From contig NZ_JAFFZE010000009.1 of NCBI RefSeq assembly GCF_025165815.1, positions 124,001 to 188,000 on the forward strand: a stretch of DNA of 64,000 nt, read 5' to 3'. Below, one piece after another: positions 1-64,000 of this stretch. Both the position numbers and the translations under genes were made by a program. Below the pieces are notes generated by a model. It had not been told where the DNA came from. It worked only from the letters and a program-made list of their open reading frames with translations, and searched no databases. Source of the DNA: Actinophytocola gossypii. Its GTDB lineage: Bacteria; Actinomycetota; Actinomycetes; Mycobacteriales; Pseudonocardiaceae. Within the stretch, counting starts at the first letter, position 1. Each line of letters starts with the position of its first letter.

Positions 1-35
1 TTGACACCGCATCGAACGTGTGTTCGACTGTGTTC
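1..35 (+). promoter_or_regulatory. SOS-controlled promoter with LexA box
   Basis: A perfect actinobacterial LexA box, TCGAAC-GTGT-GTTCGA, lies at 12-27. It sits between a consensus -35 TTGACA (1-6) and a weak -10 (TCGACT, 24-29). Transcription would begin at about 36, which is a GTG in the reading frame of the next gene, so the mRNA is probably leaderless. LexA bound here would cover the promoter core. The M. tuberculosis homologue of the downstream gene, Rv2578c, is a known LexA-regulon member. Confidence 0.85.
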
Positions 36-1961
36 GTGCGATGGGAAAGCCAGCGGGTAGACCAGCAACGACAGCAGACCCTGCCCGGGCTGCCGGGTCT
101 CGTGCGCAGTGTGGAGACCCCGGAGTTCGCCGGCATGGTCTTCCACGAGGTGCACGCGAGATCGGTGCTGAACAAGGTTCCCGGGCAGTCGCCGATGCCC
201 TTCCGGTGGACGATCAACCCCTACCGGGGCTGCGGTCACGCCTGCCGGTACTGCCTCGCCGGCGACACGCCGATCCTGCTGGCCGACGGACGCACGCGGC
301 CGCTCGCCGACCTCTCGGTAGGCGACGAGATCTACGGCACCGAGCGGCAGGGCAGCCGCCGCCGGTACGTCACCACTCGAGTGCTCGCGCACTGGTCCAC
401 CGTCAAGCCCGCCTACCGGCTCACCCTCCGCGACGGCACCCGGCTGATCGCCAGCGGCGACCACCGGTTCCTCACCGACCGCGGCTGGCGACACGTCGCG
501 GCGAGTGCCGAACGACGACGGCGCGCGGTGCTCGCCACCGGGGACAAACTCGTTGGCACCGGCGGGTTCGCCTCGGCGCCGAAGGGCAGGGTGGAGTACC
601 GGTGCGGGTACCTGGCCGGCATCGCGGCCGCGTTCGCGGAGCCGACCGACCAGCGGGTGCTCGGCCGGGCTCGGGAGTACCTGACCGGACCGGAGTCCAT
701 CAGCCTGCCGGTCGAACGGCCGCTCGTGCCGAGCGAGGAGTGGCACAAGGGATACCTGGCCGGCGTGTTCGACGTGGACGGTGAGTTCGCCCGAGGTCAC
801 CTCCAGGTGGCCAGGACGAACCGCGCGAACGTCAGCGGGATCTGCGACGCGTTGCTGCGGTTGGACTTCCGGTTCGCGCTGGAGGACCTGGGGCACCGCA
901 GCGGCGTGCAGCGGATCCGGCTGTCCGGCGGGCTCGCCGAGCACCTGCGGTTCCTGCACACGGTCGACCCGGCGCGCACCGGCCAGGGTGAACTGTCGGG
1001 CGTCGCCGTCCGGGGCGCCGAGCGACTGGGCGTCGAGACCGTGGAGCCCCTCGGGTTGGAGCTGCCGCTGTTCGACATCACCACCGGCACCGGCGACTTC
1101 ATCGCGAACGGGGTGGTGAGCCACAACTGCTTCGCCAGGAACTCGCACACCTACCTCGACCTGGACTCCGGCGAGGACTTCGACAACCAGGTCGTGGTCA
1201 AGGTGAACGCGGTCGAGGTGCTGACGGCGCAGCTCCGTTCCCCGCGCTGGACCCGCGAGCACGTGGCGATGGGCACCAACACCGACCCGTACCAACGGGC
1301 GGAGGGCCGGTACCGCCTGATGCCGGGCATCATCCGCGCGTTGGCCGACAGCGGCACCCCGTTCAACATCCTCACCAAGGGCACCGTGCTCTCCCGTGAC
1401 CTTCCGCTGCTGCGGGAGGTGAGCGCCGACGTCCCGGTCGGGCTCGGCGTCTCGATCGCGCTGATCGACCGGGAACTCCAGCGCAGCCTCGAACCGGGCA
1501 CGGCGAGCCCGCAGGCCCGCCTGGAGCTGGTCCGCAAGATCGTCGACGCCGGCCTGCCGTGCGGTGTGTTCGTCGCGCCAGTGCTTCCCGGTCTCACCGA
1601 CTCGATCGACCAACTCGACGCACTGCTGGCGGCGATCGCCGACACCGGGGCGACGGGAGTGACCGTGCTGCCCCTGCACCTGCGTCCCGGGGCGAGGGAG
1701 TGGTTCGCGGCGTGGCTGGTTCGCGAGCACCCGGAACTGGTGCCGAGCTACCGCCAGATCTACGCCAGAGGCGCCAACGCGGACGTCCGGTACCGCCGCT
1801 GGCTGGGGCGGCGCGTCGGCCCCCTGTTACGGCGGTACGACCTGGCCCCCAAGGAAGCCCGACCGGCGCGAGCGGAGGACCCGACCTGGCCGGAGGGCAG
1901 CCTCGCCTCGATTCCCGAGCAGGCCGCCCCGGTCCGACAGGAGCAGCTGGAACTCCTCTGA
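36..1961 (+). CDS. Rv2578c-like radical SAM protein containing an intein
   Basis: The 641-residue precursor belongs to the Rv2578c group of radical SAM proteins. The host protein is residues 1-72 plus 365-641 (about 349 aa after splicing, close to the roughly 340 aa of Rv2578c). The cluster motif CX3CX2C is C66-GHA-C70-RY-C, and the third cysteine is encoded only after the intein (C365). Family motifs follow: GTNTDPYQRAEGRY, FNILTKGT and VFVAPVLPGLTD. A GTG at 18 would extend the protein by six codons, but those codons lie inside the LexA box; the GTG at 36 gives the VRWESQ N-terminus expected for the family and fits leaderless transcription. The function of the family is unproven; DNA-damage control suggests a role in repair or stress. 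Confidence 0.9.
   Translation: MRWESQRVDQQRQQTLPGLPGLVRSVETPEFAGMVFHEVHARSVLNKVPGQSPMPFRWTINPYRGCGHACRYCLAGDTPILLADGRTRPLADLSVGDEIYGTERQGSRRRYVTTRVLAHWSTVKPAYRLTLRDGTRLIASGDHRFLTDRGWRHVAASAERRRRAVLATGDKLVGTGGFASAPKGRVEYRCGYLAGIAAAFAEPTDQRVLGRAREYLTGPESISLPVERPLVPSEEWHKGYLAGVFDVDGEFARGHLQVARTNRANVSGICDALLRLDFRFALEDLGHRSGVQRIRLSGGLAEHLRFLHTVDPARTGQGELSGVAVRGAERLGVETVEPLGLELPLFDITTGTGDFIANGVVSHNCFARNSHTYLDLDSGEDFDNQVVVKVNAVEVLTAQLRSPRWTREHVAMGTNTDPYQRAEGRYRLMPGIIRALADSGTPFNILTKGTVLSRDLPLLREVSADVPVGLGVSIALIDRELQRSLEPGTASPQARLELVRKIVDAGLPCGVFVAPVLPGLTDSIDQLDALLAAIADTGATGVTVLPLHLRPGAREWFAAWLVREHPELVPSYRQIYARGANADVRYRRWLGRRVGPLLRRYDLAPKEARPARAEDPTWPEGSLASIPEQAAPVRQEQLELL
252..1127 (+). other. Intein (292 aa) inserted in the radical SAM cluster motif
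   Basis: The intein runs from C73 (CLAGDTPILLADG, block A) to H363-N364 (GVVSHN, block G), and the +1 extein residue is cysteine. Block B is seen as ASGDHRFLT, and block F as LPLFDITTGTGDFIANG. All residues normally needed for splicing are present: C1, the block B histidine, the penultimate histidine, the terminal asparagine and a +1 cysteine. Two LAGLIDADG-like segments occur in the middle: YLAGIAAAFAE, where the catalytic acidic position is lost, and YLAGVFDVDGEF, where it is kept. The homing endonuclease is therefore probably inactive, while splicing should work. Confidence 0.92.
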
Positions 1962-2018
1962 CCGACCGGTTCGCGCTGGGCGGAACGCCGCGGCGGGCTG
2001 TGCGGCGCGCGGCCGGTC

Positions 2019-2031
2019 TAGCGTGTGGATC
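2019..2031 (+). promoter_or_regulatory. Leaderless -10 promoter of Cds1-like gene
   Basis: TAGCGT at 2019-2024 is followed seven bases later by the ATG at 2032, which is the usual geometry for a leaderless actinobacterial transcript. No Shine-Dalgarno sequence precedes the ATG. The segment TAGCGTGTGG(AT)CATG is almost identical to the one before the methyltransferase gene at 8383-8398. Confidence 0.6.
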
Positions 2032-3060
2032 ATGTCCGCCGACCGGACCGGCTCGTGGGCCGGTGACGCCCTCGCCCGCATCCAGGCTGAGCTGCCGGCG
2101 ACCCCACTACGCGCGCTGGCGGCGGCGTCGGCCGGTGGCGTCGACGTCCTCGTCAAGGACGAGACCGCCCTGCCCACCGGGAGCCTCAAGTACCGGCACC
2201 TGCGCGCGCTGTTCGCCCACGCGATCACCACCGGGCACGTCGGCGCTGGTACCCACGTCGTCGTGGCGACGGGCGGCGCGGTGGCGGTCGCCGGCGCGTA
2301 CCTCGCGGGCCTGCTCGGGCTGCCGTTCACCGCCGTCGTGCCCGCGCGCACGGGCCCGGACGTCCTCGACCGGATCGAGCGGCACGGCGGGCGCTGGCGG
2401 CGGGCGGAACTCCCGCCGGCCGCCGGACAGCAGGAGGGCGCGGCACTGGCCGACCGGCTCGGCGGCCACTTCCTCGACCACTTCGCCGACGCCGACCGCG
2501 CCATGGCCGCCGGCGGCCCGACCCTGGCCGACGAGGTGTTCGCGGAGACCACGCCCGAGTGGATCGTCGTCGGCGTGGGAACCGGCGCCACCTCGGCCGC
2601 GGTCGGGCGGTACCTGCGGCGGCACCGGCTGCCCACCCGGCTCGCCGTCGTCGACTCCGAGAGCTCGGCGTACTTTCCGGCCTGGGTCACCGGCGCGCCG
2701 GACTACGCCACCGGCATGCCGTCCCGGATCCCCGGGATCGGCCGGCCACGGGTCGAGCCCGGCTTCCAGCCCGACCTGATCGACCTGGTCATCCCGGTAC
2801 CCGACGGCGCGTCGGTCGCGGCCATGCGCTGGGCGCGCGACACCGCGGGCCTCGACGCCTGCCCGGCCACCGGGGCCAACCTGTGGGGCGCCCGCCACCT
2901 GGCGAGACGGATGCGGGAGAACGGCACGAACGGCAGCATCGTGACGATCAACGGGGACAGCGGCGAGGCCTACCGGAACACCCACCTCGACGCCGAGTGG
3001 CTGCGTGCCCGCGGACTCGACCCCACGCCGTTCGAGGCCGAGGCAGGCGACTGGGGTTAG
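2032..3060 (+). CDS. PLP-dependent cysteine synthase-family protein, Cds1-like
   Basis: This 342-residue protein is a fold-type II PLP enzyme. By recall it most resembles the M. tuberculosis cysteine desulfhydrase Cds1 (Rv3684), sharing KDETALPTGSLKYR, SRIPGIGRPRVEP and ASVAAMRWA. The Schiff-base lysine is K53 in TGSLKYR, and the phosphate-binding loop is GVGTGATSAAVG. The substrate loop that reads SSGST or TSGNT in relatives is ATGGAVAV here, so the reaction may differ. A likely role is cysteine breakdown or another sulfur-amino-acid reaction in the cytosol. A GTG nine bases upstream is possible, but the ATG at 2032 fits the leaderless promoter. Its stop overlaps the stop of the convergent XRE gene by four bases. 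Confidence 0.8.
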   Translation: MSADRTGSWAGDALARIQAELPATPLRALAAASAGGVDVLVKDETALPTGSLKYRHLRALFAHAITTGHVGAGTHVVVATGGAVAVAGAYLAGLLGLPFTAVVPARTGPDVLDRIERHGGRWRRAELPPAAGQQEGAALADRLGGHFLDHFADADRAMAAGGPTLADEVFAETTPEWIVVGVGTGATSAAVGRYLRRHRLPTRLAVVDSESSAYFPAWVTGAPDYATGMPSRIPGIGRPRVEPGFQPDLIDLVIPVPDGASVAAMRWARDTAGLDACPATGANLWGARHLARRMRENGTNGSIVTINGDSGEAYRNTHLDAEWLRARGLDPTPFEAEAGDWG

Positions 3061-4061
3061 CCGCGGTCGCGGGGCCAGTCCCAGCGCACGCAGAACGTGC
3101 CGGGGCCGAAGTCGAGCGCGACCGCGTGCGCCTCACCGGCGGCGTTGACCTCCACCTTGCGGCGCGTCGTCTTCTGGTCCTCCGGGTCCACCGAGTACAG
3201 CTCGCAGTACGCGGGCAGCGCGCGCGGGTCGAACCGCAGCTCCAGCACGAACTCGCGGACCGGCGTGGTGAACTTGCGGCAGTAGCTGTCGTCCCCCCGC
3301 GAGTACGGCGGCCCGGGGTGGGCCAGCGCGTACTCCACGATCGTCGTGTCGCCCCTGGCCAGCGGAGCGTCCAGCAGGATCTCCGCCGCGATCAGGCCGG
3401 CGGCCTCGTCCCGCGCGACCCGGCCGATCCGGCACGACTGGTGCGCGGTGATCTCCGGGAACGGCCGGCCGATGCGCTCCAGGTCGTAGACCATCACCGT
3501 CCGGTCGACACCGTCCCGCTCGGCCCGCAGGACCTGGCGGACGGAGATCCGCTTCTCGCCCCGGTCGACCGCGACGTCCATCCGGTCGTGCTGGCTGAGC
3601 TTGGTCAGCGCGGTCTCGGTGGTGAAGTCGATCCGCTTCAGCAGCTTCGACACCGGCTCGCGCTCCGACCACAGCGCCTCGATCGGCAGCCGCGACGACT
3701 CGCGCTGCACCCGGCCCCTCGGCCGCGGCGGGCCGAGCAACGCGATCAGTGACCCCGGCGCGACTCCCAACACCGACTCGAGATGTCCCAAAGCTGCCAG
3801 CGACTCGGCCCGCTCGGGCCGCCGCCGCCCGGACTGCCAGTAACTCAGCGCGGTCACGCTGACCGAAACCCCCCGTGCGCGTAACCGGTACTGGATCCGG
3901 TCCAGGCTGAGCCCGCTGGCCTGGATCGCCGTGCGCAGCGCGGTCGGGAAGGCGTCGGCCGCGAGACTGTCCGCTGCTGGATGAGCGGGGAGCGGTCGCC
4001 TCACGTCACCTGCCGCAGCTCGGTGCAGTTCCCGAACCGGTGGGGTCGCGCCGCCAGCCAT
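3057..4061 (-). CDS. XRE-type HTH transcriptional regulator
   Basis: This 334-residue protein has an N-terminal helix-turn-helix of the Xre type (about residues 38-105: LRTAIQASGLSLDRIQYRLR...TALSYWQSGRRRPERAESL). A C-terminal domain of about 220 residues has no function I recognise. Such two-part regulators are frequent in Pseudonocardiaceae. A good ribosome site (AGGGAGA) lies eight bases before the ATG. An inverted repeat TACCA-CT-TGGTA (4096-4107) just upstream may be its own operator. The target genes are unknown; the adjacent aspS is essential and unlikely to be the only one. Confidence 0.75.
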   Translation of the reverse strand: MAGGATPPVRELHRAAAGDVRRPLPAHPAADSLAADAFPTALRTAIQASGLSLDRIQYRLRARGVSVSVTALSYWQSGRRRPERAESLAALGHLESVLGVAPGSLIALLGPPRPRGRVQRESSRLPIEALWSEREPVSKLLKRIDFTTETALTKLSQHDRMDVAVDRGEKRISVRQVLRAERDGVDRTVMVYDLERIGRPFPEITAHQSCRIGRVARDEAAGLIAAEILLDAPLARGDTTIVEYALAHPGPPYSRGDDSYCRKFTTPVREFVLELRFDPRALPAYCELYSVDPEDQKTTRRKVEVNAAGEAHAVALDFGPGTFCVRWDWPRDRG

Positions 4062-4290
4062 CGTGGTCTCCCTGCGTTCGCCCCCCAGCGTTTCCTACCA
4101 CTTGGTAACCAACACCCTACGGGTTGACGCCGAAGGGTGGTACCCGTGACGCCAAATCCGGACGTGAGCGGTTAGCTGCACAAAGTGACCGCCGACCGGC
4201 AAACCTGCTGGGCGGAGCGCTCGTGGCGTTGGCTAGCCTGCTCTCGTTCTTATTTTCGTTCGCACCGAGATCTCGACAGGAGAGCACACC
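4062..4290 (+). promoter_or_regulatory. Divergent promoter region XRE gene / aspS
   Basis: The region holds an inverted repeat TACCA-CT-TGGTA at 4096-4107 near the XRE start, and a -10-like TAGCCT at 4234-4239 for aspS. That predicts an aspS leader of about 45 nt ending in the ribosome site AGGAGA (4278-4283). No T-box or other RNA regulator was seen. Confidence 0.45.
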
Positions 4291-6072
4291 GTGATCCGCA
4301 CGCACGAGGCCGGGACGCTTCGCGCCGACCACGTAGGCCAGAGCGTCACACTGAGCGGTTGGGTCGCGCGTCGTCGTGATCACGGTGGGGTCATCTTCGT
4401 CGACCTCCGCGACGCGTCCGGCGTCGTCCAGATCGTGTTCCGCGAGGGCGAGATGGCCGAGCGGGCGCACGCACTGCGCTCCGAGTTCTGCCTCCAGGTC
4501 GTCGGCGAGGTCGCCAAGCGGCCGGAGGGCAACGAGAACCCCGAGATCGCCACCGGCGACATCGAGGTCCTGGTCACCGAGCTGCGCGTGCTCAGCGAGG
4601 CCGCGCCGCTGCCCTTCCAGCTCGACGAGCATCTCACCGTCGGCGAGGACGTCCGGCTGCGCCACCGCTACCTCGACCTGCGCCGCTCCGGGCCCGCCCG
4701 CGCCATGCGCATGCGCAGCGACGCCAACCGCATCGCCAGGACCGTCCTGCACGACGACGGCTTCGTCGAGGTCGAGACCCCGACCCTGACCCGGTCCACC
4801 CCCGAGGGCGCCCGCGACTTCCTCGTCCCCGCGCGCCTGCAGCCCGGCTCCTGGTACGCGCTCCCGCAGTCGCCGCAGCTGTTCAAGCAGCTGCTCATGG
4901 TCGGCGGCGTCGAGCGGTACTACCAGATCGCCCGCTGCTACCGGGACGAGGACTTCCGCGCCGACCGCCAGCCCGAGTTCACCCAGCTCGACATCGAGAT
5001 GAGCTTCGTCGAGCAGGACGACGTGATCGCGCTCGGCGAGAAGGTGATCGCCGCCCTGTGGCGCGAGCTCGCCGACCACGAGCTCACCCTGCCGATCCAG
5101 CGCATGACCTACGCCGAGGCCATGTCCCGCTACGGCACCGACAAGCCCGACCTGCGCTTCGACCTCGAGCTCACCGAACTGACCGAGTACTTCGCCGACA
5201 CCCCGTTCCGGGTCTTCCAGGCCCCCTACGTCGGCTCGGTCGTCATGCCCGGCGGCGCCGACCAGCCCCGCCGCCAGCTCGACGCCTGGCAGGACTGGGC
5301 CAAGCAGCGCGGCGCCAAGGGCCTGGCCTACGTGCTGATCGGCGCGGACGGCACCCTCGGCGGCCCGGTCGCGAAGAACCTCTCCGACACCGAGCGCGAT
5401 GGCCTGGCCAAGGCCACCGGCGCCCAGCCGGGCGACTGCGTCTTCTTCGCCGCCGGATCGCCCGCCGACGCCCGCGCGCTGCTCGGCGCGGCCCGCCTGG
5501 AGATCGGCAGGCGCCTCGGCCTGATCGACGAGTCCGCCTGGTCGTTCGTCTGGGTCGTCGACGCGCCGCTGTTCGAGGAGGCCGAGGCGGCCCGCAGCGC
5601 CGGCGACGTCGCCGTGGGCGGCGGCCGGTGGACCGCCGTGCACCACGCGTTCACCTCCCCGAACCCCGACTGGATCGACCGGTTCGAGCAGGACCCGGGC
5701 AACGCGCTCGCCTACGCCTACGACATCGTCTGCAACGGCAACGAGATCGGCGGCGGCTCCATCCGTATCCACCAGGCCGACGTGCAGAAGCGCGTGTTCG
5801 AGGTCATGGGCATCACCGCGGAGGAGGCCGAGGAGAAGTTCGGCTTCCTGCTCGAGGCGTTCAAGTACGGCCCGCCCCCGCACGGCGGCATCGCGTTCGG
5901 CTGGGACCGGATCGTCATGCTGCTCACCGGCGAGCAGTCCCTGCGGGACGTGATCGCGTTCCCGAAGACCGGCGGCGGCTTCGACCCGCTGACCAACGCG
6001 CCGGCGCCGATCACGCCGGAGCAGCGCAAGGAGGCCGGGGTCGACGCGAAGCCGGCGCCCGCGAAGGGCTAG
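4291..6072 (+). CDS. aspS: Aspartate--tRNA ligase
   Basis: This 593-residue bacterial-type AspRS charges tRNA-Asp in the cytosol. An N-terminal OB fold ([19 protein letters not shown]) precedes the class II catalytic core, with motif 2 ([20 protein letters not shown]) and motif 3 ([13 protein letters not shown]). The insertion typical of bacterial AspRS lies between them. Length is normal for the family. The GTG start is preceded by AGGAGA at good spacing. The next gene starts three bases after the stop, so the two are probably co-transcribed. In actinobacteria this enzyme type may also charge tRNA-Asn; the sequence alone does not decide this. Confidence 0.97.
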
Positions 6073-6075
6073 CCG

Positions 6076-7017
6076 GTGCTCCACCTGCGGGTGATCTGCC
6101 CGCCGGAGCGCTCAGACGACGTCCTTCGGCTGCTCGACGAGCAGCCGGGGGTCGCGCACCTGGTCCGGCTGCCCGGCGCGGCGCTGCGCCCGGCCGGTGA
6201 CATGGTCGAGGCCGACGTGGCCCGCGAGGCCGCCGACGAGACGATCGCCGCGCTGTGCGGGCTCGGCGTCGACCGCGACGGCGGCATCACGCTGGAGCAG
6301 ATCGACACCGCGCTGTCCGACTCCGCCGACCGGGCCGAGGAGCAGGCTCCCGGCGACGCGGCGGACGCCGTGGTGTGGGAGGAGCTGCTGGCCAGGACGG
6401 GGGAGGAGTCCCGGCTCAACGGCACGTTCCTCGCCTTCCTGTCGATCGCCTGTCTGCTCGCCGCGGTCGGCGTGATCACCGGCTCGACGGTGACGATCGT
6501 CGGCGCCATGGTCGTCGGACCGGAGTTCGGGCCACTGGCGGCCATCGCGGTCGGCCTGGTGCGGCGCCGTTGGGACCTGGTGCGGCGGGCGGCCCTGGCG
6601 CTCGCGGTCGGCTTCCCGCTGGCGATGGTGCTCACCGCGGTCGGCACGGTCGCCGGCAACGCGGTCGGCCTGTTCGACACCAGCGCGTTGACCGAGAACC
6701 ACGAGCTGGACTTCGTGTACGACGTCGGGCCGTGGTCGCTGATCGTGGCGGTGCTCGCCGGTGCGGCCGGGATGCTGTCGATGACCTCGGCGAAGTCGGC
6801 GGCGCTGGTCGGCGTGTTCATCTCGGTGACCACGGTGCCGGCTGCCGGCTACGCGAGCGTGGCGCTGATCCTCGGTCACTGGGGCCGGTTCGGCCCGTCG
6901 CTCGGGCAGCTCGCGGTGAACCTGCTTGGCATCGTCGCGGCCGCCACGGTGGTGTTGCTCCTGCACCGGCGCCACCACGCGCGGAACGGTCCGGGGCGTC
7001 CGCTGTCCAAGGGTTGA
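6076..7017 (+). CDS. DUF389 family membrane protein
   Basis: This is a 313-residue membrane protein. A soluble N-terminal part of about 115 residues (LHLRVICPPERSDDVLRLLDEQPGV) is followed by several hydrophobic segments, including FLSIACLLAAVGVITGS and GAMVVGPEFGPLAAIAVGL. That glycine- and proline-rich region is characteristic of DUF389. No biochemical role is established for the family. It begins three bases after aspS with a GTG and no clear ribosome site, so translation is probably coupled. The same pairing with aspS occurs in mycobacteria (Rv2571c-Rv2572c), but no functional link is proven. Confidence 0.85.
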   Translation: MLHLRVICPPERSDDVLRLLDEQPGVAHLVRLPGAALRPAGDMVEADVAREAADETIAALCGLGVDRDGGITLEQIDTALSDSADRAEEQAPGDAADAVVWEELLARTGEESRLNGTFLAFLSIACLLAAVGVITGSTVTIVGAMVVGPEFGPLAAIAVGLVRRRWDLVRRAALALAVGFPLAMVLTAVGTVAGNAVGLFDTSALTENHELDFVYDVGPWSLIVAVLAGAAGMLSMTSAKSAALVGVFISVTTVPAAGYASVALILGHWGRFGPSLGQLAVNLLGIVAAATVVLLLHRRHHARNGPGRPLSKG

Positions 7018-7144
7018 GATTTCTTGCCAGTCGAAACGTGCCCGACACACACCTGTGTTCGTTTGTTGTCCGGGCAACCCTGGCTACTTGATCGATGGAC
7101 ACGACTACGGTCGGTGTCAAGGACGGGGAGTAGGGTCTGAGGAG

Positions 7145-8344
7145 ATGAGTGTGGAAACCGCCGCGGACCCACCGGCACTCGGTGGCGAAGCGGATCCAGA
7201 GCTGTTGGCGACCGTGGTCGCGGCGGAGTCGGTGCTCAGCCGCCGCTTCGGCGCGAAGATCCGGCTGTCCGAGCCGGAGGACCTGGGCGGCAGCGAGCGG
7301 TCGGTGGTGGTGCGGGTCAGGGTGACGACCAACCCGTTCTCACTGCCACGCACGATGGTGCTGAAGCGGTACCTCGAGCCGGTCGACCAGCACTGCGACA
7401 GCTTCGTCCGCGAGGCGGCCAGCTACCAGCTGTTCACCGCGCTCGCCTCGGAGGACCGGATGTGCCCCGAGCTGTTCGCGCACGGGCCGGACAGCCGGCT
7501 GGTGGTCCTCGAGGACCTCGGCGGCGCGCCGACCCTGGCCGACAAGCTCCTCGGCCGCGACGCCAGGGACGCGGAGCGCGCACTGCTGTCCTGGTCGCGT
7601 TCGCTCGGCCGCCTGCACGCCACCACCGCCGGCCGCGAGGCGGACTTCGACGCCCTGCAGCGCAGGCTGACCCCGCCGGAGCTCAAGGATCCGCTGACCG
7701 TGGACGGCGCAGCCGCGCTGGACGGCCTGCCGCTGGTGCTCGCCGACGAGCTGGACGTGCCGACGTCGGCCGCGACGCTCGAGTGCGCCGAGCGCAGCCG
7801 CACGCTGCTGGAGACCGGCCGGCACCGCGCGTTCAGCCCGTCGGACTCGTGCCCGGACAACAACCTGATCACCGACCGGGGCGTGCGGTTCCTCGACTTC
7901 GAGGGCGGCTGCGTGCGCAACGCGCTGTTCGACGCCGCGTACCTGCAGGTGCCGTTCCCGTCGTGCTGGTGCCCGTTCGCGCTGCCGGTCGGGATGACCG
8001 ACGCGATGGTCGCCGGCTGGCGCGCCGAGGTGCGCGCGGTGTGGCCCGAACTCGACGACGACGCCGTGCTGGTGCCCCGGCTGCTGGACGCGCAGCTGTT
8101 CTGGGTCTGGCTGACGACGTGGCAGTACTTCACCCGCCCCGGGGCGGCGCAGACCCACTCGTCGAGCCTCGCGCACACGCCGAAGGAGAGCCAGGTGCTG
8201 GTCGACCGCTGGCGCCGGCTGGCCGAGTCGGCGGACGCGGCCGGAGTCGACCCCATCGCCGAGCACGCGAGCACGGTCCGCGCCGCGTTGCGGGTCCGCT
8301 TCGACGAGGCCCGGCCGCTGCCGCTGTACCCCGCATTCCGCTGA
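7145..8344 (+). CDS. Aminoglycoside phosphotransferase-fold protein
   Basis: This 399-residue protein has a kinase-like fold of the APH/choline-kinase group. VLKRYLEPVDQ carries the putative ATP-site lysine. FSPSDSCPDNNLITD matches a catalytic loop of the form DxxxxN, although the usual preceding histidine is not in its normal place. FLDFEGG corresponds to the metal-binding DxE/D motif. The substrate is unknown; such genes often act on small metabolites rather than antibiotics. The ATG at 7145 is directly preceded by TGAGGAG. The gene appears monocistronic, with about 125 bp of upstream sequence. Confidence 0.65.
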   Translation: MSVETAADPPALGGEADPELLATVVAAESVLSRRFGAKIRLSEPEDLGGSERSVVVRVRVTTNPFSLPRTMVLKRYLEPVDQHCDSFVREAASYQLFTALASEDRMCPELFAHGPDSRLVVLEDLGGAPTLADKLLGRDARDAERALLSWSRSLGRLHATTAGREADFDALQRRLTPPELKDPLTVDGAAALDGLPLVLADELDVPTSAATLECAERSRTLLETGRHRAFSPSDSCPDNNLITDRGVRFLDFEGGCVRNALFDAAYLQVPFPSCWCPFALPVGMTDAMVAGWRAEVRAVWPELDDDAVLVPRLLDAQLFWVWLTTWQYFTRPGAAQTHSSSLAHTPKESQVLVDRWRRLAESADAAGVDPIAEHASTVRAALRVRFDEARPLPLYPAFR

Positions 8345-8382
8345 CGCGGTCGACGCGATCTGCGTGCTGGCGCGGGCGGTCG

Positions 8383-8395
8383 TAGCGTGTGGTCC
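8383..8395 (+). promoter_or_regulatory. Leaderless -10 promoter of methyltransferase gene
   Basis: TAGCGT at 8383-8388 lies eight bases before the ATG at 8396, with no Shine-Dalgarno in between. The element matches the one before the Cds1-like gene at 2019 in 14 of 16 positions through the start codon. Confidence 0.55.
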
Positions 8396-8887
8396 ATGAC
8401 CGCACGGGACGACATCGCTCCGCGCGTGGTGACCGCGTACGACTGGGGCTCGCTCGGAGACGTACTGGATGTGGGCGGCGGCGACGGCACGTTGCTGATC
8501 GCGTTGCTCAACGAGTACCCGTCGCTGCGAGGCCGGGTGTTCGACCAGCCGGACCTGGCCGAGGCGGCGCGCAAACGAATCGAGGCGGCCGGCCTGGCGG
8601 ACCGAGCCGGCGCGGTGGCCGGCGACCTGTCCGCCGACCTGCCGCCCGGCGCCGAGGGCTACCTGCTCGCCGAGGTCCTGCACGACCGCGACGACGACGA
8701 CACGCGCGACCTCCTGACCCGCTGCGCCGAAGCGGTCGGCGAGGACGGTGCCGTGTTCGTGATCGAGACCGTCACCCGCGGCCGCGACCTCACCGCACTG
8801 ACCGCCCTGGCCGAAGGCGCCGGCCTGATGGTCGCGGACGTGCACGACGCGGGCGAGGTGGCCGTCCTGGAGCTGACCCGCCCCTGA
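8396..8887 (+). CDS. SAM-dependent methyltransferase, short form
   Basis: This 163-residue protein resembles the catalytic domain of acetylserotonin-type O-methyltransferases. The SAM motif I is VLDVGGGDG (about residues 23-31), followed by the family motifs VFDQPDLAEAARKRIEAAGLADRAG, DLPPGAEGYLLAEVLHDRDDD and LLTRCAEAVGEDGAVFVIE. Typical members are about 340 residues and carry an N-terminal dimerisation/substrate domain that is missing here. A conserved stretch near the C-terminus is also short. It may be a reduced but working enzyme or a remnant under decay. The promoter is intact, which favours function. The substrate is unknown. Confidence 0.65.
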   Translation: MTARDDIAPRVVTAYDWGSLGDVLDVGGGDGTLLIALLNEYPSLRGRVFDQPDLAEAARKRIEAAGLADRAGAVAGDLSADLPPGAEGYLLAEVLHDRDDDDTRDLLTRCAEAVGEDGAVFVIETVTRGRDLTALTALAEGAGLMVADVHDAGEVAVLELTRP

Positions 8888-8895
8888 CCGTCAGG
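8883..8895. terminator. Small inverted repeat at convergent stops
   Basis: CCTGAC-C-GTCAGG spans the stop codons of the convergent methyltransferase and PH-like genes. With six-base arms and a one-base centre it is weak as an RNA hairpin; a shared terminator role is only a suggestion. Confidence 0.2.
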
Positions 8896-9475
8896 CCGTG
8901 CTGAACCGCACCCCGTCCGGAGCGAGGTCCCGCAGCCGGCGAACGGCCTGGTCGAGCGTGGTGTCCTTGTGCCGCTCGGAGATCGCGATCGGCGAGCCGA
9001 ACGTGGTGGCGAGCCGCCGCATCCGCCGATCCTGAGTGCCGTCCAACGACCCCGCGAGGTCGTCGGCGACCGTCCTGGTCAGGTCGAAGGTGAGATAGCG
9101 CGCCGTGGCCCGGCGCCGCCCCTGCCACGTCCGCAGCGCGATGCCGTTGACCTCCGCCCAGTCCAGCCGCACCGACGATGGCGTGAGGAACCCGCCGATC
9201 CGCACCCACACGTGCTTGTCGTCGGCCGCGAGCGCGGGCCCGAGCGCGACCTCGGAGCGCACCCCGAGCACCTCGAGCACGAGCCCGAGCAGACAGAGGG
9301 CGCCGACCACACCCCACACACCGAGCGGAGTACCGGTCGCCACCACCCCGAACCCGGCGATCACGACCGTCACCGCGAACATCACGATCGTCGGCAGCTG
9401 CCCGAGAACCGCCGACCGCCGCACCGGATTGACGACCAGCTCCGCGTCGTCGGGGATCTTCCTCGTTCGCTGCAC
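8891..9475 (-). CDS. PH-domain-like membrane protein
   Basis: This is a 194-residue protein. After about 25 residues come two hydrophobic segments (PTIVMFAVTVVIAGFGVVAT and GVWGVVGALCLLGLVLEVLG), followed by a soluble C-terminal part with the look of a bacterial PH domain (DDKHVWVRIGGFLTPSSVRLDWAEVNGI). The role is unknown. The GTG at 9475 is chosen because the -10 TACGCT (9482-9487 on the opposite strand) is exactly seven bases upstream, giving a leaderless mRNA; longer upstream versions would start ahead of this promoter. It ends three bases from the convergent methyltransferase. Confidence 0.6.
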   Translation of the reverse strand: MQRTRKIPDDAELVVNPVRRSAVLGQLPTIVMFAVTVVIAGFGVVATGTPLGVWGVVGALCLLGLVLEVLGVRSEVALGPALAADDKHVWVRIGGFLTPSSVRLDWAEVNGIALRTWQGRRRATARYLTFDLTRTVADDLAGSLDGTQDRRMRRLATTFGSPIAISERHKDTTLDQAVRRLRDLAPDGVRFSTA

Positions 9476-9815
9476 GCCGGCAGCGTAGCGCCAGCCCACG
9501 CGGCCCCGACCGGACCAGCCGTCCGCCAGACGATCGATCGCCCCGTGACGCGAGCCGATCGGTTGTTCCCCGATGGACCGGGCCGTCACCCCATCCCCGT
9601 CGCTTCGGAACGCACCAGGTCGAATCGTCTGCCGCCCGCGGTCCTGGCCGCTTCACGGCGTGAACCGGGCCGGCCCGGACGGCCGCACGATCCCTTCGCT
9701 CCCCGACGTGGGCCGGGACGAATGGCCTGCCGTCCGAGGGCCAGGTCCGCCTGTCACTCGCAGCGCGGCCCGAACCGTGACAACCGAACCATCAAGCGCG
9801 TCCACCGGGTGCCCC
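9476..9815. other. Intergenic region, no gene recognised
   Basis: These 340 bases lie between the start of the PH-like gene and the end of the ankyrin gene. The first few bases hold the promoter of the PH-like gene (AGCGTA, 9482-9487). The rest shows no convincing coding signal, hairpin or repeat. Confidence 0.6.
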
Positions 9816-11180
9816 TCAGCGCCGCCCGGACCGCAACAGTCCCACGGCCTCCCGCTGGTCGTTGTGCTCGGCCCAGCTCTCCGGGGTGACGCCGTACAGC
9901 GCGTCGGTGACCGTGCGGTCCGCGCCGGCGGCCAGCAGCACCTCGATCACCTCCAGGTGCCCGCTCTCCGCCGCGTGGTGCAGCGCGGTCGTCCCCACCC
10001 CGTGCGCCGGCCCGCCGAACGTGCCCCGCAGGTTCACCTCGGCCCCCAGCTCCAGCAGTCGCCGTACCGCCGCCACCCGCCCGTTCGCCGCCGCCCACGT
10101 CAGTGCCGTGCCCCGGTAGACGTTCGCGTCCACCGCCGCACCCCGCTCGACCAGCGCGGTCATCGCCGCGACCGAGCCGGAACGCGCCGCCCAGCTCACC
10201 GCCTCGTCCCGCACCTCCGCCGCCGAGTCCGACGGCTGCCACGCGGGGAAACCGCCGTGTGGCCGGTAGAACCCGCGGTGCGCGCCGGCCGCGGGTGTAG
10301 CCCACAGCTCGTCGACCAGCGCCACGTCGTCCAACCCGGCCGCCACCCGCAGGTTGCGCGGTGCCGTGCCGAGCAGCTCCGCCACCTCCCGGTGCCCCCA
10401 GAACAGCGCCGCCACCAGCGGCGTCCCGCCGTCCCCGCGCGCCGACACGTCCAGCGGCGCGCCCGCGTCCAGCAGCACCCGCGCCATCCGCGGCAGGTTC
10501 GCGTAGCCGGCCTGGTGCAGCGCCGTCCACCCGTGCCGGTTCCCACGAGCCACGTCCGCACCACGCCCGACCAGCAGCGACACCAACCGCTCGTCCCGGG
10601 TCGCGGACGCGAGCGCGAGCAGGTCGTTGCCGTTGGTTCCCCGCGCCGCGACCAACTCGGGGAACCGGTCCAGCAGCGCGCCGAGCCCGTCGACGTCCCG
10701 GTTCCGCAGCGCGCGGAACGCCCGCGCGAACGGCTCGTCGCCGAGCGACCGGAGATGTCGGCGCAGCCCGGCCCACGACGTGAACCCGTGGTTGCCGGCC
10801 ACGACCCTCCGCGCACCCGCCGGCGTCAGCGGCGCCGCCCGGCGGGTGAACGCCGCCACCGCGTCCGGCGTGCCGTCCCGCGCCGACTCAAGCAACCCCA
10901 CGGCCCGTTCGGCGTAGTACGCGGGATCCTCCTCGAACGCCTGCTCCGGCGACGGTCCCGCGACCGCCACCCGCTCCAGGTGGGCCCGCAACCGCGGCCA
11001 ACTCGGGAACCCGTGCTCGCGGGCGACGACCAGCTGCGCCTGCGCGAGCCGGATCTCCGCTCCGGGCAGCACCGCGGCCACCCGCGCGACGGCCTCGGCC
11101 GAGCCGGCCTGGTGCGCGCGCAGCAGGTCCTTCGCCCGCTTGCGCAGCTGTTCGAGGCTCGCGGAAGGGGGCAGTGACAT
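9816..11180 (-). CDS. Ankyrin repeat protein
   Basis: This 454-residue protein has two parts. The N-terminal part contains twice a motif of the form REHGFPSWPRLRAHL / NHGFTSWAGLRRHL, common in actinobacterial ankyrin proteins. The rest is a set of ankyrin repeats (NGNDLLALASATRDERLVSLL, HGWTALHQAGYANLPRMARVLLDAGA, TALTWAAANGRVAAVRRLLELGAEVN, TALHHAAESGHLEVIEVLLAAGAD). The role is probably protein binding in the cytosol; no enzyme domain is visible. The start is set by GGAGGT five to six bases before the ATG at 11180; an ATG twelve bases upstream would overlap that ribosome site. Its promoter region faces rarA. Confidence 0.8.
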   Translation of the reverse strand: MSLPPSASLEQLRKRAKDLLRAHQAGSAEAVARVAAVLPGAEIRLAQAQLVVAREHGFPSWPRLRAHLERVAVAGPSPEQAFEEDPAYYAERAVGLLESARDGTPDAVAAFTRRAAPLTPAGARRVVAGNHGFTSWAGLRRHLRSLGDEPFARAFRALRNRDVDGLGALLDRFPELVAARGTNGNDLLALASATRDERLVSLLVGRGADVARGNRHGWTALHQAGYANLPRMARVLLDAGAPLDVSARGDGGTPLVAALFWGHREVAELLGTAPRNLRVAAGLDDVALVDELWATPAAGAHRGFYRPHGGFPAWQPSDSAAEVRDEAVSWAARSGSVAAMTALVERGAAVDANVYRGTALTWAAANGRVAAVRRLLELGAEVNLRGTFGGPAHGVGTTALHHAAESGHLEVIEVLLAAGADRTVTDALYGVTPESWAEHNDQREAVGLLRSGRR

Positions 11181-11326
11181 GGCGACCTCCATACCCGATC
11201 CGCCCGAGGTCCGCTCGCGCCGGGCGAGGTGTGAAGGTGCGCGTACACGTGTGGGTGAACCGGGGTGGGCTCGGCCCTGCCCGCGGACGGGGCGCGGCCC
11301 CGGACCGCGCGAACCGAGGATAAGGG

Positions 11327-11356
11327 CTGTCGGTGCCGGCCGGTAGCGTCGACACC
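11327..11356 (+). promoter_or_regulatory. PafBC-type DNA-damage promoter of rarA
   Basis: CTGTCGGTG (11327-11335), eight bases, then TAGCGT (11344-11349) matches the RecA-independent DNA-damage promoter TTGTCRGTG-N8-TANNNT described in mycobacteria and later assigned to PafBC. The GTG start of rarA is eight bases after the -10, so the transcript is probably leaderless. Confidence 0.7.
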
Positions 11357-12724
11357 GTGGACGAAGGGCTCGACCTCCAGCTGTTCGACAACCCGCCGCG
11401 GGAGGAGCAGCGGCATCCCGGCGGCAGTGCGCGGATCGCCGCCAACGCACCGCTGGCCGTGCGGATGCGCCCCGCCGGCCTGGACGAGGTGCTCGGCCAG
11501 GACCACCTGCTCGGCCCCGGCGCCCCGCTGCGCAGGCTCGTCGAGGGCGCCGCGCCGGCGTCGCTGCTGCTCTACGGCCCGCCGGGTACCGGCAAGACCA
11601 CGCTCGCCATGCTCGTGTCGAGCGCGATCGGCCGGCGGTTCGTCGCGCTGTCCGCGCTGTCGGCCGGCGTCAAGGAGGTCCGGGGGGTCATCGAGGAGGC
11701 CCGCCGCCGGCTGACCCACTCCGGCGAGTCGACGGTGCTGTTCATCGACGAGGTGCACCGGTTCTCCCGCACCCAGCAGGACGCGCTGCTCGGCGCCGTC
11801 GAGGACCGGATCGTGTTGCTGGTCGCGGCCACCACGGAGAACCCGTTCTTCTCCGTGGTCTCCCCGCTGCTGTCCCGCTCGCTGGTGCTACAGCTGCGCT
11901 CGCTCACCGACGACGACGTGCGCACGCTCGTCCGTCGCGCGGTCGCCGACGAGCGCGGGCTCGGCGCTGCGGTCACCCTCGACCAGGACGCCGAGGACCA
12001 CATCGTCCGCCTCGCCGGTGGCGACGCGCGGCGCGCGCTCACCGCGCTCGAGGCCGCCGCCGACTCCGCGCTCGCCACCCGCGGCGGCACGATCGACCTG
12101 GCCACCGTCGAGTCGACGGTCGACAAGGCGGCGGTGCGCTACGACCGCCAGGGCGACCAGCACTACGACGTGATCAGCGCGTTCATCAAGTCCATCCGCG
12201 GCTCCGACGTCGACGCCGCCCTGCACTACCTGGCCAGGATGATCGAGGCGGGGGAGGACCCCCGGTTCATCGCCCGCCGCCTGGTGATCCACGCCAGCGA
12301 GGACGTCGGCATGGCCGACCCGACCGCGCTGCAGACCGCCACCGCCGCCGCGCAGGCCGTGCAGCTGATCGGGCTGCCCGAGTGCGCGCTCAACCTCGCG
12401 CACGCCACCGTGCACCTGGCCACCGCGCCCAAGTCCAACGCCGTCACCACCGCGATCGGCCAGGCGATGGCCGACGTGCGGCAGGGCGCCGCCGGAACCG
12501 TGCCGCCGCACCTGCGCGACGGCCACTACGCGGGTGCGAAGAAGCTCGGCAACGCCACCGGCTACCGCTATCCGCACAACGTGCCGGAGGGCGTGCTGGA
12601 ACAGCAGTACCCGCCCGACGAGCTGGTCGGCCGCGACTACTACGAACCGACACAGCGCGGAGCCGAGCGCGCACTCGCCGAACGGCTGCCGAAGCTGCGC
12701 CGCGCGATCCGCGGTGACCGGTGA
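11357..12724 (+). CDS. rarA: Replication-associated recombination protein A (RarA/MgsA)
   Basis: This 455-residue AAA+ ATPase of the RarA/MgsA/WRNIP1 family acts at stalled replication forks and on single-strand/double-strand junctions. Walker A is GPPGTGKTT and Walker B is [10 protein letters not shown]. The sensor 1 region is [19 protein letters not shown], and SGDARRALT-type sensor 2 appears as [12 protein letters not shown]. The C-terminal tetramer and MgsA domains are present ([41 protein letters not shown]). The GTG at 11357 fits the damage promoter; a GTG at 11333 would lie within that promoter. Confidence 0.94.
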
Positions 12725-12851
12725 AGATCGTCTGAAGATCCTCGGCGCGGGCGACACCGGGTGATCCGGGCAGGCCGCCGTCGTGGCAGCGCGGTAACCT
12801 GACGCGCGATCCAGGACAGCTGTCAATCCATTCGTCACCCGAGGAGGGCTC

Positions 12852-13262
12852 GTGTCAGCAGGGCAGGTCGCCGCGCTGATCGCGGCCGGCGCGTTCGTAC
12901 TGCTCGTACTGCTGCTGGCGATCCCGTTGATCAAGCTCGGGCGCACGCTCGACGAGGCCACGATCGCGATCCGCAAGGCGCACACGAACACCGATCCGCT
13001 GTTCGACGAGGCCAACACCGCGCTGACCCACGTCAACACCCAGCTCGAGCGCGTCGACGGCATCACCGCGAACACGCAGGCCGTCACCGGCAACGTCTCG
13101 GCCCTGACCTCGGTGTTCACCGCCACCCTCGGCGGCCCGCTGGTGAAGGTCGCCGCGTTCTCCTACGGCGTCAACAAGGCGCTCAAGGCCCGCAGGAAGG
13201 CCAAGGACGCCGGCGAGGGCAAGCACGCGCGGCGCGGCCGGAAGCGGGGAGGCCGCAAGTGA
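12852..13262 (+). CDS. DUF948 family membrane-anchored protein
   Basis: This 136-residue protein has one N-terminal membrane segment (VAALIAAGAFVLLVLLLAIPLIKLG), then a helical region rich in Asn, Thr and Asp with heptad-like spacing (TLDEATIAIRKAHTNTDPLFDEANTALTHVNTQLERVDGI). The C-terminus is basic. This layout is typical of DUF948. GAGGAGG lies five bases before the GTG. The next gene overlaps its stop by four bases, so the two are translationally coupled. The pair precedes alaS, as in many actinobacteria. Function is not known. Confidence 0.8.
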   Translation: MSAGQVAALIAAGAFVLLVLLLAIPLIKLGRTLDEATIAIRKAHTNTDPLFDEANTALTHVNTQLERVDGITANTQAVTGNVSALTSVFTATLGGPLVKVAAFSYGVNKALKARRKAKDAGEGKHARRGRKRGGRK

Positions 13263-13624
13263 AGCGCCTTTTCTGGCTTGGGGTCGGCGTGGCGACCGGC
13301 GTAGCGTTGTCGAGGAAGGCGAAGGAGACGGCCCGCCAGGCCACGCCCGCCGGCCTCGCCGGCAACCTCGGCGAGGCGATGCGCGAGCTGGCCGGGGCCA
13401 TCGGCTCGTTCGGGGCCGACATCCGGGCGGGCATGGTCGAGCGCGAAGAGGAGCTGTCGGACGTGGTGGAGGAACGCTCGGGCATCAGCCCCCGGGCTCG
13501 GCACGCGCTCACCGAGCCGCGTTCCGACGCGTACTCCTCCGGTATCCGTCGTGACCGCGGGGACGACCGGCCGGTGCGCCACCGCCCGGCCCACGACGCG
13601 CGAGCTCGCCGGGCGGGCAGCTGA
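13259..13624 (+). CDS. Small protein of a conserved actinobacterial family (DUF6167-like)
   Basis: This 121-residue protein begins with a short hydrophobic stretch (RLFWLGVGVATGVALSRKA) and continues with a polar, helical region (LAGNLGEAMRELAGAIGSFGADIRAGMVEREEEL). The tail is rich in arginine and histidine. It resembles the small proteins found between the DUF948 gene and alaS in related genomes. The GTG start overlaps the preceding stop. No function is known; a partner of the DUF948 protein is a reasonable guess from the coupling. Confidence 0.65.
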   Translation: MKRLFWLGVGVATGVALSRKAKETARQATPAGLAGNLGEAMRELAGAIGSFGADIRAGMVEREEELSDVVEERSGISPRARHALTEPRSDAYSSGIRRDRGDDRPVRHRPAHDARARRAGS

Positions 13625-13699
13625 CCCGCGCCCGCGCGGCGCGAGGGCTGTCCGCCGTGACCGGACTCCCGTCGCTTCCAGACCCTCCTAGGACTCACC

Positions 13700-16369
13700 G
13701 TGCAGACACACGAGATCAGCAAGCGCTTCCTCGAACACTTCAAGACGGCCGGGCACACGCCGGTGCCCAGCGCGTCGCTCATCCTCGACGACCCGAACCT
13801 GCTGTTCGTCAACGCGGGGATGGTGCAGTTCAAGCCGTACTTCCTCGGCGAGGAGCCGCCGCCGTACCCCCGCGCGACCAGCGTGCAGAAGTGCGTGCGT
13901 ACCGGCGACATCGACGAGGTCGGCAAGACCACCCGGCACAACACGTTCTTCCAGATGGCCGGGAACTTCTCCTTCGGCGACTACTTCAAGGCCGGCGCGA
14001 TCGAACACGCGTGGCAGCTCGTCACCGGCAGCCAGTCCGACGGCGGCTACGGCTTCGACCCGGAACGGATCTGGGTGACGGTCTACAAGACCGACGACGA
14101 GGCGATCGAGCTGTGGCGCAAGATCGCCGGCCTCCCCGACGAGCGGATCCAGCGCCGCGGCGGCAAGGACAACTACTGGGACATGGGCGTGCCCGGCCCC
14201 GGCGGCCCGTGCTCGGAGATCTACTACGACCGAGGCCCGTCGTTCGGCAAGGAAGGCGGCCCGGTCGCCGACGAGGACCGGTACCTGGAGATCTGGAACC
14301 TCGTCTTCATGCAGGACGAGCGCGGCGAGCTGTCCCCGAAGGAGGACCACCCGCCGATCGGCACGCTGCCGGCGAAGAACATCGACACCGGCATGGGTGT
14401 GGAGCGGGTCGCGTTCCTGCTGCAGGACGTGGCGAACGTCTACGAGACCGACCTGGTGCGCCCGGTGATCTCCCGCGCCGAGGAGTTCTCCGGCCGCCGC
14501 TACGGCGCCGACCCGGTCGACGACGTGCGGTTCCGGGTGATCGCGGATCACGCCCGCAGCGGTGTGATGCTGATCGGCGACGGCGTGACGCCGGGCAACG
14601 AGGCGCGCGGGTACGTCCTGCGCCGGCTGCTGCGCAGGATCGTGCGTTCGGTGCGCCTGCTCGGTGTGACCGAGCCGGTGCTGCCGGAGTTCGCGGCGGT
14701 CGTGCGGGACACGATGGGCCCGTCGTACCCCGACCTGGTCAGCGACTTCGGCCGGATCGAGTCGGTGGTGCGGGCCGAGGAGGAGACGTTCCTCGCGACG
14801 CTCACCAGCGGTTCGCGGATCTTCGACCTCGCGGCGACGGAGACCAAGCAGGCGGGCGGCGCCGTGCTGGCCGGCGACAAGGCGTTCCAGCTGCACGACA
14901 CGTACGGGTTCCCGATCGACCTGACCCTGGAGATGGCCGCCGAGCAGGGCCTGACGGTCGACGAGGAGGGCTTCCGCCGGCTGATGACCGAGCAGCGCCA
15001 GCGCTCCAAGGAGGACGCGGCGTCGCGCAAGGTCGGCCACGGTGACGGCGGCGCGTACCGGTCGATCCTGGACAAGCACGGGATCAGCGACTTCCTCGGC
15101 TACCGCGAGCTGACCGCGGAGGCGACGGTCGTCGGCCTGCTGTCCGGCGGCGCGCCCGCGGTGTCCGCCGGCACCGGGTCCGAGGTCGAGGTCGTGCTGA
15201 ACCGCACGCCGTTCTACGCGGAGGGCGGCGGCCAGCTCGCCGACACCGGCCGCATCGTCGGCGACGGCTTCGAGGTCGAGGTGCGGGACGTGCAGTCGCC
15301 GGTCGCCGGCCTGAACGTGCACCGAGGCAAGGTGGTCACCGGCGAGGTTCTGCTCGATGCCACGGTCAACGCCGAGGTCGACCCGAGTCGCCGGCGCGCG
15401 GTGTCCCGGTCGCACTCCGCGACGCACCTGGTGCACGCTGGAGTGCGGAAGGCGCTGGGCACGCAGGCCGCGCAGGCCGGTTCGCTGAACGCGCCGGGCA
15501 GGCTGCGGTTCGACTTCACCTCGCCCGGCGGCGCGGTGCCGGTGAGCGTGCTTGCCGACGTCGAGGACGAGGTCAACGACGTGCTGCTCAACGACTACGA
15601 CGTGCAGGCGGAGATCACCACGCTCGACGAGGCGCGCAAGCAGGGCGCGATCGCCTTCTTCGGCGAGAAGTACGGCGAGAAGGTCCGCGTGATCACGATC
15701 GGCGACTACTCGAAGGAGCTGTGCGGCGGCACGCACGTGCACCGTTCCGGCGAGATCGGCGTGGTGAAGCTGCTGTCGGAGGCGTCGATCGGTGCCGGCG
15801 TGCGGCGTGTGGAGGCGCTGGTCGGGCTGGACGCGTTCCGGTTCCTGGCCCGCGAGCACGTGCTGGTCGGACAGTTGGCCGAGCAGTTCAAGGTGCGTCC
15901 GGAGGAGCTGCCCGAGCGCATCGGCCAGACGGTGGAGCGCCTTCGCGCGGCGGAGAAGGAACTCGAGAAGCTCCGCGGCGCGCAGCTGCTGTCGTCGGCG
16001 GGCACGCTCGCCGACGAGGCGGAGGACGTGGCCGGCGTCGCCCTGGTCGCGGTCGCGACCCCGGACGGCATCGGCGGCAACGACCTGCGCGCGCTGGCAT
16101 CCGAGGTCCGCAACCGCCTCGGCGCGCGCCCCGGCGTGGTCGCCCTGTTCTCCGCGGACGGCCCGAAGCTCAGCTTCGTCGTGGCGACGACAACCGCCGC
16201 GCGCGACCGGGGCCTCGCGGCGGGCAAGCTGGTGCCGTCGTTCGCGCAGGCCATCGGCGGCCGCGGTGGCGGCAAGCCCGACCTGGCCCAGGGCGGCGGC
16301 AGCAACCCGGCCGGCGTCCCCGACGCGGTCTCCGCCCTGCGTCGAGCGTTGGCCGAAGGCGCCGCATGA
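13700..16369 (+). CDS. alaS: Alanine--tRNA ligase
   Basis: This 889-residue AlaRS has the catalytic domain at the N-terminus ([45 protein letters not shown]), then the tRNA-recognition region. The editing domain carries the zinc ligands HSATH and CGGTH. The C-Ala domain with a glycine-rich end ([15 protein letters not shown]) completes it. Length is normal. It charges tRNA-Ala and clears mischarged Ser/Gly. It leads the operon alaS-ruvX-mltG-aroE, an order conserved with M. tuberculosis. Long antisense open frames across it are codon-bias shadows. Confidence 0.97.
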
Positions 16370-16416
16370 CCACGGCCGCGACGGCCGCCGGCACCGATCC
16401 GATCGGTGCCGTATGA
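16366..16416 (+). CDS. Possible 16-codon coupling cistron between alaS and ruvX
   Basis: An ATG at 16366 overlaps the alaS stop (ATGA), opens a 16-codon frame ([16 protein letters not shown]) and ends with a TGA that overlaps the ATG of ruvX (ATGA at 16413-16416). ruvX has no clear Shine-Dalgarno and starts 43 bases after the alaS stop, so this short frame could hand ribosomes from alaS to ruvX. The peptide itself may have no function, and chance cannot be excluded. Confidence 0.35.
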
Positions 16417-16901
16417 GTGAGCCCGACAGGCCGGGCTCCGACGACCCGGGGCCCGGCCGCAGGCTCGGCGTCGACGTCGGTTCCGTGCGGGTCGGAGTCG
16501 CGCTGAGCGATCCCACTCCCGTCCTCGCGACTCCACTCGTTACCCTGTCTCGCGACGAACGTGCCGGCAGCGATCTCGACCAGTTGGCGGCGCTCGTCGT
16601 CGAGCACGAGGTGGTCGAAGTGGTGGTCGGTTTACCGAGGACACTGGCGGCCCGGCACGGCAACGCGGCCGCCGGGGCGGTGACCTACGCACGACGGCTC
16701 GCCAAACGGGTGCGCCCCATACCCGTCCGGCTGGCCGACGAGCGGCTCACCACGGTCAGCGCCACCAGGATGCTCAGCGATCGCGGGGTGCGCGGGAAGC
16801 GGCAGCGGGCGGTAGTCGACCAGGCGGCGGCCGTCGAAATCTTGCAGGCCTGGCTGGACGGGCGGGCTCGGCACCTGCCTCCGGAGGCGCGCGAACCATG
16901 A
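16413..16901 (+). CDS. ruvX: Putative pre-16S rRNA nuclease / Holliday junction resolvase-like (YqgF)
   Basis: This is a 162-residue RNase H-fold protein. The family motifs are visible: [18 protein letters not shown] with the catalytic Asp, [31 protein letters not shown], and [15 protein letters not shown] with the final acidic residue. In E. coli the homologue processes the 5' end of 16S rRNA; a role in recombination has also been proposed. The 19 or so residues before LGVDVG are an acidic/proline-rich extension common in actinobacteria. Its stop overlaps the start of mltG by four bases. Confidence 0.92.
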
Positions 16902-18091
16902 CCGATGACCTCGACATCTTCGATCCCCACACCGACCGCAGACGCCCGGTCCGCAAGCCGTCGAAGCGCAAGAAGAACCGCAAGTTCGTCTGGATCGGCT
17001 TGGCGGTCGTACTCGTGCTCATCGCTGGCGGCGGCTACTACGGGCTCCGCCAGATCATGGACATCGGCGAGTACGACGACTACTCCGGCCAGGGAGAGAA
17101 CCAGGTCGTCATCGAGGTGGAGAGCGGCGACTCCACCGGCGACATCGCCGCCAGCCTCGTCGAGTCCGACGTCGTGGCCAGCTCCAGCGCGTTCATCGTC
17201 GCCGCCGAGTCGGACGACCGCGTGCGCGCGGTCCAACCCGGCTTCTACGTGATGAAGACGAAGTCGTCCGGCGAGGCGGCCGTCGGCCAGATCGTCGCCG
17301 CCGAGGCCAAGGTCGGCCACCTGGAGATCATCCCCGGTACCCAGCTCCACGACATCATCCCGGAGCAGGGAAAGGTGAACCCCGGCATCGTCTCCCAACT
17401 GGCGGAGGCCTCCTGCGCCGAGCTGAACGGCGAGAGCACCTGCGTACCTCCCGAACAGCTCTGGGATAGCATGCGGAAGGCCGATCTGGCCGCGCTGGGC
17501 GTGCCCGATTGGGCGGTCGAACCCGCCAGCCGGGCCGCACCGGACCGCCGCCTCGAAGGCCTGATCATGCCGGGCGTCTACAACGTCCGCCCCGGCGCGA
17601 CGGCCGACGAGCTGTGGACGATGTTGATCGCCGACTCCGCGACGCGGATGCAGGCAGCCGGCCTGCCCGATGTCGCGAACGAGACGGGCTTCACCCCCTA
17701 CCAGGTTCTGACGATGGCGTCGCTGATCGAACGCGAGGCGATCGAAGGCGACTTCCGCAAGGTCTCGCGGGTGACGTACAACCGTCTGGCCGAGCACATG
17801 CGGCTGCAGTACGACTCGACGGTCAACTACGTGCTCGACCGCCCCACGATCCGCACGAACGCCGAGGACCGGAACAACGACAACCCGTACAACACCTACG
17901 AGAACACCGGTCTCACCCCGACCCCCATCTCCGCCCCGAGCAAGAGCGCGATCGAGGCGGCGGTGTCGCCGGAGAAGGGCCCGTGGCTGTACTTCGTGCG
18001 TTGCCAGACCGACGGGACGTCGTGCTTCGCGGTGACCGACGAGGAACACCAGCAGAACGTCGACGTCGCGCTGGAGCGCGGTGCCTACTGA
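16898..18091 (+). CDS. mltG: Endolytic murein transglycosylase MltG
   Basis: This 397-residue protein cuts nascent peptidoglycan strands at the membrane. A basic cytoplasmic N-terminus ([10 protein letters not shown]) precedes one membrane segment (about residues 29-50). The YceG/MltG domain follows, with the LysM-like part first and the catalytic part holding the glutamate in [25 protein letters not shown] and [11 protein letters not shown] are signature motifs. The GTG/ATG overlap with ruvX and the 11-base overlap with aroE place it firmly in this operon. Confidence 0.94.
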
Positions 18092-18971
18092 TGTCCCCGC
18101 CGGGCCAACGTCCGGCACGCGTCGGGCGGCCGTGGTCGGATCGCCGGTGGCGCACTCGCTGTCGCCCGTGCTGCACGGCGCTGCCTACCGGGCACTCGGT
18201 CTGACGGGCTGGACCTACGAGCGCCTCGAGGCCGACGCCGAGGCCCTGCCCGCGCTCGCCGACGCACTCGACGAGACCTGGGTCGGTCTGTCGGTCACCA
18301 TGCCCGGTAAGCAGGCCGCACTCGCTCACGCCGCGGAGGCCACCTCGCGCGCGGTGGCCGTTGGCGCGGCGAACACCCTGGTGCGGGTCGGCACGGGCTG
18401 GCGTGCCGACTGCACCGACGTGGACGGCGTCACCGGCGCCCTCCGCGCGGCCGCGGGTTTCACGTGTTCATCCAATACCTCCTTCGGTGTGGTACTTGGT
18501 GCCGGCGGCACCGCGTGTGCCGCCGTCGCCGGGCTCGCTGACCTCGGCATCCGGACGGTCCGCGTGGTGGCCCGCGAACCGTCCAGGGCTGAGCCCGTCG
18601 TCCGGTGTGCCGCGAAGCTGGGCGTCGACCTCGAGGTGACGCGCTGGGCCGAGGCCGACCACCGTGTCCTCGCGGCCGAGGCCGCAGTGCTCGTCAACAC
18701 CGCCCCGGCGGCCGCGATCGAGCCGTACGTACCCGACCTGGCTGCCGCGGCGTATGTCCTGGACGTCATCTACCACCCGTGGCCGACCGCTCTGGCGGAA
18801 GCGGTCATGGCACGCGGCGGGCGGTTGGCGACCGGCCTGGACATGTTGCTGCACCAGGCGTTCGGCCAGGTGGAGCAGTTCACGGGAGCGGCGGCACCGC
18901 GCCCCGCGATGCGGGACGCGTTGCGCGAGGCCACCGGCGGGATCCTCCCGCTGCCCATCTCCTGGCCGTAG
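18081..18971 (+). CDS. aroE: Shikimate dehydrogenase
   Basis: This 296-residue protein reduces 3-dehydroshikimate to shikimate with NADPH. The substrate domain shows GSPVAHSLSPVLHGAAYRALGL and the catalytic-lysine motif VTMPGKQAAL. The NADP domain has VLGAGGTACAAVAGLADLG. The C-terminal DMLLHQAFGQVEQFTG motif is present. It starts with GTG inside the end of mltG. A short AT-richer stretch (18468-18485, encoding CSSNTS) sits between the two domains and breaks the otherwise uniform codon bias; it may be a small insertion. Confidence 0.93.
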   Translation: MPTDVPAGPTSGTRRAAVVGSPVAHSLSPVLHGAAYRALGLTGWTYERLEADAEALPALADALDETWVGLSVTMPGKQAALAHAAEATSRAVAVGAANTLVRVGTGWRADCTDVDGVTGALRAAAGFTCSSNTSFGVVLGAGGTACAAVAGLADLGIRTVRVVAREPSRAEPVVRCAAKLGVDLEVTRWAEADHRVLAAEAAVLVNTAPAAAIEPYVPDLAAAAYVLDVIYHPWPTALAEAVMARGGRLATGLDMLLHQAFGQVEQFTGAAAPRPAMRDALREATGGILPLPISWP

Positions 18972-19002
18972 CACGCGTCGGCACCAGTGCCTGCCGGGGC
19001 AC

Positions 19003-19014
19003 TAGTCTGTCCGG
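19003..19014 (+). promoter_or_regulatory. Leaderless -10 promoter of GrpB-family gene
   Basis: TAGTCT (19003-19008) precedes the GTG at 19015 by six bases, and no ribosome site is present. Confidence 0.5.
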
Positions 19015-19584
19015 GTGGACGAGGACCGGCTGCGGGCCGTGACGGTCGGCGAGTTGAACCCGTTCGGCACGAAGGTCGTCGTCGAGGACTACGACCCGCG
19101 ATGGCCGGACCTGTTCGAGGAGGAGCGGGCGTCGATCGCCTCGGCGCTCGGCGGCCGCGCACTGGCCATCGACCACACCGGTTCGACATCGGTGCCCGGC
19201 CTGCCGGCCAAACCGGTCATCGACATCCTCCTCCAGGTCGCCGACAGCGCCGACGAGCCGACCTACGTCCCGGACCTCGAACGCGCCGGATACGTGCAGC
19301 GCATCCGCGAACCCGACTGGTTCGAGCACCGCATGCTCTGCCGGCGTACGGAGCTGGGCGCACCGCACGACGCCAACCTGCACGTGTTCTCGCCGCGCCA
19401 CGCCGCGGCGGAGATCGCGCGGGTCCTGGCATTCCGCGACTGGCTGCGCACCCACGACGACGACCGGGACCGCTACGCCGCCACCAAGCGCGACCTGGCC
19501 CGACGGGACTGGAAGTACGTCCAGGACTATGCGGACGCCAAGTCGGAGATCGTCGAGGAGATCCTCGCCAAGGCCCTGCGCTGA
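19015..19584 (+). CDS. GrpB family nucleotidyltransferase-fold protein
   Basis: This 189-residue protein belongs to the GrpB/UPF0157 family. YDPRWPDLFEEERASIASALG, DHTGSTSVPGLPAKPVIDILL (the nucleotidyltransferase-like GS...D.D pattern) and HDANLHVFSPRH are the family motifs. The fold suggests nucleotide transfer, but the substrate is unknown. It is transcribed from its own leaderless promoter just after aroE and ends six bases before the convergent prepilin peptidase gene. Confidence 0.85.
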   Translation: MDEDRLRAVTVGELNPFGTKVVVEDYDPRWPDLFEEERASIASALGGRALAIDHTGSTSVPGLPAKPVIDILLQVADSADEPTYVPDLERAGYVQRIREPDWFEHRMLCRRTELGAPHDANLHVFSPRHAAAEIARVLAFRDWLRTHDDDRDRYAATKRDLARRDWKYVQDYADAKSEIVEEILAKALR

Positions 19585-19590
19585 CCGTGT

Positions 19591-20238
19591 TCATCGCGCC
19601 TCCAGGGCGGTGCCGGGGAACAGGGCGATCAGGCTGGTGGCCGCCAGCGTTCCCGGACCGTACGGAACCCCGTCACGCCACCGGTGCCGCGCCATCACTC
19701 GCACCACGAGCGTCAGCACCGCCGCCAGCACCGAGCCGAGCATCATCGCCGGCCACCCGACCGCGCCCAACACCGCACCCACGCTGCCGGACAACTTGAC
19801 GTCCCCGGCCCCGAGCGCGCTCGGGTTGGCGAGGTGGACCAGCGCGTGCAGAACGCAGTAGGCCACCGCGCCGGCGAACGCGCTCGTGACAACCCGTGAG
19901 CCGCCGCCTGCCAGGGAAGCGACCACGGCGGCGACACCGACCATCGCGTAGGCGGGCAGTGTCAACGCGTCCGGCAACCGCCGATGTCGCAGGTCGGTGG
20001 CGGTGAGCAGGACCGCGAACCACGTCAGTACCAACGGAACCGGCAGCCACCAGCTCGGGATCGCGCCCGTGGACACGCGCCATCCGAGTACCGCCCACAA
20101 CACGCCGACACCAGCGGCCAGCCATCCACTGTGGACGACCGCGCCGCGGCGCAGGCGAGCCAGCAGGTGGCGGCCGGCGACTCCGGCGAGGACCCCGGCG
20201 AGCGCCAGGAGGGCTGTGGTGAGGAATTGCAAGATCAT
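19591..20238 (-). CDS. Prepilin peptidase (A24 family), single-domain
   Basis: This 215-residue membrane protease of the A24 family cleaves leader peptides of type IV pilin-like proteins. The two catalytic aspartates are in LLTATDLRHRRLPDALTLPAY and SALGAGDVKLSG. About seven hydrophobic segments are visible. The N-terminal methylase domain of classic PilD is absent, as usual in actinobacteria. The ATG at 20238 has GGAGG only one base upstream, so the true start could be slightly downstream. A longer open frame upstream overlaps aroC antisense and is not real. A 23-bp palindrome lies 46-68 bases upstream. Confidence 0.85.
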   Translation of the reverse strand: MILQFLTTALLALAGVLAGVAGRHLLARLRRGAVVHSGWLAAGVGVLWAVLGWRVSTGAIPSWWLPVPLVLTWFAVLLTATDLRHRRLPDALTLPAYAMVGVAAVVASLAGGGSRVVTSAFAGAVAYCVLHALVHLANPSALGAGDVKLSGSVGAVLGAVGWPAMMLGSVLAAVLTLVVRVMARHRWRDGVPYGPGTLAATSLIALFPGTALEAR

Positions 20239-20283
20239 GCCTCCACGTTCCGCCGGGAGTCGTGGGGACCGCAAGACGGCGAC

Positions 20284-20306
20284 CGTGCGAATGGACCATT
20301 CGCACG
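20284..20306. repeat. 23-bp perfect palindrome, putative operator
   Basis: Arms CGTGCGAATGG and CCATTCGCACG flank a single central A, giving eleven perfectly paired positions on each side. It lies between the start of the prepilin peptidase gene (-) and aroC (+). The one-base loop makes a DNA-binding site for a dimeric regulator more likely than an RNA hairpin. No regulator for it is encoded nearby. Confidence 0.6.
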
Positions 20307-20364
20307 ATTTTGCCGAGCAAGTCCCTGATGGGAGCCGGTGCGGACGACATGACAGGATCAACGG

Positions 20365-21552
20365 GTGCTGCGTTGGATCACCGCTGGGGAGTCGCACGGA
20401 CCGGCCCTCGTCGCCGTGCTGGAAGGCATGGTGGCCGGGGTCGAGGTCACCACCGCCGACCTGGGCGAGCAACTCGCCCGCCGCCGTCTCGGCTTCGGCC
20501 GCAGCCCGCGCATGGGCTTCGAGACCGACGCCGTCGAGTTCCTCGGCGGCGTGCGCCACGGCCGCACCCAGGGCGGCCCCGTCGCCGTGCGGATCGACAA
20601 CGCCGAGTGGCCCAAGTGGGAGAAGGTGATGTCGGCCGATCCGGTCGACGAGGAGGAACTCGCCGGCCTCGCCCGCAACGAGCCGCTGACCCGCCCTCGG
20701 CCCGGTCACGCCGATCTGCCCGGCATGCAGAAGTACGGTTTCGACGAGGCCCGGCCGGTGCTGGAACGCGCCAGCGCCAGGGAGACCGCGGCCCGCACCG
20801 CGCTCGGCACCGTCGCCCGCGCCTTTCTGCGCCAGCTCCTGGGGGTCGAGGTGATCAGCCACGTGGTGTCCATCGGGAAGGCCGAGGCGCCCGACGGCCC
20901 ACCCCCGGGGCCCGACGACCTCGCCACGATCGACGAGAGCCCGGTACGCGCGTTCACTCCGGCGGCCACCGAGGCGATGGTCGCCGAGGTCGAGGCGGTC
21001 AAGGAGGCCGGCGACACGGTCGGCGGAGTGATCGAGGTGATCGCCTACGGTCTGCCACCGGGTCTCGGCTCGCACGTGCACTGGGACCGGCGGCTCGACG
21101 CCCGGCTGGCCGGTGCGCTGATGGGCGTGCAGGCCATGAAGGGGGTCGAGATCGGCGACGGGTTCACCACCGCGCGTCGCTGGGGGAGCGAGGCGCATGA
21201 CGAGATCGACCGGGCGGACGGGCTCAGCGGGGTCAGCCGGCGCACCAACCGGGCGGGCGGTCTCGAGGGCGGTATCACCAACGGCGAGCCGCTGCGCGTG
21301 CGGGTGGCGATGAAGCCGATCTCGACGGTGCCGCGCGCGCTGTCCACCGTGGACGTCCGGTCCGGTGAGCCCGCTGTCGCGATCCACCAGCGCTCCGACG
21401 TGTGCGCGGTGCCGCGTGCCGGTGTCGTCCTCGAATCCGTGGTGGGGTTGGTGCTCGCCGAGACCGCGCTCGAGAAGTTCGGGGGCGACTCGCTGGCCGA
21501 GACCAGGCGCAACGTGGAGTCGTACCGTACGGCGCTGCGGGAACGGTGGTAG
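20365..21552 (+). CDS. aroC: Chorismate synthase
   Basis: This 395-residue flavin-dependent enzyme converts EPSP to chorismate. Signatures are [21 protein letters not shown] at the N-terminus, [53 protein letters not shown] and [15 protein letters not shown]. Length and sequence match the M. tuberculosis enzyme closely. The GTG at 20365 has a -10-like CAGGAT seven bases upstream, suggesting a leaderless mRNA. It is followed four bases later by the aroK-like gene. Confidence 0.97.
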
Positions 21553-21556
21553 TCGG

Positions 21557-22078
21557 GTGAGCGCGCAGGGACCTGTTCTGATCCTCGTCGGCCCGCCGGG
21601 TTCGGGGAAGAGCACCGTCGGCCGGCTGGCCGCCGACCAGCTCGGCGTCGCCTTCCGCGACTTCGACCACGACGTCGAGGAGGCGCACGGGCTGCCGGCC
21701 GGTGAGCTGGTGGTACAGCTCGGCCGTGAGAAGTTCCAGGAGTCCGAACGGGAGCTGCTGAGCGCGATGCTGCCCCGGTTCACCGGTGTGCTCGCGCTCG
21801 GCGGCGGCACCCCGACCGCGCCGGGAGTGCCGGAGCTGCTCGAACCGTTCCACGTCGTGTTCCTGGACGTCGACCTCGAGCACCTGCTGCGCCGCGAGGG
21901 CTTGGTGCCCCTGCACCCGTGGCTGCTGCCGAACCCCCGCGCACACCTGAAGGAACTGCTCAACACCCGCCGCCCGGTCTACACCCAGGTGGCCGCCGCG
22001 ACCGTGCCGACGAGCGGTCGAAGGCCCGAGGAGGTCCTGGCGGACGTGCTGGCCACCCTGCCGGACACCAGCGACTGA
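21557..22078 (+). CDS. aroK: Shikimate kinase-like protein with altered substrate site
   Basis: This 173-residue P-loop kinase sits in the aroK position between aroC and aroB. The P-loop is GPPGSGKST (residues 12-20). The DxD motif is D35-F-D37, and the shikimate-loop glycines are at 82-84 (LALGGGTPTAPG). Alignment by eye with M. tuberculosis AroK puts Gln61 (KFQESE) where the substrate-binding arginine of EFRRIE is expected. The VRPLL arginine is replaced in VPLHPWLL (about His120). The C-terminal RRPVYTQVA arginine is retained. It is probably still the aro-operon kinase, but activity with shikimate should not be assumed. Confidence 0.75.
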   Translation: MSAQGPVLILVGPPGSGKSTVGRLAADQLGVAFRDFDHDVEEAHGLPAGELVVQLGREKFQESERELLSAMLPRFTGVLALGGGTPTAPGVPELLEPFHVVFLDVDLEHLLRREGLVPLHPWLLPNPRAHLKELLNTRRPVYTQVAAATVPTSGRRPEEVLADVLATLPDTSD

Positions 22079-23707
<1,629 letters not shown>

Positions 23708-23763
23708 AACGTCCCGGCGATACGGTGTCCGCACCCGGACGAACGAACGACGGAGGCTGCCAC

Positions 23764-24192
23764 ATGAGGGTGTTGGTGCTCAACGGACCCAACCTCGGCC
23801 GGTTGGGCACGCGCGAGCCCCACATCTATGGCAGCACCAGCCACGGCGACCTCGCCGAGCTGTGCGTCCGGACCGGTCATGAGCTGGACCTCGACGTCGA
23901 GGTGCGGCAGACCGACCACGAGGGCGAGATGCTGGGCTGGCTGCACGAGGCCGCCGAGCACGCGATCCCCGTGGTGCTCAACGCGGGCGCCTGGACGCAC
24001 TACTCGATCGCCGTTCGGGACGCCTGCGCGCAGCTGACGGCTCCGCTCGTCGAGGTGCACATCACGAACGTGCACAAGCGTGAGGAGTTCCGGCACCACA
24101 GCTACATCTCCGCCGTGGCTAGCGGGGTCATCGTCGGGCTCGGCGTCGACGGGTACCCGCTGGCGCTGCGCTGGCTCGCGGCGAACGCGTAG
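23764..24192 (+). CDS. aroQ: 3-dehydroquinate dehydratase, type II
   Basis: This 142-residue enzyme forms a dodecamer and dehydrates 3-dehydroquinate. [21 protein letters not shown] holds the active-site arginine and tyrosine; [15 protein letters not shown] and [21 protein letters not shown] hold the catalytic histidine and substrate ligands. Length is typical. ACGGAGG precedes the ATG at good spacing. The gene is called aroD in mycobacteria. Confidence 0.96.
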
Positions 24193-24196
24193 GTCC

Positions 24197-25123
24197 GTGC
24201 GCACCCTGCACACGGCCCGGCTCACGCTGCGTCCGATCCGGGCCGAGGACACCGCGGCGCTCACCGAACTGTTCGCCGACCCGGAGGTCAGCCGATTCCA
24301 CCCCGCCGGCTTCCCCAGCGACGACCTCCACAGAGCCGACCGCATCCGCCCCGACCAGGTGGCGGCCCTCGTTCGCCGTCGGCTCGACTACCGCGGGCCG
24401 GTGAACACCGGGGACTGGGTCTTCGTGCTCGACGGGCACGTGGTCGGCATCGGCCACGCCCGGATCTCGACCGAGTTCGGGGGCGGCGTCGTGGAGGTCG
24501 GCTGGTGCGTGGCGCGTGAACACTGGGAGAGCGGGCTGGCCGAGGAAGCGGCCCGCGCCATCGTCGGGTACGGCCACCACACGCTCGGGGCGGCGGCCGT
24601 GTTCGCTCTCGTCCACGACGGTGACGCACGCGGACGGGCGTTCGCGGAACAGCTGGGATTCATCGACGTCGGGGCGGGTGAGCACTACGGCGCCACGCAC
24701 CGGGTGATGGTGTGCCTCGCGTCGCCGGGCGGGGTCCACCACGTCGAGCTCTGGGTCGCCGACCTCGTCGATGCTGAGGCCTCACTCGGCTGGCTGCTGA
24801 CCGAACTGGGTTGGCGCGAGTACCAACGCTGGCCACGCGGGGTGAGCTGGCGACACGGCGCGTCCTACGTCGTCGTCGAGGACTCGCCGGAGCGACGGGG
24901 TGATGTACACGATCGGATGACACCAGGGTTGAACCACCTGGCCCTGCACATCCGTACCAGAGCAGAGCTGGATCGCCTCACCGCGGTCGCGCCGGAGCAT
25001 GGCTGGCGGATCATGTTCGCCGACAAGCACCCGTACGCGGGCGGGCCGGAGCACTACGCCACCTATCTGGAGAACGACGCGGGATTCGAAGTCGAGTTGG
25101 TTGCCGGTGACCACGTCGTGTAG
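24197..25123 (+). CDS. GNAT acetyltransferase fused to a VOC (glyoxalase-like) domain
   Basis: This 308-residue fusion has a GNAT domain at about residues 1-172 (LHTARLTLRPIRAEDTAALTELFADPEVSRFHP, VVEVGWCVAREHWESGLAEEAARAIVGYGH, RGRAFAEQLGFIDVG). A VOC domain follows at about 176-308 (GVHHVELWVADLVDAEASLGWLLTELGW, LNHLALHIRTRAELDRL, YATYLENDAGFEVELVA), with His and Glu metal-ligand candidates. The GTG lies four bases after the aroQ stop and lacks a ribosome site, suggesting coupling. Either domain could act on a small electrophile or antibiotic-like compound; no substrate can be read from the sequence. It opens an accessory stretch not expected in the aro cluster. Confidence 0.8.
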   Translation: MRTLHTARLTLRPIRAEDTAALTELFADPEVSRFHPAGFPSDDLHRADRIRPDQVAALVRRRLDYRGPVNTGDWVFVLDGHVVGIGHARISTEFGGGVVEVGWCVAREHWESGLAEEAARAIVGYGHHTLGAAAVFALVHDGDARGRAFAEQLGFIDVGAGEHYGATHRVMVCLASPGGVHHVELWVADLVDAEASLGWLLTELGWREYQRWPRGVSWRHGASYVVVEDSPERRGDVHDRMTPGLNHLALHIRTRAELDRLTAVAPEHGWRIMFADKHPYAGGPEHYATYLENDAGFEVELVAGDHVV

Positions 25124-25176
25124 TCACTACACTGATGGGGATCTCGGTGGGGCAACGTTCGGAGGGGTACGTCTCG

Positions 25177-26727
25177 ATGCGCGTCACGCACCGTCGAAGA
25201 TCGGCCGCCGTTCCCGGGATACTCCTCGGACTGGCGCTGATCGCGGCGTGCACCCCCAGCGTGGCCTCGCCGCAGGGTGGGGGCGGCCCGACTATCGACG
25301 TGGTGCCCGGTGCGGAGGCCTCGCCGTCGGCCGACCCGAAACAGGACACAGCTGAGGCGAGTGAGCCCGAGCCGGTCGCGCTCGGCACCGCCCGTGGCCG
25401 TCACAGTGGCGGCACCGTCGCGGCGGGTGGCGGGGACGCCCCCTACAACTACGCGCCGACGCTGTTGCTCGACGGCGGCCGGTACCGCATGTGGTGGTGT
25501 AGCCAGCTCGGCATCGCCAATCCGCCGGGTGACGACATCCTGCTGGCCGAGTCCAGCAGGATCGGCGGTGGTTTCCGTGGCCCCGACGGCAAGGCGGCCA
25601 CTCCGGTGTTCTCCGGCCGGCCCGGCGCCTTCGACGGCATGCACACCTGCGACCCGTCGGTGATCCGCGTCGGCGGCACGTACTTCATGTACTACACCGG
25701 CGCCGCCGGCGACCACGCGCACGGCAACGCCATCGGTCTGGCCACGAGCCCGGACGGCCGGGTGTGGACCAGGGCGAACGGCGGCCAACCGATCGTTCGG
25801 TCGGCTCGTCACGTCGACAACGGCAACACCTACGGCGCGGGCCAGCCCGCGGCGCTCTACCTGGCCGGACACTTCTACCTGCTGTTCACCGACACCACCG
25901 GCGAGTACACCGGGCACAACGGCGCCGGCCAGTTCGTGCTCCGCTCGCCCGATCCGAACTTCCGGACCGACGTCCAGGCCCTCGGTTCGAACGGGTTCGA
26001 GGACGTGGCCGATACCGGGGCACGTCTGCGCTCGGTCGTCGACGCGTTCAGCGCCGACTGGATGTGGGTCGACTCGCTGGCCGCGTTCGCCATCGCCCAC
26101 GAGACCAGCAAGGGCACCACGATCACCTTCTGGGACCTGAACTTCCAGTACCAGCCCTATGAGCCGTTGCTCGTGCCGGGCGCGTGGGCGGAAGGTCCCG
26201 GCCTGGTCCGTCGTCCGGACGGACACGCACCGGGGTCGCTCGAGGACCCGTGCGGCACCCAGCCCATCGACCTCGTGCGCGCTACCCGGCACGGCCGGTT
26301 CGGACCCACGAACCTGCGCCACTTCGGTCTGGACGTGGTCGGTTTCGACGCCTGTGCGGACGAGGGTCGCGCGCTGCTCGCACTCGACGGCTTCGCGATG
26401 CCCTCGCCCCGCCGCACGATCGACCTGGTGGTGGACGGCGCGCTGGTGCGGATCGAACGCCGCTCGGTGGCCGAGAAGCTCGCCCTGCGGATCCTGGACG
26501 AGCCGGTCCCCGCACTGGCCGACACCGAACCGGCCGCGCACCTCGAACCAGGCGCGGAGGCCCGGCGCCTCCCAGGCCACGGCGTGGGCTTCCTCATCGA
26601 CGACCGGCTGTGGCAGGTCCATTCCGACGACGTCGCCGTACTGAACTCCTCGGCCGTGTACGACGTCAGCGAGGAGGAGTGGAACGCCTACGAGCGCGGC
26701 CCGGACCTGCTCGGCCCACCGCGCTAG
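25177..26727 (+). CDS. Lipoprotein with GH43/GH32-like beta-propeller
   Basis: This 516-residue protein has a lipoprotein signal peptide (basic MRVTHRRRSAAVPG, hydrophobic GILLGLALI, lipobox IAAC with Cys25). The mature part shows repeated blade-like segments, DGGRYRMWWCSQLG, GGTYFMYYTGAAGDHAHGNAIGLATSPDGRVW and AALYLAGHFYLLFTDTTGEYTGHNG, as in five-bladed glycosidase propellers. Catalytic acids were not assigned. The C-terminal 150 residues are not recognised. A -10 TACACT at 25128-25133 predicts transcription from about 25140, and GGAGGGG (25161-25167) supports the ATG at 25177 rather than the one at 25135. It may bind or cut glycans at the cell surface. Confidence 0.7.
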   Translation: MRVTHRRRSAAVPGILLGLALIAACTPSVASPQGGGGPTIDVVPGAEASPSADPKQDTAEASEPEPVALGTARGRHSGGTVAAGGGDAPYNYAPTLLLDGGRYRMWWCSQLGIANPPGDDILLAESSRIGGGFRGPDGKAATPVFSGRPGAFDGMHTCDPSVIRVGGTYFMYYTGAAGDHAHGNAIGLATSPDGRVWTRANGGQPIVRSARHVDNGNTYGAGQPAALYLAGHFYLLFTDTTGEYTGHNGAGQFVLRSPDPNFRTDVQALGSNGFEDVADTGARLRSVVDAFSADWMWVDSLAAFAIAHETSKGTTITFWDLNFQYQPYEPLLVPGAWAEGPGLVRRPDGHAPGSLEDPCGTQPIDLVRATRHGRFGPTNLRHFGLDVVGFDACADEGRALLALDGFAMPSPRRTIDLVVDGALVRIERRSVAEKLALRILDEPVPALADTEPAAHLEPGAEARRLPGHGVGFLIDDRLWQVHSDDVAVLNSSAVYDVSEEEWNAYERGPDLLGPPR

Positions 26728-26728
26728 C

Positions 26729-29491
26729 TCAGGCGGTCGCGAGCGCGTAGGAGAACCGGCGGACTCGCGGTGCCCACAGCTGGAACGGCGCCAGGTCGGT
26801 GACCGAGACGAGGGCCGAAACGTGTGCCATGCCGTGGTGCAGCCGGGTCCACTGCCGAACCTGGTTCGCCGGCAACTCGCCGCGGATCGGGTTCGTCCAC
26901 GCCTCGCCGTCGGTGCGGGGTCGCAGGTCGTCGACGAAATCCGACCAGAGCTGCTTCGGCGGGCGGTGCATCAGGCCGCCGGCCCGGCCGGTCCCCGGGT
27001 CGGGAGGCGTGTCGAGGATCTGACCGAGCAGGCTGGCGTGCGCGGTGAGCAGCCCGAGCAGCAGAACGACCACCTGGCACTCACCGGGCTTGCCATCGGC
27101 CTGGCCGCCGAGGAAGGCCGACGCCTCGGACAGGTCACGGGTCGAGCGGAGCATCCGGTACAGGTTCATCAGGCGCTTCGCCTCGCGGGGCGTGCCGATC
27201 AGCGGGTCCAGCGCCGCGAGCAACGCGATCTCGGTGTCGCTCAGTGGCTGGGGCGGAGCGGACGGCCGGTCCTGGGTCTCCAGCTCGGAACCCGGCTCGA
27301 CGGGGAACTCCAGCGCTTCGATCGCGGGTACGTGGGCCACCACGGGCGGCTCCTCGGGAGCGACCGCCGGGACGAGGACCGCCGGAGTCTCCTCGTCGGT
27401 CATCGAGCGCAGCAGCTCGGTCAGCGCTCCCGGCGGCATCCCGGGCAGCACCATGGGGATGTTCAGGATCTTCTCCAGGTAGTCCTCGGGCGTCGCGCGG
27501 TGGTCGGCGTGGTCACCGTCGTCGTCGCCGTCCTGCAGGATGTCGACGTAGTGGCGGTGCAGCGAGCGCAGCAGCCAGCGCGGATCCACCCCGACCACGA
27601 CGACGAACAGATCGAGCGCGAGCAGCAGGTGCACCGCCTGCAGGACGTCCACGACCTGCCGAGTGCCGCACCGGTCGAGGTCGTCGATGTAGAGCACGAT
27701 CCGGTCGATCGGCTGCCGCGCCGTGCCGTCCTCGAGCGTCGGGTTGGCCCGCCAGTCCGTTATCAGCTCGACCAGCTGCTCGAAGTCCTTGCGGATCGTC
27801 GAGATCAGTCCGAGATTGCTGGTGTACGAGTCGCCGTGTGCCCGGTCGGCGAGGAACGAGTACAGCCGGTGCCCTGGGTTCAGCTCGGTCAGCTGACGAC
27901 CCAACTCGCCGACCTGCGCGACCACGTCGTCGAGCTGTGCTTCGGCGACCCGCTGGTCGGCCTCCGCCCGCCGCAGCCGCGCCACCAGCTCGGGATTCGC
28001 CTCGTTCGTGTGCAACCTGCCGGCGAGCTCCCGCAGCTTGCTCAGCGCCGACCGGGCGGCGCCCATCGCCGCGATCCCGGCGCCGGCGACCGCGGCGAAC
28101 AGGCCGGCGCCGACGGCGGCCACCCACTCCCGCACCGCGGGCACGACGGCGATCCCGAACACCGCCACGACGAGGATCACCGCCGCGGCGGCCAGCGCCA
28201 GCCGGCCGCGCCGGTCCCACGGGGACTGCCGCAACGCGTCGACCTCGTCCAGCGTGCCGCGCAGTTGCTCGGCGAGCAGCGCGCCCTGCTCGGCCTCGCT
28301 GTCCAGGCCCAGACGCGCCCACAGGCTGTCCACCTCGTGGTGTGCCGTCGCGGACCCGCGCAGCGCGCGGAGCAGGTCGCGCGCACACATCGCCCGGTTC
28401 GCCGCGGCCTCGTCGATCCGGGCCTGGAGCGCGGCCGTCTCGATCCGTGCCTGCTCGGTCGCCGCCTCCAGGGCCTTGCGCTGGCTCAGCTGACCGGCCA
28501 GCTCCTCCCGGAGCCGGCCTCGGTTCCGTTCAGGCGTCGACCCGTCGTCGGCGAGCTGGCGGAAGATCTCGTCGCCCAGGCTGGCCCACAGGTTGCTGTC
28601 GGCGTAGTGCCAGGCGTTGAACCCGATCTGCTCGATCGTTCCGCAGTACGTGGTGCTGCCCGACGCGGCCAGCTCGTCGACCCGCTGCCGGAGCATGCCC
28701 ATGAAGTAGCTCTTGCCAGCACCCCACTCGCCGAAGACGCCGATCGACAACGGCAGCGGCGTGCGCCGGTCGGCGATCACCGTGGCCAGCATGGCCACGT
28801 ACGCCGCCACCCCGAGCCGGTCCCGGTCGAGTGGGATCCCCCGGTTGGGGTCCACCCGATCAGTGGAGACGCCCCCGGCGAGATCAACGGCGGAGTACGC
28901 GACCGATACTTCCGGGGCGACCGCGCCGAGCGGCTCCACGACCGCCGGCGACTCTCGCCGCCACGCCCGTCGGATCGCACCCTCGACGTCCAGGTCGAGG
29001 CACACGAACACCAAGTTCGGGAGCGACACCTCGACTGCGGTGTGCAGGGCGGCCGGGACGGCGACCTCGGCGACCGCGCCGGGGGGCAGACCGAGTACGC
29101 CCGTCGCCAGCAGCGGCATGCCGAGGGTCCTGGCGCCGTCGCGTCGAGCCGCGATGACCGCAGCTCGGGTGGCGGAGGCAATGGCCTTCAGGGTGGGCGC
29201 GCCCTCGGATTGCTCGTGCGGCGTGACGAGGACCGCGAGCGACAGTCCGGCGCCCGGTTCGACTCGCGACGCCGGGAGCGGGAGGAGCACCGGACGGTCC
29301 GGAGCGACTCGATCGAGGTCTACCGAGTGCCACCCCGCCTCCGGGTAGACCTCCCGGACGGCCTCGCCCAGGTTGCCGAGGACCGATCCCGTCGACACGA
29401 CGATGGCGTCCATCGGGTACAGCCATGGTCGGTTCGCACGCACGATCCAGCACTCGGTCGGCCCCCGCCGGCCCAGGCGGGTTCGCGTCAC
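26729..29491 (-). CDS. Membrane KAP-family P-loop NTPase with N-terminal macro-like domain
   Basis: This is a 920-residue protein. Residues about 27-175 look like a macro domain (MDAIVVSTGSVLGNLGEAVREVY, GARTLGMPLLATGVLGLPPGA, LVFVCLDLDVEGAIRRAW). The KAP NTPase begins with Walker A GEWGAGKS (254-261). As usual in KAP proteins, two membrane segments (about 431-450 and 456-478) and coiled coil interrupt it before Walker B, IVLYIDDLDRC (598-608). A C-terminal region of about 300 residues follows. KAP proteins include phage-exclusion PifA; macro domains bind ADP-ribose or related nucleotides. The GTG start overlaps the stop of the B-4DMT gene by four bases. A defence or stress-sensing role is inference. 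Confidence 0.8.
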   Translation of the reverse strand: MTRTRLGRRGPTECWIVRANRPWLYPMDAIVVSTGSVLGNLGEAVREVYPEAGWHSVDLDRVAPDRPVLLPLPASRVEPGAGLSLAVLVTPHEQSEGAPTLKAIASATRAAVIAARRDGARTLGMPLLATGVLGLPPGAVAEVAVPAALHTAVEVSLPNLVFVCLDLDVEGAIRRAWRRESPAVVEPLGAVAPEVSVAYSAVDLAGGVSTDRVDPNRGIPLDRDRLGVAAYVAMLATVIADRRTPLPLSIGVFGEWGAGKSYFMGMLRQRVDELAASGSTTYCGTIEQIGFNAWHYADSNLWASLGDEIFRQLADDGSTPERNRGRLREELAGQLSQRKALEAATEQARIETAALQARIDEAAANRAMCARDLLRALRGSATAHHEVDSLWARLGLDSEAEQGALLAEQLRGTLDEVDALRQSPWDRRGRLALAAAAVILVVAVFGIAVVPAVREWVAAVGAGLFAAVAGAGIAAMGAARSALSKLRELAGRLHTNEANPELVARLRRAEADQRVAEAQLDDVVAQVGELGRQLTELNPGHRLYSFLADRAHGDSYTSNLGLISTIRKDFEQLVELITDWRANPTLEDGTARQPIDRIVLYIDDLDRCGTRQVVDVLQAVHLLLALDLFVVVVGVDPRWLLRSLHRHYVDILQDGDDDGDHADHRATPEDYLEKILNIPMVLPGMPPGALTELLRSMTDEETPAVLVPAVAPEEPPVVAHVPAIEALEFPVEPGSELETQDRPSAPPQPLSDTEIALLAALDPLIGTPREAKRLMNLYRMLRSTRDLSEASAFLGGQADGKPGECQVVVLLLGLLTAHASLLGQILDTPPDPGTGRAGGLMHRPPKQLWSDFVDDLRPRTDGEAWTNPIRGELPANQVRQWTRLHHGMAHVSALVSVTDLAPFQLWAPRVRRFSYALATA

Positions 29492-29907
29492 GAGACTTCC
29501 GCGTCGTCGGTTGCGCGTGGGCGGCCGATCCAGCGACCGGCGAGCAGGCCGACGCCCGCCGGCACCACGACCAGCAGCGCGGTGAACGCGGCCCCGCCGG
29601 TCAGCGCCGCGCCGAGATCGGCCACACCGGTCTGGTCCACGAACACCGACTTGCCGACCGTGCTCAACACCCCCGCGACCCAGCCCGCGACCAGCGCCGC
29701 GATCAGCCAGGCCCGTCCCCGATCGGGCACGTCCCGCCACGTGTCCAGCGCACTCCACACCGCGGCCACACCGACCAGCACGCCGAGCATGACCGCCTCG
29801 AAGACCGTGCGCGAGGTCGGGTGGTGCACCCCGAAGTCGGCCCGCGCGGTCTCGGCGGCGGCGTGCACCACGGCCAGCACGGCACCGCGCAGCAGCCACG
29901 TTCGCAT
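29488..29907 (-). CDS. B-4DMT family small membrane protein (Rv2536-like)
   Basis: This 139-residue protein has four hydrophobic segments (WLLRGAVLAVVHAAAE, VFEAVMLGVLVGVAAVWSAL, AWLIAALVAGWVAGVLSTVG, ALTGGAAFTALLVVVPAGVGLLAG), the layout of the B-4DMT transporter family. It occupies the place of M. tuberculosis Rv2536 next to pepP. The ATG at 29907 is seven bases after a -10 TACGCT (29914-29919, complement), so the mRNA is leaderless; in-frame GTGs just upstream lie within the promoter spacer. Its stop overlaps the start of the KAP gene, which it co-transcribes. Transport substrate is unknown. Confidence 0.75.
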   Translation of the reverse strand: MRTWLLRGAVLAVVHAAAETARADFGVHHPTSRTVFEAVMLGVLVGVAAVWSALDTWRDVPDRGRAWLIAALVAGWVAGVLSTVGKSVFVDQTGVADLGAALTGGAAFTALLVVVPAGVGLLAGRWIGRPRATDDAEVS

Positions 29908-29944
29908 CACCACAGCGTAGGACGCCCCTACTAGGCTCGTCCCC
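29908..29944. promoter_or_regulatory. 37-bp divergent overlapping promoters
   Basis: Only 37 bases separate the start codons of the B-4DMT gene (-) and pepP (+). The minus-strand -10 TACGCT is at 29914-29919 and the plus-strand -10 TAGGCT at 29932-29937; each is six or seven bases from its start codon. Each promoter's -35 region must therefore fall over or beyond the other's -10, so the two cannot be occupied at once. Confidence 0.65.
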
Positions 29945-31033
29945 ATGCCCGACACCCACGCCCGGCGCCGCGCGGCGCTGCGTACCTCGCTGCGCGAGCG
30001 TGACCTGGACGCGCTGCTCGTCGTCGACCTGCGCAACATCCGCTACCTGACCGGCTTCACCGGCTCCAACGCCGGCCTGCTGGTCCATGCCGACGACGAG
30101 GAGCGCACGGTCTTCTGCACCGACGGCCGCTACCTCACCCAGTCCGCCCAGCAGGTGCCCGATCTCGAGCGGATCATCGAGCGACCGTGCCCGCCGGCAC
30201 TCGTCGCCCGGGCGGCCGAGCAGACCTACGGGCGCGTCGGGTTCGAGAGCCACCGCGTCACCGTCGACGGACTGGACGTCCTCCGCGAGGCGGGCGAGGT
30301 CGAACTGGTCCGGGCATCGAACCTCATCGAGCGACTCCGCATGGTCAAGGACGACGTCGAGGTCGAGGCGCTGCGGATGGCCTGCGCGGCCGCCGACCGC
30401 GCCCTCGCCGACCTCATCGAGCACGGTGGCCTGCGTGCCGGGCGGACCGAGCGCGAGGTCGCCCGCGAGCTGGAGAGCCGCATGCTCGACCACGGCGCCG
30501 CCGGACCGTCGTTCGAGTCGATCGTCGCCACCGGGGCCAACTCCGCGGTGCCGCACCATCGCCCGACCGACGCCGTGCTGCACACCGGTGACCTGGTCAA
30601 GCTCGACTTCGGCGCGCTCGTCGACGGCTACCACTCCGACATGACCCGCACGTTCGTGCTCGGCCAGCCCGCCGACTGGCAGCGCGAGCTGTACGACCTG
30701 GTCGCCGCCGCGCAGGCCGCCGGGCGCGCGGCGCTGCGACCCGACGCCGAGGTACGCGACGTGGACGCCGCCGCCCGTGAGGTCGTCGAACAGGCGGGCC
30801 GCGGCGAGGAGTTCCTGCACGGTCTCGGGCACGGCGTCGGACTGGAGATCCACGAGGCCCCCACCCTGGGCAAGATGGGTGAAGGTAGACTGTCCGCCGG
30901 CATGGCAGTCACCGTGGAGCCGGGCGTGTACCTGTCCGGCAGGGGCGGGGTCCGCATCGAGGACACGCTCGTCGTGCGGGACGGCGATCCGGAGCTTCTC
31001 ACGCTGACGAGCAAGCAGCTCGTCGTCGTGTGA
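29945..31033 (+). CDS. pepP: Xaa-Pro aminopeptidase / M24 family peptidase
   Basis: This 362-residue cytosolic metallopeptidase has an N-terminal creatinase-like domain ([27 protein letters not shown]). The M24 catalytic domain carries the metal ligands in [43 protein letters not shown] and VRIEDTLVV. It removes N-terminal residues preceding proline. The leaderless ATG is set by TAGGCT. It is followed by efp after 32 bases, an arrangement shared with mycobacteria and streptomycetes, where the homologue is often called pepQ. Confidence 0.92.
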
Positions 31034-31065
31034 CCCCGTTTGCGACTACAGGAGAGACCTACCCC

Positions 31066-31629
31066 GTGGCTTCCACCAACGACCTGAAGAACGGCCTGGT
31101 GCTCAACCTCGAGGGCCAGCTGTGGTCCGTCGTCGAGTTCCAGCACGTGAAGCCCGGCAAGGGTCCGGCGTTCGTGCGCACCAAGCTCAAGCACGTGCTG
31201 TCCGGCAAGACTGTCGACAAGACGTTCAACGCCGGCATCAAGGTCGACACCGCCACCGTCGACCGGCGCGAGATGACCTACCTGTACCAGGACGGCACCC
31301 AGTTCGTCTTCATGGACGGCGACACCTACGAGCAGATCCACATCGACGGCGACGTCGTCGGTGACAGCGCCCGCTTCATGCTGGAGAACCAGACCGCGGT
31401 CGTGGCCACGCACGAGGGCGTGCCGCTGTTCGTCGAGCTGCCGACCTCGGTCGAGCTGATCATCAAGCAGACCGACCCCGGCCTGCAGGGCGACCGGTCC
31501 ACCGGCGGCACCAAGCCGGCGACGCTGGAGACCGGCGCGGAGATCCAGGTGCCGCTGTTCCTGTCCACCGGTGAGAAGGTCAAGGTCGACACCCGCGACG
31601 GCCGCTACCTCGGCCGCGTCAGCTCCTAG
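31066..31629 (+). CDS. efp: Elongation factor P
   Basis: This 187-residue factor rescues ribosomes stalled at polyproline. The domain I loop reads [14 protein letters not shown], with Lys32 at the tip where other bacteria carry a modified residue. The C-terminal signature is [22 protein letters not shown] lies about 10 bases before the GTG; an in-frame ATG-less extension upstream has no ribosome site. It is cotranscribed with pepP and nusB (one-base overlap at the end). Confidence 0.96.
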
Positions 31630-32048
31630 TGGGCGCGCGCAGCAAGGCACGCAAACGCGCGGTCGACATCCTCTACGCGGCCGCGCTACGCGACAGCGAC
31701 CCGCTGACGCTGCACACCGAGCGCACGGCGGTCGCCGAGCACCCCGCGCCGGACGACTACGCCACCACGCTGCTCGAGGGCGTGGTGGCGCACCGCGAAC
31801 GGATCGACGAGCTGCTCACCGAGCACGCCGAGGGCTGGACCCTGGACCGGATGCCGCCGGTGGACCTGGCGATCCTGCGGCTCGGTCTGTTCGAGCTGTT
31901 GTGGGCGCAGGACGTGCCGGACCCGGTCGCGGTCGACGAGGCCGTGCAGTTGGCGAAGTCCCTCTCGACCGACGACTCCCCGCGGTTCGTCAACGGTGTG
32001 CTCGGCCGCCTCGCGGTGATGGCCGACCACCTGCGCGCCACCCTCTGA
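31629..32048 (+). CDS. nusB: Transcription antitermination factor NusB
   Basis: This 139-residue all-helical protein binds boxA RNA with S10 during rRNA transcription. Signatures are RSKARKRAVDILYAA, LLEGVVAHRERIDELL, LDRMPPVDLAILRLGLFELLW and VDEAVQLAKSLSTDDSPRFVNGVLGRL. The GTG shares one base with the efp stop, so translation is coupled. The order efp-nusB-bldD region-pyrR matches Streptomyces. Confidence 0.95.
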   Translation: MGARSKARKRAVDILYAAALRDSDPLTLHTERTAVAEHPAPDDYATTLLEGVVAHRERIDELLTEHAEGWTLDRMPPVDLAILRLGLFELLWAQDVPDPVAVDEAVQLAKSLSTDDSPRFVNGVLGRLAVMADHLRATL

Positions 32049-32088
32049 CGCGTCCGGCCCGACACGACGGCGGAAATCCGCGCGAGAA

Positions 32089-32117
32089 CTGTCGGTGCCC
32101 GGGCATAGCGTCGCGGC
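32089..32117 (+). promoter_or_regulatory. PafBC-type DNA-damage promoter of EamA transporter
   Basis: CTGTCGGTG (32089-32097), eight bases, TAGCGT (32106-32111), then the ATG at 32118. The layout matches the RecA-independent DNA-damage promoter and the rarA and uvrC elements in this window. Confidence 0.65.
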
Positions 32118-33041
32118 ATGGAGGTCTCTCAGTCCGGGGTGGACCGTCGCAGCCTGGCCGCGGCCGGGACGACGGTGGTGTTGTGGGCGTCGGCGTTCGT
32201 TTCGATTCGGGTGGCGGGGGAGCACTACTCGCCAGGGGCGCTGGCGCTCGGCCGGCTGTTCGCCGGGTCGGTGGTGCTGGTGGCGATCCTGCTGCTGCGG
32301 CGCGAAGGGATGCCGCCGAGGGCGGCATGGCCGGGAATCATCGGCGCGGGCGTGCTGTGGTTCGGCGTCTACATGGTGGCGCTCAACTGGGGCGAGCGCG
32401 AGGTCGACGCCGGCACGGCCGCGATGGTGGTGAACATCGGGCCGGTACTGATCGCGTTGCTCGCCGGGTGGTTGCTGCGGGAGGGTTTCCCGCGCCAGGT
32501 GCTGACGGGGATCGCCGTGTCGTTCGCCGGGGCGGTGGTGGTCGGCTTCTCGATCTCGGATTCCGGACACGCGTCCGTGCTCGGTGTCGTGCTGTGCGTG
32601 ATCGCAGCGGCGACGTATGCCATCGGGGTGACGTGCCAGAAGCCGGCGCTGCGGCACGCGTCGGCGGTGCAGGTCACCACGTTCGGGTGCCTGGTGGGGA
32701 TGGTGGCGTGCCTGCCGTTCACGGGCCAGCTGGTCTCCGAGCTGGGTGACGCGCCCGCGTCGGCGACGTTGAACATGCTGTACCTGGGCGTGTTCCCGAC
32801 CGCGCTCGCGTTCATCACGTGGGCGTACGCACTGGCCCGCACGACCGCCGCCAAGATGGGCGCCACGACGTACGTGGTCCCCGCGATCGTCGTCGTGATG
32901 TCCTGGGCCCTGCTCGACGAGGTGCCCGGTCTCGTCACGCTGCTCGGCGGCGCCCTGTGCCTCGCCGGCGTCGCGGTGTCCCGGATCCGCCGCCGACCCG
33001 CGCCGACTCCACCGAAGGAGGCCACACCCGTTCGCACGTGA
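32118..33041 (+). CDS. EamA/DMT superfamily transporter
   Basis: This 307-residue protein has ten hydrophobic segments arranged as two EamA repeats (first from AAAGTTVVLWASAFVSIRVA; second from VLGVVLCVIAAATYAIGVTCQK). It ends with a basic cytoplasmic tail. Members export amino acids or other metabolites; the substrate here is unknown. The leaderless ATG lies seven bases after the -10 of a PafBC-type damage promoter, which is unusual for a metabolite exporter. It separates nusB from bldD, which are adjacent or nearly so in Streptomyces. Confidence 0.85.
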   Translation: MEVSQSGVDRRSLAAAGTTVVLWASAFVSIRVAGEHYSPGALALGRLFAGSVVLVAILLLRREGMPPRAAWPGIIGAGVLWFGVYMVALNWGEREVDAGTAAMVVNIGPVLIALLAGWLLREGFPRQVLTGIAVSFAGAVVVGFSISDSGHASVLGVVLCVIAAATYAIGVTCQKPALRHASAVQVTTFGCLVGMVACLPFTGQLVSELGDAPASATLNMLYLGVFPTALAFITWAYALARTTAAKMGATTYVVPAIVVVMSWALLDEVPGLVTLLGGALCLAGVAVSRIRRRPAPTPPKEATPVRT

Positions 33042-33050
33042 CCGGTGCGC

Positions 33051-33462
33051 TCAGCCCGCCGCCTCGATGGTCGACGCGGTCGCCACGGCCACGTCCTTCG
33101 CTGCCGCGCAGGTGTCCTGGTCGGTGGTGTGGTAGACGACGGCCATGTACCCGTCGGCGTACGACGCGTACATCGCCGTGAGGCGTGCGGTTCGGGGCGG
33201 CCCGTCCCGCTCTGGGGTCGTTCCCTTCGCGGTCGGTACCCAGCAGGAGATCCTGCCGCTTGGCGGCGGTCCGGCTCGTGCACGGACTCGCGACGAAGGC
33301 GGCGGGGTCCAGTGGACGTTCCACCAGAGGCGCCTCGGCTGGGCGGTTGGAGCCGGGGACGGGCGTGGACGAGGGTGGCGGTTCGGCGCCGCCGCGGGAC
33401 GTGAGCAGGGTCGCCTAGAGGAGAACCGCTGCCGCGATGTGTCGGACTGACCGGGTGGTCAT
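33051..33462 (-). pseudogene. Decayed DUF3558-like lipoprotein gene
   Basis: Reading from an ATG at 33462 gives a signal peptide (MTTRSVRHIAAAVLL), then an in-frame TAG (33415-33417), then ATLLTSRGGAEPP, where the expected lipobox cysteine is arginine (CGC for TGC). PLDPAAFVASPCTS follows, as in DUF3558 proteins. A frameshift is needed to reach the C-terminal part, RISCWVPTAKGTTPERDG...DTCAAAKDVAVATAS, which ends at 33051. The total of about 137 codons is also shorter than the family. Three separate lesions make a functional protein unlikely. Confidence 0.7.
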
Positions 33463-33528
33463 CGGAACCCCTGATCCCCCATGTGTCAGAGGTTCGAGCC
33501 GGTCGAAGTGTGTGGAACGGCACAGCGG

Positions 33529-33559
33529 ACCGAGCCGGTGCGCCAGCCACCGGCTCGGT
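33529..33559 (-). terminator. Strong hairpin terminator downstream of bldD
   Basis: ACCGAGCCGGTG and CACCGGCTCGGT form a perfect 12-bp stem around a 7-nt loop, starting six bases beyond the bldD stop. There is no U tract, as usual for GC-rich actinobacterial terminators. It can also stop transcripts coming from the left. Confidence 0.75.
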
Positions 33560-33564
33560 CTCGG

Positions 33565-34053
33565 TCAGTCCTCCTTGGAGGGGCGGGCCTCCGGGGGGAG
33601 GACGCCCCAGTCGATGAGCTGTTCGGTCAGCTCACCTGGGGTCATGTCGTAGATGATCGCCAGCGAGCGCAGGTCCTCGGTGCGGATGGAGAGCACCTTG
33701 CCGTTGTAGTCGCCGCGTTGGCTCTGGATCGTGGCCGCGTAGCGCGCCAGTGGCCCGACCTTCTCGGCCGGGAGCTGCTGGAGGCGCTCCAGATTGATCA
33801 CGATCTTCGTGGCCGGCTCGGCGCCGGAGGGCACCCTGCCCTCGGGCAGCAGCTCGACCACGGGCACCCCGTAGAAGTCGGCCAGTTCGGCCAGCTTCTG
33901 CACGGTCACCGCGCGGTCGCCCCGCTCGTACGAGCCCACCACGACGGCCTTCCACCGGCCGCCGGACTTCTGCTCAACGCCGTGCAGGGACAGGCCCTGC
34001 TGCTGGCGGATGCCGCGGAGCTTGCTCCCCAGCGCCTTGGCGTAGTCGCCCAT
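33565..34053 (-). CDS. bldD: Developmental master regulator BldD
   Basis: This 162-residue protein is very close to Streptomyces BldD. The N-terminal HTH (YAKALGSKLRGIRQQQGLSLHGVEQKSGGRWKAVVVGSYERGDRAV) binds DNA, and the C-terminal domain binds tetrameric c-di-GMP through the motif R113-G-D115-X8-R124-x-x-D127, fully conserved here. In Streptomyces it represses sporulation genes during vegetative growth. Its presence implies mycelial development or at least c-di-GMP control. It is transcribed away from pyrR and ends at a strong hairpin. Confidence 0.96.
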   Translation of the reverse strand: MGDYAKALGSKLRGIRQQQGLSLHGVEQKSGGRWKAVVVGSYERGDRAVTVQKLAELADFYGVPVVELLPEGRVPSGAEPATKIVINLERLQQLPAEKVGPLARYAATIQSQRGDYNGKVLSIRTEDLRSLAIIYDMTPGELTEQLIDWGVLPPEARPSKED

Positions 34054-34239
34054 ATGGCGATTCTCCCATTCGTTCGCCCCGCTGGCCGATCAACTACGCC
34101 GCGGGTAGCCGCAAATCAACACGCAGAGTAATGGTTACCCACAGTTGTCACCAGGTCAAGCTGATCTGTGAACAAGTGCGGTTGATCTGCAGGATTACCA
34201 CCCGGTTGGTGGATCCATTGAGCCTGGTACGGTGCTAGC

Positions 34240-34311
34240 GCGCCCACCCCTGGGCGCATGATCAGACGTCCTTTAAGGACCCGTCCAGCGAGGCGGGGAA
34301 GGAGGTCAGCC
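34240..34311 (+). promoter_or_regulatory. PyrR-responsive leader of the pyr operon
   Basis: The leader contains three stem-loops: GCGCCCA-CCCC-TGGGCGC (34240-34257), GTCCTT-T-AAGGAC (34268-34280), and CCCG-uCCAGCGAGG-CGGG (34280-34297). The last carries the CCAGNGAGG loop expected for PyrR-binding RNA. The ribosome site AAGGAGGT (34299-34306) follows directly, so PyrR bound with UMP could block translation of pyrR, as shown in mycobacteria. The second stem shares CCTT/AAGG with the ribosome site. A possible -10 is TACGGT at 34228-34233. Confidence 0.7.
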
Positions 34312-34902
34312 GTGGCACCGCGCGACCGCGGTGCGGCGGAACCGGCCGGGCGGCGTGAGCTGCTCTCGGCCGGCGACGTCGCACGCACTGTCGCCCGAAT
34401 GGCGCACCAGGTCATCGAGCGGACCGCACTCGACGTGTCCGACGCGACCCCGGTCGTGCTGCTCGGGATCCCCACCCGAGGCGCCCCGCTCGCCAGTCGA
34501 CTGGCGGCCAGGGTCGCCGAGTTCTCCGGAGTGCACGTCCCGACCGGCGTGTTGGACGTCACGCTCTACCGGGACGACCTGCGGCGCAAGCCGACCCGGC
34601 CGCTCGGCACCACCGAGCTCCCGCCCGACGGTGTGGACGACCGGCTCGTCATCCTGGTCGACGACGTCCTCTACTCGGGGCGCACCATCCGCGCCGCCCT
34701 CGACGCCCTGCGCGACGCCGGCCGGCCCCGCGCCGTCCAGCTCGCCGTGCTGGTCGACCGCGGCCACCGGGAGCTGCCGATCCGCGCGGACTACGTCGGC
34801 AAGAACGTCCCCACCTCGCGCACCGAAGAGGTCCACGTCCAGCTCCAGGAGACCGACGGGCGCGACGCGGTCCTCCTCCAGCGGAAGGGGGACCCGGCGT
34901 GA
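34312..34902 (+). CDS. pyrR: Bifunctional pyr operon regulator / uracil phosphoribosyltransferase
   Basis: This 196-residue PRT-fold protein senses UMP and binds the operon leader RNA. The PRPP motif is [18 protein letters not shown]. Others are [24 protein letters not shown] and [27 protein letters not shown]. The GTG at 34312 is set by AAGGAGGT six bases upstream. It overlaps pyrB by four bases and so leads the operon pyrR-pyrB-pyrC-carA-carB-pyrF. Confidence 0.96.
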
Positions 34903-35831
34903 AGCACCTGCTCGCCACCGACGGGCTCGACGCGGACACCGCGACCGCCGTGCTCGACACCGCCGAGGAGCTCAAACACGTCCTGCTCGGCCGCGAGGTC
35001 AAGAAGCTCCCCACGCTGCGCGGGCGCACCGTCGTCACCATGTTCTACGAGGCGTCCACCCGCACCCGCGTCTCCTTCGAGATCGCCGGCAAGTGGATGA
35101 GCGCCGACGTGATCAACGTCTCCGCCAGCGGCTCCTCGGTCGGCAAGGGCGAGTCCCTGCGCGACACCGCCCTGACCCTCGCCGCCGCAGGCGCGGATTG
35201 CGTGATCGTCCGCCACCCGGCCTCCGGCGCCGCGCACCGGCTCGCCGGCTGGCTCACCGAGGCCGGCACCTCGGTGGTCAACGCGGGCGACGGGACGCAC
35301 GAGCACCCGACCCAGGCCCTGCTCGACGCCGCGACCCTGCGGGAACGGCTCGGCGACATCGCCGGGCGGCGGATCGCGATCGTCGGCGACGTCCTGCACA
35401 GCCGGGTCGCCCGGTCCAACGTGCACCTGCTGACCACGCTCGGCGCCGAGGTCGTCCTGGTCGCCCCGCCCACCCTGCTGCCGGCGCACGTGGACCGCTG
35501 GCCGGTGACGGTCTCGCACACGCTCGACGCCGAGCTGCCGGGCCTCGACGCGGTGATGATGCTGCGGGTGCAGGCCGAGCGCATGCACGGCGGCTTCTTC
35601 CCGTCCGCCCGCGAGTACTCCATCGCCTACGGCCTGAGCGAGGCCCGGTTGCGCGCCCTGCCCGAGCACGCGGTCGTGCTCCATCCCGGCCCGATGCTGC
35701 GCGGCATGGAGATCGCCTCCGCGGTCGCCGACTCACAGCGCGCCGCGATCACCCAGCAGGTCGCCAACGGCGTGCACGTCCGGATGGCGGTGCTCTACCA
35801 CCTGCTGGCCCACGAGGAGGAGGTCGCGTGA
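34899..35831 (+). CDS. pyrB: Aspartate carbamoyltransferase catalytic subunit
   Basis: This 310-residue enzyme makes carbamoyl aspartate. The carbamoyl-phosphate site is [29 protein letters not shown] and [17 protein letters not shown] hold further substrate residues, and [11 protein letters not shown] and HPGPMLRG complete the active site. No pyrI regulatory subunit is present. It overlaps pyrR and pyrC by four bases each. Confidence 0.97.
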
Positions 35832-37120
35832 CGGCCCTGGTACTGCGCGGCGTCCGCCCCTACGGCGAGGGCGACCCGGTCGACGTCCGGATCGAGGACG
35901 GACTGGTCGCCGCGATCGAGCCCGGCCTGGACGCGGGCGACGCCGAGGTCGTCGAGGCGCACGGGCAGGTCCTGCTGCCCGGCTTCGTCGACCTGCACAC
36001 CCACCTGCGCGAGCCCGGCCGCGAGGACACCGAGACCATCGCCACCGGCTCGGCGGCCGCCGCGCTCGGCGGGTACACGGCGGTGTTCGCCATGGCCAAC
36101 ACCGACCCGGTCGCCGACAACGCGGTGGTCGTGGAGCACGTGTGGCGCCGCGGCCGCGAGGTCGGCCTGGTCGACGTGCACCCGGTCGGCGCGGTCACCG
36201 TCGGACTGCGCGGCGAGAAGCTCGCCGAACTCGGCACCATGGCCGCGGCCGGCGTGCGGGTGTTCTCCGACGACGGCCACTGTGTGCACGACCCGCTGCT
36301 GATGCGCCGCGCGCTGGAGTACTCGACCGCCCTGGACGCGGTGGTCGCCCAGCACGCCGAGGAGCCGAGGCTGACCGTCGGCGCGCAGGCCCACGAGGGC
36401 GAGCGGGCCGCGCGGCTCGGGCTCGCCGGCTGGCCGGCCGTCGCGGAGGAGTCGATCGTCGCGCGGGACTGCCTGCTGGCCCGGCAGACCGGCGCCCGCC
36501 TGCACGTCTGCCACGTGTCGACCGCGGGCACCGCCGAGATCCTGCGCTGGGCCAAGGGCCAGGGCATCGAGGTCTCCGCCGAGGTCACCCCGCACCACCT
36601 GCTGCTCGACGACGACCGGCTGGCCGGGTACGACCCGGTGAACAAGGTCAACCCGCCACTGCGCACCGCCGCCGACACGAAGGTGCTGCGGGACGCGCTG
36701 GCCGAGGGCGTGGTCGACTGCGTGGCCACCGACCACGCCCCACACGCCGCGCAGGACAAGGACTGCGAGTGGTCCGCGGCACGTCCGGGAATGCTCGGCC
36801 TGCAGACGGCGCTCCCGGTGGTGGTGGCGACGATGGTCGAGCCGGGCCTGCTGGACTGGCGCGGCGTGGCCAGGGTGCTGAGCGAGCGCCCGGCCGAGAT
36901 CGCCGGCCTGCCCGGCCACGGCCGCCCGATCGCGGTCGGCGAGCCGGCGACACTGACCCTGGTCGACCCGGCCGCGCGCTGGACGGTGCGCGGCGCTGAG
37001 CTGGCCAGCATCGCCGCCAACACCCCGTACGAGGGCATGGAGCTGCCCGGCCGGGTGGTCACCACGCTGCTGCGCGGCCGGATCACCGCACATGAAGGGA
37101 TGGTCCGTGAGCGGGAGTGA
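35828..37120 (+). CDS. pyrC: Dihydroorotase
   Basis: This 430-residue class I dihydroorotase of the amidohydrolase superfamily has metal ligands in [14 protein letters not shown], further histidines in [10 protein letters not shown] and [11 protein letters not shown], and the catalytic Asp in CVATDHAPH. The last codons (REREstop) coincide with the start of an intergenic repeat (37107-37219). The next gene, carA, lies 99 bases away, unlike the tight overlaps elsewhere in the operon. Confidence 0.96.
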
Positions 37121-37219
37121 CGGAGCGTTCGCCGGCTGGACTGAGGAGCGCGCGCAGGCGCGTCAGCGCGGAGCACGCGACGAGGGAAGCCGGCGAGTAG
37201 CGGAGGAACGGAGCGAACC
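37107..37219 (+). repeat. Dispersed intergenic repeat, copy A (pyrC-carA)
   Basis: The segment opens with GTGAGCGGGAG at the pyrC stop and closes with CGACGAGGGAAGCCGGCGAG...AGCGGAGGAACGGAGCGAACC directly before the carA ATG. The same opening and closing blocks occur at 55843-55908 between ribBA and ribH; this copy has about 45 extra bases in the middle. It supplies the only GGAG-type ribosome sites before carA. Confidence 0.6.
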
Positions 37220-38341
37220 ATGAATGCTGCCCTGGTACTCGAGGACGGGCGGGTGTTCCGCGGGGAGGCGTTCGGCGCCACCGGGAGCACGCTCGGCGAG
37301 GTCGTCTTCTGCACCGGCATGACCGGGTACCAGGAGACGCTGACCGACCCGTCGTACCACCGGCAGATCGTCGTCGCGACCGCCCCGCAGATCGGCAACA
37401 CCGGCTGGAACGACGAGGACGACGAGTCCCGCCGGATCTGGGTCGCCGGGTACGTCGTCCGCGACCCCGCCCGCGTCCCGTCCAACTGGCGCTCCCGCCG
37501 GCCACTCGACGACGCGCTCGCCGAGCAGGGGATCGTCGGCATCGCCGGGGTCGACACCCGGTCGCTGACCCGGCACCTCCGCGAGCGCGGCGCCATGCGC
37601 GGCGGCGTCTTCTCCGGCGACGACCTCGCCGACACCCGCACCATGGTCGACCGGGTGCTCGCCAGCCCCCGGATGGCCGGCGCCGACCTCGCCGGGCAGG
37701 TCACCACCGACGCCGACTACGTGATCCCGGCCGACGGCGAGCGCCGCTACCGGGTCGCCGCCCTCGACCTCGGCATCAAGACCAACACCCCGCGCATGAT
37801 GGCCGCCCGCGGCATCGAGACCCACGTCCTGCCGGTCACCGCCACCGTGGACGACATCCTCGCGGTCGAGCCGGACGGGGTGTTCCTCGCCAACGGCCCC
37901 GGCGACCCGGCCACCGCCGACGGGCCGGTCGCCCTGGCCCGCGGCGTACTGGAGCGCCGGATCCCGCTGTTCGGCATCTGCTTCGGGCACCAGATCCTCG
38001 GTCGCGCGCTCGGCAAGGGCACCTACAAGCTGCGCTACGGCCACCGCGGCATCAACATCCCGGTCATCGACGTGGACACCGGCCGGGTCGCGATCACCTC
38101 GCAGAACCACGGGTTCGCGCTCGACGGCGAGCCGGGGGAGCGGTTCGACACCCCGTTCGGCGCCGCGAAGATCAGCCACTACTGCCCCAACGACGGCTGC
38201 GTCGAGGGCGTGCGGGCGCTGGACGTGCCCGCCTTCTCCGTGCAGTACCACCCCGAGGCCGCCGCCGGCCCGCACGACGCCGCCCCCCTGTTCGACGAGT
38301 TCGTCTCCCTGATGGAGGACACCGATGCCCAGAAGGGATGA
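37220..38341 (+). CDS. carA: Carbamoyl-phosphate synthase small subunit
   Basis: This 373-residue glutamine amidotransferase subunit has the N-terminal domain ([35 protein letters not shown]) and a class I GATase domain with the nucleophile in [16 protein letters not shown]. The catalytic His-Glu pair lies in [12 protein letters not shown]. It releases ammonia for CarB. carB begins inside its last 17 bases. Confidence 0.97.
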
Positions 38342-41300
38342 CCTCGAGCACGTCCTGGTGATCGGGTCCGGCCCGATCGTCATCGGGCAGGCCTGCGAGT
38401 TCGACTACTCCGGCACCCAGGCCTGCCGGGTGCTGCGCGCGGAGGGCCTGCGGGTCAGCCTGGTCAACTCGAACCCGGCGACGATCATGACCGACCCGGA
38501 GTTCGCCGACGCCACCTACATCGAGCCGATCACCGCGGACTTCGTGGAGAAGGTGATCGCCAAGGAGCGCCCCGACGCGCTGCTCGCCACCCTCGGCGGG
38601 CAGACCGCGCTGAACACCGCGGTCGCCCTGCACGAGCGCGGCGTCCTCGAGAAGTACGGCGTCGAGCTGATCGGCGCCGACATCGACGCCATCCAGCGCG
38701 GCGAGGACCGGCAGCGGTTCAAGGACATCTGTGCGAGCGTCGGCGCGGAGACCCCGCGCAGCGCCGTGTGCCACTCGATGGACGAGGTCCGCCGGACCGT
38801 CGACGAGCTGGGGTTGCCGGTGGTCATCCGGCCCTCGTTCACCATGGGCGGGCTCGGCTCGGGCATGGCGCACACCCAGGAGGACCTGGAGCGGATGGCC
38901 TCCTCGGGCCTCACCGAGAGCCCGGTGCACGAGGTGCTCATCGAGGAGAGCGTGCTCGGCTGGAAGGAGTACGAGCTCGAGCTGATGCGCGACCGGCACG
39001 ACAACGTCGTGGTCATCTGCTCGATCGAGAACATCGACCCGATGGGCGTGCACACCGGCGACTCGGTGACCGTCGCCCCAGCCATGACGCTCACCGACCG
39101 CGAGTACCAGCACATGCGCGACGTCGGCATCGACGTGCTGCGCGAGGTCGGCGTGGACACCGGCGGCTGCAACATCCAGTTCGCGGTGCATCCGGAGACC
39201 GGGCGGCTGGTCGTGATCGAGATGAACCCGCGCGTGTCGCGGTCCTCCGCGCTCGCCTCGAAGGCCACCGGGTTCCCCATCGCCAAGATCGCGGCGAAGC
39301 TCGCCATCGGCTACACCCTCGACGAGATCCGCAACGACATCACCGGCGAGACCCCCGCGTCGTTCGAGCCGACGCTGGACTACGTCGTGGTGAAGGTGCC
39401 CCGGTTCGCCTTCGAGAAGTTCCCCGGTGCCGACCCGACGCTGACCACCACGATGAAGTCGGTCGGCGAGGCCATGTCGCTCGGCCGCAACTTCGTCGAG
39501 GCGCTCGGCAAGGCCCTGCGCTCGATGGAGACCAAGGCGGGCGGCTTCTGGACCACCCCCGACCCGGACCCGGTGACCGTCGAGGGCGTGCTGGAGGCCC
39601 TGCGCGTGCCGCACGACGGCCGGCTCTACTCGGTCGAACGGGCGCTGCGGCTCGGGGTGAGCGTGGCCGAGGTCAGCGCAGCCTCCGGCATCGACCCGTG
39701 GTTCGTCGACCAGATCGCCTCGCTGGTCGAGCTGCGGGCGGAGATCATCGCCGCGCCGGTGCTCGACGGGACCCTGCTGCGCCGGGCCAAGCGGGCCGGC
39801 TGCTCGGACCGGCAGATCGCGGCGCTGCGCCCGGAGCTGGCCGGCGAGGACGGCGTGCGCGCGCTGCGGCACCGGCTCGGCGTCCGGCCGGTGTTCAAGA
39901 CCGTCGACACCTGTGCCGCCGAGTTCGCCGCGCGCACCCCGTACCACTACTCGGCCTACGAGCTGGACCCCGACGCGGAGTCCGAGGTGGGCGAGCAGCG
40001 CGAGCGACCCAAGGTGCTGATCCTGGGCTCGGGCCCGAACCGGATCGGGCAGGGCATCGAGTTCGACTACTCCTGCGTGCACGCGGCGATGGCGCTGCGC
40101 GACGCCGGCTACGAGACCGTGATGGTCAACTGCAACCCGGAGACCGTGTCGACCGACTACGACACCTCCGACCGGCTGTACTTCGAGCCGCTGACGTTCG
40201 AGGACGTGCTGGAGGTCGTGCACGCCGAGCGCCAGTCCGGCACGGTCGCCGGCGTGATCGTGCAACTCGGCGGCCAGACGCCGCTGGGGCTCGCGCGCCG
40301 GCTCACCGAGGCAGGCGTCCCGGTCGTCGGCACCCCGGCGGAGGCCATCCACCTGGCCGAGGACCGCGGCTCGTTCGGCGAGGTGCTGACCACCGCGGGC
40401 CTGCCGGCGCCGAAGTTCGGGGTGGCGACGTCGTTCGCCGCGGCCAAGCGGATCGCCGACGAGATCGGCTACCCGGTCCTGGTCCGGCCGTCGTACGTGC
40501 TCGGCGGGCGCGGCATGGAGATCGTCTACGACGAGGCGTCGCTCGCCGGGTACATCGCCCGCGCCACCGAGGTGACCCCGGAGCACCCGGTGCTGGTCGA
40601 CCGGTTCCTCGACGACGCGATCGAGATCGACGTGGACGCCCTGTGCGACGGCGAGGAGGTGTTCCTCGGCGGCGTGATGGAGCACATCGAGGAGGCCGGC
40701 ATCCATTCCGGCGACTCGTCGTGCGCGCTGCCGCCGATCACGCTCGGCCGCACCGACCTGGGAGCGATCCGCCGCTCGACGGCCGCGATCGCCGCCGGTA
40801 TCGGGGTGCGCGGGCTGCTGAACGTGCAGTACGCGCTCAAGGACGACGTGCTCTACGTGCTGGAGGCGAACCCGAGGGCGTCGCGGACCGTGCCGTTCGT
40901 GTCGAAGACGACGGCCGTGCCGCTGGCTAAGGCGGCCGCGCGGATCATGCTCGGCGCGTCGATCGCCGACCTGCGGGCCGAGGGCCTGCTCCCGGCGGCG
41001 GGCGACGGTGGCGAGCTGCCGCCAACGTCGCCGGTCGCGGTCAAGGAGGCCGTGCTGCCGTTCCACCGGTTCCGCACGCCGGAGGGGCACGGGGTCGACT
41101 CGCTGCTCGGGCCGGAGATGAAGTCGACCGGCGAGGTGATGGGCATCGACGCCTCGTTCGGCAAGGCCTTCGCGAAGTCGCAGACCGCCTCGTACGGCTC
41201 GCTGCCGACGTCCGGGCGGGTGTTCGTGTCGGTGGCGAACCGGGACAAGCGGGCGATGGTGTTCCCGGTGAAGCGCCTGGCCGACCTGGGCTTCGAGATC

Positions 41301-41639
41301 CTGGCGACCGCCGGCACGGCCGAGGTGCTGCGGCGCAACGGCATCCCGTGCACCGAGGTGCGCAAGCACTTCGAGACCCCGCGCGACGCCGAGCCGAACA
41401 TCGTGGAGATCATCCGCGACGGCGGCGTCGACATGGTGATCAACACGCCGTACGGCAACCCGGCGCCCCGGGTGGACGGCTACGAGATCCGGACCGCGGC
41501 GGTGTCCCGCGACATCCCGTGCGTGACCACGATCCAGGGCGCGGCCGCCGCGGTGCACGGCATCGAGGCCCTGATCCGGGGGGACATCGGGGTGGAGTCG
41601 CTCCAGTCGCTGCAGGCGGCGTTGCGGAGCACCCGGTGA
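38325..41639 (+). CDS. carB: Carbamoyl-phosphate synthase large subunit
   Basis: This 1104-residue protein consists of two homologous ATP-grasp halves (first [24 protein letters not shown], second [24 protein letters not shown]) and a C-terminal MGS-like regulatory domain ([27 protein letters not shown]). Length is standard. It makes carbamoyl phosphate for both pyrimidine and arginine synthesis. The GTG of pyrF overlaps its stop. A 1128-codon open frame on the opposite strand is a shadow. Confidence 0.98.
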
Positions 41640-42469
41640 GCGCGTCGTTCGGCGCCCGGCTGACGACGGCGGTCTCGCTGCGCGGGCCGCTGTGCGTCGG
41701 CGTCGACCCGCACCCCGCGCTGCTCGACGCCTGGGGCCTGCCGGCCACCGCCGCCGGGCTGGAGCGGTTCGCGCTCACCTGTGTGGAGGCGCTCGCCGGC
41801 GAGGTGGCGGTGCTCAAGCCGCAGTCGGCGTTCTTCGAGGCGTACGGCTCGGCCGGCGTCGCCGTGCTCGAGCGCCTGATCGCGGAGGCGCGGGCGGCCG
41901 GGGCGCTCGTGCTGCTGGACGTCAAGCGCGGGGACATCGGCTCCACGATGGCCGCCTACGCCGAGGCCTACCTCGCCGACGGCTCCCCGCTCGCGGCCGA
42001 CGCGGTCACCCTGTCGCCGTTCCTGGGCTTCGGCTCGCTCGCACCCGCCGTCGACCTCGCCGAGCGGACCGGGCGCGGCGTGTTCGTGCTCGCGCTGACC
42101 TCCAACCCCGAGGGCGCGGCGGTGCAGCGCGCCGAGGCGGGCGGCCGGTCCGTGGCCCAGGCGATGGTCGACGAGGCCGCCGCCCGGAACGCCGGGGCGA
42201 GCCCGCTCGGGCACGTCGGCCTGGTCGTCGGCGCCACGGTCGGCAGCACCGACCTGGACCTGTCCGGCCTGCACGGCGCGATCCTGGCCCCCGGCTTCGG
42301 CGCTCAGGGCGCCACGGTGGCCGACCTCAGCCGCGTCTTCGGGCCCAGCCCGCGGCACGTCCTGCCGTCCTCGTCGCGGGAGATCCTGCGGCACGGCCCG
42401 GACGTCACCGCGCTGCGCGCCGCCGCGCTGCGGATGCGAGACTCGCTCGCCGTCGCCCACCTGCACTGA
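41636..42469 (+). CDS. pyrF: Orotidine 5'-phosphate decarboxylase (type 2)
   Basis: This 277-residue TIM-barrel enzyme forms UMP. The catalytic Lys-Asp-Lys network is in [32 protein letters not shown] and [12 protein letters not shown] are typical of the longer type 2 group found in actinobacteria. It closes the pyr operon. No pyrD or pyrE is in the window. Confidence 0.96.
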
Positions 42470-42854
42470 CCGCGCGTATTCGCAGGTCGGTCAATCGGCG
42501 GGCGGTCGGTTGTGTGCGCCGGTCGGCGGTTGTGTTAGCCCGGGCTGAAGCGAGATGCCGCGTGTCCGGTGAGAAAGCGCTCTTAACGCATTGTCCGATC
42601 TGAATTGCGCAATTTTCTGTATGGGTTCGTCGAACCGATTCGGACACCCCCTGTAGCGGAAACCACCCAAATGATCAAGCTCCACCTCAGGGTTACCCCA
42701 GGTCCGGGCACTGACTGTTACAGAGAGTAGAGATTCGCTGCAAAAAGCACTACGGTGCGCACTAAGGTGGACCCGCGTTGTCGCGACCGCTCCGACCTCG
42801 GTAACGTCGCGGCACCGATCCACAGACAACACCCCACCCCCACCGGAGGAAATC
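42470..42854 (+). promoter_or_regulatory. Long mihF upstream region with three palindromes
   Basis: The 385 bp between pyrF and mihF are less GC-rich than their surroundings. They hold a spaced inverted pair TGTCCGA (42592-42598)/TCGGACA (42640-42646) that encloses AATTGCGCAATT (42603-42614) and GGTTCG-T-CGAACC (42624-42636). A possible -10 TACGGT near 42757 and the ribosome site GGAGGAAA precede mihF. No gene was recognised. Confidence 0.5.
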
Positions 42855-43168
42855 GTGGCCCTTCCCCAGCTGACCGAGGAGCAGCGGGCCGCAGCGTTGC
42901 AGAAGGCGGCTGCCGCCCGTCGCGCCCGAGCTGAGCTCAAGGAGCGCCTGAAGCGCGGCGGTACCACCCTCAAGGACGTGCTCGCCCAAGCTGACAAAGA
43001 CGAGGTCCTGGGCAAGATGAAGGTCACCGCCCTGCTCGAGGCCCTGCCGGGCGTCGGGAAGGTGCGTGCCCAGCAGATCATCGAGCGACTGGAGATCGCC
43101 CCGAGCCGCCGCCTGCGCGGACTGGGCGAGCGCCAGCGCAAGGCGCTGCTCGCCGAGTTCAGCGGCGA

Positions 43169-43172
<4 letters not shown>
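42855..43172 (+). CDS. mihF: Integration host factor, actinobacterial type
   Basis: This 105-residue nucleoid protein (mIHF/sIHF) has a helical N-terminus ([30 protein letters not shown]) and a helix-two-turn-helix region ending in [43 protein letters not shown]. It binds and compacts DNA and stimulates mycobacteriophage L5 integration in mycobacteria. GGAGGAAA precedes the GTG. It overlaps gmk by four bases and its promoter probably drives gmk-rpoZ-coaBC. Confidence 0.97.
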
Positions 43173-45302
<2,130 letters not shown>

Positions 45303-45366
45303 GTCGTTCTCCAGATCCATCAGTACGCTTTGACCTAAACCACGCGAGCAACTGGGTAGGTATGAC

Positions 45367-46569
45367 GTGACTAAGTCCGCGAGCAGGCTGTTCACCAGCG
45401 AATCGGTGACCGAAGGACACCCGGACAAGATCTGTGACGCGATCAGCGACTCGATCCTGGACGCGCTCCTGGCCAAGGATCCGCGGTCGCGCGTCGCGGT
45501 GGAGACCATGGTCACCACCGGCCAGGTGCACGTCGCGGGTGAGGTGACCACCGAGGCCTACGCCGACATCCCCTCGCTGGTCCGCGACACCATCCTCAAC
45601 ATCGGCTACGACTCGTCCGCCAAGGGCTTCGACGGCAACTCCTGCGGCGTCAACATCGCGATCGGCTCGCAGTCGCCGGACATCGCGCAGGGCGTCGACA
45701 CCGCCTACGAGCAGCGCGTGGAGAACGAGGAGGACGAGATCGCCAGGCAGGGCGCCGGCGACCAGGGTCTGATGTTCGGCTACGCCTGCACCGACACCCC
45801 CGAGCTGATGCCGCTGCCGATCGCGCTGGCGCACCGGCTGTCCAAGCGGCTCACCGACGTGCGCAAGAACGGCGCCCTGCCGTACCTGCGTCCGGACGGC
45901 AAGACCCAGGTCACCATCGAGTACGCCGGCGACCAGGCCGTGCGGCTGGACACCGTGGTCGTGTCCTCGCAGCACGCCGATGGCATCGACCTGGAGAAGC
46001 TGCTCACCGTCGACGTGCTGGAGCAGGTCGTGCGGCCGGAACTGGAGGGCCTGGAGCTCGACACCGAGAACGTGCGCCTGCTGGTCAACCCGACCGGTCG
46101 GTTCGTCGTCGGTGGCCCGATGGGTGACGCGGGCCTGACCGGCCGCAAGATCATCGTCGACACCTACGGCGGCATGTCCCGGCACGGTGGTGGCGCGTTC
46201 TCCGGCAAGGACCCGTCGAAGGTCGACCGCTCGGCCGCGTACGCGATGCGCTGGGTGGCGAAGAACGCGATCGCCGCCGGCCTCGCCACCCGCATCGAGG
46301 TCCAGGTCGCCTACGCGATCGGCAAGGCCGCCCCGGTCGGCCTGTTCGTCGAGACCTTCGGCACCGAGACCGTCGACCCGACCAAGATCCAGCAGGCGAT
46401 CAGCCAGGTGTTCGACCTGCGCCCGGCCGCGATCATCCGCGACCTGGACCTGCTGCGCCCGATCTACGCGCAGACCGCCGCGTACGGCCACTTCGGCCGT
46501 CCGGAGCTGGACCTGCCGTGGGAGCGCACCGACCGGGCCGAGCAGCTGAAGTCCCTGGCCGGCGCCTAG
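45367..46569 (+). CDS. metK: S-adenosylmethionine synthetase
   Basis: This 400-residue enzyme makes SAM from methionine and ATP. Signatures are [38 protein letters not shown] and [19 protein letters not shown]. The GTG lacks a strong ribosome site; GGTAGG is 7-12 bases upstream, and TACGCT (45324-45329) may be the -10. No SAM riboswitch structure was recognised in the 64-bp gap. Confidence 0.97.
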
Positions 46570-46578
46570 ACTGCACAG
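46567..46578 (+). promoter_or_regulatory. Leaderless -10 overlapping the metK stop
   Basis: TAGACT (46567-46572) uses the metK stop codon TAG as its first three bases and lies six bases before the GTG of the DUF5313-like gene at 46579. Confidence 0.5.
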
Positions 46579-46953
46579 GTGCGTCCGAGCCCGGTCAAGT
46601 GGTTGTGGTACGCGGTCGGCGGAACGCTGCCGGCCGCGTACCAGCAGTGGGTCCTCTACGACCTGACCTGCCGTACGTGGGTGTGGCGGCACCTCGCGCG
46701 GGTCCAGGTGATGTTGAGCGTGTGGTTGCTGGCCCTGCTCGTGCCGGGGCCGCTGGAGCTGCGCGTCTCGATGGTCATGCTGGGGTACTTCATCTCGCTG
46801 TACTTCTCCGTCTCCTTCATGGAGGACGCCTGCGAACGGCGGCTGGTGAAGCACGGCTTCCCCGCGGGGCTCAACCGGACCATCCGTGAGGAGTCCACGG
46901 TGGACCAGCGGGCCGAGCTGGCGGCCGCGTACACCGCGTACTACAGCCGCTAG
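46579..46953 (+). CDS. DUF5313 family membrane protein
   Basis: This 124-residue protein has two hydrophobic segments (VMLSVWLLALLVPGPLELRVSMVM and LGYFISLYFSVSFME). It opens with RPSPVKWLWYAVGGTLPAAYQQWVLYDLTCRTW, the characteristic start of DUF5313. The C-terminus is cytoplasmic and helical. Function is unknown. A leaderless start is predicted. It lies between metK and priA. Confidence 0.75.
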   Translation: MRPSPVKWLWYAVGGTLPAAYQQWVLYDLTCRTWVWRHLARVQVMLSVWLLALLVPGPLELRVSMVMLGYFISLYFSVSFMEDACERRLVKHGFPAGLNRTIREESTVDQRAELAAAYTAYYSR

Positions 46954-46977
46954 TCCTTTGTGGAACGATCTGGCCGC

Positions 46978-48957
46978 ATGAGCGGCGCGCGCAAGGGGGA
47001 ACCCACTCCGGCGGCCTCGGCGCCGGTCGCGCGGGTGGTCGTCGACGTGCCGCTCGCGCACCTGGACCGGCCGTTCGACTACCTCGTGCCGTCCACTCTG
47101 GACGACGACGCCGTGCCCGGCTGCCGGGTCCGGGTGCGGTTCGCCGGCAAGCAGGTCGACGGGTTCCTGCTGTCCCGGACCGACTCAACGGACTTCGGCG
47201 GCCGGCTCGGCTACCTCACCAAGGTCGTGTCGCCGGAACCCGTGCTGGCACCCGAGATCGCGACCCTCGCGCGCACGGTCGCCGACCGCTACGCCGGCTC
47301 GATGATCGACGTGCTGCGCCTGGCGATCCCGCCCCGGCACGCCAGGGTCGAGGCCGAGGCCCCGCCCGAACCGGCCCCGCCACCGCCGGCGCCGGCCGCC
47401 GACGGCTGGCGCCGCTACCCGCGCGGCCCCGCGTTCCTCGACGCCGTGCGCGCCGGCCGGCAGGCGCACGCCGTCTGGCAGGCGTTGCCCGGAGAGAACT
47501 GGCCCGCCCGGCTCGCCGAGCTGGCCGCCACGGCCGCCGCGGGTGACCGGGGCGCGGTGCTGGTCGTGCCCGACTACCGCGACGTCGCCCGCCTGCACGC
47601 CGCCTGTGTGGCCGTCGCCGGTGAGGACGCCGTCGTCGCGCTGTCCGCCGACGCCGGCCCGGCCAAGCGGTATCGGCGGTGGCTGTCGGTGCTGCGCGGC
47701 CGGGCGCGGATCGTCGTCGGCACCAGGGCGAGCGTGTTCGCGCCGGTGCACCGGCCCGGCGTGTTCGTGGTCTGGGACGACGGCGACGACCTGCACGCCG
47801 ACCCGCACGCGCCGTACCCCCACGTGCGGGACGTGCTGATCCAACGCGCGCACGCGGCCGGCGCGTCGGTCGTGGTCGCCGGGTTCGCCCGCACCGCGGA
47901 GGCCCAGCTGCTGGTGGACTCGGGCTGGGCGCCGGAGATCGTGGCTGCCCGGGACGAGCTGCGGGCGGCCGCGCCGAGGGTGGTGGCGCTGGGGGAGACC
48001 GACGTCCAGCTGGCCCGCGACCCGGCGGCCCGCGCGGCCAGGATCCCGTCGGTGGCGTTCGACGCGGCCCGCGCCGCGATCAGGGACGGCCGCCCGGTGC
48101 TGGTGCAGGTCCCGCGCGGCGGGTACGTGCCCGCGCTGGCCTGCCAGCAGTGCCGCGGCCCGGCCCGCTGCCGCCGCTGCGCCGGCCCGCTCGGGCTGCC
48201 GGCCGGGGGCCAGGCCGGGGCGCCGACCTGCCGGTGGTGCGGCGTGCCGGACACCGCGTTCCGCTGCGGTACCTGCGGGTCCCGGCGGCTGCGCGCGATC
48301 GTGGTCGGCGCGAAGCGGACCGCCGAGGAACTGGGCCGCGCGTTCGCCGACGTGCCGGTGCTGGGCTCCGGCGCGCGCGAGGTGCTCGCCGAGGTGGCGG
48401 CCCGCCCCGCGCTCGTGGTCGCCACTCCCGGTGCGGAGCCGGTGGCCGAGGGCGGCTACGGGGCAGCGCTCCTGCTCGACGGCTGGGCCCTGCTCGGCCG
48501 CGCCGACCTGCGCGCGTCCGAGGAGGCGTTGCGGCGGTGGATGCTGGCCGCCGCCCTGGTTCGCTCGCACCGGGACGGCGGCCGGGTGGTGGTGCTCGCG
48601 GAGTCGGTGCTGGCGCCCGTGCAGGCCCTGGTCCGCTGGAATCCGGTGTGGCACGCGCGGCAGGAACTGGCCGCGCGCACCGAGCTGGGTTTCCCGCCCT
48701 CGGTGCGGATGGCGTCGGTGGACGGTGAGGCGAAGGCCCTGGCCACGTTCCTGGACGAGTTGGAGCTTCCGCCGACCGGCGAGATCCTCGGCCCGGTGCC
48801 GCTCGGCCCGGACGAGCGGGAACGCGCCCTGGTCCGCACCACCCGCGCCGAGGGCCGCGCGCTGGCCGCGGCCCTGGCGACCGCCCAGCACGTGCGCACC
48901 GCCCGCAAGGAGCCGGATCCGATCCGCGTCCGGCTCGACCCGCTGGAGCTGATCTAG
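46978..48957 (+). CDS. priA: Primosomal protein N' (PriA), helicase motifs degenerate
   Basis: This 659-residue protein keeps the PriA N-terminal DNA-binding domain (VVVDVPLAHLDRPFDYLVPSTLDDDAVPGCRVRVRFAG) and the zinc cysteines (CQQCRGPARCRRCAG, CRWCG, CGTCG). The Walker A (GxTGSGKT in other bacteria) is absent; the region reads WQALPGENWPARL, and the DEAH box is WDDGDD. The ATG at 46978 is seven bases after CGATCT. Loss of the ATPase motifs is a known trait of actinobacterial PriA, which probably acts only as a loading platform in replication restart. Confidence 0.93.
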   Translation: MSGARKGEPTPAASAPVARVVVDVPLAHLDRPFDYLVPSTLDDDAVPGCRVRVRFAGKQVDGFLLSRTDSTDFGGRLGYLTKVVSPEPVLAPEIATLARTVADRYAGSMIDVLRLAIPPRHARVEAEAPPEPAPPPPAPAADGWRRYPRGPAFLDAVRAGRQAHAVWQALPGENWPARLAELAATAAAGDRGAVLVVPDYRDVARLHAACVAVAGEDAVVALSADAGPAKRYRRWLSVLRGRARIVVGTRASVFAPVHRPGVFVVWDDGDDLHADPHAPYPHVRDVLIQRAHAAGASVVVAGFARTAEAQLLVDSGWAPEIVAARDELRAAAPRVVALGETDVQLARDPAARAARIPSVAFDAARAAIRDGRPVLVQVPRGGYVPALACQQCRGPARCRRCAGPLGLPAGGQAGAPTCRWCGVPDTAFRCGTCGSRRLRAIVVGAKRTAEELGRAFADVPVLGSGAREVLAEVAARPALVVATPGAEPVAEGGYGAALLLDGWALLGRADLRASEEALRRWMLAAALVRSHRDGGRVVVLAESVLAPVQALVRWNPVWHARQELAARTELGFPPSVRMASVDGEAKALATFLDELELPPTGEILGPVPLGPDERERALVRTTRAEGRALAAALATAQHVRTARKEPDPIRVRLDPLELI

Positions 48958-49193
48958 GAGTAGACCAGCGTGGCGGTGGAACCCCCGCCGCCACCGCCGC
49001 CGGGCTTGGTGACCACGACGGTCGGGGAGACGATCGCGAAGTGGCCGTCGTGCCAGTCGAGGCTGCCGCCGAGGGAGGTGTTCTCGAGCACCCGCCGGGG
49101 ACCTGGCGCACCGGGCGGTCCGTACGGCGGCTGGGCGGGCGGGTACCCGGGCGGCTGGTATCCGGGACCTTGCTGACGGGGGTAACCAGACAT
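48954..49193 (-). CDS. Small proline/glycine-rich protein
   Basis: This 79-residue protein has a Pro/Gly/Tyr-rich N-terminus (about residues 4-33: [21 protein letters not shown]...) and a C-terminal part ([39 protein letters not shown]) with a run of seven glycines. No family was recognised and no signal peptide is seen. Its stop overlaps the convergent priA stop by four bases. Coding is supported by codon bias and by the lack of stops, but modestly. Confidence 0.55.
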
Positions 49194-49348
49194 CTCACGT
49201 TCACTTTCCTGGGACGGCGCCGGTCAACGTAGTTCCGTTCCCGGCGCCGAAATGTCCGGTGAACGCCCGACAACCCGCTGGCCTCGGTCGCTCCAGCGGC
49301 ACTGCCTAGACTGGACAGGCAAGGCTCGTTTCGTTCGTTGGGAGAACA

Positions 49349-49897
49349 GTGACCGTCCAGCCCATCCGGCTCTTCGGGGACCCCGTGCTGCGCACCCCCG
49401 CGGTCGAGGTCGTCGACTTCGACAAGGAGCTGCACAACCTGGTCCGGGACCTCTGGGACACGATGGAGTCCCAGGGCGGCGCCGGGCTGGCCGCGCCGCA
49501 GCTCGGGGTGGGGCTGCGCGTGTTCACCTACCACTGCGACGGCGCCGAGGGTCACCTGGTCAACCCCACCTGGGTCGCCACCGACGACGAGACGCAGCTC
49601 GGCGAGGAGGGCTGCCTGTCCATCCCCGGCCTGTACTGGGACTGCGTACGCGCCAGGAACGTCGTCGCCCGCGGCTGGAACATGCACGGCGAGCCGGTCC
49701 AGGTCGAGGGCACCGACCTGCTCGCCCGCTGCCTGCAGCACGAGACCGACCACCTCGACGGCGTGCTGTTCCTGGACAAGCTCGACGCCGCCACGCGCAA
49801 GGCCGCGATGAAGGAGATCCGCCAGGCCGACTGGTTCGAGGGCGCGGTGCCGACGATCAAGCAGAGCCCGCATCCGTTGTTCGGCGGTGCCGTCTGA
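49349..49897 (+). CDS. def: Peptide deformylase
   Basis: This 182-residue iron enzyme removes the N-formyl group from new proteins. All three motifs are present: [11 protein letters not shown] (GxGxAAxQ), EEGCLSIPG (EGCLS) and QHETDHLDG (HExxH). A TAGACT at 49307-49312 may be its -10, and GGGAGA precedes the GTG. fmt, which adds the formyl group, starts two bases after its stop. Confidence 0.96.
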
Positions 49898-49899
49898 CG

Positions 49900-50826
49900 A
49901 TGCGGTTGGTCTTCGCCGGTACCCCCGAGGTCGCGCTGCCGTCGCTGCGGGCCCTGCTCGACAGCGGCCGCCACGACGTGGTCGCCGTGGTCACCCGTCC
50001 GGACGCCCCGGCCGGCCGCGGCCGGCGCCTGGTGCGCTCCCCGGTCGGTGCGCTCGCCGACGAGCGCGGCATCGAGGTGCTCACCCCGGCCAAGGCGTCC
50101 GACCCCGCGTTCCTCGGCCGGCTGCGGGAGCTCGCGCCGGACTGCTGCCCGGTGGTCGCCTACGGCGCGCTGCTGCCCCAGGCCGCACTCGACATCCCCG
50201 AGCACGGCTGGGTGAACTTGCACTTCTCGATCCTGCCCGCGTGGCGCGGCGCCGCCCCGGTGCAGGCCGCCGTCCGGCACGGCGACGAGATCACCGGCGC
50301 CACCACGTTCCGGATCGTCAAGGCGATGGACGCCGGCCCGGTGTACGGCGTGCTCACCGAGCCGGTCCGGGATACCGACACCGCGGGCGACCTGCTGACC
50401 CGGCTGGCCGACGCCGGTGCCGGACTGCTGGCCTCGACCGTCGACGGGATCGAGGACGGCTCGCTGACCGCGGTCGAGCAGCCGGCCGACGGGGTCAGCT
50501 ACGCGGCCAAGGTGACCGCCGAGGACGCCCGGCTCGACTTCACCGCGCCGGCGCTCGCGGTCGACCGGCTGGCCCGCGCGGTCACCCCGGAACCCGGCGC
50601 GTGGGCGGAGTTCCGCGGCGAGCGGATCAAGCTGGGCCCGGTGCGCCGCACCGACGCCGAGCGGCTGAAGCCGGGCGAGCTGCTGGTGGAGCGCAAACGG
50701 GTGCTCGCCGGCACGGCCACCGACCCGGTCGCGCTGGGCGAGGTGCAGGCCCCGGGCAAGAAGCGGATGGCGGCGACCGACTGGGCGCGCGGCGCCCGGG
50801 TCGAGCCAGGGGAGCGGCTGACGTGA
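49900..50826 (+). CDS. fmt: Methionyl-tRNA formyltransferase
   Basis: This 308-residue enzyme formylates initiator Met-tRNA. The formyltransferase domain has [43 protein letters not shown] with the catalytic Asn/His, and the SLLP-type loop region. A C-terminal OB-like domain (RIKLGPVRR...) follows. The stop overlaps rsmB by four bases. Confidence 0.96.
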
Positions 50827-52262
50827 CACAGCAAGGACGGCGCCAGGAGCGGTTCTCCCGCCCGAGAAGCCCGCACCCGCCGAGGCGGCGGAACGGCCCG
50901 AGCCGGCCGCCGGTGGAGGACCCGGCCCGGCAGGCGGCGCTGGACACGCTGCGCGAGGTCCGCGCGCGCGACGCCTACGCCAACCTGCTGCTGCCGCAGT
51001 TGTTACGGGAGCGGCGGATCACCGGCCGGGACGCCGCGCTCGCCACCGAGCTGACCTACGGCGCCTGCCGCAGCATCGGCCTGCTCGACCAGATCCTCGA
51101 CGCCTGCCTGGACCGGCCGCTGGCCAAGGTCGAGCCGACGCTGCTCGACGTGCTCCGGCTCGGCACCTACCAGTTGCTCCGCACCCGCATCCCCGCGCAC
51201 GCCGCGGTCGCCTCCACCGTCGACCTGGTCCGCGGCGAGCAGGGCTCCCGACAGTCCGGGTTCGTCAACGCCGTGCTGCGCAAGGTGTCCGAGCTGGACG
51301 AGGACGCCTGGCTGGACCGGCTCGCCCCCGACCCGGACAAGGACCCGATCGGCAACGTCGCCCTGCGGTCCGCGCACCCGCGCTGGGTGGCCCGCGCGTT
51401 CGCCGACACCCTCGGCACCACCGGCGACGAGCTGAAAACCGCCCTCGACGCGGACAACGAACGCCCCGCCGTGCACCTGGTCGCCCGGCCGGGCGAGATC
51501 ACCGCCGAGGAGCTGGCGGCGATGACCGGCGGCGAGGTCGCCCCCTATTCGCCCTACGGCGTGCGGCTGGAGGCGGGCGCGGGCGATCCGGCCGGCCTGG
51601 ATCCGGTGCGCGAGCGGCTGGCCTCCGTGCAGGACGAGGGCAGCCAGCTGTGCGCGATCGCGCTCACCCGCCCCGGTGTGGAGGGCGGCGACGAGCGCTG
51701 GCTCGACCTGTGCGCCGGTCCTGGCGGCAAGTCGGCGCTGCTCGCGGCCGTGCTCGGCATCTCCGGCGGCCGGCTGGACGCGGTGGAGAAGGCCCCGCAC
51801 CGGGCGCGGCTGGTGGAGCGCTCGACCGAGGGCCTGCCGGTGACCGTGCACGTCGGCGACGGCCGCCAGCCCGCTGCGCTCGGCATGGGGACCGGAACGT
51901 TCGACCGGATCCTGGTCGACGCGCCCTGCACGGGTCTCGGCTCGCTGCGCCGCCGCCCGGAGGCGCGCTGGCGCCGCCAGCCCTCCGACGTCGGGGAGCT
52001 GACGAAGCTCCAGCGCGAGCTCCTGCTCACCGCGCTCGACCTGGTGCGGCCCGGCGGCGTGGTCGGTTACGTGGTCTGCTCGCCGCACCTGTCCGAGACC
52101 ATCGGCGTGGTCGCCGACGTGGTCCGCCGCACCGGCGTCACCCCGCTCGACGCCCGCGAGTCGTTCCCCGAGATGCCCGACCTCGGTGCCGGCCCGTACG
52201 TGCAGCTGTGGCCGCACCGGCACGGCACCGACGCGATGTTCTGCGCCCTGCTCCGCCGGTGA
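50823..52262 (+). CDS. rsmB: 16S rRNA m5C967 methyltransferase (RsmB/Sun/Fmu)
   Basis: This 479-residue protein has a basic N-terminal tail, then a NusB-like RNA-binding domain ([26 protein letters not shown]...[13 protein letters not shown]). The methyltransferase domain shows [15 protein letters not shown], the first active-site cysteine in [20 protein letters not shown], and the second in [15 protein letters not shown]. It overlaps fmt and the asparaginase gene by four bases. Confidence 0.94.
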
Positions 52263-53239
52263 CCCACCTCGCGGTCATCGCCATGGGCGGCACGATCGCC
52301 ATGGCCCCGAGCGCGTCCGGCGGCATCGTGCCCTCCCTGGGCGCCGACGACCTGGTCGCCGCCGTGCCGGGGCTCGCCGACCTGGGCGTCCCGGTCACCG
52401 CGGACACGCTGCGGTCACTGCCCAGCCCGTCGCTCGGGTTCGACGACCTGGTGGCCCTGTCCGACCGGGTCCGCGCCGAGCTCGCCGACGGCGCGGTCGG
52501 CGTCGTCGTCACCCACGGCACCGACACCATCGAGGAGACCGCGTTCTTCCTCGACCTCACCGTCGAGTCGGACGCCCCGGTCGTGGTCACCGGCGCCATG
52601 CGTCACCCGAACGCCGCCGGCGCGGACGGTCCCGCCAACCTCTACGCCGCCGCCCGGGTCGCCGCCGCGCCCACCGCCCGCGGTATCGGCTCGCTGGTCG
52701 TCATGTCCGACGAGATCCACGCCGCCCGGTTCGTCCGCAAGACCCACACGGTCAGCACCGCCGCGTTCGTCTCGCCCGCGTTCGGCCCGATCGGCCTGGT
52801 CGTCGAGGGCGATCCCCGGATCCGCGGCGTCGCCCGCACCGGTCTCACCCTCGCCGCCGACCCGCGCACCGCCGACCTGCGGGTGGGCCTGGTCACGGTC
52901 GCCCTCGGCGACGACGGCGAGCTGCTCCGCCGGGCAGGCGACGCCCTGGACGGCCTGGTCGTCGCCGGACTCGGCGCCGGGCACGTGCCGGCCAGGATGG
53001 TGCCGGTGGTCGCCGACCTGGCGGCCAGGATCCCGGTCGTGCTGTCCTCCCGCACCGGTGCCGGCTCGGTGCTGCGGCAGACCTACGGCTACCCCGGATC
53101 CGAGCGTGACCTGCTGGAACGCGGCCTCGTCCAGTCCGGGTTCCTCGACCCGGCCAAGGCCAGGATCCTGCTCCAGCTCCTGCTCGCCAACCATGCCGGT
53201 CGCGAGGACATCGCCGCCGCGTTCGATCGGTATCGGTAA
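52259..53239 (+). CDS. Type I/II-like L-asparaginase
   Basis: This 326-residue protein belongs to the asparaginase/glutaminase family. The first catalytic threonine is in AVIAMGGTIAMAP and the second in VVTHGTDTIEETAFFLDL; VTGAMRHPNAAGADGPANL and RFVRKTHTVSTAAF also match. No signal peptide is present, so it acts in the cytosol. It is co-transcribed with def-fmt-rsmB, where mycobacteria carry no such gene; the link to that operon is unclear. Confidence 0.9.
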   Translation: MTHLAVIAMGGTIAMAPSASGGIVPSLGADDLVAAVPGLADLGVPVTADTLRSLPSPSLGFDDLVALSDRVRAELADGAVGVVVTHGTDTIEETAFFLDLTVESDAPVVVTGAMRHPNAAGADGPANLYAAARVAAAPTARGIGSLVVMSDEIHAARFVRKTHTVSTAAFVSPAFGPIGLVVEGDPRIRGVARTGLTLAADPRTADLRVGLVTVALGDDGELLRRAGDALDGLVVAGLGAGHVPARMVPVVADLAARIPVVLSSRTGAGSVLRQTYGYPGSERDLLERGLVQSGFLDPAKARILLQLLLANHAGREDIAAAFDRYR

Positions 53240-53287
53240 CCGGTCGAAGTCAGCACGGCGCGAAACACGTGCTCGAGCGTGAGCCAA

Positions 53288-53299
53288 TATGCTCGGGTC
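53288..53299 (+). promoter_or_regulatory. Leaderless -10 promoter of rpe
   Basis: TATGCT (53288-53293) lies seven bases before the GTG at 53300. This start is preferred over a GTG at 53279, upstream of the -10, and an ATG at 53336-less internal alternatives that would trim the conserved APSILSADF region too closely. Confidence 0.6.
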
Positions 53300-53962
53300 G
53301 TGCCAGCACAACCCATGATCGCGCCCAGCATCCTCTCCGCCGACTTCGCCCGGTTGGCGGACGAGGTCGATGCCGTGCGCGGTGCGGACTGGCTGCACGT
53401 GGACGTGATGGACGCCCACTTCGTGCCCAACCTCACCATCGGCCTCCCCGTGGTCAAGGCGCTGCTGGCCAGCACGGACATCCCGGTCGACTGCCACCTG
53501 ATGATCGACGACCCGGACCGCTGGGCGATCGACTACGCCGAGGCGGGCGCGCACAACGTCACGGTGCACGTGGAGGCCGCCGACGACCCGGTCAAGCTCG
53601 CCGCGAACCTGCGCGCGGCCGGCGCCAAGGCGGGCCTGTCGATCAAGCCGGACACCCCGCTCGAGCCCTACCTGGAATTGCTGACCCACTACGACACGTT
53701 GCTGGTGATGTCGGTCGAACCCGGGTTCGGCGGCCAGGAGTTCATGCCCGGCGTGCTGGACAAGGTCCGGGCCGCTCGGCGGCTGGTCGACAGCGGTGAG
53801 CTGCGGGTGCTGATCGAGATCGACGGCGGCATCAACGCCGACACGATCGAGCAGGCAGCCGAGGCGGGCGTCGACTGCTTCGTCGCCGGCTCGGCGGTCT
53901 ACGGTGCCGACGACCCGGCCGAGGCGATCGCCCGGCTGCGGAACAAGGCGGAGGCGAGCTAG
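53300..53962 (+). CDS. rpe: Ribulose-phosphate 3-epimerase
   Basis: This 220-residue TIM barrel interconverts ribulose 5-phosphate and xylulose 5-phosphate. Motifs are [60 protein letters not shown] and [12 protein letters not shown], with metal and catalytic residues conserved. It supplies pentose phosphate and stands directly before the riboflavin genes, which use ribulose 5-phosphate. Confidence 0.96.
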
Positions 53963-54595
53963 GTGTTCACCGGGATCGTGGAGGAGCGCGGCACCGTCGT
54001 CGCGGTCGAGGACCTGCCGGACGCGGCGCGGCTCACCGTCGCCGGCCCGCTGGTCACCAGCGACGTCGCCCGCGGTGACTCGATCGCGGTCAACGGCGTC
54101 TGCCTGACCGTCGTGGAGGTCGCCGACGGCGCGTTCACCGCCGATGTGATGCGCGAGACCCTGAACCGGTCCAGCCTCGACAAGATCGCCGCCGGTGAGC
54201 AGGTGAACCTGGAACGGGCGGCCGAGGTCGGCAAGCGGTTCGGCGGGCACATCGTGCAGGGCCACGTCGACGGCACCGGCGTCATCCGCTCCCGGCAGCC
54301 GTCCGAGCACTGGGACGTCGTGCGCATCGGTCTGCCCGCCCACCTGGCCCGCTACCTGGTCGAGAAGGGCTCGATCACCGTGGACGGGGTATCCCTCACC
54401 GTGGTCGACGTGAGCGAGGAGGACTTCTCGGTCAGCCTCATCCCGGAGACGCTGCGCGCCACCACGCTCGGCGTCCGGCAGCCGGGCGACCTGGTGAACC
54501 TCGAGGTGGACGTGGTCGCCAAGTACGTCGAGAGGTTGACCGCGCCACACTTGCCCGGCGTCCGCAACGAGGCGGAGCACAATGGGCGCACCTAG
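53963..54595 (+). CDS. ribE: Riboflavin synthase alpha chain
   Basis: This 210-residue enzyme dismutates 6,7-dimethyl-8-ribityllumazine to riboflavin. It consists of two repeated lumazine-binding barrels (MFTGIVEERGTVVAVE...; HIVQGHVDGTGVIRSR...). The GTG follows the rpe stop with no gap. Called ribC in mycobacteria. In M. tuberculosis ribG lies next to rpe; here it is missing. Confidence 0.95.
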   Translation: MFTGIVEERGTVVAVEDLPDAARLTVAGPLVTSDVARGDSIAVNGVCLTVVEVADGAFTADVMRETLNRSSLDKIAAGEQVNLERAAEVGKRFGGHIVQGHVDGTGVIRSRQPSEHWDVVRIGLPAHLARYLVEKGSITVDGVSLTVVDVSEEDFSVSLIPETLRATTLGVRQPGDLVNLEVDVVAKYVERLTAPHLPGVRNEAEHNGRT

Positions 54596-54610
54596 CGAGC
54601 GGGAGACACC

Positions 54611-56857
<2,247 letters not shown>

Positions 56858-56874
56858 TCCGGTGCCACCCCGGG

Positions 56875-56887
56875 TAGCATCGACGGT
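56875..56887 (+). promoter_or_regulatory. Leaderless -10 promoter of the toxin-antitoxin pair
   Basis: TAGCAT (56875-56880) lies seven bases before the GTG of the antitoxin gene at 56888. Confidence 0.5.
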
Positions 56888-57100
56888 GTGAAGCTGAGTG
56901 TGAGCCTGCCGGCGGAGGACGTGGCCTTCGTCGACGAGTACGTCGAGCGGACCGGGGAGCCGTCGCGGTCGTCGGCCATCCAGCGGGCGATCGCGCTGCT
57001 TCGGGTGGCCGAGTTGGAGGACGAGTACGCGCGCGCGTTCGACGAGGTGGACGAGGCCGAGACCGCGGCCTGGGAACGGGCGAGCGGCGACGGCCTGTGA
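56888..57100 (+). CDS. Ribbon-helix-helix antitoxin (MazE-type)
   Basis: This 70-residue protein has an N-terminal ribbon-helix-helix (KLSVSLPAEDVAFVDEYVERTGEPSRSSAIQRAIALLR) and an acidic C-terminal tail (LEDEYARAFDEVDEAETAAWERA), expected to wrap the toxin. It should bind MazF and repress the pair's promoter. It overlaps the toxin gene by four bases. Such pairs in mycobacteria use the same RHH-type antitoxins. Confidence 0.85.
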   Translation: MKLSVSLPAEDVAFVDEYVERTGEPSRSSAIQRAIALLRVAELEDEYARAFDEVDEAETAAWERASGDGL

Positions 57101-57444
57101 GGCGCGGTGACCTCTACTGGGTCGACCTCGACCCGGTTCGCGGCTCGGAGGCCAACAAGACCCGGCCCGCGGTGATCGTGTCCAACGACGCGGCCAACCG
57201 GGCGGCGAAGCGTGCCGGTCGCGGGGTGGTGACCGTCGTGCCGGTGACCTCGAACGTCGGCCGCGTGTACCCGTTCCAGGTGGTGCTGCCGGCCGCGGAC
57301 TGCGGGCTGGCCGCGGACTCCAAGGCGCAGGCCGAGCAGGTCCGCACGATCGCCACCGACCGGGTCAGGAAACGCATCGGTGCCGTTCCACCGGAGGTGC
57401 TGGGCCGGTTGGACGGAGCGCTGCGCATCCATCTGGCCCTGTGA
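57097..57444 (+). CDS. mazF: MazF/PemK-family endoribonuclease toxin
   Basis: This 115-residue protein shows the MazF signature RRGDLYWVDLDPVRGSEANKTRPAVIVSND, with the catalytic Arg and Thr regions conserved, and QAEQVRTIATDRVRKRIG. It should cut mRNA at a short single-strand motif that cannot be predicted here. It is coupled to the antitoxin gene. The gene symbol follows the family rather than proven orthology. Confidence 0.88.
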   Translation: MRRGDLYWVDLDPVRGSEANKTRPAVIVSNDAANRAAKRAGRGVVTVVPVTSNVGRVYPFQVVLPAADCGLAADSKAQAEQVRTIATDRVRKRIGAVPPEVLGRLDGALRIHLAL

Positions 57445-57540
57445 GCCGGCTGAGAAATTCGTTCAGTATTGAACCGTTCGCGGAGCGCGCGCGTTAGGCC
57501 CCTTGTATCCGTTCGTCCGGAATGAACGAGGAGGCCCGGT

Positions 57541-57993
57541 TTGACTGCAGTCGACCCCACCACGAAACCCCGTAGCCGCCGCGACGTGCTCTGCGGCCTG
57601 ATGGTCGCACTGGTCGCCCCAGGCGCACTGGTCGCCTGTGGGAGCGACGACGCCGGCGGGAACAGCGGAGGCAACGGGGGCAGCGGAGGTAACGGGGGAA
57701 GCAGCGGCGGAGCGACGGCGCTCTCCGACATCCCCGACGGCGGCGGCCTCATCGTCGACGGCCCCGACGGCAAGGCGTTGCTCGTCCGCAACGGCAACGA
57801 GGTCAAGGCGTTCAACGCCGCGTGCACGCACCAGGGGACGATCGTCGAGGCGCCGCAGGACGGCGTGGCGGTCTGCCGCAACCACGGCAGCGAGTTCGAC
57901 ACGACCACCGGCGAAGCGACGAAGGGTCCCGCCACCGAGCCGCTGCCCGAGATCCCGGTGACCGTCGAGGGAGACCAGGTCACCTTCGCCTGA
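57541..57993 (+). CDS. Tat-type lipoprotein with Rieske [2Fe-2S] domain
   Basis: This 150-residue protein begins with a twin-arginine signal (SRRDVLCGLMVALVAPGALVAC) that ends in a lipobox cysteine, so it is folded before export and then anchored outside. A Gly/Ser/Asn linker (about residues 38-58) leads to a Rieske domain whose ligands are C-T-H and C-R-N-H (ACTHQG, CRNHGSEFD). It probably carries electrons outside the membrane; no partner is adjacent. The TTG start is supported by GAGGAGG eight bases upstream. TGAACC-N16-CGTT upstream (57470-57495) resembles an ECF sigma promoter. Confidence 0.85.
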   Translation: MTAVDPTTKPRSRRDVLCGLMVALVAPGALVACGSDDAGGNSGGNGGSGGNGGSSGGATALSDIPDGGGLIVDGPDGKALLVRNGNEVKAFNAACTHQGTIVEAPQDGVAVCRNHGSEFDTTTGEATKGPATEPLPEIPVTVEGDQVTFA

Positions 57994-58032
57994 ACGGCCA
58001 AACACGAGGGCCATTCGGGTTATAGCCCGGCC

Positions 58033-58083
58033 GGTTACCGCCTGGTTATGGTGATTCTCACCATATGTGATCAGGCGGTAACC
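58033..58083. promoter_or_regulatory. Nested inverted repeat upstream of SGNH hydrolase
   Basis: An outer pair GGTTACCGCCTG (58033-58044)/CAGGCGGTAACC (58072-58083) pairs over 12 bases and encloses a second perfect pair, ATGGTGA-TTC-TCACCAT (58048-58064). It lies 39 bases beyond the Rieske gene and ten bases before the ribosome site of the hydrolase gene. It may be a terminator, an mRNA structure or a double operator. Confidence 0.6.
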
Positions 58084-58105
58084 GCCGTGGCTCGGGGAGA
58101 TGTGG

Positions 58106-59137
58106 ATGCGAGGGCGAAGGATCTTCGGCGTCGGGCTGGCCGCCCTGGTCGCCGGCGGAGTGATCGCGGCCAGTCCGGCCGCCGCCGCACAGGAACAGGA
58201 CGACCGTCCGACGGCGATCGTGTCGCTCGGCGACAGCGCCATGTCCGGCGAGGGCGCGGGCGACTACGAACGCGGCACCCGCGGCGAGAACGGCAACTGG
58301 TGCCACCGCTCGGCGAACGCGATGGTGCACCGCACGTCCCTCGCCGACCACACGATCAACCTCGCCTGCTCCGGGGCCGAGGCCGCCAACGTCTCGCTGG
58401 CGGACACCACCCACTACACCGAGGGCTCCCAGGCCCGCCGCCTGATCGACATCGCCCGCGAGTACCGGGTCACCACGGTCCTGGTCCAGGTCGGCGCGAA
58501 CGACGACCCCGCGTTCGCGGACACGATCCTCGACTGCATCGCCAAGTGGTTCAACCCGTTCGGCGACGGCTGCCGCGAGGACCTGCGCACCGAGTGGCCG
58601 CAACGGCTCGCCGCGATGGCGCCGAAGGTCGAGGTCGCCGTCAACGACGTGAAGACCGCCATGTCCCAGGCCGGCTACGCGGCCGGCAGCTACGACCTGG
58701 TCCTCACCTCCTACGCCTCCCCGCTGACCGAGCACATGGACGAGATCCTGCACGGCCCCCAGGGCTGCCCGTTCAAGCTCGGCGACGCGCGCTACGGCCG
58801 CACCGAGGCCGTGCCGCAACTCGCCGAGGCCCTGCGCGGCGTGGCGAGCCGCACCGGCGTGAAGTTCCTCGACTTCGCCCGCGCCACCGAGGGCCACGAG
58901 GCCTGCAGCGGCTACGGCGACTCGTCGACCGAGTGGCAGACCAGGGTGACCGTCGACCCGTGGGCGTGGGTGACCGGCGGCCTGGACGCCATCGGCATCC
59001 ACATGGCCCAGCAGTCCTTCCACCCGAACGCCAAGGGCCACGGGCAGATGGGCCGCTGCGTGACGGAGTTCGTGAACTCGGGCCGGGGCAGCGCGGCGTG
59101 CGTGATCGGCGCCGACGGGAACCTGCACGCGGTCTGA
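58106..59137 (+). CDS. Secreted SGNH/GDSL hydrolase
   Basis: This 343-residue protein has a Sec signal peptide (RGRRIFGVGLAALVAGGVIAASPAAAAQ). SGNH blocks follow: SLGDSAMSGEG with the nucleophile serine, CSGAEAAN with the glycine, VQVGANDDPAF with the asparagine, and SFHPNAKGH with the Asp/His region. It should cut esters or lipids outside the cell. GGGGAG lies seven bases before the ATG at 58106; the ATG at 58100 is too close to it. A nested inverted repeat precedes it. Confidence 0.88.
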   Translation: MRGRRIFGVGLAALVAGGVIAASPAAAAQEQDDRPTAIVSLGDSAMSGEGAGDYERGTRGENGNWCHRSANAMVHRTSLADHTINLACSGAEAANVSLADTTHYTEGSQARRLIDIAREYRVTTVLVQVGANDDPAFADTILDCIAKWFNPFGDGCREDLRTEWPQRLAAMAPKVEVAVNDVKTAMSQAGYAAGSYDLVLTSYASPLTEHMDEILHGPQGCPFKLGDARYGRTEAVPQLAEALRGVASRTGVKFLDFARATEGHEACSGYGDSSTEWQTRVTVDPWAWVTGGLDAIGIHMAQQSFHPNAKGHGQMGRCVTEFVNSGRGSAACVIGADGNLHAV

Positions 59138-59171
59138 CTTCCGTACCTGGCCGCATCGGGTCCGTCCGCGA

Positions 59172-59200
59172 CTGTCGGTGGTCGGTCGTAGGCTGGGTGG
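59172..59200 (+). promoter_or_regulatory. PafBC-type DNA-damage promoter of uvrC
   Basis: CTGTCGGTG (59172-59180), eight bases, TAGGCT (59189-59194), then the GTG of uvrC at 59201. This is the same arrangement as before rarA and the EamA transporter. Confidence 0.7.
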
Positions 59201-61141
59201 GTGGCAGATCCGTCGACATATCGGCCGTCGCCGGGCACGATCCCGGACGCTCCCGGGGTCTACAAGTTCCGTGACCCGTCGGGGCGGGTGATCTATGTCG
59301 GCAAGGCCAAGAGCCTGCGCAGCCGGCTGAACTCCTACTTCGCCGACCTCACGCTCCTCCACCCGCGGACCCGCCAGATGGTCACCACGGCGGGCTCCGT
59401 GGAGTGGACCGTGGTCGCCACCGAGGTCGAGGCGCTCCAGCTCGAGTACAACTGGATCAAGGAGTTCGACCCGCGCTTCAACGTCCGCTACCGCGACGAC
59501 AAGTCCTACCCGGTCCTCGCCGTCACCCTGCACGAGGAGTACCCGCGGCTGCACGTCTACCGCGGTCCCCGCCGCAAGGGCGTGCGTTACTTCGGTCCCT
59601 ACGCCCACGCCTGGGCCATCCGCGAGACCCTCGACCTCCTGCTCCGCGTCTTCCCGGCCCGCACCTGCTCCAAGGGCGTCTTCAAACGCCACGGCCAGAT
59701 CGGCCGCCCCTGCCTGCTCGGCTACATCGGCAAGTGCTCGGCCCCCTGCGTCGGCCGGGTCAGCGCCGACGAGCACCGCGACATCGTCGACGACTTCTGC
59801 GACTTCCTCGCCGGTCACACCGACAAGATGATGCGCCGCCTCGACAAGGAGATGCACGCGGCCTCCGCCGACCTGGAGTTCGAGCGCGCCGCCCGCCTTC
59901 GCGACGACCTCGCCGCCCTGCGCCGCGCCATGGAGAAGCAGGCCGTCGTCCTCGGTGACGGCACCGACGCCGACGTCGTCGCGTTCGCCCACGACGACCT
60001 CGAGGCCGCCGTCCAGGTGTTCCACGTGCGCGGCGGGCGGGTCCGCGGCCAGCGTGGCTGGGTCGTCGACAAGACCGAGGAGATGGACGAGGCCGGCCTG
60101 GTCGACCAGTTCGTCAGCCAGTTCTACGGCAGCCAGGTCGACCTCGCCGAGGAAGGCGACGCCAGCCCGGTACCGCGCGAGCTGCTCGTCCCGGCCCTGC
60201 CCGACGACTCCGCCGCCGTCACCGCCTGGCTGACCAGGATGCGCGGCTCCCGCGTCCAGCTCCGCGTCCCGCAGCGCGGCGACAAGCGCGCCCTCATGGA
60301 CACCGTCGAGCGCAACGCCAAGGAGGCGTTCACCCAGCACAAGCTCCGCCGCGCCGGTGACCTCACCGCCCGCTCGGCCGCGCTCCAGGAACTCCAGGAC
60401 GCCCTCGGGCTCGACACCGCACCGCTGCGCATCGAGTGCATCGACATCAGCCACATCCAGGGCTCCGACGTCGTCGCCTCGCTCGTCGTGTTCGAGGACG
60501 GGCTGCCGCGCAAGTCCGAGTACCGCCGCTTCGCGGTCAAGGAGGCCGCCACCGAGGGCGACGTCGCCTCGATCGCCGAGGTCGTCCGCCGGCGCTTCTA
60601 CCGGTACCTCAGCGAGACCCGGGAGAACGAGGCCAACCCCGGGATCGACCCGGAGACCGGGCGGCCGAAGAAGTTCGCCTACGCGCCGAACCTGCTGGTC
60701 GTCGACGGCGCCGGTCCCCAGGCCAACGCCGCCGCGGACGTGCTCGCCGAGCTGGGCGTCTCCGACGTCGCCGTGATCGGACTCGCCAAGCGGTTGGAGG
60801 AGGTGTGGCTGCCGGCCGACCCGGAGCCGACGATCCTCTCCCGCACCAGCGAGGGCCTGTACCTGCTGCAACGCGTCCGTGACGAGGCGCACCGGTTCGC
60901 CATCGCCTACCACCGCGGCAAGCGCTCCAAGCGGATGACGACCTCGGCCCTGGACGACATTCCCGGCCTCGGCCAGAACCGCAAGTCGGCGTTGCTCAAA
61001 CATTTCGGCTCGCTCAAACGGTTACGCCAGGCGAGCGTGGACGACATCAGCGGTGTACCCGGAATCGGCGCGCACACCGCGGCGCTGGTACACAGCGCAC
61101 TGGCGCAGGAAGCGCCGAAGGAGGGGAGGAGCGAACGATGA
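59201..61141 (+). CDS. uvrC: Excinuclease ABC subunit C
   Basis: This 646-residue nuclease makes both cuts in nucleotide excision repair. The GIY-YIG domain ([26 protein letters not shown]) is at the N-terminus, followed by the cysteine-containing region ([28 protein letters not shown]). Next come the UVR domain ([23 protein letters not shown]), the RNase H-like C-terminal nuclease ([24 protein letters not shown]) and tandem HhH motifs. It is followed with overlap by rapZ. Confidence 0.97.
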
Positions 61142-62019
61142 CCGACAAGGACACCGCAGGAGTCGAGGTCGCGGTGGTGACCGGCCTGTCCGGCGCCGGC
61201 CGCAGCACGGCCGCCAAGTGCCTGGAGGACCTGGGCTGGTTCGTGGTGGACAACCTGCCGCCCGAGCTGATCCAGACCATGGTCGAGCTGGGGGCGAAGG
61301 CGCAGGGCGCGGTCACCAAGGTGGCCGTGGTGATGGACGTCCGTAGCCGCGCGTTCACCGACGACCTCGCGGCGATCATCAAGGACCTCGACGCCGGCGA
61401 GTACAAACCCCGCGTGCTGTTCCTGGAGGCCACCGACGAGGTGCTGGTCCGCCGCTTCGAGCAGGTCCGCCGGGGCCACCCGCTGCAGGGCGACGGGAGG
61501 CTGATCGACGGCATCAAGGCCGAGCGTGACCTGCTCGGGCCGCTGCGCGAGACCGCCGACCTGGTCATCGACACCAGCACGCTGTCCGTGCACCAGCTGC
61601 GGGCCAACATCGAGGACGCGTTCGGCACCGAGGCCGCCACGCAGACCAGGGTCACCGTGCTGTCCTTCGGCTACAAGTACGGGCTCCCGGTGGACGCCGA
61701 CCTGGTGATGGACTGCCGCTTCCTGCCGAACCCGTTCTGGATCCCCGAGCTCAAGGACCTCACCGGCAGGGACACCGACGTGCGCAACTACGTGCTCACC
61801 CAGGAGGGCGCGGAGGAGTTCCTCGACCGGTACCACGAGCTGCTGCGGCTCATCGGCGCCGGCTACCGGCGCGAGGGCAAGCGGTACCTCACGCTCGCGA
61901 TCGGCTGCACCGGCGGCAAGCACCGCAGCGTCTGCATCTCCGAGGAGCTGGCGCGGCGGCTCTCCGACGAGGACCGGATGGCCGTCAAGGTCGTGCACCG
62001 GGACCTGGGGCGCGAGTGA
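61138..62019 (+). CDS. rapZ: RapZ-family nucleotide-binding protein
   Basis: This 293-residue protein has the P-loop [12 protein letters not shown], where arginine replaces the usual Walker A lysine as is common in actinobacteria. [15 protein letters not shown] and the C-terminal domain ([49 protein letters not shown]) define the family. In E. coli RapZ controls GlmS through small RNAs; the actinobacterial role is not established. It starts at ATGA overlapping uvrC and overlaps yvcK. Confidence 0.94.
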
Positions 62020-62963
62020 GGGCGGTCGCGCTCGGGGGAGGGCACGGGCTGCACGTGACGCTGAGCGCGTTGCGCCAGATCACCCCGGACGTGACCGCGG
62101 TGGTGACCGTCGCCGACGACGGCGGCTCCTCCGGCCGGCTGCGCCGCGAGCTGGGGCTGCTGCCCCCGGGCGACCTGCGCAAGGCGCTGGCGGCGCTCGC
62201 GGGGGAGGAGAGCACGCTCTGGTCGACGGTGTTCCAACACCGGTTCGGGGGAACCGGGGCACTCGCCGGACACGCCGTCGGCAACCTCGTGCTGGCGGGA
62301 CTACTCGAAGTAATACCCGATCCGGTGATGGCTCTGGAAGAGGCCGCCCGATTGATGGACGTGCGCGGCCGGGTGCTGCCGATGTGCACCGAGCCGCTGG
62401 ACATCGAGGCGGACGTCGTCGGCCTGGACGAGGACACCACCGCGGTGCGGCGTATCCGCGGCCAGGTCGCGGTCGCCACCACACCCGGCCGGGTGCGGCG
62501 GATTCGCCTGCATCCGGCCGGCGATCCGGCGTCGGTGCCGACCGCCTGCCCGGCCGCCGTGGAGGCCGTGCGGGACGCCGACGTGGTGCTGCTCGGACCG
62601 GGGTCCTGGTTCACCAGCGTGTTGCCGCACCTGCTGGTCCCGGAGCTGCACGAGGCCCTCATCACGACTACCGCGTCCCGGATAGTGGTACTAAACCTGG
62701 TCCCCCAACCGGGGGAGACCGCCGGTTTCTCCCCCGAACGGCACCTGGACGTACTCTGCGAACACGCACCCCGGCTGCGGGTCGACGCGGTGATCGCCGA
62801 CGCCGACTCGGTGCCGACGCCCGACCGGCTGCGGCGGGCGGCGGAGACGCTGGGCGCGAGCATGCGGTTGGACGGGGTGGCGTCCGCCGATGCCCGTGAC
62901 CGGCACGACCCGAAGGCGCTCGCGGAGAGCCTCCGGGACGTTCTGGCGGCGGTGCGTGGGTGA
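62016..62963 (+). CDS. yvcK: YvcK/CofD-like protein (gluconeogenesis factor)
   Basis: This 315-residue protein belongs to the CofD/YvcK fold. Motifs are [61 protein letters not shown] and [19 protein letters not shown]. In Bacillus and mycobacteria the homologue (CuvA) binds UDP-sugars and is needed for growth on gluconeogenic carbon and for cell-wall integrity. It lies in the conserved order rapZ-yvcK-whiA. Confidence 0.94.
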
Positions 62964-63042
62964 AGGGTTGTCGACGGCTCCTGTGGGAGGGGGCGGGGCG
63001 GCACCCGTTGTCGGTGTTCGCGTTGGTTGGAGGAGGGGCCTT

Positions 63043-64000
63043 GTGGCGATGACCGCGGCGGTCAAGGACGAGCTGAGCAGACTGGCGGTGTCGAAGACCT
63101 GTTGCCGGCGGGCGGAGGTGTCGTCGCTGCTGCGCTTCGCCGGCGGCCTGCACATCGTGGGCGGGCGCGTGGTCATCGAGGCCGAGCTGGACACCGGCGC
63201 GGCGGCCCGGCGGCTGCGCAAGGAGATCCACGACCTGTACGGCCACAACGCCGACGTGCACGTGCTGGCGTCCAGCGGTCTGCGCAAGGGCACCCGCTAC
63301 GTCGTCCGCGTGGTCCGCGACGGTGACGGCCTGGCCCGCCAGACCGGCCTGCTCGACCCAAGGGGCCGCCCGGTCCGCGGTCTCCCCGCGCCGGTCGTCT
63401 CCGGCGGCGTGTGCGACGCGGAGGCCGCGTGGCGCGGCGCGTTCCTGGCCCACGGCTCCCTCACCGAGCCCGGTCGCTCGTCGGCACTGGAGATCACCTG
63501 CCCCGGCCCAGAAGCCGCGCTGGCCCTGGTCGGCGCCGCCCGCCGGCTCGGCATCCAGGCCAAGTCCCGCGAGGTCCGCGGCGCCGACCGGGTGGTGGTC
63601 CGCGACGGCGACGCCATCGGCGCCATGCTCACCCGCCTCGGCGCGCACACGAGCGTCCTGGCCTGGGAGGAGCGGCGGATGCGCCGCGAGGTCCGCGCCA
63701 CCGCCAACCGCCTGGCCAACTTCGACGACGCCAACCTCCGCCGCTCCGCCCGGGCGGCGGTGGCCGCCGCCGCCCGCGTCCAGCGCGCCATGGAGATCCT
63801 CGGCGACACCGCTCCCGACCACCTCAGCGCGGCCGGCAAGCTCCGCCTGTCCAACCGCCAGGCCTCCCTCGAGGAGCTGGGCCAGCTCTCCGACCCGCCG
63901 ATGACCAAGGACGCCGTCGCCGGCCGCATCCGCCGACTCCTGGCCATGGCCGACAAGCGCGCCAAGGAACTGGGCCTCCCGGACACCGAGTCCGCGGTCA
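63043..64000 (+). CDS. whiA: Sporulation regulator WhiA, 3' end beyond window
   Basis: The 319 codons seen here cover nearly the whole protein; only the last few residues are missing. An N-terminal LAGLIDADG-like domain ([63 protein letters not shown]) is followed by the DNA-binding helix-turn-helix ([27 protein letters not shown], read as [11 protein letters not shown]). It is very close to Streptomyces WhiA, which activates sporulation septation genes with WhiB. GGAGGAGGGG precedes the GTG at 63043. Confidence 0.95.

Follow-up and report, generated by a model that had tools for sequence, protein, structure and literature searches.

A class 1 intein in the cluster loop of a LexA-boxed radical SAM gene of Actinophytocola gossypii, probably a homing element with a decayed endonuclease

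The window analysed here, a 64,000-nucleotide stretch of the Actinophytocola gossypii genome, opens on an Rv2578c-family radical SAM gene that carries an in-frame intein (36-1,961, forward strand, stop codon included) and is preceded by an exactly palindromic LexA-type (SOS) operator, TCGAACGTGTGTTCGA (12-27), whose first base lies 24 nt before the start codon. The gene starts with a GTG at position 36, leaving 35 bases between it and the window start, and encodes a precursor of 641 amino acids: translation reads ...NPYRG-C66-GHA-C70-RY, then C73-LAGDTPILLADG...FIANGVVSHN, and then C365-FARNSHTYLD. The N-extein (36-251) ends in ...CGHACRY and holds the first two cluster cysteines, Cys66 (codon 231-233) and Cys70 (codon 243-245; Cys-3 with respect to the intein), both invariant in an alignment of 53 precursors (A2). 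The 292-residue insert (252-1,127) reads CLAGDTPILL...FIANGVVSHN, the Asn codon at 1,125-1,127 being its last. It is followed directly by Cys365 (1,128-1,130), which is at once the Cys+1 of the intein and, after splicing, the third cysteine of the cluster motif, also invariant in A2, and with which the C-extein begins (1,128-1,961; the remaining radical SAM domain and a tail according to translation and Pfam). The preliminary description had placed an intein at precisely these bases, where it parts the second cysteine of CX3CX2C from the third and has the third cluster ligand as its +1 residue; the reading frame bears this out to the base, and the family models do so with scores well outside what chance would give. 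Another radical SAM gene, of the PqqE family (TIGR02109 at 545.7 bits; L214:618-1721, G000:C41), lies upstream on the same strand and stops about 2.3 kb before the window begins.

An intein in this radical SAM host is already named in a public model library. The whole precursor scores 855.7 bits (cut-off 700) against the NCBIfam model NF038136, "intein-containing Rv2578c family radical SAM protein", which has the same host family, intein and arrangement; nothing essential differs in the window, whose allele is 292 amino acids long and has lost one endonuclease acid. The precursor also passes NF038135 (515.5 bits, cut-off 430) and Pfam Radical_SAM (PF04055, 47.1 bits, cut-off 29.5), the latter together with the CX3CX2C motif that splicing would restore, and the host enzyme probably binds a [4Fe-4S] cluster. 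Its function is unproven: spore photoproduct lyase (SplB) was considered but falls far short in both family models (Pfam SPL 14.6 bits, cut-off 27; TIGR04070 11.7 bits, cut-off 400), and passages of a 2026 paper term the DNA-repair link of the Rv2578c family speculative (PMC12924846). The word "intein" is absent from those passages and from the SplB and PA0069 papers under open licence among the matches listed; more broadly, none of the papers listed in searches of the open-licence literature is, judged by title and start of abstract, evidently about this radical SAM intein.

The insert has the anatomy of a class 1 intein of the LAGLIDADG type, in an open frame throughout. On the precursor, intein_Nterm scores 29.2 bits (cut-off 24.5) and intein_Cterm passes narrowly (16.3 bits, cut-off 15.6; 12.7 and under the cut-off on the intein alone), while Pfam Intein_splicing, with 22.9 for the precursor and 25.9 for the isolated intein, does not reach its cut-off (35.8); the best match to a solved structure is a DnaB intein (4o1r, E 5e-6). 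The splicing nucleophile Cys1 (252-254) completes the CX3CX2C of the precursor, block B reads SGDH (453-464, Ser68 to His71) with Ser where TXXH normally has Thr, block F supplies Asp275 (1,074-1,076), block G the His291-Asn292 of the C-terminal splice site (1,122-1,127), and Cys+1 follows. Across 142 aligned inteins, Cys1, His71, Asp275, His291 and Asn292 are present without exception, and the sixth splicing position checked, Ser68, is Ser in 135 and Gly in 7; these 142, from which L112, L122, L138, L165 and L177 are excluded, are not independent cases, as the two sets they come from overlap in organisms, and 123 remain once exteins within 2% of each other are dropped.

The endonuclease has fared less well than the splicing residues. 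An active LAGLIDADG homing endonuclease has an acidic residue in each of its two motifs. In the window intein the second motif, GYLAGVFDVDG (750-782), retains its Asp, whereas the first, GYLAGIAAAFA (606-638), has Phe128 in the column of the catalytic acid. That column holds Asp in 40 and Glu in 3 of the 67 inteins collected from the order, and the acid is missing both from the window intein and from three Actinophytocola relatives (L113-L115). The loss of one catalytic acid suggests that the endonuclease of the window lineage probably no longer homes. Over the 142 inteins, both motif acids are kept in 74, one in 36 and none in 27, the other five being mini-inteins of fewer than 200 residues, all from the order. 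In these (L063, L064, L065, L066 and L068; 143-190 residues) the endonuclease domain is mostly or wholly gone; as inteins that appear to retain splicing without an endonuclease, they allow the alternative reading that they were domesticated to serve some function.

The preliminary description suggested searching Rv2578c homologues for inteins at the same site, and such inteins proved abundant. NF038136 is found above its cut-off in 66 of 298 genomes of the order and in 14 of 296 drawn from the phylum, where 11 more match across the insert under the cut-off. All 66 above-cut-off loci of the order, together with L062 (under the cut-off), make up the 67 inteins of the order set; L067, whose frame changes inside the intein, is excluded from the 67, and L085 from all counts. 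The 67 inteins range from 143 to 358 residues and share the insertion site without exception, with the proviso that the pattern used to read them presupposed it; in the named genomes the inteins were placed by tblastn matches instead, and all 79 loci with both flanks show the identical junction. This named-genome scan gave at least 560 confirmed relatives, 80 of which were kept, most of them from actinobacteria. The closest inteins among the matches listed all come from Actinophytocola (L112, 86% identical; L115, 85%; L113 and L114, 71%). Records labelled Betaproteobacteria, Myxococcales and Omnitrophota (L145, L166, L170 and L191) carry a same-site intein in PA0069-like enzymes, of which two, at 492 and 481 bits, clear the family cut-off of 360 and the other two, at 356 and 355, narrowly miss it; several of the non-actinobacterial carrier records are metagenome bins, so that their phylum labels may err. 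A scan of viral contigs returned three weak relatives (34-39% identity over at most 96 residues), none with this junction. For comparison, 43 intein-free loci were fetched and 42 used, taken mostly by score order among the matches listed rather than at random. Three loci (L067, L112 and L122) show a disrupted reading in or just after the intein; in L067 the frame shifts inside it, which could be real decay or a sequencing error.

Presence of the intein is patchy. A first tree of 109 host genes places 29 presence changes, and a second one of 106, from which the long branches L062 (3.55 in the first tree), L068 and L107 were left out, requires at least 27, against a mean of 32.8 when presence is shuffled; both are quick trees with several long branches. 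Only 12 of 500 shuffles were as low as 27, meaning that presence is slightly more clustered than random, and only 17 of the 27 changes remain necessary when well-supported branches alone are counted. Close host genes with and without the intein occur side by side (L038/L087, L031/L103). Distances between inteins track those between their exteins (n=123, Mantel r 0.48, a value that none of 999 permutations reached), which suggests much vertical descent. Some pairs across subfamilies show an intein identity about twice that of the exteins, pointing to transfer from one host subfamily to another: the intein of L166, the PA0069-like locus of the Myxococcales record, is 61% identical to that of L026, the exteins 30%. 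Beside vertical descent, the patchy presence, the decay of acids and these cross-subfamily pairs fit a homing life cycle for this intein. Together with the occurrence of the same intein in PA0069-like enzymes of other phyla, they speak for a homing element and against a fixed switch. That the insertion site owes its position to the most conserved stretch of the gene is only partly borne out, as it ranks 66th of 331 by nucleotides and 25th of 331 by residues. The gene family seems to be a target for two kinds of mobile element, the intein and phage Samy, whose integrase inserts into a Streptomyces Rv2578c-family gene according to passages of PMC12924846.

The LexA box named in the preliminary description is real as a sequence: an exact TCGAAC-N4-GTTCGA close to the start codon, and the sole exact LexA-type match in the window. 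In mycobacteria, Rv2578c has an SOS role. In the 7.38-Mb genome the exact palindrome occurs at 10 sites (none for a reversed control), including one that precedes the earliest possible start of lexA (TIGR00498, 243 bits) by some 180 nt and one just 5' of a gene resembling Y-family polymerases (43.5 bits for the best match, under its cut-off); these two positions support the palindrome as the LexA operator of the host, and LexA presumably acts at the 12-27 box. Passages of a study of Streptomyces venezuelae give a LexA consensus in agreement with the window box, tCGAAC-N4-GNNCGa, and list a radical SAM gene among the LexA targets (PMC9380542). With one mismatch at most, the box precedes 65 of 67 order genes with the intein and 41 of 42 without it (Fisher P = 1), and 65 of the 80 named loci, a count that includes L177, whose upstream stretch is meaningless since the locus starts inside the intein; only 1 of 2,180 shuffled stretches has such a box. 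The four PA0069-like carriers, when scanned, have no LexA-type box, the best site having four mismatches. Being equally frequent with and without the intein, the box belongs to the host gene, and a role for it as a component of an intein-linked circuit is rejected on the same counts. An intein and an SOS-type box occur together a second time in this genome, at dnaB (L204:777-4525, G000:C1): its frame of 1238 residues has intein matches in two regions, and the first base of an exact LexA-type palindrome lies 35 nt before its predicted start. The genome further contains a GyrB/ParE-type topoisomerase subunit with another intein (L205:1491-5060, minus strand, G000:C45; 1190 residues, family scores under the curated cut-offs) and an intein-like Hint domain in a protein of 315 residues that shows no clear host enzyme (L203:1177-2124, minus strand, G000:C47).

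The position of the intein has a consequence for the precursor itself: Cys66, Cys70 and the Cys1 of the intein remake CX3CX2C before splicing. These three and Cys+1 are present at all 67 order and all 79 named junctions, as is a C-x-x-C pair corresponding to Cys70 and Cys73, that is, Cys-3 and Cys1 of the intein. The earlier proposal that formation of a [4Fe-4S] cluster has to await splicing loses its footing here, since Cys1 fills the third place in every one of these precursors; a working enzyme before splicing is unlikely, but the precursor may already bind a metal or a cluster. His68, between the first two cysteines, is found in all 109 order genes and all 79 named junctions and is as frequent without the intein. 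A conserved disulfide within the intein was also considered and rejected: among the 67 order inteins, the only column with a cysteine in all is Cys1, and no other column has more than 25.

MoaA, too, belongs to the radical SAM enzymes, and it has a second cysteine cluster motif. For the MoaA intein of Pyrococcus abyssi, a native disulfide between Cys-3 and Cys1 is reported to control splicing, as passages of two reviews describe (PMC3922620, PMC10663303). By these descriptions the likeness to the window intein lies in a Cys at -3 together with Cys1, and the difference in another enzyme and another domain of life. Passages on the Mycobacterium smegmatis DnaBi1 intein offer a second likeness, because its +1 residue is also an active-site ligand (a P-loop Ser that participates in Mg2+ coordination; PMC6195587) and the intein responds to oxidants and zinc (PMC6195587, PMC7360933); it differs as a class 3 intein with Ser+1 in a helicase. 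The SufB intein of M. tuberculosis, reported to be sensitive to oxidation, likewise sits inside an iron-sulfur protein (PMC6195587, PMC8891592), but its host serves as a scaffold for cluster assembly and is no radical SAM enzyme. A 2014 review stated that evidence for physiologically relevant conditional splicing had yet to be discovered (PMC4031507); later papers make a case that oxidants and zinc control the mycobacterial DnaB intein (PMC6195587, PMC7360933).

How might such sensitivity bear on the window? Thiol control of splicing is plausible by analogy, and the analogy shifts the controlling thiol: the preliminary description had assigned it to the +1 cysteine, whereas the P. abyssi MoaA case favours Cys1, paired with the extein Cys-3, as the residue that would be trapped. 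A redox gate could then operate as follows: under oxidising conditions a Cys70(-3)-Cys1 disulfide would block the first step, reduction would let splicing free an oxygen-sensitive enzyme, and the LexA box would turn the whole into induction followed by activation. The invariable Cys-3/Cys1 pair, the redox-controlled splicing that the reviews report for the same pair in MoaA (PMC3922620, PMC10663303) and the exact SOS-type box speak for this. The extein cysteines are however needed by the cluster, so that their conservation is uninformative about a switch, the intein has no further conserved cysteine, the box is independent of the intein and intein-free relatives exist; we regard such a gate as a tentative possibility, and a doubtful one. 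As for the two-step switch proposed earlier, in which LexA induction precedes thiol activation, its evolution as such is weakly supported because the box is equally common without the intein and close relatives lack the intein; a needed switch moreover predicts retention, and the many presence changes argue against it.

A metal or cluster might instead occupy the splicing nucleophile, if the Cys66-x-His68-x-Cys70-x-x-Cys1 of the precursor bound zinc or an iron-sulfur cluster. All four ligands are there at every junction read, and zinc is described, in passages of PMC7360933, as inhibiting M. smegmatis DnaBi1 by binding its initiating cysteine. Set against this, His68 is equally present without the intein and is thus kept for the enzyme, and a folded intein may keep Cys1 away from the loop; metal gating appears improbable. 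Even more of a stretch is a precursor that acts as a sensor, in which CxHxCxx-Cys1 would bind zinc or an iron-sulfur cluster and stall splicing until cofactor loss or oxidation frees Cys1 and Cys+1 takes the ligand place, the DNA-damage-induced enzyme being active only then. At the other extreme, the insert could be a decayed, non-splicing element in an inactive gene. The lost endonuclease acid and the three loci with disrupted reading lean that way, but the frame of the window is open and keeps both the splicing residues and the radical SAM residues invariant in A2, which makes decay of this kind very hard to credit.

We therefore favour, with considerable confidence in the reading as a whole, a mobile self-splicing class 1 LAGLIDADG intein that would have settled at the cluster-loop codons of a LexA-boxed radical SAM gene, its endonuclease since decayed and any thiol or metal sensitivity being most likely a by-product. 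Such a site would suit an intein by offering both conserved codons and a cysteine to serve as +1 nucleophile. Cys1 would form a thioester with Tyr72, Cys365 (+1) would then take the N-extein, and cyclisation of Asn292 would excise the intein, so that the spliced protein (349 residues) would regain CGHACRYC. The splicing residues would be kept because the host protein needs them, and splicing probably occurs, and efficiently. Sensitivity of the Cys-3/Cys1 pair to disulfide formation, or of the loop to zinc, would most likely follow from position.

The window holds an ordinary member of a catalogued intein family, in a position that is unusually suggestive. A single intein lineage occupies this cluster loop in both the Rv2578c and the PA0069-like subfamily of radical SAM enzymes, among records that bear the labels of several phyla, and its presence, absence and endonuclease decay are all visible within that lineage. 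Because Cys1 mimics the missing cluster cysteine, the lineage is a clean natural case in which to set conditional splicing against a merely tolerated position in metal-binding loops, and its main interest is as a tractable test of conditional splicing at such a loop. If splicing did prove to be redox- or metal-gated, the P. abyssi MoaA case would gain a relative from bacteria with a link to DNA damage.
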